A stretch of 64,000 nt of DNA from Batrachochytrium dendrobatidis JAM81 (taxonomy: Eukaryota > Chytridiomycota > Chytridiomycetes > Rhizophydiales). Under the pieces are notes generated by a model, which made no database searches, had not been told where the DNA came from, and saw nothing but the letters and a program-made list of their open reading frames with translations. Each line of letters begins with the position of its first letter. The stretch's first letter is position 1. The translations under genes and the position numbers were made by a program. Below are positions 1 through 64,000 of the stretch, piece by piece. Where the stretch lies: assembly GCF_000203795.2 (NCBI RefSeq), contig NW_006281110.1, forward strand, positions 622,590-686,589. The letters run 5' to 3'.

Positions 1-346
1 ATGCACACAATACATACAATACACACCAGTTGCATTGATCAGCATGTGTCAACTGGTCAATATCGTCAACCTGATTATACACGCACTTGACATGTACATC
101 TGGACAGTAATCATTGTACAATCCAGACTGTTGTGCAAACCATATATGACCAGTCATGTCAAGTATCCAATCAAACATCCAGTCATGAATACAACCAGGA
201 ATACAAACTCGGGTAGTCCGAGTATCGATCAACAACTGCAATCGATATCAAACTATCGTGCACAATCGATTGTAATCCACACCAGTTATAGTCAATCACA
301 CATGTCACACATGCCATGGTGTATGTATATTTAATGTCAAATGACA
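1..346. repeat. Array spacer block, copy 1 (cut by left edge)
   Basis: This is the 3' half of a noncoding block that recurs at 2059-2728, 4266-4947, 6504-7169 and 10005-10408. The match is near-perfect by eye, and most differences are C/T or G/A transitions. It lies directly downstream of the minus-strand gene at 401-1195 and contains that gene's probable poly(A) signal (AATAAA on the minus strand, 354-359) at its end. A plus-strand frame of about 99 codons stays open in four copies, but it has no recognisable domain and the copies are too similar for this to prove coding. Because the block starts inside the repeat, the array continues beyond the window. Confidence 0.9.
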
Positions 347-400
347 ATCAAAGTTTATTGCAAGTTGAAACAGTTGAACCAGTCCATATTAACATTCGGA

Positions 401-1195
401 TTAATTTTCACTTCTGAATTGATCGATGAGCGATTTAAACCTATCACCAAATTTGGAGAAACCACTACGTATACCAGAGGAGAGTCTCTGTCCAAAGGAG
501 CGAAATCCAGACTGTGTTTGCGGTGACGGTTGTGGATCTTGACGTTGCTGTTCAAAGTTAGAACTTTGACCAGAGCCACCACTGCATGCTGATGATTGTT
601 CACATAATTCGCCGAGGTATTGTTTAACGATAGGATGTGAAAGGATACGCAAAAGTTGGCCATCGAGTGTTTGAGCAGTAAAAGGTTCTTTGAAAACGAA
701 CTCCACAAGACTTATTATGATAAGTTCCAAATCATAATCGAAACGACTAAGCTCGAATTTGCACCTGTTCTTTTTTCTTTGAAGAAAGGCAAAATCAGAC
801 TCTTCTTTTTCAAGTTTCTGCTCAAGCTCCTTCATTCGATCGTTGCCGTTGTTGGATTTTAGTTTAAACTTGTTTGTTAGCATTTTACGTTTCAAATTAG
901 AAATCTTTTTTTCCAGATGACTCTTTGTACTCCGTAGATTACTATGTTCAAGATCTATCAATTCGCATTCCTTTTTTTTCCTATTATAGTCATTATGTAC
1001 TTTTGAGTATTCTTTGAGCAAATTCTTCATGTCAGCTGAAAGTGAATCAAGACTACCCAAGTCTATGCTGTTTGGATTAGGAGTTGCAGATGGGTTATAT
1101 ACAGTATCTGTAGTTTCAGTAGGGAGAATTGGTTTGGCAATAGTAACTGAACAAATAAGCAGGATTGATGATAGTACAGCAGTTGGTAGTTTCAT
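401..1195 (-). CDS. Secreted coiled-coil family protein, array copy 1
   Basis: Single-exon, about 264 residues, product of unknown function. The start chosen is the Met of the MKLPTAV signal peptide; an in-frame Met seven codons upstream (1216) is less likely because it pushes the hydrophobic stretch away from the N-terminus and its position is not shared by copies 3 and 4. A TATAAAT box lies about 65 bases upstream. Order of parts: signal peptide (about 1-20), short Pro/Ser/Thr linker, charged Lys/Glu-rich helix with coiled-coil character (about 50-130), a region ending in an LGELCxQSSAC motif, then a basic Phe/Arg C-terminus with one copy of the SFGQRxx unit that is expanded in the paralogs. 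Four cysteines of the mature part recur in the family. It resembles lineage-specific secreted families of amphibian chytrids; role as a host-interaction protein is inference. Confidence 0.85.
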   Translation of the reverse strand: MKLPTAVLSSILLICSVTIAKPILPTETTDTVYNPSATPNPNSIDLGSLDSLSADMKNLLKEYSKVHNDYNRKKKECELIDLEHSNLRSTKSHLEKKISNLKRKMLTNKFKLKSNNGNDRMKELEQKLEKEESDFAFLQRKKNRCKFELSRFDYDLELIIISLVEFVFKEPFTAQTLDGQLLRILSHPIVKQYLGELCEQSSACSGGSGQSSNFEQQRQDPQPSPQTQSGFRSFGQRLSSGIRSGFSKFGDRFKSLIDQFRSEN

Positions 1196-1257
1196 TTTAC
1201 TGGTTTGATTAAACAAGTTGTGGATGATTGTTATTCAGCAGGTCGGATTTGGATGGT

Positions 1258-1264
1258 ATTTATA
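1258..1264 (-). promoter_or_regulatory. TATA box of array copy 1
   Basis: TATAAAT on the minus strand, 63-69 bases upstream of the chosen start codon. The same box at the same distance is found at 6088-6094 and 9586-9592. In copy 2 the site at about 3721 is changed to CATAAAT by one transition. The flanking sequence up to about 1400 is conserved in all four copies. Confidence 0.6.
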
Positions 1265-1309
1265 TTGGTTGTTGAGTGGATAATATTAAAAAGCATATTT
1301 CTTGGAGAC

Positions 1310-1560
1310 CGTCCTAAGGGATTGGTGTTACTATCAGGGTTGGTGTTGATTTGCTATCAGTGTCAAACTTTGAAGGACCTCCCTTTATATGGTGGCATGT
1401 AATATTTGCCGAGTGCTACTTGGCTATACACTCAAACCTTGTATGGTCGATTGTGTAGTTTTCCACCCTTATTCACCCCAAAAAGGGTCAGTGAGCCACA
1501 ATCTAAGAAACCAGTGCATGCTATGTAAACCTGCATAGCTATATGCAACTGAGCTGAATT
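1310..1560. repeat. Conserved upstream block of the array genes
   Basis: This stretch, containing a GACCGTCCTAAGGGATTG core and a CCCTTTATATG core, is repeated upstream of each paralog (about 3770-4030, 6128-6380 and 9620-9890). It lies beyond the TATA box and is nearly identical between copies 1 and 2. The conservation may reflect recent duplication, promoter function, or both. Confidence 0.7.
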
Positions 1561-1678
1561 TAGTTATTAGCTGGTCATCAATGGATTCAATCAATAAACT
1601 AAATTAATACAATCCAGTTCATATTGTAACCACAATGTCACATTGATGATCAGTGACTTGCAACTGTTGTGTTGGCAT

Positions 1679-2050
1679 TGTAACTTGCGACATATGACGG
1701 CATGTTGATGATCGTCATAGTCGGAAAGTAAATCATAGTAGATCAAATATACAAAGGAATGAACTAATAAAGTAATTGAGTTGTCTATTAACAATTTGGA
1801 ATAAAGCAGGTTTATAGGGTGGAGAGCTGTGGAGAAACATAGATGAAGGCTATATAGATCCCAGCTCAAGCGTCACTGTTTGAGGACACCCTAATCACTA
1901 TAAACCCTTCATGATTGGATGTATTCACAGCCAACCACATGCGTTATACACAAAGGCCCACACACGCACATACACAGTGTAGCCCAATAGGCTGCGCATC
2001 CAAACACTCCGAGTGCCATTACAAGGATCACATGCTACCAATGTCTAACA
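1679..2050 (-). mobile_element. Solo LTR (372 bases) inserted in the array spacer
   Basis: The other units read GGCAT followed directly by TGCATGTTGTG; here 372 extra bases interrupt that junction. The insert begins TGTAACTTG and ends CTAACA, giving TG...CA ends. On the minus strand it starts TGTTAGACATTGGTA and carries a GATCTATATAGCC TATA-like core. Flanks are GGCAT (1674-1678) on the left and GATAT (2051-2055) on the right, a 5-base target duplication with two transitions. No internal retrotransposon genes are present. The first 15 bases match the end of the element at 7791-8146. Orientation is given from the TATA-like core. Confidence 0.7.
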
Positions 2051-2058
2051 GATATTTC

Positions 2059-2728
2059 ATGTTGTGTTACTATATCAATATCGATTGTCACTATATAGTT
2101 GTATCAATCACACATCATGATCATATGTCATGGTTGACTCGTATTCTGGATTGATGTACACATTGTATTGTATTGCATCACTCGAACACGAACACGAACT
2201 TTGTATGACTCGTTGAGCAACTTGTTCAATAACTCGTTGTATGACTCGTATATACACTGCAATTGGATCCAGTCACTCGACATTACAACATGATCCACAT
2301 ACAACCTGATTGTGATGGTGGTTGTCGATCTGATTGTCGTGTCAGTATATATGTCGAGTATGTACATCCAAGTGATCAAGCCATACATGTATATGCATAC
2401 AATACACACCAGTTGCGTTGATCAGCATGTGTCAACTGGTCAATATTGTCAACCTGGTTATACACGCACTTGACATGTATATCTGGACAGTGATCATTGT
2501 ACAATCCAGACTGTTGTGCAAACCATATATGACCAGTCATGTCAAGTATCCAATCAAACATCCAGTCATGAATACAACCAGGAATACAAACTCGGGTAGT
2601 CCGAGTATCGATCAACAACTGCAATCGATATCAAACTATCATGCACAATCGATTGTAATCCACACCAGTTATAGTCAATCACACATATCACACATGTCAT
2701 GGTGTATGTATATTTAATGTCAAATGAC
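2059..2728. repeat. Array spacer block, copy 2
   Basis: Full-length copy of the spacer block, between the solo LTR and the 3' end of the gene at 2801-3661. The poly(A) signal of that gene (AATAAA on the minus strand) is at 2737-2742. Differences from copies 1, 3 and 4 are mostly transitions, often at sites that are CG in one copy and TG or CA in another. Confidence 0.9.
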
Positions 2729-2800
2729 GATTATATTTTATTGTAAATTAAATCAAAATGACAGTTGAAACAGTTGAGCCAGTCCAGATTAGGATTCAAA

Positions 2801-3661
2801 TCAATTATCTTTGGGTTCACGCCTGATTCGACTCAAGAGTAAGTTAGCTCCATGACTAAGTTTAGAGGCAACTTTACGTAAACCAGTGGAAGCTTTCTGT
2901 CTAAAGGTGGTAAATCTTTGTTTAAGGGAGGAAAATCCCTGTCCAAAAGTGGCAAATCTCTGCTTAAAGGAAGCGAATCTCTGTCCAAAGGAGCTAGATT
3001 CAGGCTGTATTTGCGGTAACGGCTCTGGATCTTGATCTGAACCACCACTACATGCTGATGATTCTTGACATAATTCGTCGAGACATTTTTTAATGATGGA
3101 ATTTGAGAGGACTTGCGAAAATTGTTTCTCGAGCAATTCTTGATCGAAACGGCTTTCCATAAAGTACTGTACGATACTTGTTTTGACAAGTATCAATTCT
3201 TGATCGAAACAATCACTTGTAACTTTGCACCCGTTATGTTGTCTTTTAAGATCGACAAAGTCGGAACGTTTTTCTTCAAGTCTTTTCTCGAGCTTCTTTA
3301 TCTCAGCATCGTCATCATCATTTTTTAGCTTAGTTCTGTCTTTTAGAGCTTTACTTTTCAATTCCGAGATCCTTGTTTCCATAAAATTTATCATTTTCCA
3401 ATAATTATTATGTCGAAGCTCTATCAGGTCGCATTCTTTTTTATGTTCATCATAGCTACTTTGTATTTCCAAGTAGCTTTTGAGAAATCCTCTCATCTCA
3501 CGCGAAGCCGAAAAGACGTCACTCCAGTCTACAGGACCGCTAACAGGAATTAACGAAGGACTAGACTCGGCACTTGTAGTCGAACTGGGACGGATTGGTT
3601 TGGCAATAGTAACTGAACAAATAAGCAGGATTGATGATAGTACAGCAGTTGGTAGTTTCAT
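2801..3661 (-). CDS. Secreted coiled-coil family protein, array copy 2
   Basis: Single exon, about 286 residues from the MKLPTAV start; an upstream in-frame Met at 3682 is the alternative. The promoter and first 30 codons are identical or nearly so to copy 1, then the sequence changes abruptly, so the mature proteins share only general layout: charged helix of about 80 residues, paired cysteines, an LCQESSAC motif, and a basic C-terminal domain. The C-terminal domain contains at least four consecutive seven-residue units of the form FxQxFxx encoded by 21-base repeats (2900-2983 and flanks). The pattern predicts an amphipathic, cationic helix or stalk. Function unknown; secretion is supported by the signal peptide. 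Confidence 0.85.
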   Translation of the reverse strand: MKLPTAVLSSILLICSVTIAKPIRPSSTTSAESSPSLIPVSGPVDWSDVFSASREMRGFLKSYLEIQSSYDEHKKECDLIELRHNNYWKMINFMETRISELKSKALKDRTKLKNDDDDAEIKKLEKRLEEKRSDFVDLKRQHNGCKVTSDCFDQELILVKTSIVQYFMESRFDQELLEKQFSQVLSNSIIKKCLDELCQESSACSGGSDQDPEPLPQIQPESSSFGQRFASFKQRFATFGQGFSSLKQRFTTFRQKASTGLRKVASKLSHGANLLLSRIRREPKDN

Positions 3662-4265
3662 TTTACTGGTTTGATTAAACAAGTTGTGGATGATTGTTAT
3701 TCAACAGGTCGGATTTAGATGGTATTTATGTCGGTTATTGAGTGGATAATATTAAAAAGCATATTTCTTGGAGACCGTCCTAAGGGATTGGTGTTACTAT
3801 CAGGGTTGGTGTTGATTTGCTATCAATGTCAAACTTTGAAGGACCTCCCTTTATATGGTGGCTTGTGACTTTGATTGAACTGCTACTCGGCTATACATCC
3901 AAACGTTGTATGGTCGATTGCGTAGTTTTCCGCCCTTATTCACCCCAACCCTGACTAGTGAGCCACAATCTAAAAAACCAGTGCGTGCTATGTAAACATG
4001 CATAGCTATATGCAACTGAGCTGACATTCAGTTATTAGTTGGTCATCAATGTATTATGATATTGCATGATTTGCAATCACAGTTGATTGACATGATTCAA
4101 ACATGTTGTGGTTTAGTAGTACTTTCCACTCAACTCGACACGATCAATCATAATTAGTATTGATCGAGTGATTCAATCAATCAATTGAATCAATATAATC
4201 CAGTTCATGTTGTAACCACAATGTTACATTGATGATCAATGACTTGCAACTGTTGTGTTGGCATT
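3662..4265. repeat. Upstream region of array copy 2
   Basis: Promoter-side segment. About 3662-3860 is almost identical to 1196-1400. The region 3870-4030 carries the shared CGTATGGTCGATTG core and the same run of short motifs as 1400-1560. From 4080 to 4260 is AT-rich sequence related to 6415-6500 and 9900-10000. No coding potential seen. Confidence 0.65.
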
Positions 4266-4947
4266 GCATGTTGTGTGTTACTATATCAACATCGATTGTC
4301 ACTATATAGTTGTATTGACTACACATCATGATCATATGTCATGGTTGACTCGTATTCTGGATTGATGTACACATTGTATTGTATTGCATCACTCGAACAC
4401 AAACACGAACTTTGTATGACTCGTTGAGCAACTTGTTCAATAACTCGTTGTATGACTCGTATATACACTGCAATTGGATCCAGTCACTCGACATTACAAC
4501 ATGATCCACATACAACCTGATTGTGATGGTGGTTGTCGATCTGATTGTCGTGTCGGTATATATGTCGAGTATGTACATCCGAGTGATCAAGCCATACATG
4601 TATATACACACAATACATACAATACACACCAGTTGCGTTGATCAGCATGTGTCAACTGGTCAATATCATCAACCTGGTTATACACGCACTTGACATGTGC
4701 ATCTGGACAGTAATCATTGTACAATCCAGACTGTTGTGCAAACCATATATGACCAGTCATGTCAAGTATCCAATCAAATATCCAGTCATGAATACAGCCA
4801 GAAATACAAACTCGGGTAGTCCGAGTATCGATCAACAACTGCAATCGATATCAAACTACCATGCACAATTGATTGTAATCCACACCAGTTGTAGTCAATC
4901 ACACATGTCACATGTCATGGTGTATGTATATCCAATGTCAAATGACG
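4266..4947. repeat. Array spacer block, copy 3
   Basis: Full-length copy of the spacer block without the LTR insertion. It ends next to the poly(A) signal (minus strand AATAAA, 4955-4960) of the gene at 5019-6029. Several CG dinucleotides present in other copies are CA or TG here, for example in the run of CGAACAC words near 4395-4410. Confidence 0.9.
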
Positions 4948-5018
4948 ATCAAAGTTTATTGCAAGTTGAATCAGAATGACAGTTGAAACAGTTGAACCAG
5001 TCCATATTAACACTCGGA

Positions 5019-6029
5019 TTAATTCTCACGTCTGAATCGTTCAACAAGAGATCTAAACCCACTACCAAGTCTGGAGAAAGCTTTACGTATACCAGAGGAA
5101 ACTCTATGTTTAAAGGATACAAATCTCTGCCTAAAGGCGGAAGCTTTCTGCCTAAAGGTGCGAGCTCTTCGTCTAAAGGTGTGAGCTTTTCGTCTAAAGG
5201 CGGGGGCTCTTTGTCCAAAGGAGCGAGATCCAGACTGTGTTTGCGGTTGCGGATCTTGACGTTCTCCATCACTAGGATCATTAAGATCAATCTCTTCAAA
5301 ACTGTCATCATCAAGATTTTGATGTTGCTGCTGTCCATCACTAGAGTTTTGATCAGAATCATCACTGCATGCTGATGATTGTTCACCACCACATAATTCG
5401 CCGAGGTATTGTTTAGCGTAAGGATCTGAAAGGATAAGCAAAAGTTGGCCATCGAGCGATTCAAGATTGAAAGATGCTCCAAAAATGAACTCCACGAGAT
5501 TTACTTTGGCGAAATCCAGCTGTTGATTAAAATGACTAAGCTCGAATCTACACTTGTTCTTTTTTCTTTGAAGTTCGCCAAGTCTGGAATGTCCTTCCTG
5601 AAACTTATTCCTAAGCTCTTTCATTTCATCATCATCGCTATATTTTGAATTGCCGCGACCGTTTCTCTGAGCCGTACGTCTCAAATTGCCAAACCTTTCC
5701 CTTGTATGTTTTACTAGTTTTTGTTGATCCTCAAATTGAAGCTTTATCAATTTGCATTTTTTTTTATGTTCATCATAGTCATGTTGTTTTTTCAAGTAGT
5801 TTTTGAACAAATCTTGGATATCATCTGAAAATGAATCAAGACTACCCAAGTCTATGCCGTTTGCATTAGGAGTTGCAGAGGGATTAAACTCGGTACTTGT
5901 AGTTGAACTGGGAATAGCTGTCGAAGAGACATATTCTGTACTTGCAGTCGAACTGGGATGGATTGGATTGGCTGTAGTGACTGAACAAACAAGCAGGATC
6001 GATGATAGTACAGCAACTGATAGTTTCAT
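5019..6029 (-). CDS. Secreted coiled-coil family protein, array copy 3
   Basis: Single exon, about 336 residues from the MKLSVAV signal peptide; an in-frame Met 13 codons upstream (6068) is disfavoured. The TATAAAT box is at 6088-6094. Parts in order: signal peptide, Ser/Thr/Pro linker with one full 15-residue repeat unit (5899-5943), charged coiled-coil region, the LGELCGGEQSSAC cysteine motif, an acidic Gln/Asp-rich stretch, then a strongly basic tail built of at least five seven-residue Phe/Arg units (21-base repeats, 5109-5213 onward). Signal region and linker match copy 4 closely while the coiled-coil region does not, so the genes are mosaic. Function unknown. Confidence 0.85.
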   Translation of the reverse strand: MKLSVAVLSSILLVCSVTTANPIHPSSTASTEYVSSTAIPSSTTSTEFNPSATPNANGIDLGSLDSFSDDIQDLFKNYLKKQHDYDEHKKKCKLIKLQFEDQQKLVKHTRERFGNLRRTAQRNGRGNSKYSDDDEMKELRNKFQEGHSRLGELQRKKNKCRFELSHFNQQLDFAKVNLVEFIFGASFNLESLDGQLLLILSDPYAKQYLGELCGGEQSSACSDDSDQNSSDGQQQHQNLDDDSFEEIDLNDPSDGERQDPQPQTQSGSRSFGQRAPAFRRKAHTFRRRARTFRQKASAFRQRFVSFKHRVSSGIRKAFSRLGSGFRSLVERFRREN

Positions 6030-6087
6030 TTTACTGGTTTGATCGAGTTGCAGACAATTATCATTCAACAGGTCAGTTTTGTATTGT

Positions 6088-6094
6088 ATTTATA
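6088..6094 (-). promoter_or_regulatory. TATA box of array copy 3
   Basis: TATAAAT on the minus strand, 59-65 bases upstream of the chosen start. The placement matches copies 1 and 4 and supports using the MKL methionine as the start. Confidence 0.6.
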
Positions 6095-6503
6095 TCCGTC
6101 GAGTGAATAGTATTAAAAGCATGCTGGATGACCGTCCTAAGGGATTGATGTTACTATCAGGGTTGATGCCGATTTGCTATCAATTTCAAACTTTGAAGGG
6201 ATATCCCTTTATATGACGATCCGCAATTTTTACTGGACCGCTATTCGGCTATACATCCAAACGTTGTATGGTTGATTGTGTAGTTTTCCACCCTTGTTCA
6301 CCCTAACCCTGATTAGTGTCAAATCATAATCAAATAAGCACAGTCCATGCAAACCTCCAAACCTGTATGCGATTGAGCTGACAGTTATTAGTTGGTCATC
6401 AATGTGTTGTGATATTGTATAATTTACAATCACAGTTGATTGACATGTTGCAATCACAATGTCACATTGATGATCAATGACTTGCAACTGTTGTGTTGGC
6501 ATT

Positions 6504-7169
6504 GCATGTTGTGTGTTACTGTATCAATATCGATTGTCACTATATAGCTGTATTGACTACACATCATGATCATATGTCATGGTTGACTCGTATTCTGGAT
6601 TGATGTACACATTGTATTGTATTGCATCACTCGAACACGAACACGAACTTTGTATGACTCGTTGAGCAACTTGTTCAATAACTCGTTGTATGACTCGTAT
6701 ATATACTGCAATTGGATCCAGTCACTCGACATTACAACACTGTCCACATACAACCTGATTGTGATGGTGGTTGTCGATCTGATTGTCGTGTCAGTATATA
6801 TGTCGAGTATGTACATCCGAGTGATCAAGCCATACATGTATATGCACACAATACATACAATGCATACCAGTTGCGTTGATCAGCATGTGTCAACTGGTCA
6901 ATATCGTCAACCTGGTTATACACGCACTTGACATGTATATCTGGACAGTGATCATTGTACAATCCAGACTGTTGTGCAAACCATATATGGCCAGTCATGT
7001 CAAGTATCCAATCAAACATCCAGTCATGAATACAACCAGAAATACAAACTCGGGTAGTCCGAGTATCGATCAACAACTGCAATCGATATCAAACTATCGT
7101 GCACAATTGATTGTAATCCACACCAGTTATAGTCAATCATACATGTCACACATGCCATGGTGTATGTTG
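6504..7169. repeat. Array spacer block, copy 4
   Basis: Full-length spacer block. Unlike the other copies it is not followed directly by a paralog: about 1.2 kb of other sequence, including an LTR-like element, lies between it and the gene at 8468-9529. Confidence 0.9.
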
Positions 7170-7790
7170 ATATGTTGCATTTGAATACATGACATGATGG
7201 TCAATGTCAATCACACACAACTGGTAATGCATGACCAATGACGGCACTCGACGACTGCAACAATCAACACCAACCATATCAAGTGTGTTGATACATTGCA
7301 TTAACATTGAATGCAAGATATCAACAGTGTAATATGATATACTGCTGCAAGTATATCATGACGTGTATGTGGTGGTTCAGTCAACCATACACACCATTAT
7401 CATGCAAACACGATGATCAACAATGCAATAGTATGCTTGACATGATTGTATTGCATCAGTCGACTCTATACGATCATTATATACACCAATGTGTGCATAT
7501 TGGATACAATGGATACAATGGACACAGTGTCAATATGTGATGGTTGTCGTTGTTGATTGTTGGTTGCGTGATGATCATATTGTTGGCATTGTATATCCAA
7601 GTTGTAATACGTAACAGAGTTTAAATCGACGCGATCCAAGACAAATGTGAACATCAACTATACATTGGATCGAGTATTTACAGTGTAATTTTGGTATGTA
7701 CAAGTATGTACGGACATGTATGAACATGAACATGCATGTCGATGTGTGATCAGTCAGGTTATTGATACAAGTATTGACACCACAATCTCT
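7170..7790. other. Unique noncoding segment inside the array
   Basis: AT-rich sequence absent from the other array units. It contains short reiterated words such as GGATACAAT GGATACAAT near 7501-7519. Only short open frames without recognisable domains are present. It may be an insertion specific to this unit or spacer lost from the others; the sequence alone does not decide. Confidence 0.5.
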
Positions 7791-8146
7791 TGTTCATTAA
7801 CGTATAGTGACATATTTATGTAGTATAAGTTTTAGAGGAAGATCACAGAGATGTAAGATAAGAAGAAGGAATGAATCAGAATAGTCGTGATTGTTTATTG
7901 ATAAGAGAACTTTGTCTCTTATATATAGTAAGTAGTAGTGGTGAATTAGTGACGGTATAAACGCCACTCCTAAGCTTCACCGTTAAGGGTTCCCAAGCGT
8001 TACAGTCATTGCATAAAGTGAGGCAATGGTCATCACCATATCCAAGCATTGTATAGCTTACTTGTTTATACAATGCTTGTTACTATAAACCCCATCCTGA
8101 CTGTCTGGGTCCTATTACAAATGTCATAAATTACCAATGTCTAACA
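7791..8146 (-). mobile_element. Solo-LTR-like element (356 bases)
   Basis: The right end ATTACCAATGTCTAACA matches the end of the LTR at 1679-2050, and the left end is TGTTCATTAACG, again giving TG...CA. On the minus strand there is a CTATATATAAGAG TATA-like core followed by AATAAA, as expected for U3 and R of an LTR. A perfect 13-base inverted repeat (8043-8055 and 8067-8079) lies inside. The right flank is CAATC; an identical CAATC is at 7783-7787 but three bases away from the TG end, so the exact left border is uncertain. No internal coding region. Confidence 0.5.
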
Positions 8147-8400
8147 CAATCAACGAGTCAAATTGATCAGATCTGATGCCAACACACATGACTATTGTTG
8201 GTATTGGTGTTGCATGTCATGTGTCAATACGACATGTCAAGCAATACTATATTGACACAGTACACATGTATGTCAGAACCATCAATGTGTACAAATATAT
8301 AGTATAGAATAAATGTATTGTATTGAAAATGCAAGTGTCAAAACACAATATGATGATGAGCAATACTGTAGAATAATCAGATACAATACATGCAAGTTTA
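8147..8400. other. Noncoding segment 3' of array copy 4
   Basis: AT-rich sequence between the LTR-like element and the gene at 8468-9529. The poly(A) signal of that gene (minus strand AATAAA) is at 8415-8420. No coding or RNA feature recognised. Confidence 0.4.
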
Positions 8401-8467
8401 AATGAAAATCCAAGTTTATTGCAAGTTGAATCAGAATGACAGTTGAAGCGGTTGAAACCAGTCCAGA

Positions 8468-9529
8468 TTAACATTCGAATCGATTGCCACATCTGAGTTG
8501 TTCGACAAGCGATCTAATCCTATCACCAAGTCTGGAGACAACATTACGCACACCAGAGTAAGCTCTATGTCCAAAGTTAGAAGCTCTCTGTCTAAACGTG
8601 GAAGCTCTCTGCCTAAAGGTGGGAGCTTCATGTCCAAAGAAAGCAAGTCTCTGCCCAAAGAAGCGAGATCCAGGCTGTGGTTGTGGATTTTGATTTTCTT
8701 GCTGTTCATCACCAAGTTCTTCATCACTAATCTCTTCAAAATTGCCACCATTAGGATCTTGATCAGAATCATCACTGCATGCTGATGATTGTTCACCACC
8801 ACATAGTCCTTCAAGGTATTGTTTAACGAGAGGATGTGAGAAGACAGACGAAACTTGCTTATCAAATAATTCATGATTGAAACGTTTTCCGGAAATGTTC
8901 TCCACAAGAGCTACTTTGACGAGTTTCAATTCATACTCGAGACTAGTAGACTTGTATTTGCATGCTCTTTTCTTATCTTCAAGATCTTCAAGTTTGGAAT
9001 ATCCTTCTTGAAGTTCAAGTTTAAGCTCCTTCAGTTGATCATTACCATTGCTGGTTTTTAGCTTAAGCATGCCTTTTAAATTTTTACGCTTGAGGTCCTT
9101 GATCTTTTGCTCCGTATAAGTTATCATGCTTTGTTGATTACTATGTATAAGATCTATCAGTCTGCATTCTTTTTTATGTTTACGATAATCATTTCGTCTT
9201 TTTGAATATTCTTTGAGCAAATCTTGGATGTTAACTGGAAGTGAATCAAGACTACCCAAGTCTATGCCGTTTGCATTAGGAGTTGCAGAGGGATTAAACT
9301 CGGTACTTGTAGTCAAACTGGGAATAGCTGTCGAGAAACTAGATTCAGCATCTGTAGTCGAACTGGGAACAACTGTCAAGAAACTAGATTCGGCATCTGT
9401 AGTTGCACTGGGAATATCTGTCAAAGAGACAAATTCAGCATCTGCAGCTGCACTGGGATGGATTGGATTGGCTGTAGTGACTGAACAAACAAGCAGGATC
9501 GATGACAGTACGGCGATTGGTAGTTTCAT
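8468..9529 (-). CDS. Secreted coiled-coil family protein, array copy 4
   Basis: Single exon, about 353 residues from the MKLPIAV signal peptide; an in-frame Met 13 codons upstream (9568) is the alternative. TATAAAT box at 9586-9592. It has the longest Ser/Thr linker of the family: three perfect-length 45-base units (9309-9353, 9354-9398, 9399-9443), 15 residues each, plus a partial one. A Lys/Glu-rich coiled-coil region follows, then the LCGGEQSSAC motif, an acidic/Gln patch, and a basic C-terminus with four or more seven-residue Phe/Arg units (21-base repeats, 8570-8653 onward). Unlike copies 1-3 it is separated from its spacer block by extra sequence. Function unknown; secreted by prediction. 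Confidence 0.85.
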   Translation of the reverse strand: MKLPIAVLSSILLVCSVTTANPIHPSAAADAEFVSLTDIPSATTDAESSFLTVVPSSTTDAESSFSTAIPSLTTSTEFNPSATPNANGIDLGSLDSLPVNIQDLLKEYSKRRNDYRKHKKECRLIDLIHSNQQSMITYTEQKIKDLKRKNLKGMLKLKTSNGNDQLKELKLELQEGYSKLEDLEDKKRACKYKSTSLEYELKLVKVALVENISGKRFNHELFDKQVSSVFSHPLVKQYLEGLCGGEQSSACSDDSDQDPNGGNFEEISDEELGDEQQENQNPQPQPGSRFFGQRLAFFGHEAPTFRQRASTFRQRASNFGHRAYSGVRNVVSRLGDRIRSLVEQLRCGNRFEC

Positions 9530-9585
9530 TTTACTGGTTTGATCGAGTTGCAGACGATTGCCGTTCAACAGGTCGGGTTGATCGT

Positions 9586-9592
9586 ATTTATA
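9586..9592 (-). promoter_or_regulatory. TATA box of array copy 4
   Basis: TATAAAT on the minus strand, 57-63 bases upstream of the chosen start, in the same context as copy 3. Confidence 0.6.
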
Positions 9593-10004
9593 TCCGTCGA
9601 GTGAATAGTATTAAAAGCATGCTGAGTGGTCACCCTAAATAATTAGCTTTTTTGTAAGGGTTGGTGCCGATTTGTTATCAATGTCAACCTTTAAAGGGAT
9701 ATCCCTTTATATGACGATCCGCAATTTTTACTGAACCGCTGCTCGGCTATACATTCAAACATCGTACGATTGATTGATCAATTGTGTAGCTTCCCGCCCT
9801 TATTCACCCTAACCCTGATTAGTGTGTCAAATCATAATCAAATAAGCACAGTCCATGCAAACCTGTATGCGATTGAATTGATATTCAGTTATTAGTTGTT
9901 CATCAATGGATTCAATCAATCAATTGAATCAATACAATGTAGTCCATGTTGCAATCACAATGTCACATTGATGATCAGTGACTTGCAGCTGTTGTGTTGG
10001 CATT

Positions 10005-10408
10005 GCATGTTGTGTGTTACTATATCAATATCGATTGTCACTATATAGCTGTATTGACTACACATCATGATCATATGTCATGGTTGACTCGTATTCTGGA
10101 TTGATGTACACATTGTATTGTATTGCATCACTCGAACACGAACACGAACTTTGTATGACTCGTTGAGCAACTTGTTCAATAACTCGTTGTATGACTCGTA
10201 TATATACTGCAATTGGATCCAGTCATTCGACATCACAACACTGTCCACATACAACCTGATTGTGATGGTGGTTGTCGATCTGATTGTCGTGTCAGTATAT
10301 ATGTCGAGTATGTACATCCGAGTGATCAAGCCATACATGTATATGCACACAATACATACAATACACACCAGTTGCGTTGATCAGCATGTGTCAACTGATC
10401 AATATTAT
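10005..10408. repeat. Array spacer block, copy 5 (truncated)
   Basis: The block is identical in register to the other copies up to the CAACTGATCAATAT word, then breaks off into unrelated sequence (TATTACAGTTG). No paralog follows; this is the right border of the array. The next gene is a single-copy receptor-like gene on the other strand. Confidence 0.85.
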
Positions 10409-10841
10409 TACAGTTGTATTTGTGTAAAATGGAGTATTGTTTTTGAGCAAGTCAATGATTAAATGTTGTGTTTTCTTAATAGACTAAATTTGGCACGTTC
10501 AATTCTTCAATAAACAGTGTCCATCATTGATGTATACAATCAAACTGTAGTATTTAAAAACTTGCAGATACGCTATAGTTTAGAATATCCAAGATTGTAC
10601 ATCTCGATAAAACAAGTTATTTTTATGCCAGTCAACTAGAGTTCACGACAATGTTGTCCAATAAATTTGATACCAACTGTGTCATGAGACTGGATATTTA
10701 TTATGCACTTTGTTACCCTTATTTACTGAATACGGCAATTAGTCTGTTTGTGCACTCGGGTTGCTCAAATTCACGGATCGTTCATATAATTTTAGTGTTG
10801 AGTTTTAAAGTTCTTTTTATTGTCATCAATACTACTGTATT
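10409..10841. other. Intergenic region at the array border
   Basis: Sequence between the truncated repeat and the receptor-like gene. A 79-codon frame starting at 10651 overlaps the start of the downstream gene in another frame and has no domain, so I treat it as noncoding or 5' leader. No clear TATA box or other site was assigned. Confidence 0.4.
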
Positions 10842-12285
10842 ATGTGGAGTAGTGCTATACGCTCTCATGCACTTTTATATATTCAACTGATTATCATTTC
10901 AGCTGTTCTGTGGTTTAGCAATGTTGGTGCATCAGTAACTACCACAGATTCAATTGCATTCGACTCCAATCAAGCCACTATTTCACCGCCACTTTTGGTC
11001 AAGAGAAATAGAATCGAGACGTTAACAACCACAGCAGAATGCGACTTTTTCCTATGTAGCATTGCAGGTACTCCTCAAGCAGCAACCACATTCTTACTGG
11101 GGACAATCACTCTCCTTATCAATGTGATTGCATTTTTTCTGGCATTGTATAATATGGACTATCCTCCACTTCGAGCAAAACAACTTTTGCTAGTTGGATT
11201 AGGGCTGATGGGTGGATGTTGTTGGTTTTATGGGTTTATGCTTGCAGCTGGACTGCTGATTGTTCCTGACCTTCTTCCCAGTTGTCCATTCTGGACGGTT
11301 GTTGTTCAAGTAAGTATCAATGTTTTGTATACGCCTATTGGTTGCACTATAAGTGTTGCTGTTCTTGACAACACTTGGTTTGCAAAAAAGAACTAAAAAG
11401 TATTGTACATTGCTAATTACTTGATTGTCTTGTATACCATTGTAGATATCATTGGGTTCGTTGACAATTGTTACTACAATTTTGCTGAGGTTATACCGAC
11501 TTTTTCGTGTCATTGTTCAGGTAAGCTAACCCTCAAGATGGTCATCATGTTATTAGAAACTCATTGCTGTCTACCAAATTCATTTTTGATGACTAATACT
11601 TGGTTGCTAGACAAAACCTGTACAGGGGCTGGATTACCTACTCTGGTGGGTCGTTATTCTGCTACCATCCATCTTGATCGCCATCTTTGGTCTTTCTCTG
11701 CCTGAAGAGTATGTGAACTTTTTAAATCCAGAAACCGGCCAGTGCAAATTCAATCCCACTTACAAGTTTGTCATCATTTCCTTGATTGGTCTTATGATTT
11801 TCATTGTGGGAGTAAGTAATCGAGTGGTGATTTGAATCAACATGCAACTTATACCATGTACTTTTTATTAGGGATCCATATACTATGTAGGCAAGAGAAT
11901 CCACATTTCAGCATTTAACGAGTTTCGAGAAAATAAGATCTTGCTTTTATTTGCTCTTGTAGCATTCTTTTTCAATTTGGTTTTCAATGCTACCAAACTG
12001 TTCCACAATTCATGGGCTCAAATGATTGTTGCCATGATTACTCTTATTATCGTGCACATGAATTTCTGGATTCTTATTTGGGAACCTTTATATGCCTGGT
12101 AAGTAATACAATGGATTGCATGTTCACGCTAGTTGCTAATTGCTAATTGATTCCAACTATTTATTAGTTATTTTAATCGCGAAGACTATTTGATGGACTT
12201 TCTTATTGAACTCAATGGTGCAGGTCAATCATCTCATGGAACGTCTGATCCAATCTACAGTAATAGTACATGTGTAAATACTTGA
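10842..12285 (+). CDS. Seven-transmembrane receptor-like protein
   Basis: Five exons: 10842-11309, 11446-11520, 11611-11811, 11872-12098, 12168-12285; about 362 residues. An N-terminal hydrophobic signal (about 7-29) is followed by an extracellular segment with paired cysteines (CDFFLC) and then seven hydrophobic helices, the last ending in WILIWEPLYAC before a hydrophilic tail of about 38 residues. Signal peptide plus seven helices is G-protein-coupled-receptor topology. I cannot assign a GPCR class or ligand; no RGS or kinase domain is fused. All splice sites are GT-AG and preserve frame. A poly(A) signal AATAAA lies at 12381-12386. Role in sensing is inference from topology only. Confidence 0.75.
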
Positions 12286-12590
12286 GCCAAAATGTACCAT
12301 GAGAGTTGTGTATTCAAGATAAAACCTTTAGAATCATGAATTTATTTTATTAGTTTATGATTACAACTCGACCATTTGCAAATAAAATGTCAAAGCAGTT
12401 CATGTGTGAGTTATTGAGTAATACACAGCATGTTTGGTATGACAGAACTTGACCAAAATCATATTTAAGAAACATATTTCAACAAAAATAGTCGTAATTT
12501 GATAGTAGAAATCTGACCAGGTGATGATGAGCCAGACTTGAGATGAACAGTTGGATTGGTTTTGCTTTATTGTAGTTCGCGACCATCTTC
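12286..12590. other. Intergenic region, receptor gene to isochorismatase gene
   Basis: It holds the probable 3' UTR of the receptor-like gene, with AATAAA at 12381-12386, and the promoter of the next gene. No TATA box is obvious. Confidence 0.4.
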
Positions 12591-13482
12591 ATGTCAAGTA
12601 TTGCGATTGGTTCACTACAGCGAGTTACTGCATCTGCTCTATCCACTGCTGTTCGCACTAGAACCATGTCTATCCAGGCCACTCCTCTCCCACAATCTAC
12701 TGCATTTTTCCTCTGTGACATTCAAGAGCGATTCAGACCACACATTTGGCAGTATCCTCATGTTGTTGCTACTGCCAATAAAATGGTAAGTATTTTAATG
12801 TGCATCAAACCATCATCCTTCTACTCATGAGTGGATGAACATTGTGTAGGTTCAAGCATCCAAGGTTCTTAAAGTACCGCTTGTTGTGACAGAACATGTT
12901 CCAAAAACGTTTGGAACAACAGCAGCTGAGCTGGATGTGACTACCGCTGTATGTTGTCTGTCCAAGACCAAGTTCTCCATGTGGACGGATCAAGTCAAGG
13001 ATCTTGTTTTAAACAAACTGCAATCCAAGTCAGCAGTGCTGTTTGGTATCGAGGTAGACACTGTATTGAATCAAGTTGTTCATTGAACATGTTCAACTAA
13101 CAAGACTTTTACTTTACAACTGTATATCTAGTCTCATGTATGTGTAACTCAGACTGCATTAGACTTGCTTCGAAACAATATTGATGTCTATGTGCTTGCA
13201 GACGGTGTATCTTCAATCAACAAAGATGAAGTCAAGATCGCACTCAAGGTTTGTTCTATTCCAAGTTTATCACCAATCAATCAACATGACTGACATTCAA
13301 TAATGTTTGAATTTGAATAGAGGCTTGAGCAAGCTGGTGCTATCATTACAAGTTCTGAATCTATCCTGTTTCAAATGATGGTGGATTCTACGCATGAGCA
13401 GTTCAAGGCAATATCTAAACTTGTCAAGGATTCCAAAGAAGCTTCTGCTGCTGCTCTTGAAACCTTTGGTCCAAACCTTTGA
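12591..13482 (+). CDS. Isochorismatase-domain hydrolase (ISOC1/ISOC2-like)
   Basis: Four exons: 12591-12785, 12850-13053, 13132-13248, 13321-13482; about 225 residues, the usual size for ISOC proteins. The isochorismatase-like fold is shown by [11 protein letters not shown] near residue 40 (catalytic Asp), a central [10 protein letters not shown] segment, and [13 protein letters not shown], which carries the nucleophile-position Cys, followed by [10 protein letters not shown]. The first 25 residues are rich in Ser, Thr and Arg and lack acidic residues, compatible with a mitochondrial presequence; a second Met (12666) would remove it. Family members are cysteine hydrolases of unclear physiological substrate; isochorismate itself is not implied. 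Confidence 0.85.
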
Positions 13483-13769
13483 ATATATGAATGATTTTAA
13501 AGTGAATTCAGATTGAAATTATAAAATAGTTTTTTTATAAAGTTGAAGTGGAATTCAGCAGACTATTCATGTAACATTCATATTTGGTTGTAACCATAAA
13601 GTCACAAAGTTGAATCAACTTTTTAGGAATGAACTTGATGACGATCATTAAAAGACAACATTTGAATTGATTCGATCATTTCACAAGACTGTTTAATGTT
13701 CGATTGTGCGTGAATGCAGATTGTCAAAAACTAATTCAAAAGTTTGTAAAACTGTGATTGACATTCAAC

Positions 13770-14654
13770 ATGTTCACTGGGATTGTGGAAACAGTGGGCG
13801 TAGTATCTGCAAAAGATGTCATGGACACATCAGAAACTGGAGGAAGTGGATATTCTATTACTGTTTCTGATGCTTCAGTGGTTCTCACTGACGTTCATAT
13901 TGGTGACAGTATTGCCATCAATGGTAAGTTACAGCATAATGACATTTCCAATCAGGTCAAAACTCACCTTTCTACATTGAGTTGCTAGGTGTTTGCATGA
14001 CAGTCACCGAGTTTGATTCAGAGAGAACATCATTCAAGGTCGGTGTTGCTCCTGAAACACTTCGTAAAACCAACTTGGGTAAGGCATGAGCAATTCATCT
14101 CTACTTCGAGTCATCTTGAATCCCTCACAACGTTGCATTTTTTATTATTAGGAGAATTCGAGGTTGGTCATAAAGTCAATCTGGAACGATCCATGTCTGC
14201 AACTACAAGATATGGAGGTCATGTTGTTCAAGGACATGTTGATACTACCGTAACGATAACTAGAATCACTCCTGATCCACCCAATTCCATCACATACAGG
14301 TTTCATGTGCCTGCTTGCACTCCGTCTGCTGGAGAATCCTCACATCTTCCTTCAACCGATTTCCTTCAGTACATTGTTCCCAAGGGATACGTTTGTCTGG
14401 ATGGTACCTCGTTGACCGTGATCGATGTGGATTGGTCCACCCGCGAGTTCTCCGTCATGTTGATTGCCCATACGCTCAAATCTGTCGTCATGCCCACTAA
14501 ATCTATTGGTGATCGTGTCAATATCGAGGTGGATCAGGTTGGCAAATATGTCGAGAATATGGTGCGTGGAATGCTAATGAGCGAAAACAATACCGTTTTG
14601 GCACCCATGATTGAACGTGCCGTTGAAAAATATCTATCCAAATCTCATCAATAG
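13770..14654 (+). CDS. RIB5: Riboflavin synthase, alpha chain
   Basis: Three exons: 13770-13923, 13989-14078, 14152-14654; about 248 residues. It catalyses dismutation of two 6,7-dimethyl-8-ribityllumazine molecules to riboflavin (EC 2.5.1.9). The diagnostic N-terminus MFTGIVE fixes the start at 13770 rather than the upstream Met at 13758. Two lumazine-binding repeats are visible: the first with INGVCMTVTEF, the second beginning at YGGHVVQGHVD, with LDGTSLTVIDVD near residue 155. Length is slightly above the bacterial enzyme, as usual in fungi. Poly(A) signal AATAAA at 14707-14712. It converges with the IBtk-like gene, 123 bases away. Confidence 0.95.
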
Positions 14655-14777
14655 AACACCACTCTATTCACTTGTCTTCTTTCAATCCCTATCGCTACTA
14701 GTGATGAATAAACACGCCCGTTTTGAATCAAGTGAAAAAAGTGTATTATGAATGCAATCAACAAATAATTATGGCAG

Positions 14778-17700
14778 TCACAAGCCTCGACGAATGTGAA
14801 ACCACTCGCCAGTTCCATTGGCTTGCGTCATGGTATAGTATTCCGTCAAAGCCCGAACAGCTTCCTCTTCCATCTGGATACGAAGTAGTGATTTTTGAAG
14901 TGTACGTGCAAGCGTTTGAGCTTCCACGACCTGCTCATTTTGTATATCTGCAAAAGATTGTACCGGCCAAAGTGGTTTCTGTTGCTGTTGACGTGGCTGA
15001 TTGCATGAATCAGTAGTGGGACCTTGCTGTGTTTTAGCAATTGATCCAGAGTGTTTTCGGGTAGATTTCACAACGGGTGTAAATACCACAGATGAAGCTG
15101 ATGTTGAAAATTTGGTTGGGACAGATTTCCCTGTATTCGGCCAAGGTGTTACCGAGCCTAAACTCGATGAAGTTGCATAATTGATCGACTCAACATCTAA
15201 ATCACGAGTATCAGATAGACTGTTGGTCAATACATCTGCACAAATAGGAATAGTTTTCCATGCAGGCGAGGATGATGGCAGAAGCTCTACTATATTGGTT
15301 TGAGCCGCCAACTTGGCAGCTTCCTTTTTGCGCTGTTTCTGACTAGGTTTAGATTTGACAAGTTTTAACGGTTCCATTGGCTCACCAAGGTTGAATGGAG
15401 AATGAGGTGCATTTTCAATGGATCTTGCTATAGGTTTCAAAGAAGATGGCGATGGTGGCTAGTTCAAATTGATAAAACACGGCCAGTCAATAGTTGTGTT
15501 TAAAATATACCCTACATTCAATAGAGCTTGCTGTTTATCCAAGTTTGGCATCAGATCACTTACAATTAAAAATGATACACTTGGACCAAGTTTAACCGGA
15601 CTTGGAATGGATAAACTTGGTCCAGAACCAGAACCAGTCTCGGATTTACGAGTCTCGTCCATGATTTCTCGCAAAGACATCTTTGGTCTAATAAACAAAT
15701 CATGATGTGTATATGAATTAGCTGGGCCGTGAAATACCATGAATTAAACTCGACAGATTAAATGTATACCCGGTATTAACTGGCTGCATCACAGGAGACC
15801 AGCCCTTTAAAACAGGTGTAGTTTCTGGCAAAGAGCTACCAGCAGGAAAAGCTCCGGTTGTCTTGGACGAGTCTGAAGATGCTTCAAACACATCCAACTT
15901 GACAAATGTCGATTTTTTACTTTTTACACTTGAATAGGTTGAAGTGTTTGGATCGGCTTGGCTAGATGTACCATGCTTTCTGTGACGCGATGTCGCTACA
16001 AGAGGTAATTTGTCATTTGCACGACTCTTTGAGACGGTTTCTTGCTGATCAGGTAAATCAGTATCTAGTTCTAGTTGAAACACTTGCTCATCAAGATGAT
16101 CACCCACAGTACCAGATTCGCCAGGAGATATTGCTGATAAACTAGGACTAACAGCGCTCAGTAATGGCGAAGTGATGGATGCGTTTTGTGTTTTGGAGAA
16201 TCTACAAACAGGCTTTAAACTCGAACCAGGACAAGACGCGGATCCATATGTACTTGATGCACTAAACCCACTATTTATGGTGCTTTGACTTCCAATTGCG
16301 CATCTACTTCCAAAACTACTCGAAGAAATGACATTCTCTTTAAGTAAGCCATAATCTACATTACTTGAAGCATAAATAAACGGTAAATCAGTAGTACCAA
16401 CGCTAGTTGCAGACTCGTTGATAGTATTATGGTTCAGTCCAGCTTGTTTTCGAATCTCATAAACGGCCTGCTTCTTTTCATTTGAAGCTTCTTGAGCCTT
16501 GATTGTTCTCGCTCTCAGTTGAGCATAAAACCCATCAGACCCACGCATGCACGGCGACTTTTGTGTTTGCAAAACCCTCAGCCTCGATTCAATACCAAAT
16601 ATCATAAACTCGTCCAAATCCCTGAACCAACGACTGCATTCCAAGAATGTTTCCAAATTCCAGCAAATAAAATCAAGACATATGTTTTTGAGTCGAGCTG
16701 AGGAATATCGATCGGCTATTTTAAGAAAACTGACTGCAGTTTTGATGTCCAGCAAGTGGACTAAAATATCACTGCAGCAATCTTTGAGGTAGGTTGAATC
16801 AGAAAGTAAAAGTTCATCTGCTGCAGCCATCACGCTTGTTACAAACTCGATGAATTCTGCTGGATTCGAGTGGTTTAAAGATTCAAATAGCGTACTTGCA
16901 TCTGCATTTGTGTAAATCCATTCTATAACCACGAGAAATACTGCATGCGAGATGTGTGTCAAGTCAATGTTTTGCTTTTTTAAAAGCGGTGCACATGAAT
17001 CTGTTTCAGCATGGCAATTCCACAGAGAACCAGGGCCAACAATTGCATTAAAAAACGTACTGCGGGCAGATAAAATAACAGAATGAGCCTCTATTCTATG
17101 ATTATCTGCCAAGTGTATTACAACGTCAGTGAATCGATCTCGATGACGATGATAAAGCGCTGAAATAGATTTCTGGAACCTTTCATTGGTGTAACATATA
17201 CGATCAGACTTGGCACGCGGCAAGAGTGTAATTGGAGCAAGAGTCGGAGATACAGGATTTAGTCCTGCTTTGATGTTAGCATAAAGAATCTCGGTTTCAT
17301 CTAGTTCAAAACAACGTGCCAGTTTGGTAAATTCTATTTGAGCACGATTAAACAGGTTTGAGTTTCTGTGGTTATTCTGTTTGTCGGTGGAACCAAAACT
17401 TTGATCATTGAAATCATTTTCAGATGTAAATACGGAATCGCTCAATAAAAATTCAGTATATATGCAGCCAGTGTATACAAAATATAAAAATGATTTCCCG
17501 CTTGCAGAGTGTATATGGGGAAACCTAAATCGCACAAGCGGCACATCTTTTTCTGGAAACGTCATCGTATCAAGCAACGACTTGAGACTACTTGCATAAC
17601 CAATATGTCTAGTTTCCGGAGATTTTGATTTTTTTGGAGATTTGGCAATGTATTCAGTTGGCGAGTCTGCACAGTTTATGGATGATAATGCAGACCAAAA

Positions 17701-20456
17701 TACAGGACTGCGTGCTGCAAGTATTGCTCGATGGGCGTATAGTTTTACACATCCTTCAAATTCAAATTCAATATCAAATGATGAGTTGGGAAATATTTCA
17801 GGTGGTTCAAAAACGGGAAACAGCGGAGCTTCAATATGAGAAATAGCTGCATCAACTGGAAAGTTGGCCGATTGATCTGAACTAGGGGTTTCCAAACTCT
17901 TGTAATGGTCAATGGTTAGCTGCTGTTGAAACTGCTCAAGATGCAATGGTAACGGATATAGAGCTCGATATAAATCACTAGATAACTGGTTGTCAGGAAG
18001 TGGTGGTAGGGATGGCCTGCAGTCAGATCTTACTGCAGCAAACGCACCGCCAGAGCTAGCCACAACCATGACAATGTGCTGCAGATTTGGAATCATGGTG
18101 TACTTGAAAAACACGTTGGAGTCCTTTGGGTGCATAGATGATAGTCCACCTTGAGAAAAATACGAAGCCAACGACAAGGTTGATGCAATTCCAGAACTAG
18201 AAGCTCCAGGCACTGATGATTCATTTAGCATCTTGGCAGCCGCAACAGCTGGACTAACATAAACGGATCGTTCACTAGATGCCAACGGTTGAGTAGATTG
18301 AGCCTGCACACGACGGGTTCCAACAAATACATGTCCAGAAATCGTACCAATAATAATACTCGAGTCAACTCCAATATCTACATCATGAGCAGCCATAAAC
18401 TTTTTTCGCACAGACCAAACCAGTTTTGGACGCTGTTGTGGAAAATTGACTTGCTGCCAAGAGTCTTGAAACCGAGATTCAGGCGGTGACCACATGTACA
18501 CATCGCCTGTTGACATGAGTGCAGCATATTGATGGTTTCCAGACACAATTTTAACAACAGAGCGAGAACCCGTATGGGATGATCCAGAACCGTGCTTTGC
18601 AGGCTGAGAAGGTCGTGATCCTGACATCAATAAAGAAGCATTTGAAGATTGCGGGCGAGTGAACGATTTGAGCGGTTTAGAAAATGGAAAAACAACCTTG
18701 GAAATCTTGTTTTCTGCAAAAACATAGACATCAAAACTCCCCACCAACACAGCTGTAGAGCAATTGGTTGAAGCAACAGATAAGATCATTTGAACAGGAA
18801 ACGAAGTCACTTTTCTTGGCACAACTTGCACTGGCTGTTGATAACCTGAAACAGTTAAAGGTAGATGACAGGTATTGGTATAATTTAAAAAAGGTCGAAC
18901 ACGTATTATAGCACATTCAACTGCTTGATTCAGAATACGTACCGAGTTGGCCATTGTTTGTTCCCCAAGTGTAAATCACACCTGAAGTAGTATATACAAC
19001 CGAGTGATACTTTGATCCAGCTCCACCAACACATACTGTTTTTTTAAGCTGGACCATCTGAGGATGACATTCACGTGGTAAACTGTCACCAGATGCTTCA
19101 CTATAGTAGCCTAAAAACAGTAATGATCAAATATTCGAATGAGTGAATTATCCACATGTTTTACGAGCATCCAATCAAAAAACAAATGACTAGGTAATAC
19201 AATTGAATACCTAGCTGAGCATATTTGTTACTGCCCCAAGTCCACACATCACCATTCAAGGTAATGGCAATAGTATGATCAGGACCTGCAGCTACAAACC
19301 CAATGTTGTTTGTCAATTCAGTTACTTCTGTCGGACGCATCGTGGTTTCCTCATGACCAAGTCCGAGTCTTCCACCACCTCCAAACCCGTGTGTATACAA
19401 TCGATCCTTGGTACGAATACAAACGTGATATTTCGACATGACCACTTGCTCAACCTGTGAATCATACTCTGATAACGTAGCATAGGATACAGGCACATTT
19501 CCAGTTGTGTGAAGAGAATGTACAAGATCTATTTGTTCAGGGATTGCTCGATCTTGGGTATTTGGAAATCCTAAAGTCTAAACTCGTTGAATAAAAATAA
19601 TAGTACCATGGACAAGATCAGATATCAAAATAGCAATATGATTCAGTATTGACATGGCGTCGAATACATACAAAATTCTTATTTGAGCCCCAACTCCAAA
19701 CCGAGGTTGCTGGGTTTAACAAAGTGCTGCTATTTGGAAATGACTGATCATCAAGAAATGTATCAACGCCATCTGAATCATGGCTAGTAGTATCTTCAAC
19801 CGCGTATGTAGCTGTAGATCCGTTGTGATGCAAATATGGTCCAGTTTGATTTTCTTTGTTAATCTGATGCAGATACCCACTAGGTGAATCTAGATCTGCA
19901 AACAGTCTAGGCTGTTTCATTGTAATCTAAAAACAAAGCTTATAAATTTGACAATTGCGCCATGCAATGCTACTGATTGAAATCAAAACATGGGTAATAC
20001 GCACATTCAAAAGGTCTAAACATGTGCAACCCTCCTTGTCTTTAATGCCGAGATTTGCATCAGGTCGAAGCTGAAGTATTTTTAAAAAGATGTCCAAATT
20101 GCCGTGATAAATGCACTGCATTTGGGCACAAGTTAGAATACAAAGTCGGATGATTGGTAATGCTGTTCAATCCGGTAGTTATCAACTCTTGTATTTACCT
20201 TGTGTAGAACAGTATATCCAGACTCCAAATCTTGCAGATTAATATTGAGTTTGCGAGACTCTGCAAGTGCCAATATCGATGCTCGCTTTGATTCGTAATC
20301 CGGGATAGTTAAACTATCAGAACTGACACAGTTGGAAGCAATCTCAACCACTGCGACCATCAACGGTGTATTTCCAAAAACATCCCGTTCATTTACTAAA
20401 TCGTCCTTGATGCTTTCCTTGTGACTAGACCGACGCCGTTGCTGATTCCCTTGCAT
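14778..20456 (-). CDS. IBtk-like ankyrin / RCC1 / double-BTB protein
   Basis: Eight exons: 20199-20456, 20005-20115, 19672-19926, 19211-19577, 18943-19110, 15770-18845, 15564-15687, 14778-15458; spliced length 5040 bases, about 1679 residues. Ankyrin repeats come first (about 20-125, with GNTPLMVAV and SGYTVLHK). RCC1 repeats follow (about 190-400, WSWGSNKNF, GGGGRLGLGHEE, WTWGSNKYAQLG, YTWGTNNGQLG). Two BTB domains lie at about 735-870 and 950-1080 (YAHRAILAARS and IEAHSVILSARS). The C-terminus keeps a PKMSLREIMDE stretch, a KPSQKQRKKEA basic segment and a final EEEAVRALTEYY helix. This order is that of animal IBtk (inhibitor of Bruton tyrosine kinase), a CUL3 ubiquitin-ligase adaptor; fission yeast Btb3 is a likely relative. 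BTK itself is not expected here, so CUL3 adaptor is the more likely role. Confidence 0.9.
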
Positions 20457-20840
20457 GCTTTGAATGTTGATCCAAAATCCTAATAAATCCAGTACTGGCG
20501 TTTAATCAGTAATAAATCCTGAAAACACTGTCGTACACTGTCGTACACCAAAGTGCTCCAACCGTCAACAAAGTACTCCAACAGTCAACAAAGTACTCCA
20601 ACCGTCAACAAAGTCGACTTGCTGAACAGCTCATTCGAGTAAGCCGCGTGACTACCAAATTCTTGAGCCAGAAACTATACCACGTGATTTACTTCCACTT
20701 TCAGTCAAATTTGAATATTTTTATTTTATCGAAAAAAAGAAATCCAAGTGCTGGATAGTTGCAGCATTTCTATAAGTTATCTGTCCTGTCTGAACTGAAT
20801 TACTCGGCACATATAAAGATATATAAATCTACGTTTCAAA
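20457..20840. promoter_or_regulatory. Divergent promoter region, IBtk-like gene / NOP2
   Basis: A 384-base intergenic region serving two divergent genes. It contains three perfect-register 20-base tandem units of the form CAAAGTxCTCCAACxGTCAA (20549-20568, 20569-20588, 20589-20608) and, just before, two copies of ACTGTCGTAC. TATA-like sequence lies near 20814-20826 on the NOP2 side. Confidence 0.5.
20549..20608. repeat. Three 20-base tandem repeats
   Basis: Units differ by one or two bases and are followed by a fourth partial CAAAGT. They lie between the starts of two divergent genes, about 90-150 bases from the IBtk-like start codon. They could be a reiterated binding site or slippage product. 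Confidence 0.85.
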
Positions 20841-23494
20841 ATGGGCAATCGGTCTCGTCAGGCAAAAAACAAGCAAAGGGATCCGGCTCCTCTCGCTGAA
20901 CATACAGTTAAAAAAATCATAAAGCGACAACAAGCTGACAATGTCGATCCTGACAATGTTAAAAAAATTGAATTTGTCAAGACTAGTGCTTCGGTAAACG
21001 TTTCCAAGAAAAGTACGACTTGTCTGAATCTATTTTATATTGCCTTGAATGCTGATTGTCAATCTTTTAGATTTATCCAAGGATCACTTACCTGTTATTT
21101 TAAATCATGTTTAGCCAAAAATCATGTTGAGCATGTTGAACCTGCTTCAACAGTTTCCAAAAAAAAGCAGGCATTCAAATCAGAGTCTTCAAAAAAGTAT
21201 ATTATTGCATTCATGTCATGCTCAGATTTTGTAGTTTTGAACTGAATGGCTAATTTTATTTCACATCTACAACATTTAGTTCAAGTAATTTTAAAAAGAA
21301 TGCCAAAGCACAGGGTTCTCCCAAAAAACCACCACCGTATGTATTTGTACTTGAATCTGCTCATGTAGTTCAATCTACTCACTATGTTGTTGTCATTTTA
21401 CCTATTTTAGAGTTGAATCTATCGAGTCGGAATCGGACAATGATGAGCAAGAGTTTGAGTATTTAGAAAGTGACGATGATGTTGTTGAAACTTTGAATGA
21501 TCTGGATACCAGTGATGCCAACGACAGCGAGGTATGTGACTCTGCGTTGCATGCATTAGTACACGATCCTAAACTATTTATACAATGTATATTTTTATAT
21601 TTAGGAAAGTCAAGGTTGGGAAGATGAGAGTGATTCTTGGGAAAATGCAGAGTTTGATGAAGACATGCCAGCAGAAGCTGAGGAGATCCAATTCAACTCT
21701 GATGAGGAGGAAATGGATTCGGATGCATCTGAAAAATTCGATACAGAGTTTGAGCGTGAGGCTCATGAGGAAGATGCCAAAGCAAAAGAGGATGATAGGC
21801 TTGCCGAGGAAGAGTTGAAGATTAATCTTGAGGAGCGTGAAAAGTTTGTTCTTCCGTCTGGGGAGGACATTGAAAAGGATTCTGATGAAACTGAAGACAT
21901 TGCCATGGTTCACACTCGCATCAACGAGGTTATCCGTGTACTGTCAAACTTTAAAACAATGCGCGAGGCCGACAGGTTGGTTTTAGCATTTTATATAAAT
22001 GTGTATTGCTTTCAACATACTAACTCTTGGCATTAGATCTCGATCAGAATACGTTGATCAACTCATCAAAGACATTGCCTATTATTATGGCTATAACCAC
22101 TTTTTGGCAGAAAAACTATTCCATTTGTTTGATCTTGGCGAGGTGATTGAGTTTTTTGAAGCCAACGAAGTTGCTCGTCCCGTAGTTATTCGAGCCAATA
22201 CATTAAAAACCCGCCGTCGTGATCTTGCCCAGTGCCTTATTAATCGTGGAGTGAATCTTGAACCTATTGGAAAATGGTCCAAAGTAGGCATTCAAGTTTT
22301 TGACTCTCCGGTGCCCATTGGAGCTACACCCGAGTACCTTGCAGGGCACTACATGCTTCAAGCTGCTGCTTCTTTTCTTCCAGTCATGTCGCTTGCTCCT
22401 CAAAGCAACGAACGTATTCTTGACATGTGTGCAGCACCAGGTGGTAAAACCACTTACATTGCTGCGCTAATGAAAAACACTGGATGTTTGTTTGCCAATG
22501 ATATTAGCAAAGATCGTCTCAAAAGTCTTAATGCCAACTGTCACCGCATGGGTGTTCGTAACACTGTTGTCTGCTGTTATGACGGAAAGCAGTTTCCTAA
22601 TGTAATTGGTGGATTTGATCGTGTCCTCTTGGATGCACCTTGCAGCGGTACAGGCGTTATCTCCAAAGATCAATCTGTAAAAATCAACAAGGTATACTCA
22701 CATGCTTGATGGCAGTAAAAACGAATTGTTGCTTGGATTAATACTGACACTTGCTCAATCTGCCAACCTTTTTTGATTGAACATAATGTGTAATATAGGG
22801 AGACGAAGATTTCCAAATTCTCACTCAGATCCAAAAGGAACTTATTCTTTCGGCAATTGATTCTATTGATGCTCATTCTTCTACAGGAGGATACCTTGTT
22901 TATTCTACCTGTGCCATCACTGTTGAAGAAAACGAAGAGGTGATCAATTACGCTCTTAACAGGAGACCCAATGTCAAACTGGTTGACTCGGGTCTTGATT
23001 TTGGACGCGAAGGGTTTATCAGCTTTCGAGGCAAGCAGTTTCATCCCAGTATGGCGCTTACTAGAAGATACTATCCACATACTCAGAATATGGATGGGTT
23101 TTTTGTGGCTAAATTGAAGAAAACTTCAAACAAGTATCCTGGCAGTTTGAAAACAAAAAATAGCAATGGTACTGCTGCTACAAATGGCAACGAACAGGAG
23201 GAAGCGCAATCTAGTGTTGATGTCAAGTTTAATGAGAAAGAAGATCAGGTTTTGATTGCAGAAAGTATGGAAAAGCGTAAAAAGTTTATTCGGCCTGCTG
23301 ATAAGCCACGCCACGAGGCTTCTAGTGCAGCCAGACCTGTCAAGACAAAGACTACAATAAAGCGACCTTTGCCTGTGGATGAGGAGGCTGCAGAACATTT
23401 AGAAGTTGACGCGATTGCTGATCGTAAACGGCGCAAGGAAGCTAAAAAGGCTGCTCTTGAGCGTCTGCGTAGCAATACAGTTCTTGAGATTTGA
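20841..23494 (+). CDS. NOP2: 25S rRNA (cytosine-C5)-methyltransferase NOP2
   Basis: Seven exons: 20841-21012, 21115-21196, 21280-21336, 21411-21531, 21605-21975, 22037-22691, 22799-23494; about 717 residues. NOP2 methylates 25S rRNA in the nucleolus and is needed for 60S biogenesis. The N-terminus is a basic Lys-rich segment followed by a long acidic region encoded by several small exons. The Rossmann-fold methyltransferase core (about 270-560) has the SAM motif [13 protein letters not shown], the [13 protein letters not shown] motif with the first catalytic Cys, and VYSTCAIT with the second. [18 protein letters not shown] closes the core, and a basic tail follows. Both catalytic cysteines are present. 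Poly(A) signal AATAAA at 23504-23509, 10 bases past the stop; the convergent DSS1-like gene is 118 bases away. Confidence 0.95.
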
Positions 23495-23612
23495 AACCCA
23501 AACAATAAAGGAAACTTTGCATTGATTCAATATCGACTATTTAAAATTGTAGATATAGAGGATTTATTGATATACTGTTTGTATGAAGATATCAAGATAA
23601 CTGAAATTCACA

Positions 23613-26600
23613 TCAAATTTGCTTCAATTGCAGACGACCCATGCTTGGATCGCATTTTTCAACCACGCATTGAATAACCGTAGCCAAAGGAGTTAGCTCA
23701 CCATCCTCATCCAACATTTCACAAATGGTTCGCAGTCCACCCAGCTCAATGACCTGAACACGTGCAAACTGATTCTTTCTCAATTCAGGCGACTCCACCA
23801 CAATTGCTGTATAAACATTGACTTGCTTACGCACTTGATCAGTCTTGATTGCAGTGGATTTAAAATCCAAGGGAGCAATAGCAGCAGCAGAAAGTATAGA
23901 TCCATTTTTAGTCACTCGAGGTGAAACCATTCTCAAGAGGTTTGGATCGTAAGCATCACCATGAAGCGACATCAATTCTCTACGACGAACCCACTCCAAT
24001 TTCCAAAATCTTCCAGCTCTATTGGACATGTCATTGATAGTTAATGTTGATCGCTGCAAAAAGGGTATCAATTGAGTCACTTGATTGAGAGAAAATGGTG
24101 TTGTATCTATTTTAGACAATTTAGCTGATGGATCCGAGTGCATTTGTTTGCGGAGAAAAACTGACTTGATTTGCCAATGAACCATAATGTCGTTGTAGCG
24201 ACGAAGTGGGCTAGATGCTTTTACATATCCAGTCATACTTGACAAAGACGGTGGCTGTCCAAACGATTCAAGATTTCTATCAGCAGTGGATCTCATAGTT
24301 AATGGGCATATACCATGAATACCCATAGACGAGTGGCAAATTGGTTTAGTGCTCCATTGACCAGCCGGGAGATACCTGATTATTTCCAGCATGGAACTCA
24401 TTGGAAGTATGCCAGTTTCTTGATCGCGTGTGCTCAACATGGTTTCAATATACTTTTGTGTATCATGCTTCTTGAGTTGGTTTTCAGATTGTATTTTTGG
24501 CGAGTCAAAAACAGATGCTTGTCCACGATATGGAACAGGAATATTGTGATCCTGGCAGAATTTGGCAGCAACACGACCAGCAATAATCATCATTTCAGAA
24601 ACAAGAATATGTGATGGCGACAAATGAGAAAGCTCTAGTTCAGACATGACTACATCTGGTGTAGCTAGTGGTGATTTGGGATCATATATTAATGGTAAAG
24701 GATGTGGTTCAACTCGCACTGAGGCATTGATCTGATCAGGGATAAAAGCGCCTTGAGAAATTCGATGTTTTTGATGCAGCAATGCAAACTGGTGAAGTTT
24801 CTTCAAATTAGATGCATCATTTTCAGTCAATACGTTGGCTACTGGGGCAGTAGTCTTGATCTTGTTGATAGAAGCTGTGTCATTAGCATCTGGAGTTGCT
24901 TTTCCAGACATTTTAGAGATATGATTGTCTAAAAAAGTACGTGTCCAAGGAGAGACCGAGTCGCGGGGAGCGTCCATGCCATAAACCTGACTCCAGTCAA
25001 GCACATTGTCCACATCATCATAACGAGTCACAACAGGCTTGCGAATATAGCCAGGTGCAACTTTGTAGTCAATAATTTCGCCATTAGTAGATAAACGAGC
25101 ACTGAATGTAAGAGAGTAGGACGACACATCCAAGCCCATAAGTTTACTACTGAGGTAATCAGGCATCATTGGAAAATGGCGCTCTGGAAGATACAAACTA
25201 TTGCCACGCAACTGAGCCAACAGCGATAGTTCGTGATTGGGAGGAATGTATGCAGTAGGATCAGCAATATGAATATGAATCCATGTGCCTTGAGGGGTTT
25301 CTTCCAAAGAAATACCATCATCAAGCTCATTTGCAGTTGAAGAGTCGATAATATAAACGGGCTGTTGGCCAAAGTCCACACGCGACGAAGCCATTATGTC
25401 ATTTTCATAAAATGCTTTAGTGGATTTAGACTCGGTTGAAAGGGGATTCATGGCAGAAGGAAATGCAATCACTTGGGTAGAAAATCGATCTGCAACACTC
25501 CATTCTGTATTTACTGCAGTGTCAGCATTTTCAAACACGCTCTCTTCAACAGCAATATTGTGCTTTACACACAATTCTCTACCAAGAGCATCTGATTTTT
25601 GAGTGACGAGATCACCTTCTTCTCCAAACATGAACGATGGTCTGCCAATATTTGTAGATTGATGCAAAGCTATGTTTTCCCATGGTGCATGAACACCTAT
25701 TTCTTTGAGAAAAAGAATCACATCTGCTTCACCAGGATAAAACGAGTACAATGGAGCAATTCGCTTGAGAACATGCACCCAAGAAAATGTACGCTCAAAA
25801 GAAGGGAAATTTTGAGCGACTGAGAGCGACTGAAGAATCGTGTTGATAAAGATCTTGTCTTCTGCAGTAAAGTTGATGGATGGACGTTCTACGAGAGCAG
25901 TTGATCCAGTGCGAAACCATTGGATCAGGGTTTTGCTTTTATTGAGGAAAGCAGTAAAATGGGAGTCGGCATTTCCCGAAATAGTTTGTCGAACTTGACT
26001 CATGATCCAACTGATTTGCTCGTGCTCTTTTTTTGGACGAAGACGAAACATGCTTGATTCCAACAATTTGTAAGTATCTGCAGGAACAAACTGCATGTTA
26101 TTTTTGCATAAAAACAGAAAAGTGCAATACAACTGTGAGTGAGTGGGATGAACAACGTCGAATGCGATCTTGGCAGCGTCTGCAGTGCTAAAATCGACTC
26201 CTTTTGAGATTTCCTTTTGCGATCTTCCTTTAATCAATTCGCTGTGTATTAATTCTGATTTTTCTCGAATAACAGTCATATGGCCGTCTACCAATCGTTG
26301 AAAATCTATAATATTATGAGTGATACTTTTGGGAATATTTTTGATCTGTAATTGAGAAGCAGTCAATGTGGACATTCCCAAAGCAACTTTGGTGGCAGTT
26401 CCAGGAATTGGAGTAGAATTGTCTTTTATCCAATATGGAATATTAAAAAACACATCGGATTGAGAATGTAGCAAAACATGACCATTGCCAAGTAGAGTCA
26501 TGTGTGATGAGAATCCACTGTTTTTAGCTTTAATGAGTACACCGACTTGGACTTTTCCCTGTCTATATTTCACATACGATCATATATGCAGTTTTATTAG

Positions 26601-26975
26601 CCACGACGGTAAATTGATGGAACGATGCCATGAATATAAAATCTCGAAATATAGTCGTAAAAAACGCTCAACCAACCTGCGAACTTCTACAAGATCACCG
26701 ACTTGCAGTTGAAATGGTTTTAAAGAATAACTATTCGAATCTTTTAAATCGGTATTGAATTCAAGAGATAATCCAGCAGAAGACAAACTAGACGAGTTCT
26801 TGGCATTGTCAAATGTGTGTTTTAGTAGCAGACTTGAAGGTTGGAATTTGTGTGTTCTAGTGGAAGAAAACTGCAGTTTTTGATACAATATTGTAATAGG
26901 ATATTTCCTATAAAGAGATTTAGCATGAAGATGACTCAATACAGACTTATTCCTGACAGCAGCAATCATCATCAA
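23613..26975 (-). CDS. Mitochondrial RNase II-type exoribonuclease (DSS1-like)
   Basis: Two exons: 26677-26975 and 23613-26562; about 1082 residues. The intron (26563-26676) joins GDLVEVRR to QGKVQVG in frame. The N-terminus is basic and Ser-rich without acids, a likely mitochondrial presequence. An RNB catalytic domain occupies roughly 490-830, with the metal-binding signature DSSTANELDDGIS, then IHIHIADPTAYI and YLPERHFPMMPD, and later PLRRYNDIMVHWQ. DSS1 is the exonuclease of the fungal mitochondrial degradosome with the SUV3 helicase; cyt-4 of Neurospora is the same family. The key Asp residues are present. Cytosolic DIS3L2-type enzymes are less likely because cold-shock domains are not evident. 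Poly(A) signal at 23563-23568. Confidence 0.88.
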
Positions 26976-27314
26976 CTATCTGAATAGAAATGAACTCTTC
27001 AGATTCGATCAGAAAAATAAAAAATAAAAAATCAATTTATTCGCAGTTGAATTCCAGACATCACAACAGCTTATTTGATTAAAATCGACTTTAAAAAGAA
27101 TATTATTTTATACAAAGTTTTGTAATGTTCAGAATGAATCACTTTGTGTATGCAATGACCAACAACCAACTCATTAATCACGTGAAGTGTTGATAAAATG
27201 AGTTGAAGAACTGATTTGATTATCAATTGAATTAATCATAAAAACTGGATTATCAGCTGGATTCACTACAAACTAAACTGATTATAAACTGTATTAATTA
27301 TCAATTGAATCGTC
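26976..27314. promoter_or_regulatory. Divergent promoter, DSS1-like gene / HEM13
   Basis: A 339-base AT-rich region between two divergent genes for mitochondrial proteins. On the HEM13 side it holds three related 14-16 base elements ATTATCAnnTGrATT at 27218-27233, 27248-27263 and 27296-27311; the last ends just before the ATG. Each contains a CANNTG core (CAATTG or CAGCTG). Confidence 0.45.
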
Positions 27315-28888
27315 ATGTTGCGTGGATTACGTCCTTCTCTTGCAAGATTATCATCTACTACAATTAATGGATCTGACACTTTTGCTCGTTTATCACTACC
27401 AACCCATGCTATATGCTTCACTCGTTTTAAACAAAACTCTCTAGTTTGTTCCTATTCTTCCAGTCGTGGCTCAAAAGAACAATTTTATTACACATTCAAT
27501 CTCGATGGTGCCTTGATTGGAACGACTGTCGCTGTCATTGCTGGCTATATGTCCACTTCTGTGCTGATGGAATACTTTTATCCTGTATGTCAATATACTA
27601 TTAACTGATTTCAAACTAGAATCTGTTTTCATGTGAATACCGTACTAATATTTATTTCAACTCTGCATCTGCTTGCTTAGGGCTCAAACTCTCCCATTAA
27701 CTGCGACTCTGCAAAATCTGTGCAAAAACAATCCACTACTCAAAAGGTAGTTGAAATCTGATCCTTTATTTATGTTGGTATAGCTTAGATACTTATTTAA
27801 TCCATATCTTGAATACGTGTATAGGATGTTGCTAAATCCATTCCATTTAAAATGGAGAAATTAGTCAATAAAATACAATCGGATATGGTTTCTGCTCTCG
27901 AAGAGATCGAAGGTCCTGATGGTGGAAAATTCCTTCACGACTCTTGGATTCGTGAGGAAGGTGGATACGGCACGTCTTGTGTTCTTCAGGAAGGCAGAGT
28001 GTTTGAAAAGGCTGGCGTCAATATCACCATCATTGCTAGTCCAGCACCTAAAGCCATGATTGCCAATATGCGTGCTCGAAACAAAGACTCGATCGATCCA
28101 AATGGCAATTATAAAATGTTTGTCGCCGGTGTGTCCATGGTCGTTCATCCTCATAATCCAATGGCTCCTACATTCCATGCCAATTACAGATACTTTGAGT
28201 TGCGCGACGCTTCTTCTAATGCCAAGGATTCTGACAAGCCTGTTGCTGCATGGTTTGGTGGTGGTTGTGATCTCACTCCATCATATCTGTTTGAAGAAGA
28301 TGCAGTTCATTTCCACAAGGTCATCAAAGACACATGCAACAAGCACGATCCCGAGTACTATCCTCGTTTCAAGGAGTGGTGTGACAAATACTTTAACAAT
28401 GTTCATCGTGGCGAGCGACGTGGCATCGGCGGTATTTTCTTTGATGATTTAGAAGATAAACCCGCAGATCAATTGTTTTCTTTTGTTAGTGACTGTGGAA
28501 ACAGTCTGGTCGAGCAGTACATTCCCATTGTAAAGCGTCGCATAAACATGCCATTTACCCCGGCTCAGAAGGAGTGGCAACAGTTACGTCGTGGTCGTTA
28601 TGTCGAGTTTAATCTGGTAATATAAGCGCTTTTTATCCAAAATATTGCTACATTGATAAACCTAAATCTCATTGCTTGTTTTTGGATCGCTAACTGTCTT
28701 AAACTGAATTCGTGCAGGTCCATGATCGTGGAACAAAGTTTGGATTCGTAACACCTGGTGTTCGCATTGAAAGCGTTCTCATGTCATTACCATTGACTGC
28801 AAGATGGCAGTATATGCAAAAACCCGAACCAGGCAGTCCAGAAGAAGATTTAATCAAGGTTTTGGAAACCCCAAGAGAATGGGTTTGA
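27315..28888 (+). CDS. HEM13: Oxygen-dependent coproporphyrinogen III oxidase
   Basis: Four exons: 27315-27584, 27681-27746, 27825-28616, 28718-28888; about 432 residues. It converts coproporphyrinogen III to protoporphyrinogen IX (EC 1.3.3.3) in heme synthesis. Family signatures are all present: [37 protein letters not shown] followed by [30 protein letters not shown] and [14 protein letters not shown]. The N-terminal 110 residues are basic and Ser-rich and contain a hydrophobic segment [20 protein letters not shown], resembling the leader of animal CPOX, which is sent to the intermembrane space. Baker's yeast Hem13 lacks this leader. Poly(A) signal 28899-28904. Convergent with AsnRS, 119 bases away. 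Confidence 0.96.
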
Positions 28889-29007
28889 TCAAACTACAAA
28901 TAAACAGTACTTTTAAAGTCTCGACTCGAGTCATTATATATTTTTGTTAGATTTCAAAAATGCTTCAACAGCATGCAATACACATTTTGATTCAACAGAA
29001 TCATATG

Positions 29008-30888
29008 CTAGAACTTGCAGTGTCCATATGATCTTGGGGCAGGTATCATGTCGCGAATATTAGTCATGCCAGTTAGATATCCCAAAAGTCGTTCAAATCC
29101 CATACCGTACCCTCCATGTGGGACGCTGCCATATTTTCTCAAATCCAAATACCACTCAAGTTGTGCCGAGTCTAGTCCTGCATCATTGATTTTCTGTGCT
29201 AGCAACTCGTATTGATCCTCGCGCAAGCTACCTCCTGCCAACTCGCCCACTTTTGGTAAAAGCAAGTCTGTACAGGCAACAGTTTCTCCATCACATTTGG
29301 TCACAGATGTATTACCAATTCCACTTTGTTTCATATAAAACGGCTTGATTTTTTTAGGATAATCTGTGACAAACACTGGGCCCTTGATAATCGTCTCGGC
29401 CAGAAACTTTTCGTGCTCACTCTGAAGAGGTAACCCCCATTTGACTGGAAACTGCCACTCGGGAGCGCAACGCTTTCCATTTATGCCTTTTTCGGCATTC
29501 AGTAGCACTTGCACTGCATCCGTATACGTCATGCGTTCAAACAATTTGTTGGATACATTATCTAGTTTCTGTACAAGATCACGCTCAGAAAACTGATCAA
29601 ACAAGGCTAGATCTTCTTGACAAGTATTTAAAACATGCTGGATAACGTGTTTAATATTCCCCTCGATGAGATCAGTGAGAGCGCTAATGGTAGGGATGAA
29701 ACATGCTTCAGCCTCTAGCATCCAAAACTCTGCCAAATGTCTAGTTGATTGAGATTTTTCTGCCCGAAAAGCTGGGCCAAGCACATACACTCTAGATAAA
29801 GCCGATGCCATAAATTCTAAATGAAGTTGTGCAGATACTGTAGTATACACAGGTTTGCCAAAGAATTCATCTGGTAGCGGCAATGCCTGGTGTTGAGTAG
29901 TCTGTGAGTAGTTTACGGCATAGTTTTGATAGGATTTGAGTGTATCATCTGTGAGTACACGAAATGCTTCTCCACCACCTTCACAATCATGTGTGGTCAA
30001 AATTGGCATATTCACTTGTGTAAACTCTTGTGCCTGTATATTCATTTCAAATTTCAGACAGTAGATTAGCAAACTTCAAAGGTTTGGTTTATAAATGATT
30101 ATTCCATTTTGAGCAATAAATATCAATTGAATAGTAAGACTGGAATCTCGAGACTTACTTTGAAAAAATCATGGATTCCTTGCAATGCAGCGCTGCGAAT
30201 CCGCCATAACGCACCGAATATCCTCGTTCGTGATCGCAAGTGTTGGTATTCTCGTAGATGCTCCAGCGGTAACCTATTCTTGGAAATTGCATACGACTAA
30301 CCCAAACATCATGTGCTGATCAATTAGTCTTGCTTGTCAATGTTTTAGATGAATTCATCGTACCTGTGGATCACATTCACCCAGCACCGTCAAATCAATG
30401 GCTTCTAGATCTACAGCTTGATTCTTTGACGGAGATGGAACCAATTTTCCAGAAATCTTGACTGAAGTGCCAGTAGTCAATCTACAAGTGAATTCAATAT
30501 GAATTGATGATAAGCAATGCATCTACAACGATGAATGTTTTAAACGGTAAAAGTATTCAAATGTGCATGTTTAGGCAAGAACATACGTCTTGGCCACTGA
30601 TGAGTCCATAACAATTTGAAGACCCGATAGTAATGAACCATCGTCTAAATCAATAAATGTTACTGTTTTTTGCAGTCGTTGCGATCGCACCCATCCATGA
30701 ACAGTTACTGTTTTTCCAATATAGGTTGAATCGGTGACAAGAGATTTAATGGTTGTGATTGGAAATGTATATTTCTTTTGGTTTTTTGTTGAATAGCGGC
30801 AAGTGATATTATGCATATAATATTGTGTAGATGAGAATCGTTGATATGGGCGTCGCAGATACGCTGTCCATTGACTGCATTGTTGCAT
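29008..30888 (-). CDS. Asparaginyl-tRNA synthetase, mitochondrial
   Basis: Four exons: 30587-30888, 30364-30481, 30159-30296, 29008-30033; about 527 residues. Class II synthetase charging tRNA-Asn. A Gln/Arg/Ser-rich leader of about 35 residues suggests mitochondrial import (yeast SLM5 / human NARS2 type). An N-terminal OB-fold anticodon-binding domain follows (VTVHGWVRSQR, then LTTGTSVKISGKLV). The catalytic domain has PILTTHDCEGGGEAF, motif 2 with VYVLGPAFRAE and HLAEFWMLEAE, and motif 3 GMGFERLLGYLTGM. It ends in the usual RDMIPAPRS. It shares a 154-base divergent promoter with the CFAP251 gene. Confidence 0.93.
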
Positions 30889-31042
30889 TTTTCTGGATAA
30901 AATTTAAATGGCAAATTTTTGGGGTTTGTCATCACGTATTAAAATTCACGGTACAGACTCTATACTACGATATTTGGCAAGTCGCATTCAACTTTAAACC
31001 AGCCGCTTTATCTTGCAAAAACATACTGTTATAGTATCTAGA
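30889..31042. promoter_or_regulatory. Compact divergent promoter, AsnRS / CFAP251
   Basis: Only 154 bases separate the start codons of the two divergent genes, so their promoters must overlap or share elements. No TATA box could be assigned with confidence. Confidence 0.4.
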
Positions 31043-34000
31043 ATGGATAATCCTTATATTTCAAAGGACAGCTCGACCCAAAATGCATTGGTACGCATTC
31101 TCGCTTGAAATACATGTTCCTATTGCCATCAGACCTGCGCGTTTTAGCTCATTGGACTAACTCTTGCAAGTTTATACCAACTTTTAGAATCTAAAATGGA
31201 CGTTTGGATTCAATCGTGAATGCATTGGTGCAGTTCACAACCTATCTGATAGCAAGCAAAAGGTTTGACCAACAGGCTTCAACCAACTCGTGTTTGTACT
31301 AAATTACACTTTTAAAACGAGTCAAAGAAATCTAACATGTAATATAGGTTCTATTTTACGCATCTGCTCATACGGGCGTACTTTACGACTGGGTACACGG
31401 AAACCAAAAACTACTTCAAGGGCATGTAAGTCAAAACCCATTTTGTAATTTGTATACATGTTGACTGCAGTGATTCGCAGTCTATTTTTACTAAAATCGC
31501 TCATCATCCAATCTAGTGTAATTCAATTACATCAACAGCAGTTAGTTTAAAACAACAATGGATTGTGACTGCAGACTGTGGACCAAACTCTATGATCATT
31601 GTATGGGATATAAATCCTGAACTCAAATCGAATATTTCCGATGCTACAGATGCATCGGCTACTCCTCAAAACACACTACAAGCCGTGCCTATTAAAAACA
31701 TTTTTGATCCACATGATGGATTGGGTGTGCTATCCGTTGAATTTACCCCCGACTCAAAATATCTAATCACTCTTGGCGCAAGTAAGATTGTGCCATTACT
31801 ATAGTATGACGTACTACACTATTTACTGATACATTAACTAAAACAATAATCCCGTGTTGATTTTAATAGGTCAAGATCAAACCATTTGCATTTGGGATTG
31901 GACTTGCTCAACCAATGAGCCACTTTTATCCTACAAAATAGTGGGAGAGTTGCAGGTGATGAATTTTTAACCCTACTAATTCTATACGCATTTCAAAAAA
32001 TATGTTACTTACTAGTATTACATAACGCGACTGTTTAACTTGTATATCGATCAGACTTGCTTGCGAGTCAATCCAGTTGATCCTTTTGAACTGATTTCAA
32101 ATGGTCCAAATTCAATCAATTTTTATATCTGGGACAAGGAGTCGCTGGAAATGACCCAAAATGTGCCAGTTTTAAGTTCAAAGTAGGCCAAAATCCAGTG
32201 CAAACCTTTTGATAAAATTAATGCTAACGTTGTGCTATTAAAATAAACTGATATGATTAGAGATTTTAAGCACACTCCTTCAGGATACTCGTACTCGAAT
32301 TTTCTGCCCTCATTGAATCAGGCTGTATCTGGAACCAAAGATGGCGAGGTGATTGTCTGGTCAGATAAAAGTCTTGATAATCTCAGTATCAAATTGAAAA
32401 AAGGGCACAAGGAAGTAGTTAAATTCATCAAGTAAGTGAATGTATATAAACTAATTGTCAAAAACATGGTGTGATGTCATACAAGATAAAGTATGTACTG
32501 ATGCTTCAACTTTTATTTAGGCTGCATAATTCTCCAATAAACTTTATAACAAGTTTTCAGGACAAGTTTATTATTACTGGTGGCGAGGATGGCTATATCA
32601 AAATATTTGATTTAAATGTAAGCTGAATATTTTTAGTCGATTTCCTGATGCATACCGTTTGAACAAGCAATACAAGTTTGGAAAATTAATTTACAATGCA
32701 TGATAAACTTAGTTTAGAATACTATTTTGGTACGAAAAATTAGACGCCGGTCCCATTTCATCTGTAGCAATAAGCACTACATTTGAACGTAAGTAAAATC
32801 AACCTAGCAATTTAGGTAAAAATGTGAATATTCATAAACTAACTCGTTTTATTACCAATCACGTTTGCAATCTATTGAATCTGTATGGTTGATGAATGCT
32901 AGCAATGTTTGAAGACATTGGTATACCCGAACTTGTTGTTGCGACTAAACACGCACGCATTTTACTGCTTCATAATCCTCAAACCAAGGCAGCGTTTTCA
33001 AATACAAACAACAAAACTATCACGGAATGTGCACTAACAAACACACACTTTTTGACCACTGGATTATCAAGTGGAGACAATCCACCTACTCAACATCAAC
33101 GAGGCACATTTGAATTCAATGAGGTAAATCATATTTTGATTTATTGATGACAGAATAGAATGAGATTTAATTAAGCTTGCATAATTTACCAATTTTTGAA
33201 AATGTGTATTATTTTGATTAGGTTCCTAGAATAACCAACTTATTGCATGGTCAATACGGAAACATTCGTGGATTAGATGCACATCCCGCGTCAAGTTGCT
33301 TTGCAGTGGGTAGCGATTCGGGTAAAAATATAGTGTATTGATTGGAGTGGAATAGTAGGTTTTACACAGAGTTTGACAAACTATCCTTTGCCAACTATAT
33401 TTGATTATAATGAATGTGGTTAGGTCATTTACATATCTGGGACTATGACACCAAAAAAATCATTATTTCGCGGTACTTTAAAGACATTCCTAGCACTACT
33501 GAAGCCGTCATTGCAGCGCAAAAGCACAAAAAACAAAAGGCGGATACTCTTATAGACGCAAACGATCAGCCAGGTGTAAAATCACATAGCGTTGAGCCCA
33601 CACCCATGGTAATTAGCTGCCTTGCGTATTCTTGCAATGGAAAAACACTTGGTGAGTATACTTGTTTACAAACTGTTCAAATAGAGTTTGGTATTTAATT
33701 ATTAACTTTTAAAATATGTTTTTATCATTACAATTTTTCCATGAATCTCATACCACAATGGACCTGAAATAAGCAATTGGGTTTACCAATGGCGTGTTAA
33801 GAATGTTGGACGCACAAACATTACAAGATATTCCCCAATCTTATCTCATTAAAAATCAATTTTACGGTTATCAAATATCATCCGAGCCCATTACAAAACT
33901 ATCATTTTCACCCGATGATGACTATTGTGCTGCGGCGGATGCTGCCCATGTTGTATGTATTCTTTGCAAAGAAGCCGTCAGTGCAAAATCCACCAGATCT

Positions 34001-36037
34001 GCAGAAGCTACTGGTACTGAACCAAAATGCGTTGGTAATGAACCACAACAAAAAACTCTTGCTGCTGTTGGAGAAGATGGGAACACGAAAAGTTTATTAC
34101 GACACCGTGTCGAATGGGTATTTATTGGCCGTCGCAAAACTCACTTTAAAGATATTGTCTGTAAGTCTTTTGCATTTGAATGCAGATGTTTTGAATTGCC
34201 AATCTGAATTTAACAGTACGATGCGTTGTATTGATATAACCAGCCTTGTTATTTTTGCCAAAAGAAACAAGTGATAGTGGACCAAGGCTTTTGTCTGTTT
34301 CAAAGGATAGACACGTTGCCGATTTTGATCTTGCCAAATCAAATATTGTTGGTGGGATCTTTATCAATGTCAGTATAGATATAATTGATTGAGTTGCATG
34401 TACAGTAAACTATCAAATCCTTACGTTTTGTATATGTTTTTGGTAGTCAATTCGACGGATTGAGCAAATTCATAGACCTGAAGCGGCAGTAATATATAAA
34501 CGACACCATAGTATCCATCCCGAGAATTTGATACTGACCTTCAATTCTGGTTACAAACTCAAGCAATACACTGAATCTACTCAGCTGTGTAAAAAAACTG
34601 TTCTTGGACCAACTTTTGGTGGGCATATAAATAATATGCGTCTTATTCCATCGGACTCGGAAACAAAGTATCTTGCTTTTTCCACGTCCAATCAGGCAAG
34701 CTATCAAGTTTTGATGCTGGCTGTATTGTTGTATAACCAATCGCCATCAGACATAGTTGGCTGATTTATTTAATTGTTTAGGTTATTGGTATAACGGTAT
34801 TTCCATTGGATGGAAACCCATCCACGACAATGGGTGTTATTAGTCATCCTGGCGAGGCACGTATAGCTTGATTACTCCTGTAAACATGCATTATAAATTG
34901 TTAACATTCAATGCAACGTTGATTTGATTCAGGTGTCAAACATTGTGTGTTCACATGATGGAGTATCAATCATTACTGCTGGTGGTACAGACGGAATAGT
35001 CAACTGCTGGAATATCAACACGGCTGTACTTGAAGCTCAAGCATCGATTTTTGCTGGGAGTCTTGAACCTTATCTGAATATGCTTGATCCCAGTGGTCTT
35101 GGTGAAAAAAGCCCGATATATCGTGAATTTGAAGATTATTTCTACTATGCTCAGCTTCAAAGGTAAATTAATGGTCGGAGCCTTGTAATAGCCTTTGAAA
35201 GTGCATTACTCTGTTCAATCGAGTTTGATGTACTGCAAGTGTGAATTTAAACTCAAAATAATACTGGACTGACTGTTTTATTAGTCAAAAGGGAGATGCT
35301 GCTGGCAATCGTATCATATCTGATCAAGTCAGTTTAACACAAGTCCCATCAATTGTTCAAGCCATGGGATATTATCCTTCAAATCAAGAAATTGACGACA
35401 TGATTAACGAAGTTAAATACTCGAGGTTTTCACAAGGCGAAGGAAAAGAAGTTGAATCCATCACATTCCCTGAACTCATCAAATGTGAGCATTCCGTATT
35501 TACATGCTTAAATATGTATGCCAAATTTTTGTACAAGCTAGATTTGTAACCCAATTATTCAACTTTTGATTCAAGTGTATTTGAATCATCGACCAGTGAG
35601 AGATATTAGTTTAAACGATATAGAGATTGCGTTGTCCCATGCCAAGCGTTTAGAGCCTGGAAAGCCGCTTCCAAAGGGTCCAGTTGTTAAGCTCAGTTTA
35701 AATCAAACTGTTTCAAGCAAAGGAATTGTTTCATTACTTCAGCAATTTGGTATATTGATTTTTAAATCATTTAGCTAGTTTTATAATTATTTATTAACTG
35801 TACGATATTGAATAATATTTACAAATAGGCGAATCTTTTTCTCTTGAAGATGTGCATGAAGCATTCTCCATGCTCTTGATGGATCATCCCATCTATCGTG
35901 GACAACTGCCTCATACAATCAATGCAAAAGATTTTATTCAAGATGTGCTAGGACTTGTTCCTACAGAACCAACTGAAATTGAATTGGGTAGTGATGTGGA
36001 TAAGGATACTTTTAGTAACCCACCTACACATGTTTAA
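31043..36037 (+). CDS. CFAP251: Cilia- and flagella-associated protein 251 (WDR66)
   Basis: Twenty exons: 31043-31090, 31188-31262, 31348-31425, 31517-31781, 31870-31955, 32055-32182, 32261-32431, 32521-32617, 32713-32788, 32903-33123, 33222-33321, 33424-33651, 33774-34160, 34244-34368, 34447-34695, 34782-34856, 34933-35162, 35285-35484, 35576-35749, 35829-36037; about 1073 residues. CFAP251 belongs to the calmodulin- and spoke-associated complex at the base of radial spoke 3 in motile axonemes. WD40 repeats run from about 20 to 850: WTFGFN, VLFYASAHTGVLYDW, IVTADCGPNSMIIVWD, LLSVSKDRH. The C-terminus has EF-hand-like helices (MGYYPSNQEIDDMI and YLNHRPVRDI). Two introns appear to use GC donors (34696, 34857). 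Its presence implies a flagellated zoospore. Exon 14 donor (GTCAGT) is weak. Confidence 0.9.
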
Positions 36038-36508
36038 ACGCACGGTCACGTAACGCTGAATCTAAATGTTTCAGCATATCCGTGTTTCTAATCTATATCG
36101 ATAATTAGTTTCAATAAATTGGTATTGAGTTGAGGATAAACCAAATTCAAAGCGTTTTAGACGCACCAGTAGTATCATGGTTTCTTTCAGAGCCGTACTA
36201 TTGTTTAAATAACTCCCAACACCAACGTTGGTAACAATTGAAATGATTGATCAAGAAACGTATAATATCTATTCAATAGAATTTAAACAAGAATTTAATT
36301 CTAAACACCATCACGCTAGTTTGTTTCTTGAAACAATCAAACAAAGCACAGATTGAGCCAATCGCGAAGTTACTTGAACCACCTAAACAATAATGGTCTA
36401 GAATTTAAAACTTTAACCAAGTGATTGTATTTTCATCTTGATAGGCATTTAAAATATTGCTATCATTTTTTTGATAAAATATATCAGCAATAATTAAACT
36501 TTATATTT
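36038..36508. other. Intergenic region, CFAP251 to orphan gene
   Basis: It contains the CFAP251 poly(A) signal AATAAA (36113-36118) and an AT-rich stretch leading to the next gene, with TATA-like TAAACTTTATATTTATG just before the ATG. Nothing else recognised. Confidence 0.4.
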
Positions 36509-37177
36509 ATGGTCACCAAACTAGAGTTACTTTGCGATATTGCACTTGCAGTTGAAGCGTTTGGAGTTTCCACGCCATCGGATCTATGCATGTATATACC
36601 CACTCAGTCACTACTCTATACAAACACGCAAGAAGCGTATTCTAATTCACTTGTAAGAAAGAAGACAACTGGAAGGCCAAAAACAGTTAATCAAATTAAA
36701 CGTCCAACCCGTTTTGTCAATATCCTCCCAGCACCCATGCAGCTTTGTCTTTCATCTGCCACATCAGATGATGTCAATATCATACCTACACTTTCCAACT
36801 CGAGCCAACATTCTAAAACTACATCAGTGACCTCGTTAAACCCATATCCAGCGCTATTGGATACAGCCAGTTCTGCTGAGCACATCACACCAATAAGCGA
36901 CAAACGACAAACCAGTACCGAACGTGTTCGTGCTCATCGGATTAGAAAGCGAATAAGGATGGAAGAGGCTGCTCAGCGCACCATGTCCCATAATCCATAT
37001 AACAACATTGCACTTTCGGCAGAAATGATGACTGAAGCAAGGCAGATCTCCATTACAGCTTCCCTTTCCAAATCTCGTCGACACTCATCTATATCTGTAT
37101 TGCAGTCATCACGCTCAAATGCGTCTCCTATGCGAATTACGCGACGATCGGCTGCCGCTATGGCTATATCGAAATAA
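36509..37177 (+). CDS. Orphan basic protein with AT-hook-like motif
   Basis: Single-exon frame of 222 residues that I do not recognise. The first 35 residues are moderately hydrophobic and helical (MVTKLELLCDIALAVEAFGV). A KKTTGRPKTVNQIKRPTR segment near residue 55 has the GRPK core of an AT-hook, and a second basic run (ERVRAHRIRKRIRMEEAAQR) near residue 135 looks like a basic region or nuclear localisation signal. The rest is Ser/Thr-rich and low complexity, ending in MRITRRSAAAMAISK. Composition suggests a nuclear, possibly DNA-binding protein. It could also be an overcalled frame, but 222 codons without stop in this AT-rich DNA favour a real gene. Confidence 0.55.
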   Translation: MVTKLELLCDIALAVEAFGVSTPSDLCMYIPTQSLLYTNTQEAYSNSLVRKKTTGRPKTVNQIKRPTRFVNILPAPMQLCLSSATSDDVNIIPTLSNSSQHSKTTSVTSLNPYPALLDTASSAEHITPISDKRQTSTERVRAHRIRKRIRMEEAAQRTMSHNPYNNIALSAEMMTEARQISITASLSKSRRHSSISVLQSSRSNASPMRITRRSAAAMAISK

Positions 37178-38067
37178 AACCGATGATATTTTATAACCAG
37201 TTTTCGAATGTCTTCGAAACAGTGCGTGCTTTATCTGCCCAGATTCAAGATTCAAGATGAAATCATTAAATAAAATAGATGATTCACTAGGCTTGTTTTG
37301 TTTGTATTCAACTAGCATTCACCATCAGTCTTGACAACCCTAACCCAATAATACAAAATCAAATGTTTCAATATAGTCTCAAAAACGCTATTTTTGGCAC
37401 GACTTTTTTACTGATATAAAAGCTTATGGTTTTAAATCAATGGACTAGTTGGTGGACTTGTCTGCCAAGTCTGAATTGCCTATCAGTTGTTAATTAGCAA
37501 TTTATTCTAAATATCATCACTGTTGTATTCACATAATATGAAACATTTGTATTTATTTTGCAGTCACTGCCTCTTTTGCTTTGAAATGAACAATGGACAA
37601 GTATTTGTTGCGCTTTCTTGATAAAAATTGGCTTTAATAGGTATTAAAATCAAGCTAATTTTGAACTGGAGTGGTCTCTTTACTTTTGACATTGCCATAC
37701 ATTACACGATCACCAAGTTTGAATCCAGATATTGAATTTGACTGCTGTTAATAAAACTCTAAACGCATCTTTGTAGTTTAAAAATGTGTATGTTCGCGTT
37801 CAACAGAAATATCGTCAAGGCAAACCCCAGTAAACTAAAAGTTCCAAAAAACAGTGTTGTCCAGTAAACCTGACACCCATCATTTCACAAGACTGATTGT
37901 TTATTATATCGACTCTCTTTTTAGTGTTTCGTTTTGCGTGAATACAGCAGTGAAGTAAACACATTATAATGAGACAGTATATCAAAATGTGCATTAAAAC
38001 AAAATGCATATTAGTCGCTGAATGGTTGATATAGGCTCCGACCATCACCACATCAATCTACAGCGGT
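37178..38067. other. Intergenic region with a dispersed 90-base element
   Basis: 890 bases between convergent 3' ends. The segment 37861-37950 is clearly related to 43641-43725: both open CCAGTAAxxCTGAxACCCATCA and end near TTTxCGTGAATA. The rest is AT-rich with no coding potential, although 3' UTRs of both flanking genes must lie here. Confidence 0.5.
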
Positions 38068-41000
38068 CTACTCCAATCCAAGTATCACGCTTTGAAGCAC
38101 GTCGAGGATACTTGAATCGGGTTTACTGATTTGATCCACTTTGTTATCCTTGACTTTTCCAGAAGCAAGTTTTTGACCCTTGTGTTTTCTCTTGGTTTCA
38201 AACTCACTTTCTTCATCCTTGTTGTCATCATTGGTACAAACATACTCACGCGATTGTAGTTTGGCATCCAATTCAAGTTTATGTTCTGCCAGTCGCAAAA
38301 TATGCTGCTCGATAGAATTGTCCATAATCAATCGATGCACAGTGACAGCCCGTGTTTGTCCTACACGATGAGCTCGATCTTCAGCCTGTATTTCAACAGC
38401 CATTCAAAAAACAATCAGTATATGAAATTCAATCATCAAAAACTCAGCAGCCTAGACTCACTTGAGCGTCGTTATGTGGATTATAGTCGATATCATACAT
38501 GATGACTACATTCGCACTTGTTAAATTAATACCAACACCGCCGGATTTTGTCGTAAGAAGAAACACGGTAATCTCTGGATCATTGTTGAATTCATCCATC
38601 ATGCTTTGTCGAATTCCGACAGGTGTAGTTCCATCCAATCGAAGATACTTGATTCCCAGATGCTCCATGACTGGTTCAAGAATATCCAACATGATTACAA
38701 ATTGACTAAACACAAGTATTTTGTCACCCTATATCATTCAACATTTATATTGCATTAGTGGTGTATTCACACAGATGGAGTAAAATAATGCTTACTTGTG
38801 CTCGCATCTCCAGCAACATTGATTTAAGTTTAACAAGTTTACACGAATCCATGATGACCTTGTCTGATAATTTGTGTGGCATTAATGTCTACAATACATT
38901 GGAATAAAAGTACTTGTCAGCAAGTAAAGCATGGGTGACTTGGCAAGCGTATCCAATAAAAGTAATCGAGTCTTACTTTATACTTGAGACATAACTGATG
39001 GATTTCAAAATCAGACATAATACACATATCCTCCCAGATATACTCGACATTTTTATCACAATGTTCTGGCTCCTACACATTCATAAAAATCAATATCATA
39101 CTCTAAACCAGTTTATAAGGTATACTTACGCGCATAATTGCTTTGGCCATAATACGAAGCTTTGCATCTGTATATCGACTTCGTACAAGCAAAGGATGAT
39201 TGGCAACTTTGCGTAAATCCATCAACACGTTCGATAACTGACGATTGGCCAATGATGCTGTTTGATCGGAAGTCTCTGATTTAAGGGGTTTCTCTGCTTT
39301 ATCCGAGTCAGTAGTCAGTTTGGTCGTATGTGGCACGATAGTTTTTTCAGAAGCTGCAATAGCTTTTTTAGAGCACAAAAGAATATCCTAATATATGCAA
39401 CATTAGCAATAATTTCAATATTCAAAATTAAAGGCAAAACCGACATTTGCATACTTTATACAGCTGCAATTGCGATGAAACTGGAGTGCACACGTTCAGT
39501 ACTTTTGTTTTTGGTGGTAAATCACGTAAAACTTGGTCTTTTCGCCTACGAAGAACAAATGGTGTCATGATTTTCTTGGCTCGGTTAATACGCTCATGGC
39601 TAAGAGAGGACTCGTCCCCACCGCCCAAGGATTTGAATAAAAAGATGCGTTCAAGCGTTTTTTGGTCAGTAACAAACAATCGTGGCATAACAAATGTCAG
39701 TAAAGCCAATAGTTCAAGCAAATTGTTTTGAAGTGGTGTTCCTAATAACATGTGAAATTTGATTGGGATTTGTATGTCAGCATCAAAGCACATGATTACT
39801 CGAGTAGCCAAATGAAATTACCAGTAAGGAGCAAACGAAATGGTGCTGAAATTGCCATCAAATGCTTATATCTGTTACTTTCAATATTTTTAACCATGTC
39901 TGTGAAATCACAAGGTAATTAGTAAATAGTGTACTAATCAAGACACAGTAAAACCACTCACGTCCTTCATCCAGAATGAGCGACTTGATTCGGATTCTGC
40001 GTAAAAATGTACGGTCTTCTTTGGATCCAGTTGCCATACTGTATCTAATTTACTCAACATAAAGCCATTTAAAACCAAAGGCTAATCGACCAGGTTGTGT
40101 ACACATATCATTTATAAATACATACGTTGTGACAATCACATTGAGTTTGGAATTATTTGTAATGTCTTCTTGCAGCCATCGACGATCAGACAGAGATCCA
40201 GAATACGACGCTACACATAGTTTTGGACACCATCGATTCAATTCACGCACCCAGTTTTCTATTCAAATCTAAAGAGTTAAACAGAGAAATCATTGTCGGA
40301 AATAACACAGGCGTTGTAATTACCAAGTGTAGACGCAGGAACGACTATCAGATGCGGGCCTCGTTCACCCAAAGTGTACAAATGCGCCAAAAATGCAATC
40401 ACTTGAGCAGTTTTACCCAATCCCATTTCATCTGCCAAAATTCCTCCCAGTTGCTTCTGATACAGCATCATTAACCAACTCACACCGACAATTTGGTACT
40501 GCTTTAGCTGCAATGTAGAAGGAATAATTTTGGGTTGTTTGGTCAAGCATTTGAAACTAGTTGGGTCATTGAGATGTGTAGATGTGTTGGAGATTAAAGG
40601 AGTCAAGGTAAAACTATTCGGTTTACGTGTAGAATCGGGCAATTCTTTGGGTTTTTGAGTAGGAAAAAAGCTTTCATCCTCATCCTCATCGTCAATATCC
40701 AAAGCACCATCAGTTAAATCTTTTTTTGCAATGAAATGATCAGTTTTGTCCATGTGTGCCATGTCATCATCATGATCAGTCAAAGCACCGTCAACTGAAC
40801 TAGCATCCCCAGTATGGCTGTCAGTATCTTCTGATAACGCAGCAACTTGAGTCAGTGAAATTTCCCCGTTGGTTTCATCCATCAACGCGGTAGTTTCTAA
40901 GAAAGTTCCATCATTCTGTGAAGAGCTGATAGCTGCTGCATTTTGGATCCACCTGGTCATAATCTGTTTGATATCGTTTCCAACAGTCTCGCATCGTTTA

Positions 41001-43195
41001 ATTAACGAGTCGACTTCTTTAAACCCTTCCAAAAGATGTTCGTAGCGATCTACCAGTCGATACAGCTTGCGTTGTGCTTTGCATCCAGTAGAGCAAACTT
41101 CACGCAAATGGTCGCCAGAATGAAATGGACGCAAAGAAACAATCATTGAGGATGCTTCTGGCAAGCATTTGAGGGATTCTGTTATATGTTCGACTGTGGC
41201 TGAGTTGAAAAACTCGAGCACTTGTATCATGATGGCTGAATCTTGTTCAATATCATCCTCCATCTGAAAATCATGATCAAACTCGGTAGTTTCGTTTGCA
41301 TTCACATCGTCTTCATCAGCGATTGAAATAGGATCAGAGTCGTACTGAGAAATTGATTTTTTAGAATCTAAATGCGACTCTCCATACGCCACAATCTCAT
41401 CATCATCAGACAGAGTGATGGGAACGAGTGCTTTGGATTTACTAGTCACGGCTGTAGTAAATTTTGCAACTCCATTTATGGCACCAGTGGTAACTTTTTT
41501 CATGTCAGCGTTTAAAATATCATGATCGTCGTCATCATCGTCACATGGCAACGGATTCGTTTTATAAGCGCTGTGATTCAGAGAGGCATAACTAGGTTCC
41601 AAATCAATTTTTCGAACCAACTTTCGTCTTTTGACTCCACCTTTTTCTGCAATGGCTTGATCCGAAAAGTCATGGTTTGCTCTTAGCCATGCAGCAGCGT
41701 CTTTTATATCTCCATTTACAACATCGAGTGCTTTTTCTAATTCATCAGGGGTAGATTTTGGAAACAATGATGCAAGTTCTTCTATTTTGATGTTATGCGA
41801 CGATACTTTTTTTGTAGATTTGCCTTGATTTTTCCCAGAATATTTGAACATTGACAGTGAATTCTGAACCTGATTTGGATTGGACAAAGTAGACGCAGTG
41901 GGACGAGTATATTGAGCACTAGGGGTATCTGATATAACTGCATTTTTTTTCTCGGAATGCGTATTAATAAATGGCGACGTGTTTTTATAGAGAGAAGACG
42001 AGTTTAAAAGTGGATCCGATTTGCGTACTGGCTTGCTGCTGTATGCAAATGATTGTAGAGTGTTTGAAACGTGAACAGGGACACCAACAGGAGCCTTTCC
42101 AAACATAAAAGTGGAAATTGGTTTGTAAGAAGTGGGACGAGTAGCAAAAGTAGATTTGGCAGTTGAAGCGACAGAAACAGCAGGAAGTGTATGACTTTTT
42201 TTTATCGAATGATTTTTGGAGTTTTTAAGTAAAGGTGTGGTAGGAAGCTGTTGACGACAGTCAAATATGTTTTTAGTTTCATCATGGATTGGACTTGAAC
42301 AGTTGTACGTATCCGAATTGAGCCCAGACTTTGAATCGTTGCTAGCGTTACGTGTATCAGAACGAGGAACTTGAGATGACAAGGAAAATAGATTTGAAGA
42401 TTCAGAAAATGCTTGTAAAGATTGAAGAGGTCGAGCAGGATATTTAGACATCACAGATTCGGTGTGTGCGATAATTGGAGAACTTTGTTCGGACACCGAC
42501 ATGACAGCAGATGGAGAGCGTTTCGTGTGAGAGGAAAATGCATTGATTTGATTGACAGAATGATCGACAACATCGAATCTAGTAGTGCTGCTCTGAGAAG
42601 ATTGGCTCATGTCATCATCGACTCCTAATCTCATCTGAAGCGTTGAAACCAATTTGACTCCATTGTAGATCATCCTGTCTGTCTGTTCCTTTGGTGTGCA
42701 TGGAATCATATCAATACGATCCGAGACTGTCGATCCTGGTATTAATGGTGAGTCCGGAACTAAAACAGCAGCAGGATTGGCTGCATTGGTAGATCCAGTA
42801 GTTGACGGACTAGTTAAAGACCGACCCAGTCTGGAATGAGGTCTGGATTTTTTTGGGGTGAATAGAGACTGATGCAGTCTTTTATTATCACAACTATCAA
42901 GTATGCTAGACTCTGTTTTCAAAGCAGGATCTTTGTCAGATAGCTGCTCATTGGAACTATTAGACTGCTGTTTAGTTGCAACCAAAGACATTACTATAGA
43001 GTCCAAGTCACTTGCAGTAGTCGAATCACTACTCAAGAGCGGGACTGAAGACTCGGATGTTTTTGTAGAAAGAATACTAGATGGTTCTATATCCTGCAGT
43101 GAATTGATGTCTTGCTTTCGACAATTTAAGGCCATATTCATGTAAAGTCGAATATTTTTGTATTTAAATCGACCATTTGGTTGGAAATCGTTCAT
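38068..43195 (-). CDS. SNF2 chromatin remodeler, FUN30/SMARCAD1 family
   Basis: Ten exons: 40324-43195, 40126-40258, 39962-40038, 39822-39899, 39455-39741, 39130-39387, 38977-39072, 38796-38888, 38462-38728, 38068-38385; about 1492 residues. The first 850 residues are Ser-rich and low complexity, with a CUE-type ubiquitin-binding motif near 475-515 ([19 protein letters not shown]). The split SNF2 ATPase follows: [11 protein letters not shown] (Walker A), PASTLENWVREL spliced across an intron, DEGHMVKN (DExH box), [26 protein letters not shown] and [11 protein letters not shown] (motif VI). CUE plus this ATPase type defines FUN30/SMARCAD1, which acts in heterochromatin maintenance and DNA-end resection. 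All helicase motifs are intact. Confidence 0.92.
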
Positions 43196-43779
43196 GATTG
43201 AATATTCGTTGTTTTCGTATTAGATTATCAACTCTTTAGTATTTGATACTGTTTGACAAACTCATTCTTTATTACACTCAATCCATCAATAGGATTTATG
43301 AATCAACAATATAAAACTCTAATCATCGCGATATGTGTTGAATGGTTGATAAACCATATCTAATCACAGTTGCTTTATGAAATGGAATGTTGTCTGAAAT
43401 AAAGTGACCGTTTGGGAATGTTGCATGTCATTGTTTAAAAAGACTCGACAACTCTCTTGATCAATCTCCACAAATGCACTTGCAATGTCTCGGTTTTCAA
43501 GTGTTGATGATTACAAGTTGTCAAACCATCAATGATTTGATGTGTTTTCATGACAATATATTATACAAAATTTTGAAAAAGTAGAAATTCATAAAAGAAC
43601 ACTTGTTAAAATCACCAAAAACCATTTCTAAGCAATGATTCCAGTAAGACTGAAACCCATCAAACATGACTGATTATCTTGTATTTTAACTTGATGTTCC
43701 ACTTTACGTGAATATGCAAAAATTGTCGGGACAATATAAACCCAACTTGATCACCAGTTTTCAATAAACAAAACTCATT
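43196..43779. other. Intergenic region, FUN30-like / SLA2
   Basis: 584 bases between two minus-strand genes: promoter of the remodeler and 3' UTR of SLA2. The second copy of the dispersed element is at 43641-43725, 55-139 bases past the SLA2 stop. No gene seen. Confidence 0.5.
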
Positions 43780-46700
43780 TCATTCATCCTCATGATATCC
43801 TCGCTTACGCATCTCGCCCAACTGGTAACGAGCTGTTTGCAGATCCTTTTCCAATTCCAGAATTTTTACCTGCTGCTCCATCTCTCGCACTTTGGCTTCA
43901 TGCTTTCCTATCGTCTTTACATCCATTTGAGCCTTGGATTCTGCTGACAATTTAGCCGCCTCTTTGGCTGCTCTGACCAGCAACTTTGTTGCTTCGCGTA
44001 CTGCTTGAGCTGCTGCTTCTAGTCGGTCTTGCGTTTTACTATACGCAATGGCTTTGACTCGTGCTGCTGCCACAAGTTGTGTTGTCGCAACACCAACTTC
44101 TTGCGCTGCTACAACAAGTTGTTCCCACGATTTTGTGCCTTGAACTAACCCATCTGCCATTTCCACCAAATACGTTGTTGCCTGTGCTACAGCTTGTGCT
44201 GCTGAAATGAGTCCCTCTGTCCATTTGTTGTTCTTTTTGTAAAATGCTACTAGCGACGATGTGCCCTTTCCTTGTGCCACAATCTCTTGTTGGCTGGCTG
44301 TTGCACATCGGATAAGATTGGCAATTGCTGTAGTGATGGCCATGGCTGATTGAAGAATTGCCGAATGAACTTGAAGATCAGGTCCAGATTGTAATGCAAG
44401 AAGCTCTTGAAGACGGCGAGCAGCAGCCTCAATCGCTTGTGCTGCTTGTCCCATTTCTCTCTCAACTGCATCACCAAGATCGCCATCACCCAGCTTCCCG
44501 TCCAGTTTGGACCCAACACGTTTTTCCATGGATGGTCCTACACGTCCAACTTGTGCTTGGGTAGATCGCGACAACTCAACAATTCGCTCTGGTTGATGTT
44601 GAGGTGAAATTGCTCCCATTGCTGTAGACTTGACTTGGTTAAAAAAGTCAATCGTGGCATTTGCACCCATCCGTAGCATCTCGATCACTTCATCGGCTTC
44701 TTGGTCTTCGGGAGAATGACGCGCAACTCCTTTTCCGTTATACAACAGCTGCGACACAGACTGAGCCAGCATACTCGATGTACTGATAGCATCTTTTGGA
44801 TCACCACCGTTGACCAATCGAACAAAACTCACACAAAACTCGCCACAATTTTGCTGAGCTTTTTCTATCAATGTCAACACATATTCTGCAGTAGCAGACT
44901 GGTTTCCTTCATGCGCTGCACTTTCAAGCTCATACACAGACTCCATGACAGTGGTACTGCATGTTTGCAGTACATTGTCCATCATTTGATACAGTAACAT
45001 TCGGTGCTCATTGCGCAATTTTCCAATCTCATCGTCTCGTGTAAGAAGCCCTTGTTGACTTTGCTGCTGGTGTTGAGAAAGAACCAACAAGGCTTGATCC
45101 AACCCAGCCTGTAACACCGATACCTCTTCTTCATTGGCCATCTTGTTACGTTCAACCGTGACAAGAAGATCATCAAGCCTCTGGCGCATCTCTTCTGCTT
45201 CAAGCTGTTTAGCACGAATAATGTTTTCCAATTGAGTTTGTTCTGCAGTAAACCGGGCAACAAGGGACTGCACTTCAGCTCCTTTGGATAAGGATATGTC
45301 AGTAAGAGCAGCTTTATTTTCTTGGATTTCGCGGCGAAGACGAGAAATTTCCTCTTCGTACTGGACACGAATACGATCTGTATCGCCCTTGAGTCGGTTG
45401 CGCTCAATTACCACCTCGGTAAGTTCATTCGATTTTGCCTAAAGTATGCATCATATTTAAAGAATTATAGACGTCAAAACCAAAATCATAAAACCGTTTG
45501 TTGAGTAGAATCAACAATTGTTACAAGGCTCAATTTACAACCCTATTCACATAAGATGGAACACTAGAGTGTCGAAATACAATAAACAGCCAGTCTCGTA
45601 AAGTAATGAGTGCCAATTCATTGGACAACACTATCCTCTAGACTTTTTAGTTGATTGATCTTTTTCATGATAATTGCACAATACATGATTACCAAAAGAG
45701 GAAAAGAGATGGTTTGTGTTCATCAAAGTCAAAGTGTAGCAGAAACATACAACAAATATTCAATCATTGCTTATTCCAAAGCAAAGAATGATTGCAAAAT
45801 ACAAGGGTTTCATTTCATGTCAATACGATAGTAATATTACCTTTAGTTCAGCCTTGACCTTTTCGCTTTCACGACGAGCCTCATCAGTGATTTTTCCACC
45901 TGCATCTTTAAAAGTTTTAAATCTCTGAAGCAAATCTAGATGCTCTTTTCTCAACTGAGCATATAGCTTTGCCAAAGCCTCGTACTTTTGCTTCCACTGG
46001 GCATTTTCTTCGTTTAGTCTTTGAATGGTAGAATCTTTTCCAGATCCGGCAGTGTTTGTTAGATTCAACTGAGCAATTTGTTGCTCGAGCATGGCAACAC
46101 GCTGACTGTACTGATCAGCCATCTGACGATCTTGTATATGTTGATTTTTAAAGTACTCGAGTTGGGAATGAGCATCCAGCAGTCTGGACTGTTGCATCTG
46201 CTGCTCTTGTGCTTGCATCATTTGAACACGTAAACGTTCTTGTTCCTGTTGTTGTTGCTGCAAACGAAGCATCTCTTGCTGGCGTAAAAGCTCTTGCTGC
46301 TGCTGAAGCTCATTCTGTTGACGATGTTGAAGATCCAATGCATCTTGCTCTTCCTCCATCATTTTACGACGAAGTTCATCTTCTTGTTGCTGACGAAGAC
46401 GGGCTTCAGCAGCCTCGCGCTCGCGTTTAGCGGCATCATCATTGGAGTTTGTTTTTCGAGGCTGTTGAGTAGGTTTACCACTTGCAAGAAAATCGTGTGG
46501 TTCGTGGGATAGCTTGGGCACAGAGATTAAAGATGTGAGATACTTTAAACCAGAGCAGTCGTCGTAGAATTGAAGCAAACCGTAATGACTACGTTTGAAT
46601 TTATCCCTCAAAGGACCAAGAACTTCGACAGATCCAATAACTAAGCCATGTGTATAGTAGATAAAAATGGATTAGTCAAGACTAGTAGGACATTATGAAA

Positions 46701-47703
46701 TATCATTCAAAATCAACACACATACTTTGGTGCATTGCAGTCATCATGCTTAAAATAAATTGATAAATGCCAAAACTCTCTTCAACAAGCGGAACCAAGG
46801 CAGCAATACGGGCTTCATTTTGACCCATGGAACGCAAGTTTACAAATATTTGTTTTTGAAACATGTCAATCTGATCAAGAAGTCCGAGTAGCTCACTAAT
46901 GGTCTCGAATCTATAGTTGGATCATAAAAGATTGAAATGAGTCGAGAGTAGAACACTATAGAAAGGATTAAAACATACCCTTCATTGGGATCGTCGATTC
47001 CTCGGAGAGTGACATACTCTTCGTAGTCAAAATTACCACTGAATTCGGGATGAATTGAGTGAAACTGCAGCTTATTCTGTAGATATGATACATATCCAGA
47101 AATCAATGTGCCATAACCTTTATTGTAACCCAAACCAGGATAAGATTTGAATGAGTCAAAACAGAATTAAACAAGCAAAACATTCAAGATTACCTCTACT
47201 GTTGCCAGCAGACATGCGAGCAATTTGGTCTAGCCAACGATTTTCGTTGATGCCATCTTTCAATGCCTAGAAACGAATCAAGATTAAACAAGGATGAGCA
47301 TGCAGACAAATTAAACTTGATTATTAATACAGATTCATGAAGACTACAAGTCGACAACAGTCGACTTGTAATCCTTTATCCAGTGTACTCAAGGGTTCCA
47401 GGACAACATATACAGTTGATAATATACCATTGGATGACCCTGACGAATAACCTTGTGTATAGTAATAAGACACTTGAAAATAACTATCTCATCAGCCATC
47501 AGAGGATATGTCTTGACAGCAGTCCAGAAACTACCCGAACCTTTGACATCCCAAGTGTAGAGGATGCAAGCACGGACATGTTTTTGCTTGGGAGCAGACT
47601 CATCAATAGAAAGAGCCTTTTTAATAGCTACAGCCAGCTCTTCTTCTGCCTTTGGGTTGGCAGTATAATAACTAGAGCGACCCGACCCACTCATCTCTGT
47701 CAA
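43780..47703 (-). CDS. SLA2: Endocytic adaptor SLA2/END4 (HIP1R family)
   Basis: Six exons: 47428-47703, 47194-47266, 46979-47117, 46726-46910, 45841-46640, 43780-45438; about 1043 residues. It links clathrin-coated pits and PIP2 membranes to actin. The ANTH domain (about 10-280) shows AVAIKKALSIDESAPKQKHVR and later GINENRWLDQIARMSAG. A Gln-rich coiled coil spans about 320-650. The C-terminal I/LWEQ (talin-like THATCH) domain, about 800-1020, contains SWEQLVVAAQEVGVATTQL and repeated Ala-rich helices, and ends in a short coiled coil. A second Met at 47694 is an alternative start. Length matches fungal Sla2. It is divergent from the Pellino-like gene. Confidence 0.95.
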
Positions 47704-48438
47704 CTAGTTGATTGAAATCAAAGGAAGTTGGCAAGATCGACCTGACAACTGCTTCAACCCATTTCCATGCTGAGTTTAGACCATGATTCAATACACTCGA
47801 TTCTTATCAATCCATCACAGCTTTAATGCTAGCTTTAATGCTAGTTTTAATGACTTTAATGATGGTGTCGTATCGATCCTCTCAAACATTAGACGCGATG
47901 CACTCATTCATGATCAAGATGGTGAGCATCAACTGCAGCCAATCCAAAGCAGAATCTAATTACAAAACTGATTCAAGTCTTGTAGAATATATCGATAGTA
48001 TTCAACTTGTGTTACAAGATTAGACTTTTTACTGTTCTCATGGTCAACTAAACTCGTCTTTTTTTTTCATCATAATCCATACTTGTTTAATTACCAATAT
48101 TAATCTAAGCAATTGGTCGTGATCCAACACTTGAATCGCATCTGCTCTACAACTTGCCAAGTCTACCAAAACTTGAAATAAAAGCAACTCGAGTGTGAAT
48201 TCAAGATTGTCCTGACCGGCTTTAACCAATACCATTCATTCGTTGGGTTATCACAACCTTGTTTGCTAACCCTGTTTATTCGCATTCAACTTATTTTATC
48301 ATATCCAAAAAGTACTCCCTGATAGTAACTCTTCCTATTCGATTCCCAGTTTCCTTTAAAACATTATATTTAGTATTCTCTACTAAATACATCTGACCTT
48401 GAATTCAACTCAACTACTGACTGTCGTCCGTTTACCCA
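47704..48438. promoter_or_regulatory. Divergent promoter region, SLA2 / Pellino-like gene
   Basis: 735 bases without a gene. Four TTTAATG-centred units occur at 47821-47865, two of them identical 12-mers (CTTTAATGCTAG). Short frames in this region have no domain. Start of the Pellino-like transcript is probably in the last 100-150 bases. Confidence 0.4.
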
Positions 48439-51400
48439 ATGAGCACTGCACTTCCATTCTCTTTTAAAAACGAAGATGCGGCTGAATACCAAGGGTTAAT
48501 GCGTCCGTCTTCTCCCGTTCTTAACCAACCCAATGCATCTCAAATCGCTTTGACAACTGCTTATATAAACCACAAAAAGCCATATCCAGATTCTACCATA
48601 CAATCTGTGACTATGATGGCAAATCATATTTCTAATCTCCGCCCATCACAACACGTCCTCACTCAAGATACACTGCAGTGGTCCACTCAGTCCAACCACC
48701 CCGCCATGGTTTCTCATGCTACATCTCCAAAAACTGCCGACTCGGTTCAGCCATGTCTCGATACAATAGACTCTAGCAGCTTTCGTGTACTGTGTGCTAA
48801 TACACCTACCAAGTCCTTGAATTCAGCATTGAATCCAACCGACTTCATACCTACTTTGAATCAACACCTTGAACTCGAGCAATGCACGCGAGAACTAAAC
48901 CAAGATAGTCTGAAAGTCATGGGTTGTAACACCTTTGTTGACTCTCAATCTACGTTGATGTTTCCTTGTTCCATCTCAAGGTAACCTTTTATGCATGCAC
49001 AAGTATCGTCAGACATGCTACACATTTGACCAAAAGGCTAATTTAACCTTTTGATGATGTGTCGTTGCAAATTCTTATGCACTCATGTTTTAATGCATCA
49101 GGTGGAAAAATCATCCGGCCCTGGGATTGAATTCAACTACAATAATGGACCAAGAATCGCAATCCAAATATCCTTCCGAATCACTCATGTCATTGTCAAA
49201 ACCAACAGCTACTGTAATAGACAATTGTAACTCGGCATTTACAATATCTATTGACGATGGTAGTGACGAAATCCTGCAAGCTAAACCAGGAACCTTACCT
49301 TTAAAATCTAATTGGCATTTAGGGTGTGTGGTGCCAAATTCAAGTGTGGTTACAGACCAATACCCACTCACACCAACTTCGATTGAACTGGAATCATCAC
49401 AAATTCCAGTTCCAAGTGACGCAGATGCACTTTCTTCTGAACAGGGCCAGTCTGCACTGATCCAGTCGGCACAAGAAACTTTAGAACCCAACACAACGCA
49501 ACCGCTATTGTGGCGATCATCAACCCTGACACCATCTGCTAGGGTAAAGAGTGAATCAAAAAAAAATCGCAAGTTTTGGACACGCTGTCGCAATACTAAT
49601 CCTACTCATTCCAACCATCTTGTCACTTTGCAGCCAGCATTCCTGTCTTCAAAAAACTTGGTTTCTTATGGAATGTTGATTGTGCTGGGTCCAACACGTA
49701 ATATAACCTCCAGTGACACAGCACCGCCTCAATCAGTAGTGACTCTTTCACCCAGAGATATACCCAATGGTATCATGATAGATTACACACTTCAACAAAC
49801 CCAGGCGCATACACAGCGCCGACATAGTACAACTACTGTGGAAAGCTCACATAAATTAGATTCACAACTGACTGAAAAAATAGGCAAGGCTGTTCGAGGC
49901 GCTGTAGATTTACTGTGTCGTCGTACAACTGTAACCTCACCTCCTGTCCGACCAGAATCAGATGAATCCACTCAACTCAAGTTTGTGGATGCATTCAAAC
50001 CAGTCGGGACTGTCTCGTTTGTTGGAAGTATAGATGTAAAGTACGATTGCTTTCCATCCACAACAACTGATATGTACCAATTTGGGTTAGACATGAATCA
50101 GTCTGGAGCCGACTTTGTTGTATGTGCTTCTCAGTTTTCACCAACAGGAACTACTAAACATACCGATAAAAAAAAGACGGCTGCTTTGAATTTACGAGGA
50201 ATACCGGCTGTACGCAAGGGATCAAGAAGTCGCACAAGTCGTCAAAGTGGGATGGTATCTTTGAGTACAAAACCAAGTATGGATAAAGTTGAAAAAGATA
50301 AAGAAGGGTTTCCCATGCGTATCGTGTGTTCAAGACAGGATCTTGCGGATGCTAGACTATACGCAGGCATGTTTGATTCAACCCGATCGATTGTCTGTAC
50401 TGATACAGCATTGATGTGGAGCGTTGCTTCACATACAACACAAACATCTCATTATGCATGCAAGCAGGAGGGTTCTGATTCCATTTATGATGCATTTCCA
50501 ACTGGTTCAAGTGTGCTTCTCTGGCGTCCAATTCGATCCAAAGAAGGGATAATTATTGGTGGCAAATGGATGGAAATATCCATCATGGGGAATGCATTTC
50601 AATTACGTTCCGATTCAAAAGTGCGTGGAGCACCCATGACTGTATCTGATTTCCCCGATATAAAAGATGCCACTACACAGCTCAACCAGCTAATTGACGG
50701 ATGCATCATTTATTGCGAATCGACATCATTTCTTTGGCGAAGTCCTCACACCACCACTCATGGATATACAAAAAAAGTGGATTTTACCGCTCTCACCACA
50801 AACGACATGCTCGACCAAGTCAAACAGTTTTCCAATGGGTTAGTATGTCCCATCACATTGGATTCCATTCCTACCTCACATATTGCTGTTCCAATCCGCG
50901 AACCATCTGTTATGCGGTACAATATATGGTGGTTGATACGTCGTATGCGATGGCTAGATCTTCTTCGCTGTCGCAACTTTAAGCGACAATCTATGATGGA
51001 TATAAGAGCTCGATCCACCCACTTGAACGAATCTTCGTTAGTGCTGGAAGGACAACCTTTTACGGCTGCGAAATGGGATGATGTCACTGACACATACATG
51101 AATCGGCCATGGTGTTTTTCTCAATGTGGTCATGTTTTTTCTTTATATGATCATACCATGATGCAGCCCAACTATACTTCTGCATGCTCAGTTTGCAGAA
51201 GTGAGGGTGGCTTTATGCCACTAACGCTTGGATTGATTCCAGGTATTGTTATGGGAAACATCACACATGCCATCTCACCCTGTGGGCACATGCTCGATAC
51301 CGAAATGGCATCACTGTGTACAGGACGAGCAGGTGTAAGATTTCCTTTCAAAGGAGACTCTATTCCACTTCATGATCGCTACACGAACGTGACTGTATTG

Positions 51401-51580
51401 GAAAGGGAAAATTGGATCGAGTCTGTCATGGACAATGTTGAAGGACTTTCTGAATCCATATATACACTATTGTCAGATCCAGCCCAACACACTTCCAATT
51501 GGACCCATCGTTGTCCCTTTTGCTTCTCGCACATCTCATCAGTATGTAAGCTTTATTTCCAAAACGACCCATGGGAGTAA
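48439..51580 (+). CDS. Pellino-like RING E3 ubiquitin ligase
   Basis: Two exons: 48439-48980 and 49102-51580; about 1006 residues. The first 360 residues are Ser/Thr-rich and unconserved. From about 367 the order is that of animal Pellino: LVSYGMLIVLG (start of the FHA-like phosphothreonine-binding region), GADFVVCASQF, MRIVCSRQDLADARLYAGMFD, GSSVLLWRP, KWMEISIMGNAFQLR and LIDGCIIYCESTSFLWRS. Then the Cys/His RING-like region follows (about 760-1000): CPITLDSIP, CFSQCGHVFSLYDH, CSVCRSEGGFMPL, SPCGHMLD and CPFCFSHI. Pellino proteins add Lys63/Lys48 ubiquitin downstream of Toll/IL-1 receptors in animals, machinery not expected here. Animal Pellinos are about 420 residues; this one has a long extra N-terminus and insertions in the FHA region. 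Poly(A) signal 51713-51718. Confidence 0.8.
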
Positions 51581-52036
51581 TGCTGGGTCCCCTTGCAAAT
51601 GATAACATGCTTACCAGTCGATTGGATCAACACTTTCCAAAATCATCTATTTTGGAGAATTGCCATGGTTTAACCATCGCCCCTTGTCATGCTGAATTGA
51701 TCGTCTTATTCCAATAAACATTGATGAATATATCATGTCTAATACTGTGATGGGTTTATCTGACATGACAATCCACTCTAACCCCAATTTAAAATGAACA
51801 ACACACGTTTATCACACCTATTCTACTATATCGAGTAATCAACCCAACTAAAACAGCGCAACTTGATATGCATAAAAAGTAATTTAAAAAATAATATATT
51901 TTAAAAAGGATCTAACTAAGGGTTTGATTAAATAAATGGAAAGGGTTGCGAAAAGATGTGTACAAATAAGCATAAAATGATGCATTTTACGTGAATACGG
52001 CTTTCAAATCAACCTTGTAATAGCAATATGTAGAGG
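51581..52036. other. Convergent intergenic region
   Basis: 456 bases between the Pellino-like and cysteine-rich genes. It holds the poly(A) signal at 51713-51718 and, at 51985-51997, the TTTTACGTGAATA motif also seen 3' of two other minus-strand genes. No coding potential. Confidence 0.4.
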
Positions 52037-52578
52037 TTAGAGTCCTTGAGGATAACCAGCGAGTCCTTCAGTAGGGATAGCTTCAAAATCCATAGCAAAT
52101 GGCATTGTTCCGATTGTAGTGGTCATGGCACACGACCAAAGAGTACTTGTTTGAGTAGTAGTGACTGTCATGACGGGTGCTGAACACGACGTGGTTGAAG
52201 AAGATGCTGGGGTAGAAGCTGTGGGAGAAGGTTCAAGACACTGAGGTCTCATTTCTGCATTACATTGGAAATGAGAGTTGCATTGGGTCCGACAAATCAT
52301 ATCGTATGAGCATTGGAAAGCACGGCATTGTGGAGTGTCATTGGCCTGGCAGTTCACTTCAGTTTGAATCCAATTGGCTTGGCAAAGTGCAAGACAATTT
52401 GTGCATGCTAAACATTTAATTCATGGTCAATGATCATTTTTGTGTGGCGTTGTGACGACATTATCATTTTTTAGTAAATTATTAACTCACCTACGGGATC
52501 AGCTTGAGCAAGAGCGGGAGAAACGAGTGCCCATAATAGCATCATTGTAGGAAAAATCTTGGTAGCAGAAGAAAACAT
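52037..52578 (-). CDS. Small secreted cysteine-rich protein
   Basis: Two exons: 52491-52578 and 52037-52407; about 152 residues. The first exon encodes a clear signal peptide (IFPTMMLLWALVSPALA, cleavage near residue 24). The mature half holds about ten cysteines in a CTNC...CQAN...CRAFQC...CRTQC...C pattern, followed by a Pro/Ser/Thr-rich stretch suited to O-glycosylation and a hydrophobic-leaning C-terminus. I do not recognise the family. It looks like a small extracellular or wall-associated protein; an effector role would be speculation. The donor chosen is GTGAGT at 52490, which restores frame with the CATGC acceptor. Confidence 0.7.
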
Positions 52579-53996
52579 GTTATGAAAATATGGAGAGTGT
52601 ATGTGTATAGGTGTATATCTAAAATCTAGTTCCGAATAAAGGTTCTAGATGTAAAGCTTCAATCTGGTAAATTCGAGGCAGGAAGATCTGATTCAATACT
52701 CGAGTCAATAGTATGGAAATAAAATGGATTGAGCAAGGTGATGCTAGATTAATAAAATATGCAATAAGGCAGTATAGCTCGAGGTGTAGGATGACGAGTA
52801 CTTCATGTGGAGAAACATGAGGCTATTTATGAGAAATTATAACTAGTTTTTGATTGGACCCAGATGTTATCCATTCTCCGCACAGATAAACATCATCAAC
52901 TAGCTTATGAGTCGTACTGGAATATCCAACATGGCTTGTGTATTTTCTTTGCCATTCGATGCAATATGTGGCCATGCCAACAAGATGGGATATTTAATAA
53001 AATTTAATCATGCTTGATTGAGAAGCGGAGCTTAATGAAGCGCAAATTTACATCAGCAACACATGTTGCACTGCAGTGACGATAATTGGTAATCTAGATG
53101 GATTTGGCATTGAGAAAAAACGCACCCAAGTCTAGTCTATGAAGTGGTATTAAATATATTTTATCATTTTGAATGGGTTTGATTATGTCAAGGTTAGACT
53201 ATAATGAAACAGCCGTGTTGGATGGGTCAAGATGTGTGTTGATTTGACCCATGAATCACTTGAACCATTGGAATCCATTTTAGGGTTTTAAAATATGAAT
53301 GGTTTGTTGTTTATACAGATTGTTTGATGGAATAACAGACCGTTACCCATTACACTAGGTTTTTCAAACACTAGTGCTTGATTATTTGAGCATTTATTAC
53401 GTGTGCAAACTTGAAGCAGCAGTGCAAACTTCCGCCAGATTACGTCTTCGAGGGAAGCTCGATAGAGTCCATCCATAATGAAGCCAAATTGAGGAGTGTT
53501 CTTTCCAAATCCATGATATCATGCGGCATGACTCTGAATGCACATCACTTATCTAGATGAATCTGCGGCAAAGTATCAATTTGATATGTCTAAAAGGTGG
53601 TGAACAGATGCAAGATGGCGAGGAATATATCAGATTTTATTCAACTGAATGCTTTTAAAAAGTACCAGCGGTTTTAGAACAAATGGATAACGACCGCAGA
53701 AAGTAGGTCATTTTGGTTTGGAACTTGGCCTGTCGAGTCAAGATTGAGCCGAATAAAGTTGGATTTGACAAGTGTCATTGAATGTGTTTTATGAGAGGGA
53801 TCGAGTAGTATAAAGTGGAAATCATGCTCAAAAACAATACGATTCACGAGTGTTCTTACAGGAATCAGCAAGCACATTAACCATTCCATTCAATGCATCT
53901 TGCACATAGACAATCCATATCATTCGGCTTTCAACTGCTTCAATTTTTTTACATTGAATTTTTGGCACTCAACCATATCGCTGTCAACCGTTCATC
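52579..53996. other. Long gene-poor intergenic region
   Basis: 1.4 kb between divergent genes, the longest gap outside the array. Two short minus-strand frames (53288-53476 and 53674-53889) have no recognisable domain or splice partners and are not called. No tRNA-like fold or repeat was recognised. It may hold a noncoding transcript or a decayed gene. Confidence 0.35.
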
Positions 53997-56071
53997 ATGC
54001 CACCTAAAGCGCAGAGAGAGAAAAAGGACAAGGCCATCGAGGACAAGACATTCGGTCTTAAAAACAAGAATAAGTCGGCCAAAGTCAGTCGATATGTGCA
54101 AGAAGTAACTAAACAGGTAACATTTATTCTTGCATGGATTTCAAAACAATCGATTTTTACTACTCTGTAAACCAGAGTCGGTTAGAGTTTGAACCAGTTG
54201 AATTTAATAGTTTGATGATGTATCCATGCATGGACTGATGAATTGATGATGAATTGTAGGTTCAACAATCTGGTAATAAAAAAGAACGAGTGAGTTTACT
54301 GTCATTGATTCTTCATACTGAATGCTAGTATGTCTTTATAAGCAAATGCTATTTCTTTTGCAGTATTGCTCAAGAGGGATTGTGATGCAATCGGTGTTGG
54401 ATTGTGCCATCAATCAGCTTGGACACTGCTGAACCAGTGTGATGAAAACTATGCTCCACTCTTTGGATTGCACGTTTAGCTCAAATTCATATCAATTATA
54501 TTGTAACTGTTTTAAGGATCTAGCTGAACAGCGCAAGAAGGAGCAAGATGACAAGAAGAAGGCAGAAGAGCAGAGAAAGGCTGAGCTTGCCGAGCTTTTT
54601 AAGCCTATTATAACCCAGCAAAAAGTTCCGTTTGGTAAGATGATCTGATGATCAAGGTTGAATATATTGGCAGAATTTAATTGTGTTGATTAGGTGTGGA
54701 TCCCAAGACAGTCCTGTGTGCATATTTTAAAGCAGGCCAATGCCAAAAGGGCACACGATGCAAGTTTTCTCATGATCTAAATGTCGAACGTCGATCAGTA
54801 AAGTTGGATGTGTATACTGACACTCGTGCCAAAGAAGGTGTGTTGATGTTACAGCTGTATTCATATAAAATGGAGGATTATTTTGCAGTGTTTTGGAAGA
54901 CAGGGTGTATATACTCGTTGCACTTTTCTGCTACAAGTTGATGTGCTCAATCCTTTGTTGTATTACACAACTATTATTTTGAACTGGGATTGTTTTTTGG
55001 CATATCGATACGTTGCACAATAACCCGAATCATTCATTACAGTTTTGGTGTTGTCAAACTGTTGTATTCTAAATGATTAGATACGCTTGCGTTTTAGTTC
55101 AAGAGAACATTTCAGGAATGCAACTCTACATGCCAATCAGCCAATGTTTGGAGATTGAACAAGTGTGAATGCTATTTTTATTGTTTCATTTTATATGAAT
55201 AGGGTTGATTTATCAGTCAATTGTAAATGATTTGTTTTTCTGGTGATGTTGCTGACAATGTAGTTTGATATTTAAACAGAGGACGGGATGGAAGGCTGGG
55301 ACCAGGAGAAACTGGAAGATGCTGTTCGTCAGAAAAATACAGGAGACAACAAAAACAAGCCCACAGATATTGTGTGCAAGTATTTTATTGATGCTATTGA
55401 ATCTCGTAAATACGGCTGGTTTTGGGAGTGGTAAAGTTGAATTTCTAGTTTTTCAGATGTTGGTAATGTTGTATTTGAAGGGGTCAGATGACTTATTGGA
55501 ATGTTATGACTGTTGTGAATGTTAGTCCGAATGGAACCAAGTGCAAGTATCGACATGCCCTGCCACCTGGATTTGTGCTCAAGAAAAAGGAGACGGAGGA
55601 AGAGCGCCGAGAGCGCGAAGAGAACGAAAAGGAGAATCAAATCACGATTGAAGATTTCTTGGAGACAGAGGTAATGAATATTTGAAAGTATCAGATAAAT
55701 GACTGTACTGACTGCCGTGGAATGAACATTAGAGACACAACTTGGGAACAGGATTGATTCCAGTGACGGCAGAGTCATTTGCCAAATGGAAAATGGAGCG
55801 CAAAGAAAAGGAGAAGCGCGAGCGTGAAGAACAGCTTCAAAGTAAAATGGAAGAGTTTAAAAAGATGAAGGCCGGCATGAAGACGGGCATGTCGTTCTCT
55901 GGTAAAGAACTGTTTGACTTTAATCCAGAGTTACGAGGGGATGATGATGACGATGCAGATGCAGTGGATGACTACACAGGGTATTATAACCAATCAAACG
56001 AAGAAGAAGCGTCGGAAGTTGTAGTGGAAGAGAATCTATTTGAAGATGTTGCAGGACTAGAAGATGAATAA
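53997..56071 (+). CDS. TMA46: Zinc-finger CCCH protein, TMA46/ZC3H15 (DFRP1)
   Basis: Seven exons: 53997-54116, 54260-54289, 54517-54634, 54694-54837, 55280-55430, 55526-55670, 55733-56071; about 348 residues. This family binds and stabilises the translation-associated GTPase DRG1/Rbg1. It starts [12 protein letters not shown], continues with a charged helix, then a CX7CX5CX3H zinc finger ([19 protein letters not shown]). A second finger is assembled across an intron: [22 protein letters not shown] followed by [15 protein letters not shown] is the shared pattern, here described by its two halves. The C-terminus has [19 protein letters not shown] and an acidic tail. The intron between exons 4 and 5 is unusually long (442 bases); the ten-codon exon 2 is supported by frame and splice sites only. 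Confidence 0.9.
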
Positions 56072-56506
56072 ATTGTTAGTACTAGGTTTGTGTTACCTGA
56101 ATGACGATGGGGCGTGATGGTCATGTGAAGAGTAAGCGATATGATTGGCTGCAGATTCCGAATCAGCCGAATTAAAATGCAAGTCAGATTTGATATCAAT
56201 ATTTGATGAAGTTTTAGTAAGTTTTGAATACAAGACATTACTATTCAAGACACAATCAAGTCAAGTCAATATCTTGTATTTCAACTATCGATTGTCAAAA
56301 CTATCTTTTCGGAACAGCGTTTAGCAATGAGTGGACGCGTTGTTCCGATCCGAAGTTTTTTAGAATTTAAAAAGTTATAAACGACTATTTCTACTATTCA
56401 ACAAGTGGTTTAATTGTTAAAGTAAGTCGAATGTAATAGTCTAGTTTTATTAATTCAATGAATTGATTATATTGTATTAATGCGATTGAGTTTATTTTAG
56501 CTGACA
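56072..56506. other. Intergenic region, TMA46 to methionine synthase reductase
   Basis: 435 AT-rich bases containing the 3' UTR of TMA46 and promoter of the next gene. No TATA box or repeat assigned. Confidence 0.35.
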
Positions 56507-59080
56507 TTGCATTTGAAATTCATTCACATTCCAATGACTCAAGAATTGATACCACAAGACTCCAACACAAGTACCAACAGCATCGACTCTTTTATTAACA
56601 ACAGCGATCATTTGTATTGCAGTCCAACACCTTCTTCACATCGCATGTTCCTATACGGAGCAAATCCTGACATTCGCATTCTGAACCCGTCTTTGAATTC
56701 AACTAATAATCACTACAAACCAAAGGCTCGTACTGCTCAACCATCTGATACTGCCAAGGCATTTCGTATCATTGACAATCTTCTTCTATCGCTTGCTCCA
56801 ACAAACTATAGCATTGAGAATAGACTTCGAGCTTCTTGGAATTTAGCAATGGTTAAAGCTACTCCACGACCTACTTCTATTGACAGAGTGGTTCACTCGG
56901 TCTCATCCATGTCATTGGGCATTGACAGTATTGTCGTCATTTATGCTTCTCAAACTGGTACTGCAGAGGCCATTGCTCGACATATTCATGGAGAAGCCCT
57001 TTTAAGAGGGTTTCAGTCGTATTGTTTCCAAGCAAATGATGTCAATCGTATTCCTTGGCTTGAAAACAACATGCTTGTCTTTGTATCTTCCACTACAGGT
57101 GATGGTCATCATCCAGACAATTCAAACTTACTCTGGAAATGGTTGCGTCCTGGAAGCACTCCTAATCCTGCTACTGTCTTGGCTGGAAAACCTTATACTA
57201 TTCTTGGGCTGGGTGACTCAAACTATACCAATTTCTGCACACCTGCAAAACGACTGGATCGCAGATTGATTCAATTGGGTGCAAAATCAGTTTTAGCTAA
57301 AGCGCTCGCTGATGCTTCGGTCGGCATCGAGTCTGTTGTTGATCCTTGGATCGAAAACTTGTGGTTGGTTCTCAACTCCATATTAACGCGCGACCATCTC
57401 AAGGCTGCTGCTTTCGCCAAATTGCTTGTCAATCAGGCTGGCTCAAGTGTGGATTTAAACAAGGATTTTGCTTCCAATGATATCACTACTTCCAATGCAC
57501 GCACCCAATCGGGTCGTCCTCGATCTTTTGTTCGCTTAGCTCGTCAATCCTTTGCTGCATCTACTGCTCAGTTGGCAGCTACTTCTAATCAAAACGATGT
57601 GCATGATTCTGTCAAGGCTAATCTAGTCAATCCAAATGACTGTTATTCTGGAAGACCTATGCATCTTAGCCACATGGATGTTCTTGCTTCTTCCTCTAAA
57701 CTTACTGGTCTTGCCAAGGCTCCTGTCCAGCTGGTGGACTTGCTTGCATCAGAAAATACTCGTGATTATTTAATGCCCATCAATCAGCTCCTTCCTTGTC
57801 TCGATCAGCCTCCATCTCACAATGCTCCACTCATGGCCAAAATATCCAATGTACGGTGTCTAACTGGTCAAATTGCTACTGACAGGGTACTTGAAATTGA
57901 ATTGGATTTAACGGGTTTGAATTGGAACTATGCTGCAGGCGATGCATTCGGAATACTTGCTCCCAATCCTTCAGATTTAGTACAACGGCTTATTGAACGA
58001 TTGAATCTAGGTTCTGGCAATCAGATTGTTGAGCTTTCTCCTAAACAGAAATCGGATCTTCCATTTACCACTGCAACACCACCAACTTATACCGAAATCC
58101 TCACTTATTTTATTGAATTGCATGCGCTTCCAAAAAAATCATTTTTCCGGCTACTAGCAGAATACACGACCAATGTAGATGAAAAGAAACAGCTATTGTT
58201 TTTGTGCAGCACACAGGGATCTGAATCTTTCAAGAATCTTCGAGCTCAGCAGCCCAACATTTTGGATATTCTTTCCACCTTTAAATCATGCAGTCCTCCG
58301 TTTAGCATCTTGATTGACTGTTTGGGCTGTCTACAGCCTAGGTTTTACTCGGCGGCAAGCTCTCCGATTGAGCGTGCTCGCATTCGGTTTGCCTTTAATG
58401 TTGTTTCATATGGTGTCAACGATCCTTGCACTAATACACCAAAACCTATGCGTGGATTATGCTCTTCTTGGCTTGACAGTCTTACTGGATATACCACTTG
58501 TCGTTCATGGGTGGATGTGTCCATGAATGATGTTTATATTCCAATCTTTCCCCGTGTAGCAGCAAGTGCGTTTCACCTGCCAAAAGACATACAACACTCT
58601 CCGATCCCACTGATTCTTATTGCCTCTGGAACGGGCATATCACCCTTTATTTCATTCCTTGAATCTCTCGCCGAGGCAAAACGACTTCATCCAACTGCAT
58701 ACACTCCACGACCTGTATGGCTTATTCACGGACACAGATTCGATGGCGATGAGGGTGACAGTCTTTACCATTCTGAAATTCAGTCGTATATTTCCTGTGG
58801 CATTGTAACCGAGTTTGTCGAGTGTGTATCGCGGGGAGAGCATCCGTCTATCCATTCCTATGTGCAGGACGCTGTATGGGCAAATCGAAAGTCTATATGG
58901 GAACTGGTTGATGCTCACAATGCATGTCTGTACATTTGTGGATCCTTGGCTATGGGAAAGGGTATACATGACATGTTGATAAAAGTCATTATGGATTTGA
59001 AAAATGTTGGTAGTGTCGAAGCAGTACGAGTTCTCAATGAGCTAAGCGATGGTCGCTACTTGCGTGAAGTTTGGGGATAA
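56507..59080 (+). CDS. Methionine synthase reductase-like diflavin reductase
   Basis: One uninterrupted frame of 857 residues, unusual among these intron-rich genes; a second Met at 56534 is an alternative start. It is a CPR-type diflavin enzyme. Flavodoxin/FMN domain at about 145-290: IYASQTGTAEAIA, SSTTGDGHHPDN, LGLGDSNYTNFC, then SVGIESVVDPWIENLW. FAD domain with connecting segment: WNYAAGDAFGILAPN and PRFYSAASSP. NADPH domain: LIASGTGISPFISFLE and CLYICGSLAMGKG; it ends GRYLREVWG. The YTNFC segment, the long linker after the FMN domain and the short C-terminus favour methionine synthase reductase (EC 1.16.1.8), which reactivates cobalamin-dependent methionine synthase, over P450 reductase or sulfite reductase. 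No membrane anchor is present. The first 130 residues have no recognised counterpart. Confidence 0.82.
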   Translation: MHLKFIHIPMTQELIPQDSNTSTNSIDSFINNSDHLYCSPTPSSHRMFLYGANPDIRILNPSLNSTNNHYKPKARTAQPSDTAKAFRIIDNLLLSLAPTNYSIENRLRASWNLAMVKATPRPTSIDRVVHSVSSMSLGIDSIVVIYASQTGTAEAIARHIHGEALLRGFQSYCFQANDVNRIPWLENNMLVFVSSTTGDGHHPDNSNLLWKWLRPGSTPNPATVLAGKPYTILGLGDSNYTNFCTPAKRLDRRLIQLGAKSVLAKALADASVGIESVVDPWIENLWLVLNSILTRDHLKAAAFAKLLVNQAGSSVDLNKDFASNDITTSNARTQSGRPRSFVRLARQSFAASTAQLAATSNQNDVHDSVKANLVNPNDCYSGRPMHLSHMDVLASSSKLTGLAKAPVQLVDLLASENTRDYLMPINQLLPCLDQPPSHNAPLMAKISNVRCLTGQIATDRVLEIELDLTGLNWNYAAGDAFGILAPNPSDLVQRLIERLNLGSGNQIVELSPKQKSDLPFTTATPPTYTEILTYFIELHALPKKSFFRLLAEYTTNVDEKKQLLFLCSTQGSESFKNLRAQQPNILDILSTFKSCSPPFSILIDCLGCLQPRFYSAASSPIERARIRFAFNVVSYGVNDPCTNTPKPMRGLCSSWLDSLTGYTTCRSWVDVSMNDVYIPIFPRVAASAFHLPKDIQHSPIPLILIASGTGISPFISFLESLAEAKRLHPTAYTPRPVWLIHGHRFDGDEGDSLYHSEIQSYISCGIVTEFVECVSRGEHPSIHSYVQDAVWANRKSIWELVDAHNACLYICGSLAMGKGIHDMLIKVIMDLKNVGSVEAVRVLNELSDGRYLREVWG

Positions 59081-59199
59081 TTGTATCGAGTTGTAATATA
59101 TTTATATGAATTTTCACTAGTATTTTTTTAATGAGATTGGGTGTATCATTTCAATACCAGTAAAAAAGGCAACAAAACAGTTGATTTATTCCAGTTTCT

Positions 59200-61284
59200 T
59201 TACAGCTCAGTCTTGTCATGTTCAATCACCTCGATACGTTTACAAACGGTGGGAGATGTTGCTTCCATGTAATACTCGCATTTACTGGGCTCATTCACAC
59301 TCACAATCTTAAACTCTGTTCCACATCGTAAAACGAGTTCAACAGATCGCGATGGGCCATTCCAACACTGCTGACCATTCTCAAACATCATGGCCGTATA
59401 GGGCTCACTCGGCTTGGTAGTATCGCGTCTTCCCCATCGAGTAAACGATCTATAGCCATGTTAGTCTAGCCGCAATAAAACTGTTCAAGTACAAAATAAA
59501 GCGGAATGGGTTAGACTTACCCAAGAGTCACATCGCCTTCTCCTTTGATGATTTGTTTTACAGTCTCAAGTGGACAGACCTCATAAGTGTATCTAAAGAT
59601 TTATCATTAATCAGAAAAGTCGAACACATTCAAGAGTTGGTCTATTCAAAAAGTCGAAACTTACTCGGGTGCAACAAACTTGATACACTTTTTATATAGA
59701 CCCTCCCATTCATGATGTGGACCCATGTCCAATTTGTCCATATTGACAATATCGTCTAGTTGGTTTTGCATTGTTTGTAAATCTCGCTCGGCATTTTGAA
59801 GCATTTCTCTTGCCTGGTTGGGATTTTTGTAGATTGCATCTGGATCGCCCATTTCCATCAAGTTTTGGTATAGCCATTTCCAACCACTCCAGTGCACGGG
59901 AGCCAATATACCATCCTTGATGTACAATGCAGAGTAGTATACCGAATAAGCGACACATACACCAAAAGGCACATCGGTATCATTACAGGGATCAGGCAAC
60001 ACTTGTTCAATCTCGTCGACCGTGTAATCTTGAATATTTTCTAGTTGCTGCGAATCACTACTAGGAATGATTTCAGCAGAATCAATTCCGTTGAGGTTTG
60101 CCACATCGATAAGAGACTGAATGATTGGATCATTACGAATACTTTCAGGCAGTGTGTATAATTTGGTGATAGCGTCAACAAGCGCATGATGTTTGGATTG
60201 AATCGATTGAGCTGCATGAAGAGTATGTTTATACTCGTTACGCAGATCTTGTAATCGAGTAGCACAGGCAATCTTTTTATCCAGATTTTCTTTTTGAATC
60301 CTTTGTTTCTCGTATACTTTGGCTTGCTCCAAAATATCTGTTCATGTTTAAAGGTCAATTCAAGCATCACAACATATTGGATTGATTTGAGATTACCTTT
60401 GAATGTAGAAATACGTTGGTTAGCCACTTTGATTGTTCGACCAAGCGCCTTGGCTTGCTCCTCTCGGTTCGACTTTCCAGCCTCAGCATGAGCAATCAAC
60501 TGTTCTCTTTGTTTAACACCCTGCATCAAACATGGTTAGAATCTACACTAACATGAACCTGATATGAAGTTGTAGATTCATGCATGACAGACTGATTACC
60601 TGGTTGATGATGGCCATTTCTGCTTCCATGTTTATTTTGTATGCATTGGCAGAAGCAATACAATTATTGGGGCACTTGGTGGATCCACTGAACTCGTCAC
60701 TCCCATCACAGCATTCTGGATCTGTTTTACATGAAAATCAGTAAGCCAACACTCGATGAATATCCCATGAATTCCATCTTTATACAAAGTATTCAAATAC
60801 TTTACCGCATACACCATCATTGACTCGAGAGCTTGGAATAGACTGACCAATGTGCCCGACATTCTTGCAGTAGAATGATGAATTGGCACAAGCAGAAGTT
60901 CCTGGTGGTTATCCATAGAATGAGTTTTTGAATTGAGTATTCATACTGATTGACATACCAACACATGCAAGACTATTGAAACCGCATTCAATAGATTGAA
61001 TTACCTGGTTCATCGCTGCCATCAGCACAGTCGCAATAGTCATCATTGACAGCAGTCATTGAAATAGTGGCGGATTTGTCCAAACATGTAAATTGTGTAG
61101 TAGAAAGTTGATACAAATGTAGTTCTATACAATGTACAGAGTATTCGTCAGTAGAGAAAGGGTTTCGTTGTAATGCTTTTCAGTCAACTCAACTAGAGGG
61201 ATGAACTCCACGAGAATTAAAAGATGACTCGGCTGAAATGAAAACTGCCATTACAGCCATTATAATCACAAGAGCTCCTGTCAT
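59200..61284 (-). CDS. GTB1: Glucosidase II beta subunit
   Basis: Eight exons: 61194-61284, 61005-61124, 60806-60901, 60600-60721, 60397-60520, 59665-60337, 59521-59592, 59200-59449; about 515 residues. It is the non-catalytic subunit that retains and activates ER glucosidase II during N-glycan trimming. A signal peptide ([18 protein letters not shown]) opens the protein. Two LDL-receptor-A-like modules follow ([14 protein letters not shown] and [11 protein letters not shown]), then a charged coiled coil of about 250 residues. The C-terminal mannose-6-phosphate-receptor-homology domain includes [19 protein letters not shown] and [12 protein letters not shown]. It ends KTEL, a plausible variant of the HDEL retrieval signal. 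It converges with the reductase gene, 119 bases away. Confidence 0.92.
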
Positions 61285-61633
61285 GATCAGTCCTACTAAT
61301 TGTTGTAATATCAATCGCAGATTCAGCAATCTTGACCAGATTCAATAAAAAATTAAAAACTCGATTTATTTGACGCGACCATCGCTTTTCGCCTGAGGAT
61401 GGCGATTCACTCGATATTGATTTTATTGGATTTTGAAATCAAGTGTGAGCAATTTGATCCGTTTTTCAATATTATTGAATTGCTATTCAATTCATGACAC
61501 ATGTCAGTCTTGTCTAGTTTAATTTCATGTAAATTACAGTATATCTGAATAGTGACTTACACATACGCTTTCCACTAGACGTTTTACTTTGTTGAGATGC
61601 CACCTATATCATAGTTTTGGTCAGATCTGTCCT
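61285..61633. other. Intergenic region, GTB1 promoter / MED6 3' side
   Basis: 349 bases. An open 30-codon segment ending at 61514 (61514-61603, minus strand) could be a last exon of MED6 if a weak GTTGTT donor near 61664 is used; otherwise the region is 3' UTR and promoter. Confidence 0.35.
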
Positions 61634-62706
61634 TCAAACTAGTCTATTACAATATAAATTAATAACAACCTTGGCAATTCCGGGTGATGAATGCTCTTTT
61701 TTAATCTCCATTGTCGCCAAAGGGGAATCATTGGTATGTCGAGTATGAATGCGTGATATCGTTTCTGGTTTATTATCCATTGATGTTGAAACTGGAGGAG
61801 CATTCGCTGACCATGTTTCGGTGCTTGCAATCAACTGATCCACTGTCATACTAAATATTTCTGCTCGATGCTGTTCATCCAGCGATACAACATTTGCTGT
61901 TGATGTCAATTCATCCGCGCATGGCTTGGATACATCCATGTCCATATCTGATGAACATGCAGTGTCTGATATGGTAGCATTAGATCTCAGCTGCTGTTTT
62001 TTTTCCAAAGATGTTTGCAGTTGCTCAAACAAATCTGGTTCGTTGGACCATGTATGACCCAAGATTGGATTATATCTATACGATTCCCTTGCTACGTGTA
62101 GCGCATCTTTGGTAAAATACAATGATGTGCGCTATACAGACGTTTTAGTATCCAAGACTAGACATTGCATACAGTAATCATTTATCCACTTACAACTCTG
62201 TTTGCAAGCACCTGGCATAGTGTGGGCGATTGATAGATTGTGCCTTCCACAATGTAATATACAGCAACCAAATCTACTCTAGTTGGACTAAGTCTAGTCT
62301 GTTTTCGAATAACATACAGACTGGGTTGAGGAGTGAAATACCAAAGCGTATATTCTAACCCTTTCATCTGTCTAAATGCATGTTATATTCCCTTTGTGAG
62401 TTGTGGTTTAGAGTCGAAAGGGTTTATCTGATCAAAACCCAAACCTCCTTACCGTCCATCCAACTGTTGTGCTTGCAGTTCATTGTGTCGAACTTGCATC
62501 TTGAGTTGCTCATTCAGACATGACTTGTCATAGAACTGACTCATGGAAAAGTAGTCCAATGCATTATGTTCATTTAACCCCAACTAATACAAACATAACA
62601 TGTCAGTTTCTAAACAAGAGTTGAAATGTCTGATATAAAATGACTCAACTAATTGTAAAAATGCAGTGTCCTTGAAGGACATGGTTGTCAAGTCTTCTTG
62701 CTCCAT
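61634..62706 (-). CDS. MED6: Mediator complex subunit 6
   Basis: Four exons: 62650-62706, 62453-62583, 62194-62371, 61634-62131; about 287 residues. MED6 is a conserved Mediator head subunit that contacts RNA polymerase II. The N-terminus shows the family pattern: FKDTAFLQL, spliced to LGLNEHNALDYFSMSQFYD, then LEYTLWYFTPQPSLYVIRKQ and AVYYIVEGTIYQSPTL, each shown here as short pieces. The C-terminal half is low complexity, as in other fungi. The 3' end is uncertain: reading through gives a stop at 61634, while a weak intron would add a 30-codon exon ending at 61514. It is preceded by only 92 bases from the stop of the upstream gene. Confidence 0.88.
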
Positions 62707-62797
62707 TATCAATGCAATGGCCGATTTGCCAATAAAAAGCGAAACAAGTCAAGCTCAATCCTAGAATATCACATTTCATTTCATTCCCAGTCTGAAT

Positions 62798-63974
62798 TTA
62801 TCCTCGAAGCAATTGCAACTCTGACATGAGCGATTGCATGTTTGCTACATCATCACTACGTTGAATATACTTGGGTTTGATTTCTAGCTCATGCTGACTT
62901 GCGTGTTTGATTGTATACACTTTGCTAGCACCGTGTTCAGTCAGTGAATCTCGCCAGTTTGGTCTTGAAGATGCTGATATCCATCGTTGATTACTTTGAC
63001 TGCCGCGTATACTTCCAGTCGATCCACTCTCACTACTCTCAGATGACGATGGGCGGATATTTTTGTCAGATTCAACTCCAGGCCACAGTCCAAACAGATG
63101 ATCTAATTCAAGCGCAGCTCTCGATCCTCTAGATACAGACTGTTGAAGATTAACTACAGATTCAGATGACGGCATATTTGGTATCAACATTGCTGCTGCT
63201 TCCGAGTCCTTTTCCGTCTCGTTCAACTGGCTCCATCCGCGTTTATGCCATACCACTCGATCGATATGTCGTTGAAAGAGATTGTAGATGTCTACTGTGC
63301 TATCATCCACTACAGCAACATGATTGACAAGTTTACACCCAGTAATTATATTAAACGGCATAAACATCACACTCGAGTCGTTGCAGCACGCATGTACGTG
63401 TTTCCTATATTCCCCTTGATTTGAACCATTCTGTTTTTGATCCGAGGTTTCAGTCTCATGTGTTTGGCATTTGTTGAAATTCACTAAAGCAAAAATCTTG
63501 TGGCAACTACTGCATGTCATATGGTTTAAATATCCCCATATCCTAGAATGATGTTTATTGTCAAGTATTCAAATTAGAATCGGTATTATAAAACAATATA
63601 CTAGATTGCATCAGCCATAATATTGGTTGCACAAAAACATGCCACTGGTGTATGTGCTTACCTCCAGTATACCATTTCCCAAGAATTGACACTAATATAC
63701 ATTGCAACAATATACTCGTACAAGTCAAAATTTCCATTACTATATGATTGATATGTTTTTCAACATGCTGTTAGTATGTACATGTTTAAAAAATGACGAG
63801 ATTCTCAAATGGAAACATACATGGTGTGCCGAGTTGTAATTTCGCCATGATAATCAATTGATACTTTTGCCATGTCACATTGCAGACTTTGGTGTTTGTT
63901 TGAAGCATAAACCTTTCCGCACGCAGTACATGAGCTGATTGCTGGCAATCCATTCTGTGTTTGCATCAATTCAC
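62798..63974 (-). CDS. SANBR/KIAA1841-like protein, C-terminal part (cut by right edge)
   Basis: Three visible exons: 63821-63974 (upstream boundary tentative), 63662-63739, 62798-63542. The joined reading gives a CTACGKVY...QC half-site, then YISVNSWEMVYWR spliced to IWGYLNHMTCSSCHKIF, then KCQTH, HACC and FNIITGCKLVNHV. Paired CxxC motifs suggest a zinc-binding module. A YNLFQRHIDRVVWHKRGW segment and a Ser-rich tail follow. From recollection this pattern is most like the C-terminal region of animal SANBR (KIAA1841), a SANT/BTB protein; no SANT or BTB domain is visible because the gene continues off the window. Family assignment is moderate; coding status is well supported by the splice-consistent frame. 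Confidence 0.55.
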
Positions 63975-64000
63975 CTATTTTGATCAAGTATAATTGACTG

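What the first reader, a model, noticed from the sequence alone, without database searches (positions are those of the whole stretch)
48439..51580. Pellino-like E3 ligase in a fungal genome
The protein follows the Pellino order from the YGMLIVLG opening, through the FHA-like segments, to the paired CGH and CxxC RING-like motifs. Pellino is known from animal Toll/IL-1 receptor signalling, which fungi lack. A long Ser/Thr-rich N-terminus and insertions in the FHA wing make it about twice the animal length. It may represent an ancestral phosphothreonine-reading ubiquitin ligase that predates innate immune use.
Basis: partly seen in the sequence, partly recalled or inferred. Interest (0 to 1): 0.75.

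Follow-up and report, generated by a model that had tools for sequence, protein, structure and literature searches.

The report
Pellino ubiquitin ligase in chytrid fungi
A chytrid fungus carries a true relative of Pellino, a ubiquitin ligase best known from animal immune signalling, but the pocket that lets animal Pellinos read phosphorylated proteins looks largely altered in this copy, so it may pick its targets in another way.

Summary

'Fungal Pellino' is supported. 'Phosphothreonine reader' is not supported for this copy: Arg106 is Leu510, the Arg138 column never holds Arg, and the Asn188 column holds Ser. P. planicorne keeps Arg, Ser, Arg and Asn, so the ancestral chytrid protein probably did read phosphothreonine. 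Most likely this is a RING-type ligase whose FHA scaffold recruits substrate by another surface. Activity and substrate are inferred; origin remains open.

The parts
48439..48980 (+). exon 1 of the Pellino gene (N-terminal tail)
   Evidence: spliced length equals NCBI protein P0001 (1006 aa)
48981..49101 (+). intron, GT-AG, 121 bases
49102..51580 (+). exon 2, with FHA and RING-like domains and stop codon
49661..50791 (+). FHA domain with wing (residues 368-744); YGMLIVLG starts at residue 370
50087..50089 (+). Leu510, in the column of the phosphate-binding Arg106 of Pellino2
   Evidence: same Leu in the NCBI record
50264..50308 (+). residues 569-583, stretch in place of the Ser137-Arg138 pair; alignment unsure, no Arg at the Arg138 column in any of three alignments
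50501..50509 (+). residues 648-650 (Thr-Gly-Ser) in place of Thr187-Asn188
50846..51523 (+). RING-like part, residues 763-988: leading Cys763 and zinc ligands CGH 856-858, CxxC 876-879, CGH 908-910, CxxC 985-988

Best explanation
This is a real Pellino-family E3 ubiquitin ligase of chytrid fungi. Shown by computation: an intact two-exon gene, the Pellino FHA fold, all RING-like zinc ligands, a single copy found, and relatives in other chytrids. Inferred: the RING-like end passes ubiquitin from an E2 to substrates held by the FHA end, in some intracellular signalling or stress pathway unrelated to Toll receptors. Inferred for this species: because Arg106, Arg138 and probably Asn188 are gone, the FHA domain no longer holds substrate by the classic phosphothreonine pocket and uses another surface, the long N-terminal tail, or a phosphate-independent contact. 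The ancestral chytrid form, better kept in Phlyctochytrium planicorne, probably did read phosphothreonine.
Against: No experiment shows ligase activity or any substrate. The model of FHA and RING-like part together has low confidence (mean pLDDT 46.7), so the RING-like fold itself is not shown; its RING-type fold matches had E 0.2 or worse. Pfam matches only positions 28-99 of 144 of the RING profile. The Ser137-Arg138 stretch aligns differently in the three alignments (P-S, E-G or S-M), so Ser137 could be kept. An Arg from elsewhere could replace Leu510. E2 partners were not searched for.
Confidence: 0.72

Rival explanations
1. It is a working phosphothreonine reader like animal Pellinos; the pocket is rebuilt with other residues, and it tags phosphorylated signalling or DNA-damage proteins with ubiquitin.
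For: The FHA fold is kept. Thr187 is kept as Thr648. P0041 keeps Arg, Ser, Arg and Asn, so the lineage probably once had the pocket. PELI1 reads ATM-made pThr-Gln-X-Phe sites in MDC1 (PMC11884936, passages), a role that does not need Toll.
Against: The Arg that is kept in 36 of 36 animal-type rows is Leu here, and Arg104 to Ala abrogated peptide binding in PELI1 (PMC11884936, passage, citing Huoh and Ferguson 2014).
Confidence: 0.2
2. The gene came into chytrids from an animal by lateral transfer.
For: All other named hits are animals; nothing was found between animals and chytrids. Batrachochytrium lives on amphibians (recalled). In the unrooted tree the four non-animal rows join the animals at an unresolved fork with the hemichordate and Pellino2-type vertebrate rows, so the tree alone does not exclude an origin inside animals.
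Against: The chytrid-type rows share 27-41% with each other and on average 27-29% with animals, while a hemichordate shares 64% with vertebrates: any transfer would have to be very old. The four form one group with SH-aLRT 99, though their long branches are flagged. The protein searches were limited by shared words and caps, so gaps in the range are weak evidence.
Confidence: 0.13
3. It is a decaying gene without a function.
For: The pocket residues have drifted.
Against: An 828-codon stop-free frame for exon 2, complete zinc ligands, an intact splice junction, and the same full-length protein in a second record with 2 of 1006 residues changed.
Confidence: 0.04

Closest known systems
Animal Pellino1/2/3 (PF04710 + PF20723; PDB 9if9, 3ega, 3egb)
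   Same: Order of FHA then RING-like domain, YGxLIVLG opening, Pellino FHA fold, CHC2CHC2 ligands
   Different: About twice as long: N-terminal tail of about 367 residues, inserts in the FHA part and in the RING-like part; Arg106 and Arg138 not kept and Asn188 not at its column; about 28% identity in aligned columns
Schistosoma and other flatworm Pellinos (PMC4484250)
   Same: A Pellino kept by an organism without the Toll pathway
   Different: Per that paper, flatworm copies keep all five phosphothreonine residues, are about 40% identical to human, and the Schistosoma protein bound and ubiquitinated human IRAK1 in human cells
Entophlyctis helioformis BC831DRAFT_517570 (P0003) and Phlyctochytrium planicorne HDU97_008190 (P0041)
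   Same: Chytrid proteins with both Pellino domains
   Different: Both keep Arg106; P0041 also keeps Ser137, Arg138 and Asn188
RNF8 (FHA plus RING ligase; described in passages of PMC11884936)
   Same: FHA-guided ubiquitin ligase plan
   Different: Ordinary FHA without wing; not among the sequence hits or the fold matches shown

Membership tests
Pellino | Pellino FHA profile PF04710 above the gathering score | tested here: met
   55.4 bits against cut-off 25
Pellino | Pellino RING profile PF20723 above the gathering score | tested here: met
   41.8 bits against cut-off 22.6; profile positions 28-99 of 144 only
Pellino | FHA fold as in 3ega/3egb/9if9 | tested here: met
Pellino | Split wing on the FHA domain | tested here: inconclusive
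   inserts lie in the expected places and the superposition covers more residues than an ordinary FHA domain, but they are modelled with low confidence
Pellino | CHC2CHC2 zinc ligands | tested here: met
   all eight present; fold of this part not confidently modelled
Pellino | Arg106 and Arg138 of the phosphothreonine pocket | tested here: not met
   Leu510 in three of three alignments; Ser, Gly or Met at the Arg138 column. I take this to mark the phosphothreonine function rather than family membership
Pellino | Ser137, Thr187 and Asn188 of the pocket | tested here: inconclusive
   Thr kept; Ser137 column Pro, Glu or Ser by alignment; Asn188 column Ser650, after Gly649
Pellino | E3 ubiquitin ligase activity with an E2 | not testable with these tools
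   needs a bench assay; E2 genes were not searched for
Pellino | Role in Toll/IL-1 receptor signalling | tested here: inconclusive
   no TIR match in the genome at E 0.001, control rang in 1 of 14 genomes, exon-wise search. Death and RHD gave no match, but their controls did not ring. A role, not a family criterion

The most novel reading that the evidence does not exclude
Pellino existed in the common ancestor of animals and fungi as a phosphothreonine-guided ubiquitin ligase long before Toll signalling. It survives in chytrids, and in the Batrachochytrium lineage its FHA domain has turned into a phosphate-independent docking module while the ligase end stayed intact.
Probability: 0.45. Interest if true: 0.6.

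Novelty: new variant of a known kind. Interest (0 to 1): 0.45.

Why it matters
Pellinos are mostly studied as part of animal innate immunity. A chytrid branch of the family, in a genome in which no TIR domain was detected, would make the question of what Pellinos do without Toll receptors testable in fungi. The contrast between P. planicorne (pocket largely kept) and Batrachochytrium (pocket altered) offers a natural comparison of phosphate-dependent and independent targeting in one ligase family.

Tried and rejected
Considered and rejected. (1) Chance motif resemblance: excluded by Pfam, PDB sequence and fold matches. (2) Animal contamination of the assembly: the gene has an intron and sits on a contig of at least 686 kb, with an ANTH/I-LWEQ (Sla2/HIP1-type) gene and an SNF2 gene on one side and a diflavin-reductase-type gene on the other. 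A second B. dendrobatidis record has it, and relatives occur in other chytrids. (3) A second candidate for the strand that carries the phosphate-binding Arg: phmmer aligned an upstream stretch (QLTEKIGKAVRGAVDLLC) to it with 1.6 bits. Pfam and the alignments with animals use TDMYQFGL instead. (4) Viral or prokaryotic source: no confirmed relative in viral contigs (68 pattern matches, none confirmed), genome contigs (36 pattern matches, none confirmed) or phages. PMC4484250 mentions viral Pellinos, so the viral scan is not sensitive to all of them. (5) Similarity between the N-terminal tails of the chytrid-type proteins: best E 0.9.

Led nowhere. The first structure job on the 639-residue core gave mean pLDDT 46.7; the FHA-only job gave 61.5. 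Searches for the Death and RHD families had no ringing control and are not evidence of absence.

Literature: searches listed no paper whose title or abstract start deals with a fungal Pellino. In one search, 251 papers hold both 'Pellino' and 'fungi' and only 30 were listed. In one search only 5 of 419 were listed. One search found one paper with both 'Pellino' and 'chytrid' (PMC9608074, on plant varicosaviruses; listing only, not opened). What is in print may therefore be missed.

Rows: of 38 animal-type proteins (P0004-P0042 without P0041), A5 used 12, A6 36 (without P0005 and P0040) and A7 28. From A6, 35 of 40 rows went into the tree; I dropped P0017, P0018, P0021, P0039 and P0042 as short or low-scoring.

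Full report
What is there. On the + strand, 48439-51580, lies a gene of two exons (48439-48980, 49102-51580) with a GT-AG intron of 121 bases, coding for 1006 residues. NCBI holds a protein of the same length, listed at 100% identity, as 'E3 ubiquitin-protein ligase pellino 1 [Batrachochytrium dendrobatidis]' (P0001); 2 of 1006 residues differ. The window is therefore from this chytrid or a very near strain. The assembly has 23.5 Mb in 33 contigs. The name 'pellino' was thus in the databases before this work.

Family. Pfam finds Pellino_FHA (55.4 bits, cut-off 25, E 6.8e-15, residues 499-738) and Pellino_RING (41.8 bits, cut-off 22.6, E 1.3e-10, residues 846-914, profile positions 28-99 of 144). 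By sequence the 3 PDB matches at E up to 1 are Pellino1 and Pellino2 FHA domains. Three own-genome searches find only this gene (PF04710, protein P0003, PF20723); 11 stretches match the ordinary FHA family.

Ligase end. The alignment of 16 sequences (A5) shows the Cys before the RING-like part and the CGH, CxxC, CGH, CxxC ligands in 15 of 16 rows; the exception, P0002, stops before them. PMC4484250 (first part of Results, Discussion, legends and Table 1 read; the rest seen as outline and passages) describes CHC2CHC2 as the Pellino arrangement. By domain order and complete ligands this protein should be a ligase; activity is inferred, not shown.

Substrate end. PMC4484250 names R106, S137, R138, T187 and N188 as essential for phosphothreonine binding. 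The fish protein P0011 carries these five letters at exactly these numbers, so I used it as the ruler. In three alignments (A5, A6, A7) the window has Leu510 for R106 each time. The R138 column is Ser, Gly or Met, the S137 column Pro, Glu or Ser. T187 is Thr648, and the N188 column is Ser650, after Gly649. Of 36 animal-type rows in A6, R106, R138, T187 and N188 are kept in 36 and S137 in 35. The other chytrid-type rows keep more of the pocket. P0041 has R, S, R, G, N. P0002 has R, D, Q, T, with an Asn just before the last column (its DAFTTNSG, one residue longer than in animals). P0003 has R, A, V, N, S. PMC11884936 (passages read) reports that the PELI1 phosphate contacts are Arg104, Ser135 and Arg136, and that Arg104 to Ala abrogated binding of an IRAK1 phosphopeptide (citing earlier work). 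The P0001 record has the same Leu, so it is unlikely to be an error of one assembly. The phosphothreonine role is therefore doubtful for this protein, and probable for the ancestral chytrid form.

Range and age. Three protein searches gave these non-animal relatives: P0002 (unnamed ENA record, truncated), P0003 (Entophlyctis helioformis) and P0041 (Phlyctochytrium planicorne). The third search listed 40 proteins, of which P0003 and P0041 are fungal, P0024 is unnamed and the other 37 bear animal names; only the 7996 candidates sharing most words were scored, so the range is a lower bound. NCBI places the three named fungi in Rhizophydiales and Chytridiales. In columns filled in at least 14 of 16 rows, the six pairs among the four non-animal rows share 27-41%; each shares on average 27-29% with the 12 animal-type rows, while a hemichordate shares on average 64% with the other 11 of these. 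A quick maximum-likelihood tree of 35 rows puts the four on one side with SH-aLRT 99; the program flags their long branches, and they join the animals at an unresolved fork with the hemichordate and Pellino2-type vertebrate rows. The identities argue against recent transfer from an animal. Nothing here decides between descent from the common ancestor with losses and a very old transfer, since no outgroup was available.

Toll signalling. No TIR domain was found in the genome (control rang in 1 of 14 genomes, exon-wise search). Death and RHD gave no match either, but without a ringing control. There were 158 stretches matching PK_Tyr_Ser-Thr, a family that takes in many protein kinases. The best of them has the motif HGDLKANN, which I recall as typical of TKL kinases, the group that holds IRAK. 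This shows only that kinases of that broad kind exist here.

Reading. The best account is a Pellino ligase that works outside Toll signalling. Animal precedents exist: flatworms keep Pellino without the Toll pathway, and the Schistosoma protein still binds and ubiquitinates human IRAK1 in human cells (PMC4484250); PELI1 is recruited to DNA breaks by phosphorylated MDC1 (PMC11884936, passages). In the Batrachochytrium copy the pocket has changed, so I expect recruitment by another surface of the FHA scaffold or by the long tail. Against one fish Pellino the extra length is 337 residues in the tail, about 120 within the FHA part and about 106 in two loops of the RING-like part.

Novelty. The name stood in NCBI already. 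My ten literature searches listed no paper on a fungal Pellino, with the limits told under Tried and rejected. The altered pocket and the graded state among chytrids are, as far as these searches go, undescribed.

Noticed in passing
L004:1501-2253 (own genome C2:370033-370785): A kinase domain whose best PDB sequence matches are mostly tyrosine kinases (a chain labelled EGFR 2.6e-48, Src-Abl ancestor; also TNNI3K), with an HGDLKANN motif that I recall as TKL-like.
   Followed up: partly
window 43783-47703 (-): Neighbouring open frames with ANTH and I/LWEQ domains, together like a Sla2/HIP1-type endocytic actin adaptor.
   Followed up: partly
window 40280-43219 (-): Open frame whose end matches the start of an SNF2-related domain, likely a chromatin remodeller split by introns.
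   Followed up: partly
window 56501-59077 (+): Long open frame with flavodoxin, FAD- and NAD-binding domains, a diflavin reductase, perhaps Tah18-like.
   Followed up: partly
window 52040-52420 (-): Cys-rich 127-residue open frame just downstream of the Pellino gene with no Pfam match.
   Followed up: no
P0002: Unnamed ENA protein with a long N-terminal tail and a chytrid-type Pellino FHA, ending at the first CG of the RING-like part; its source organism is unknown.
   Followed up: no
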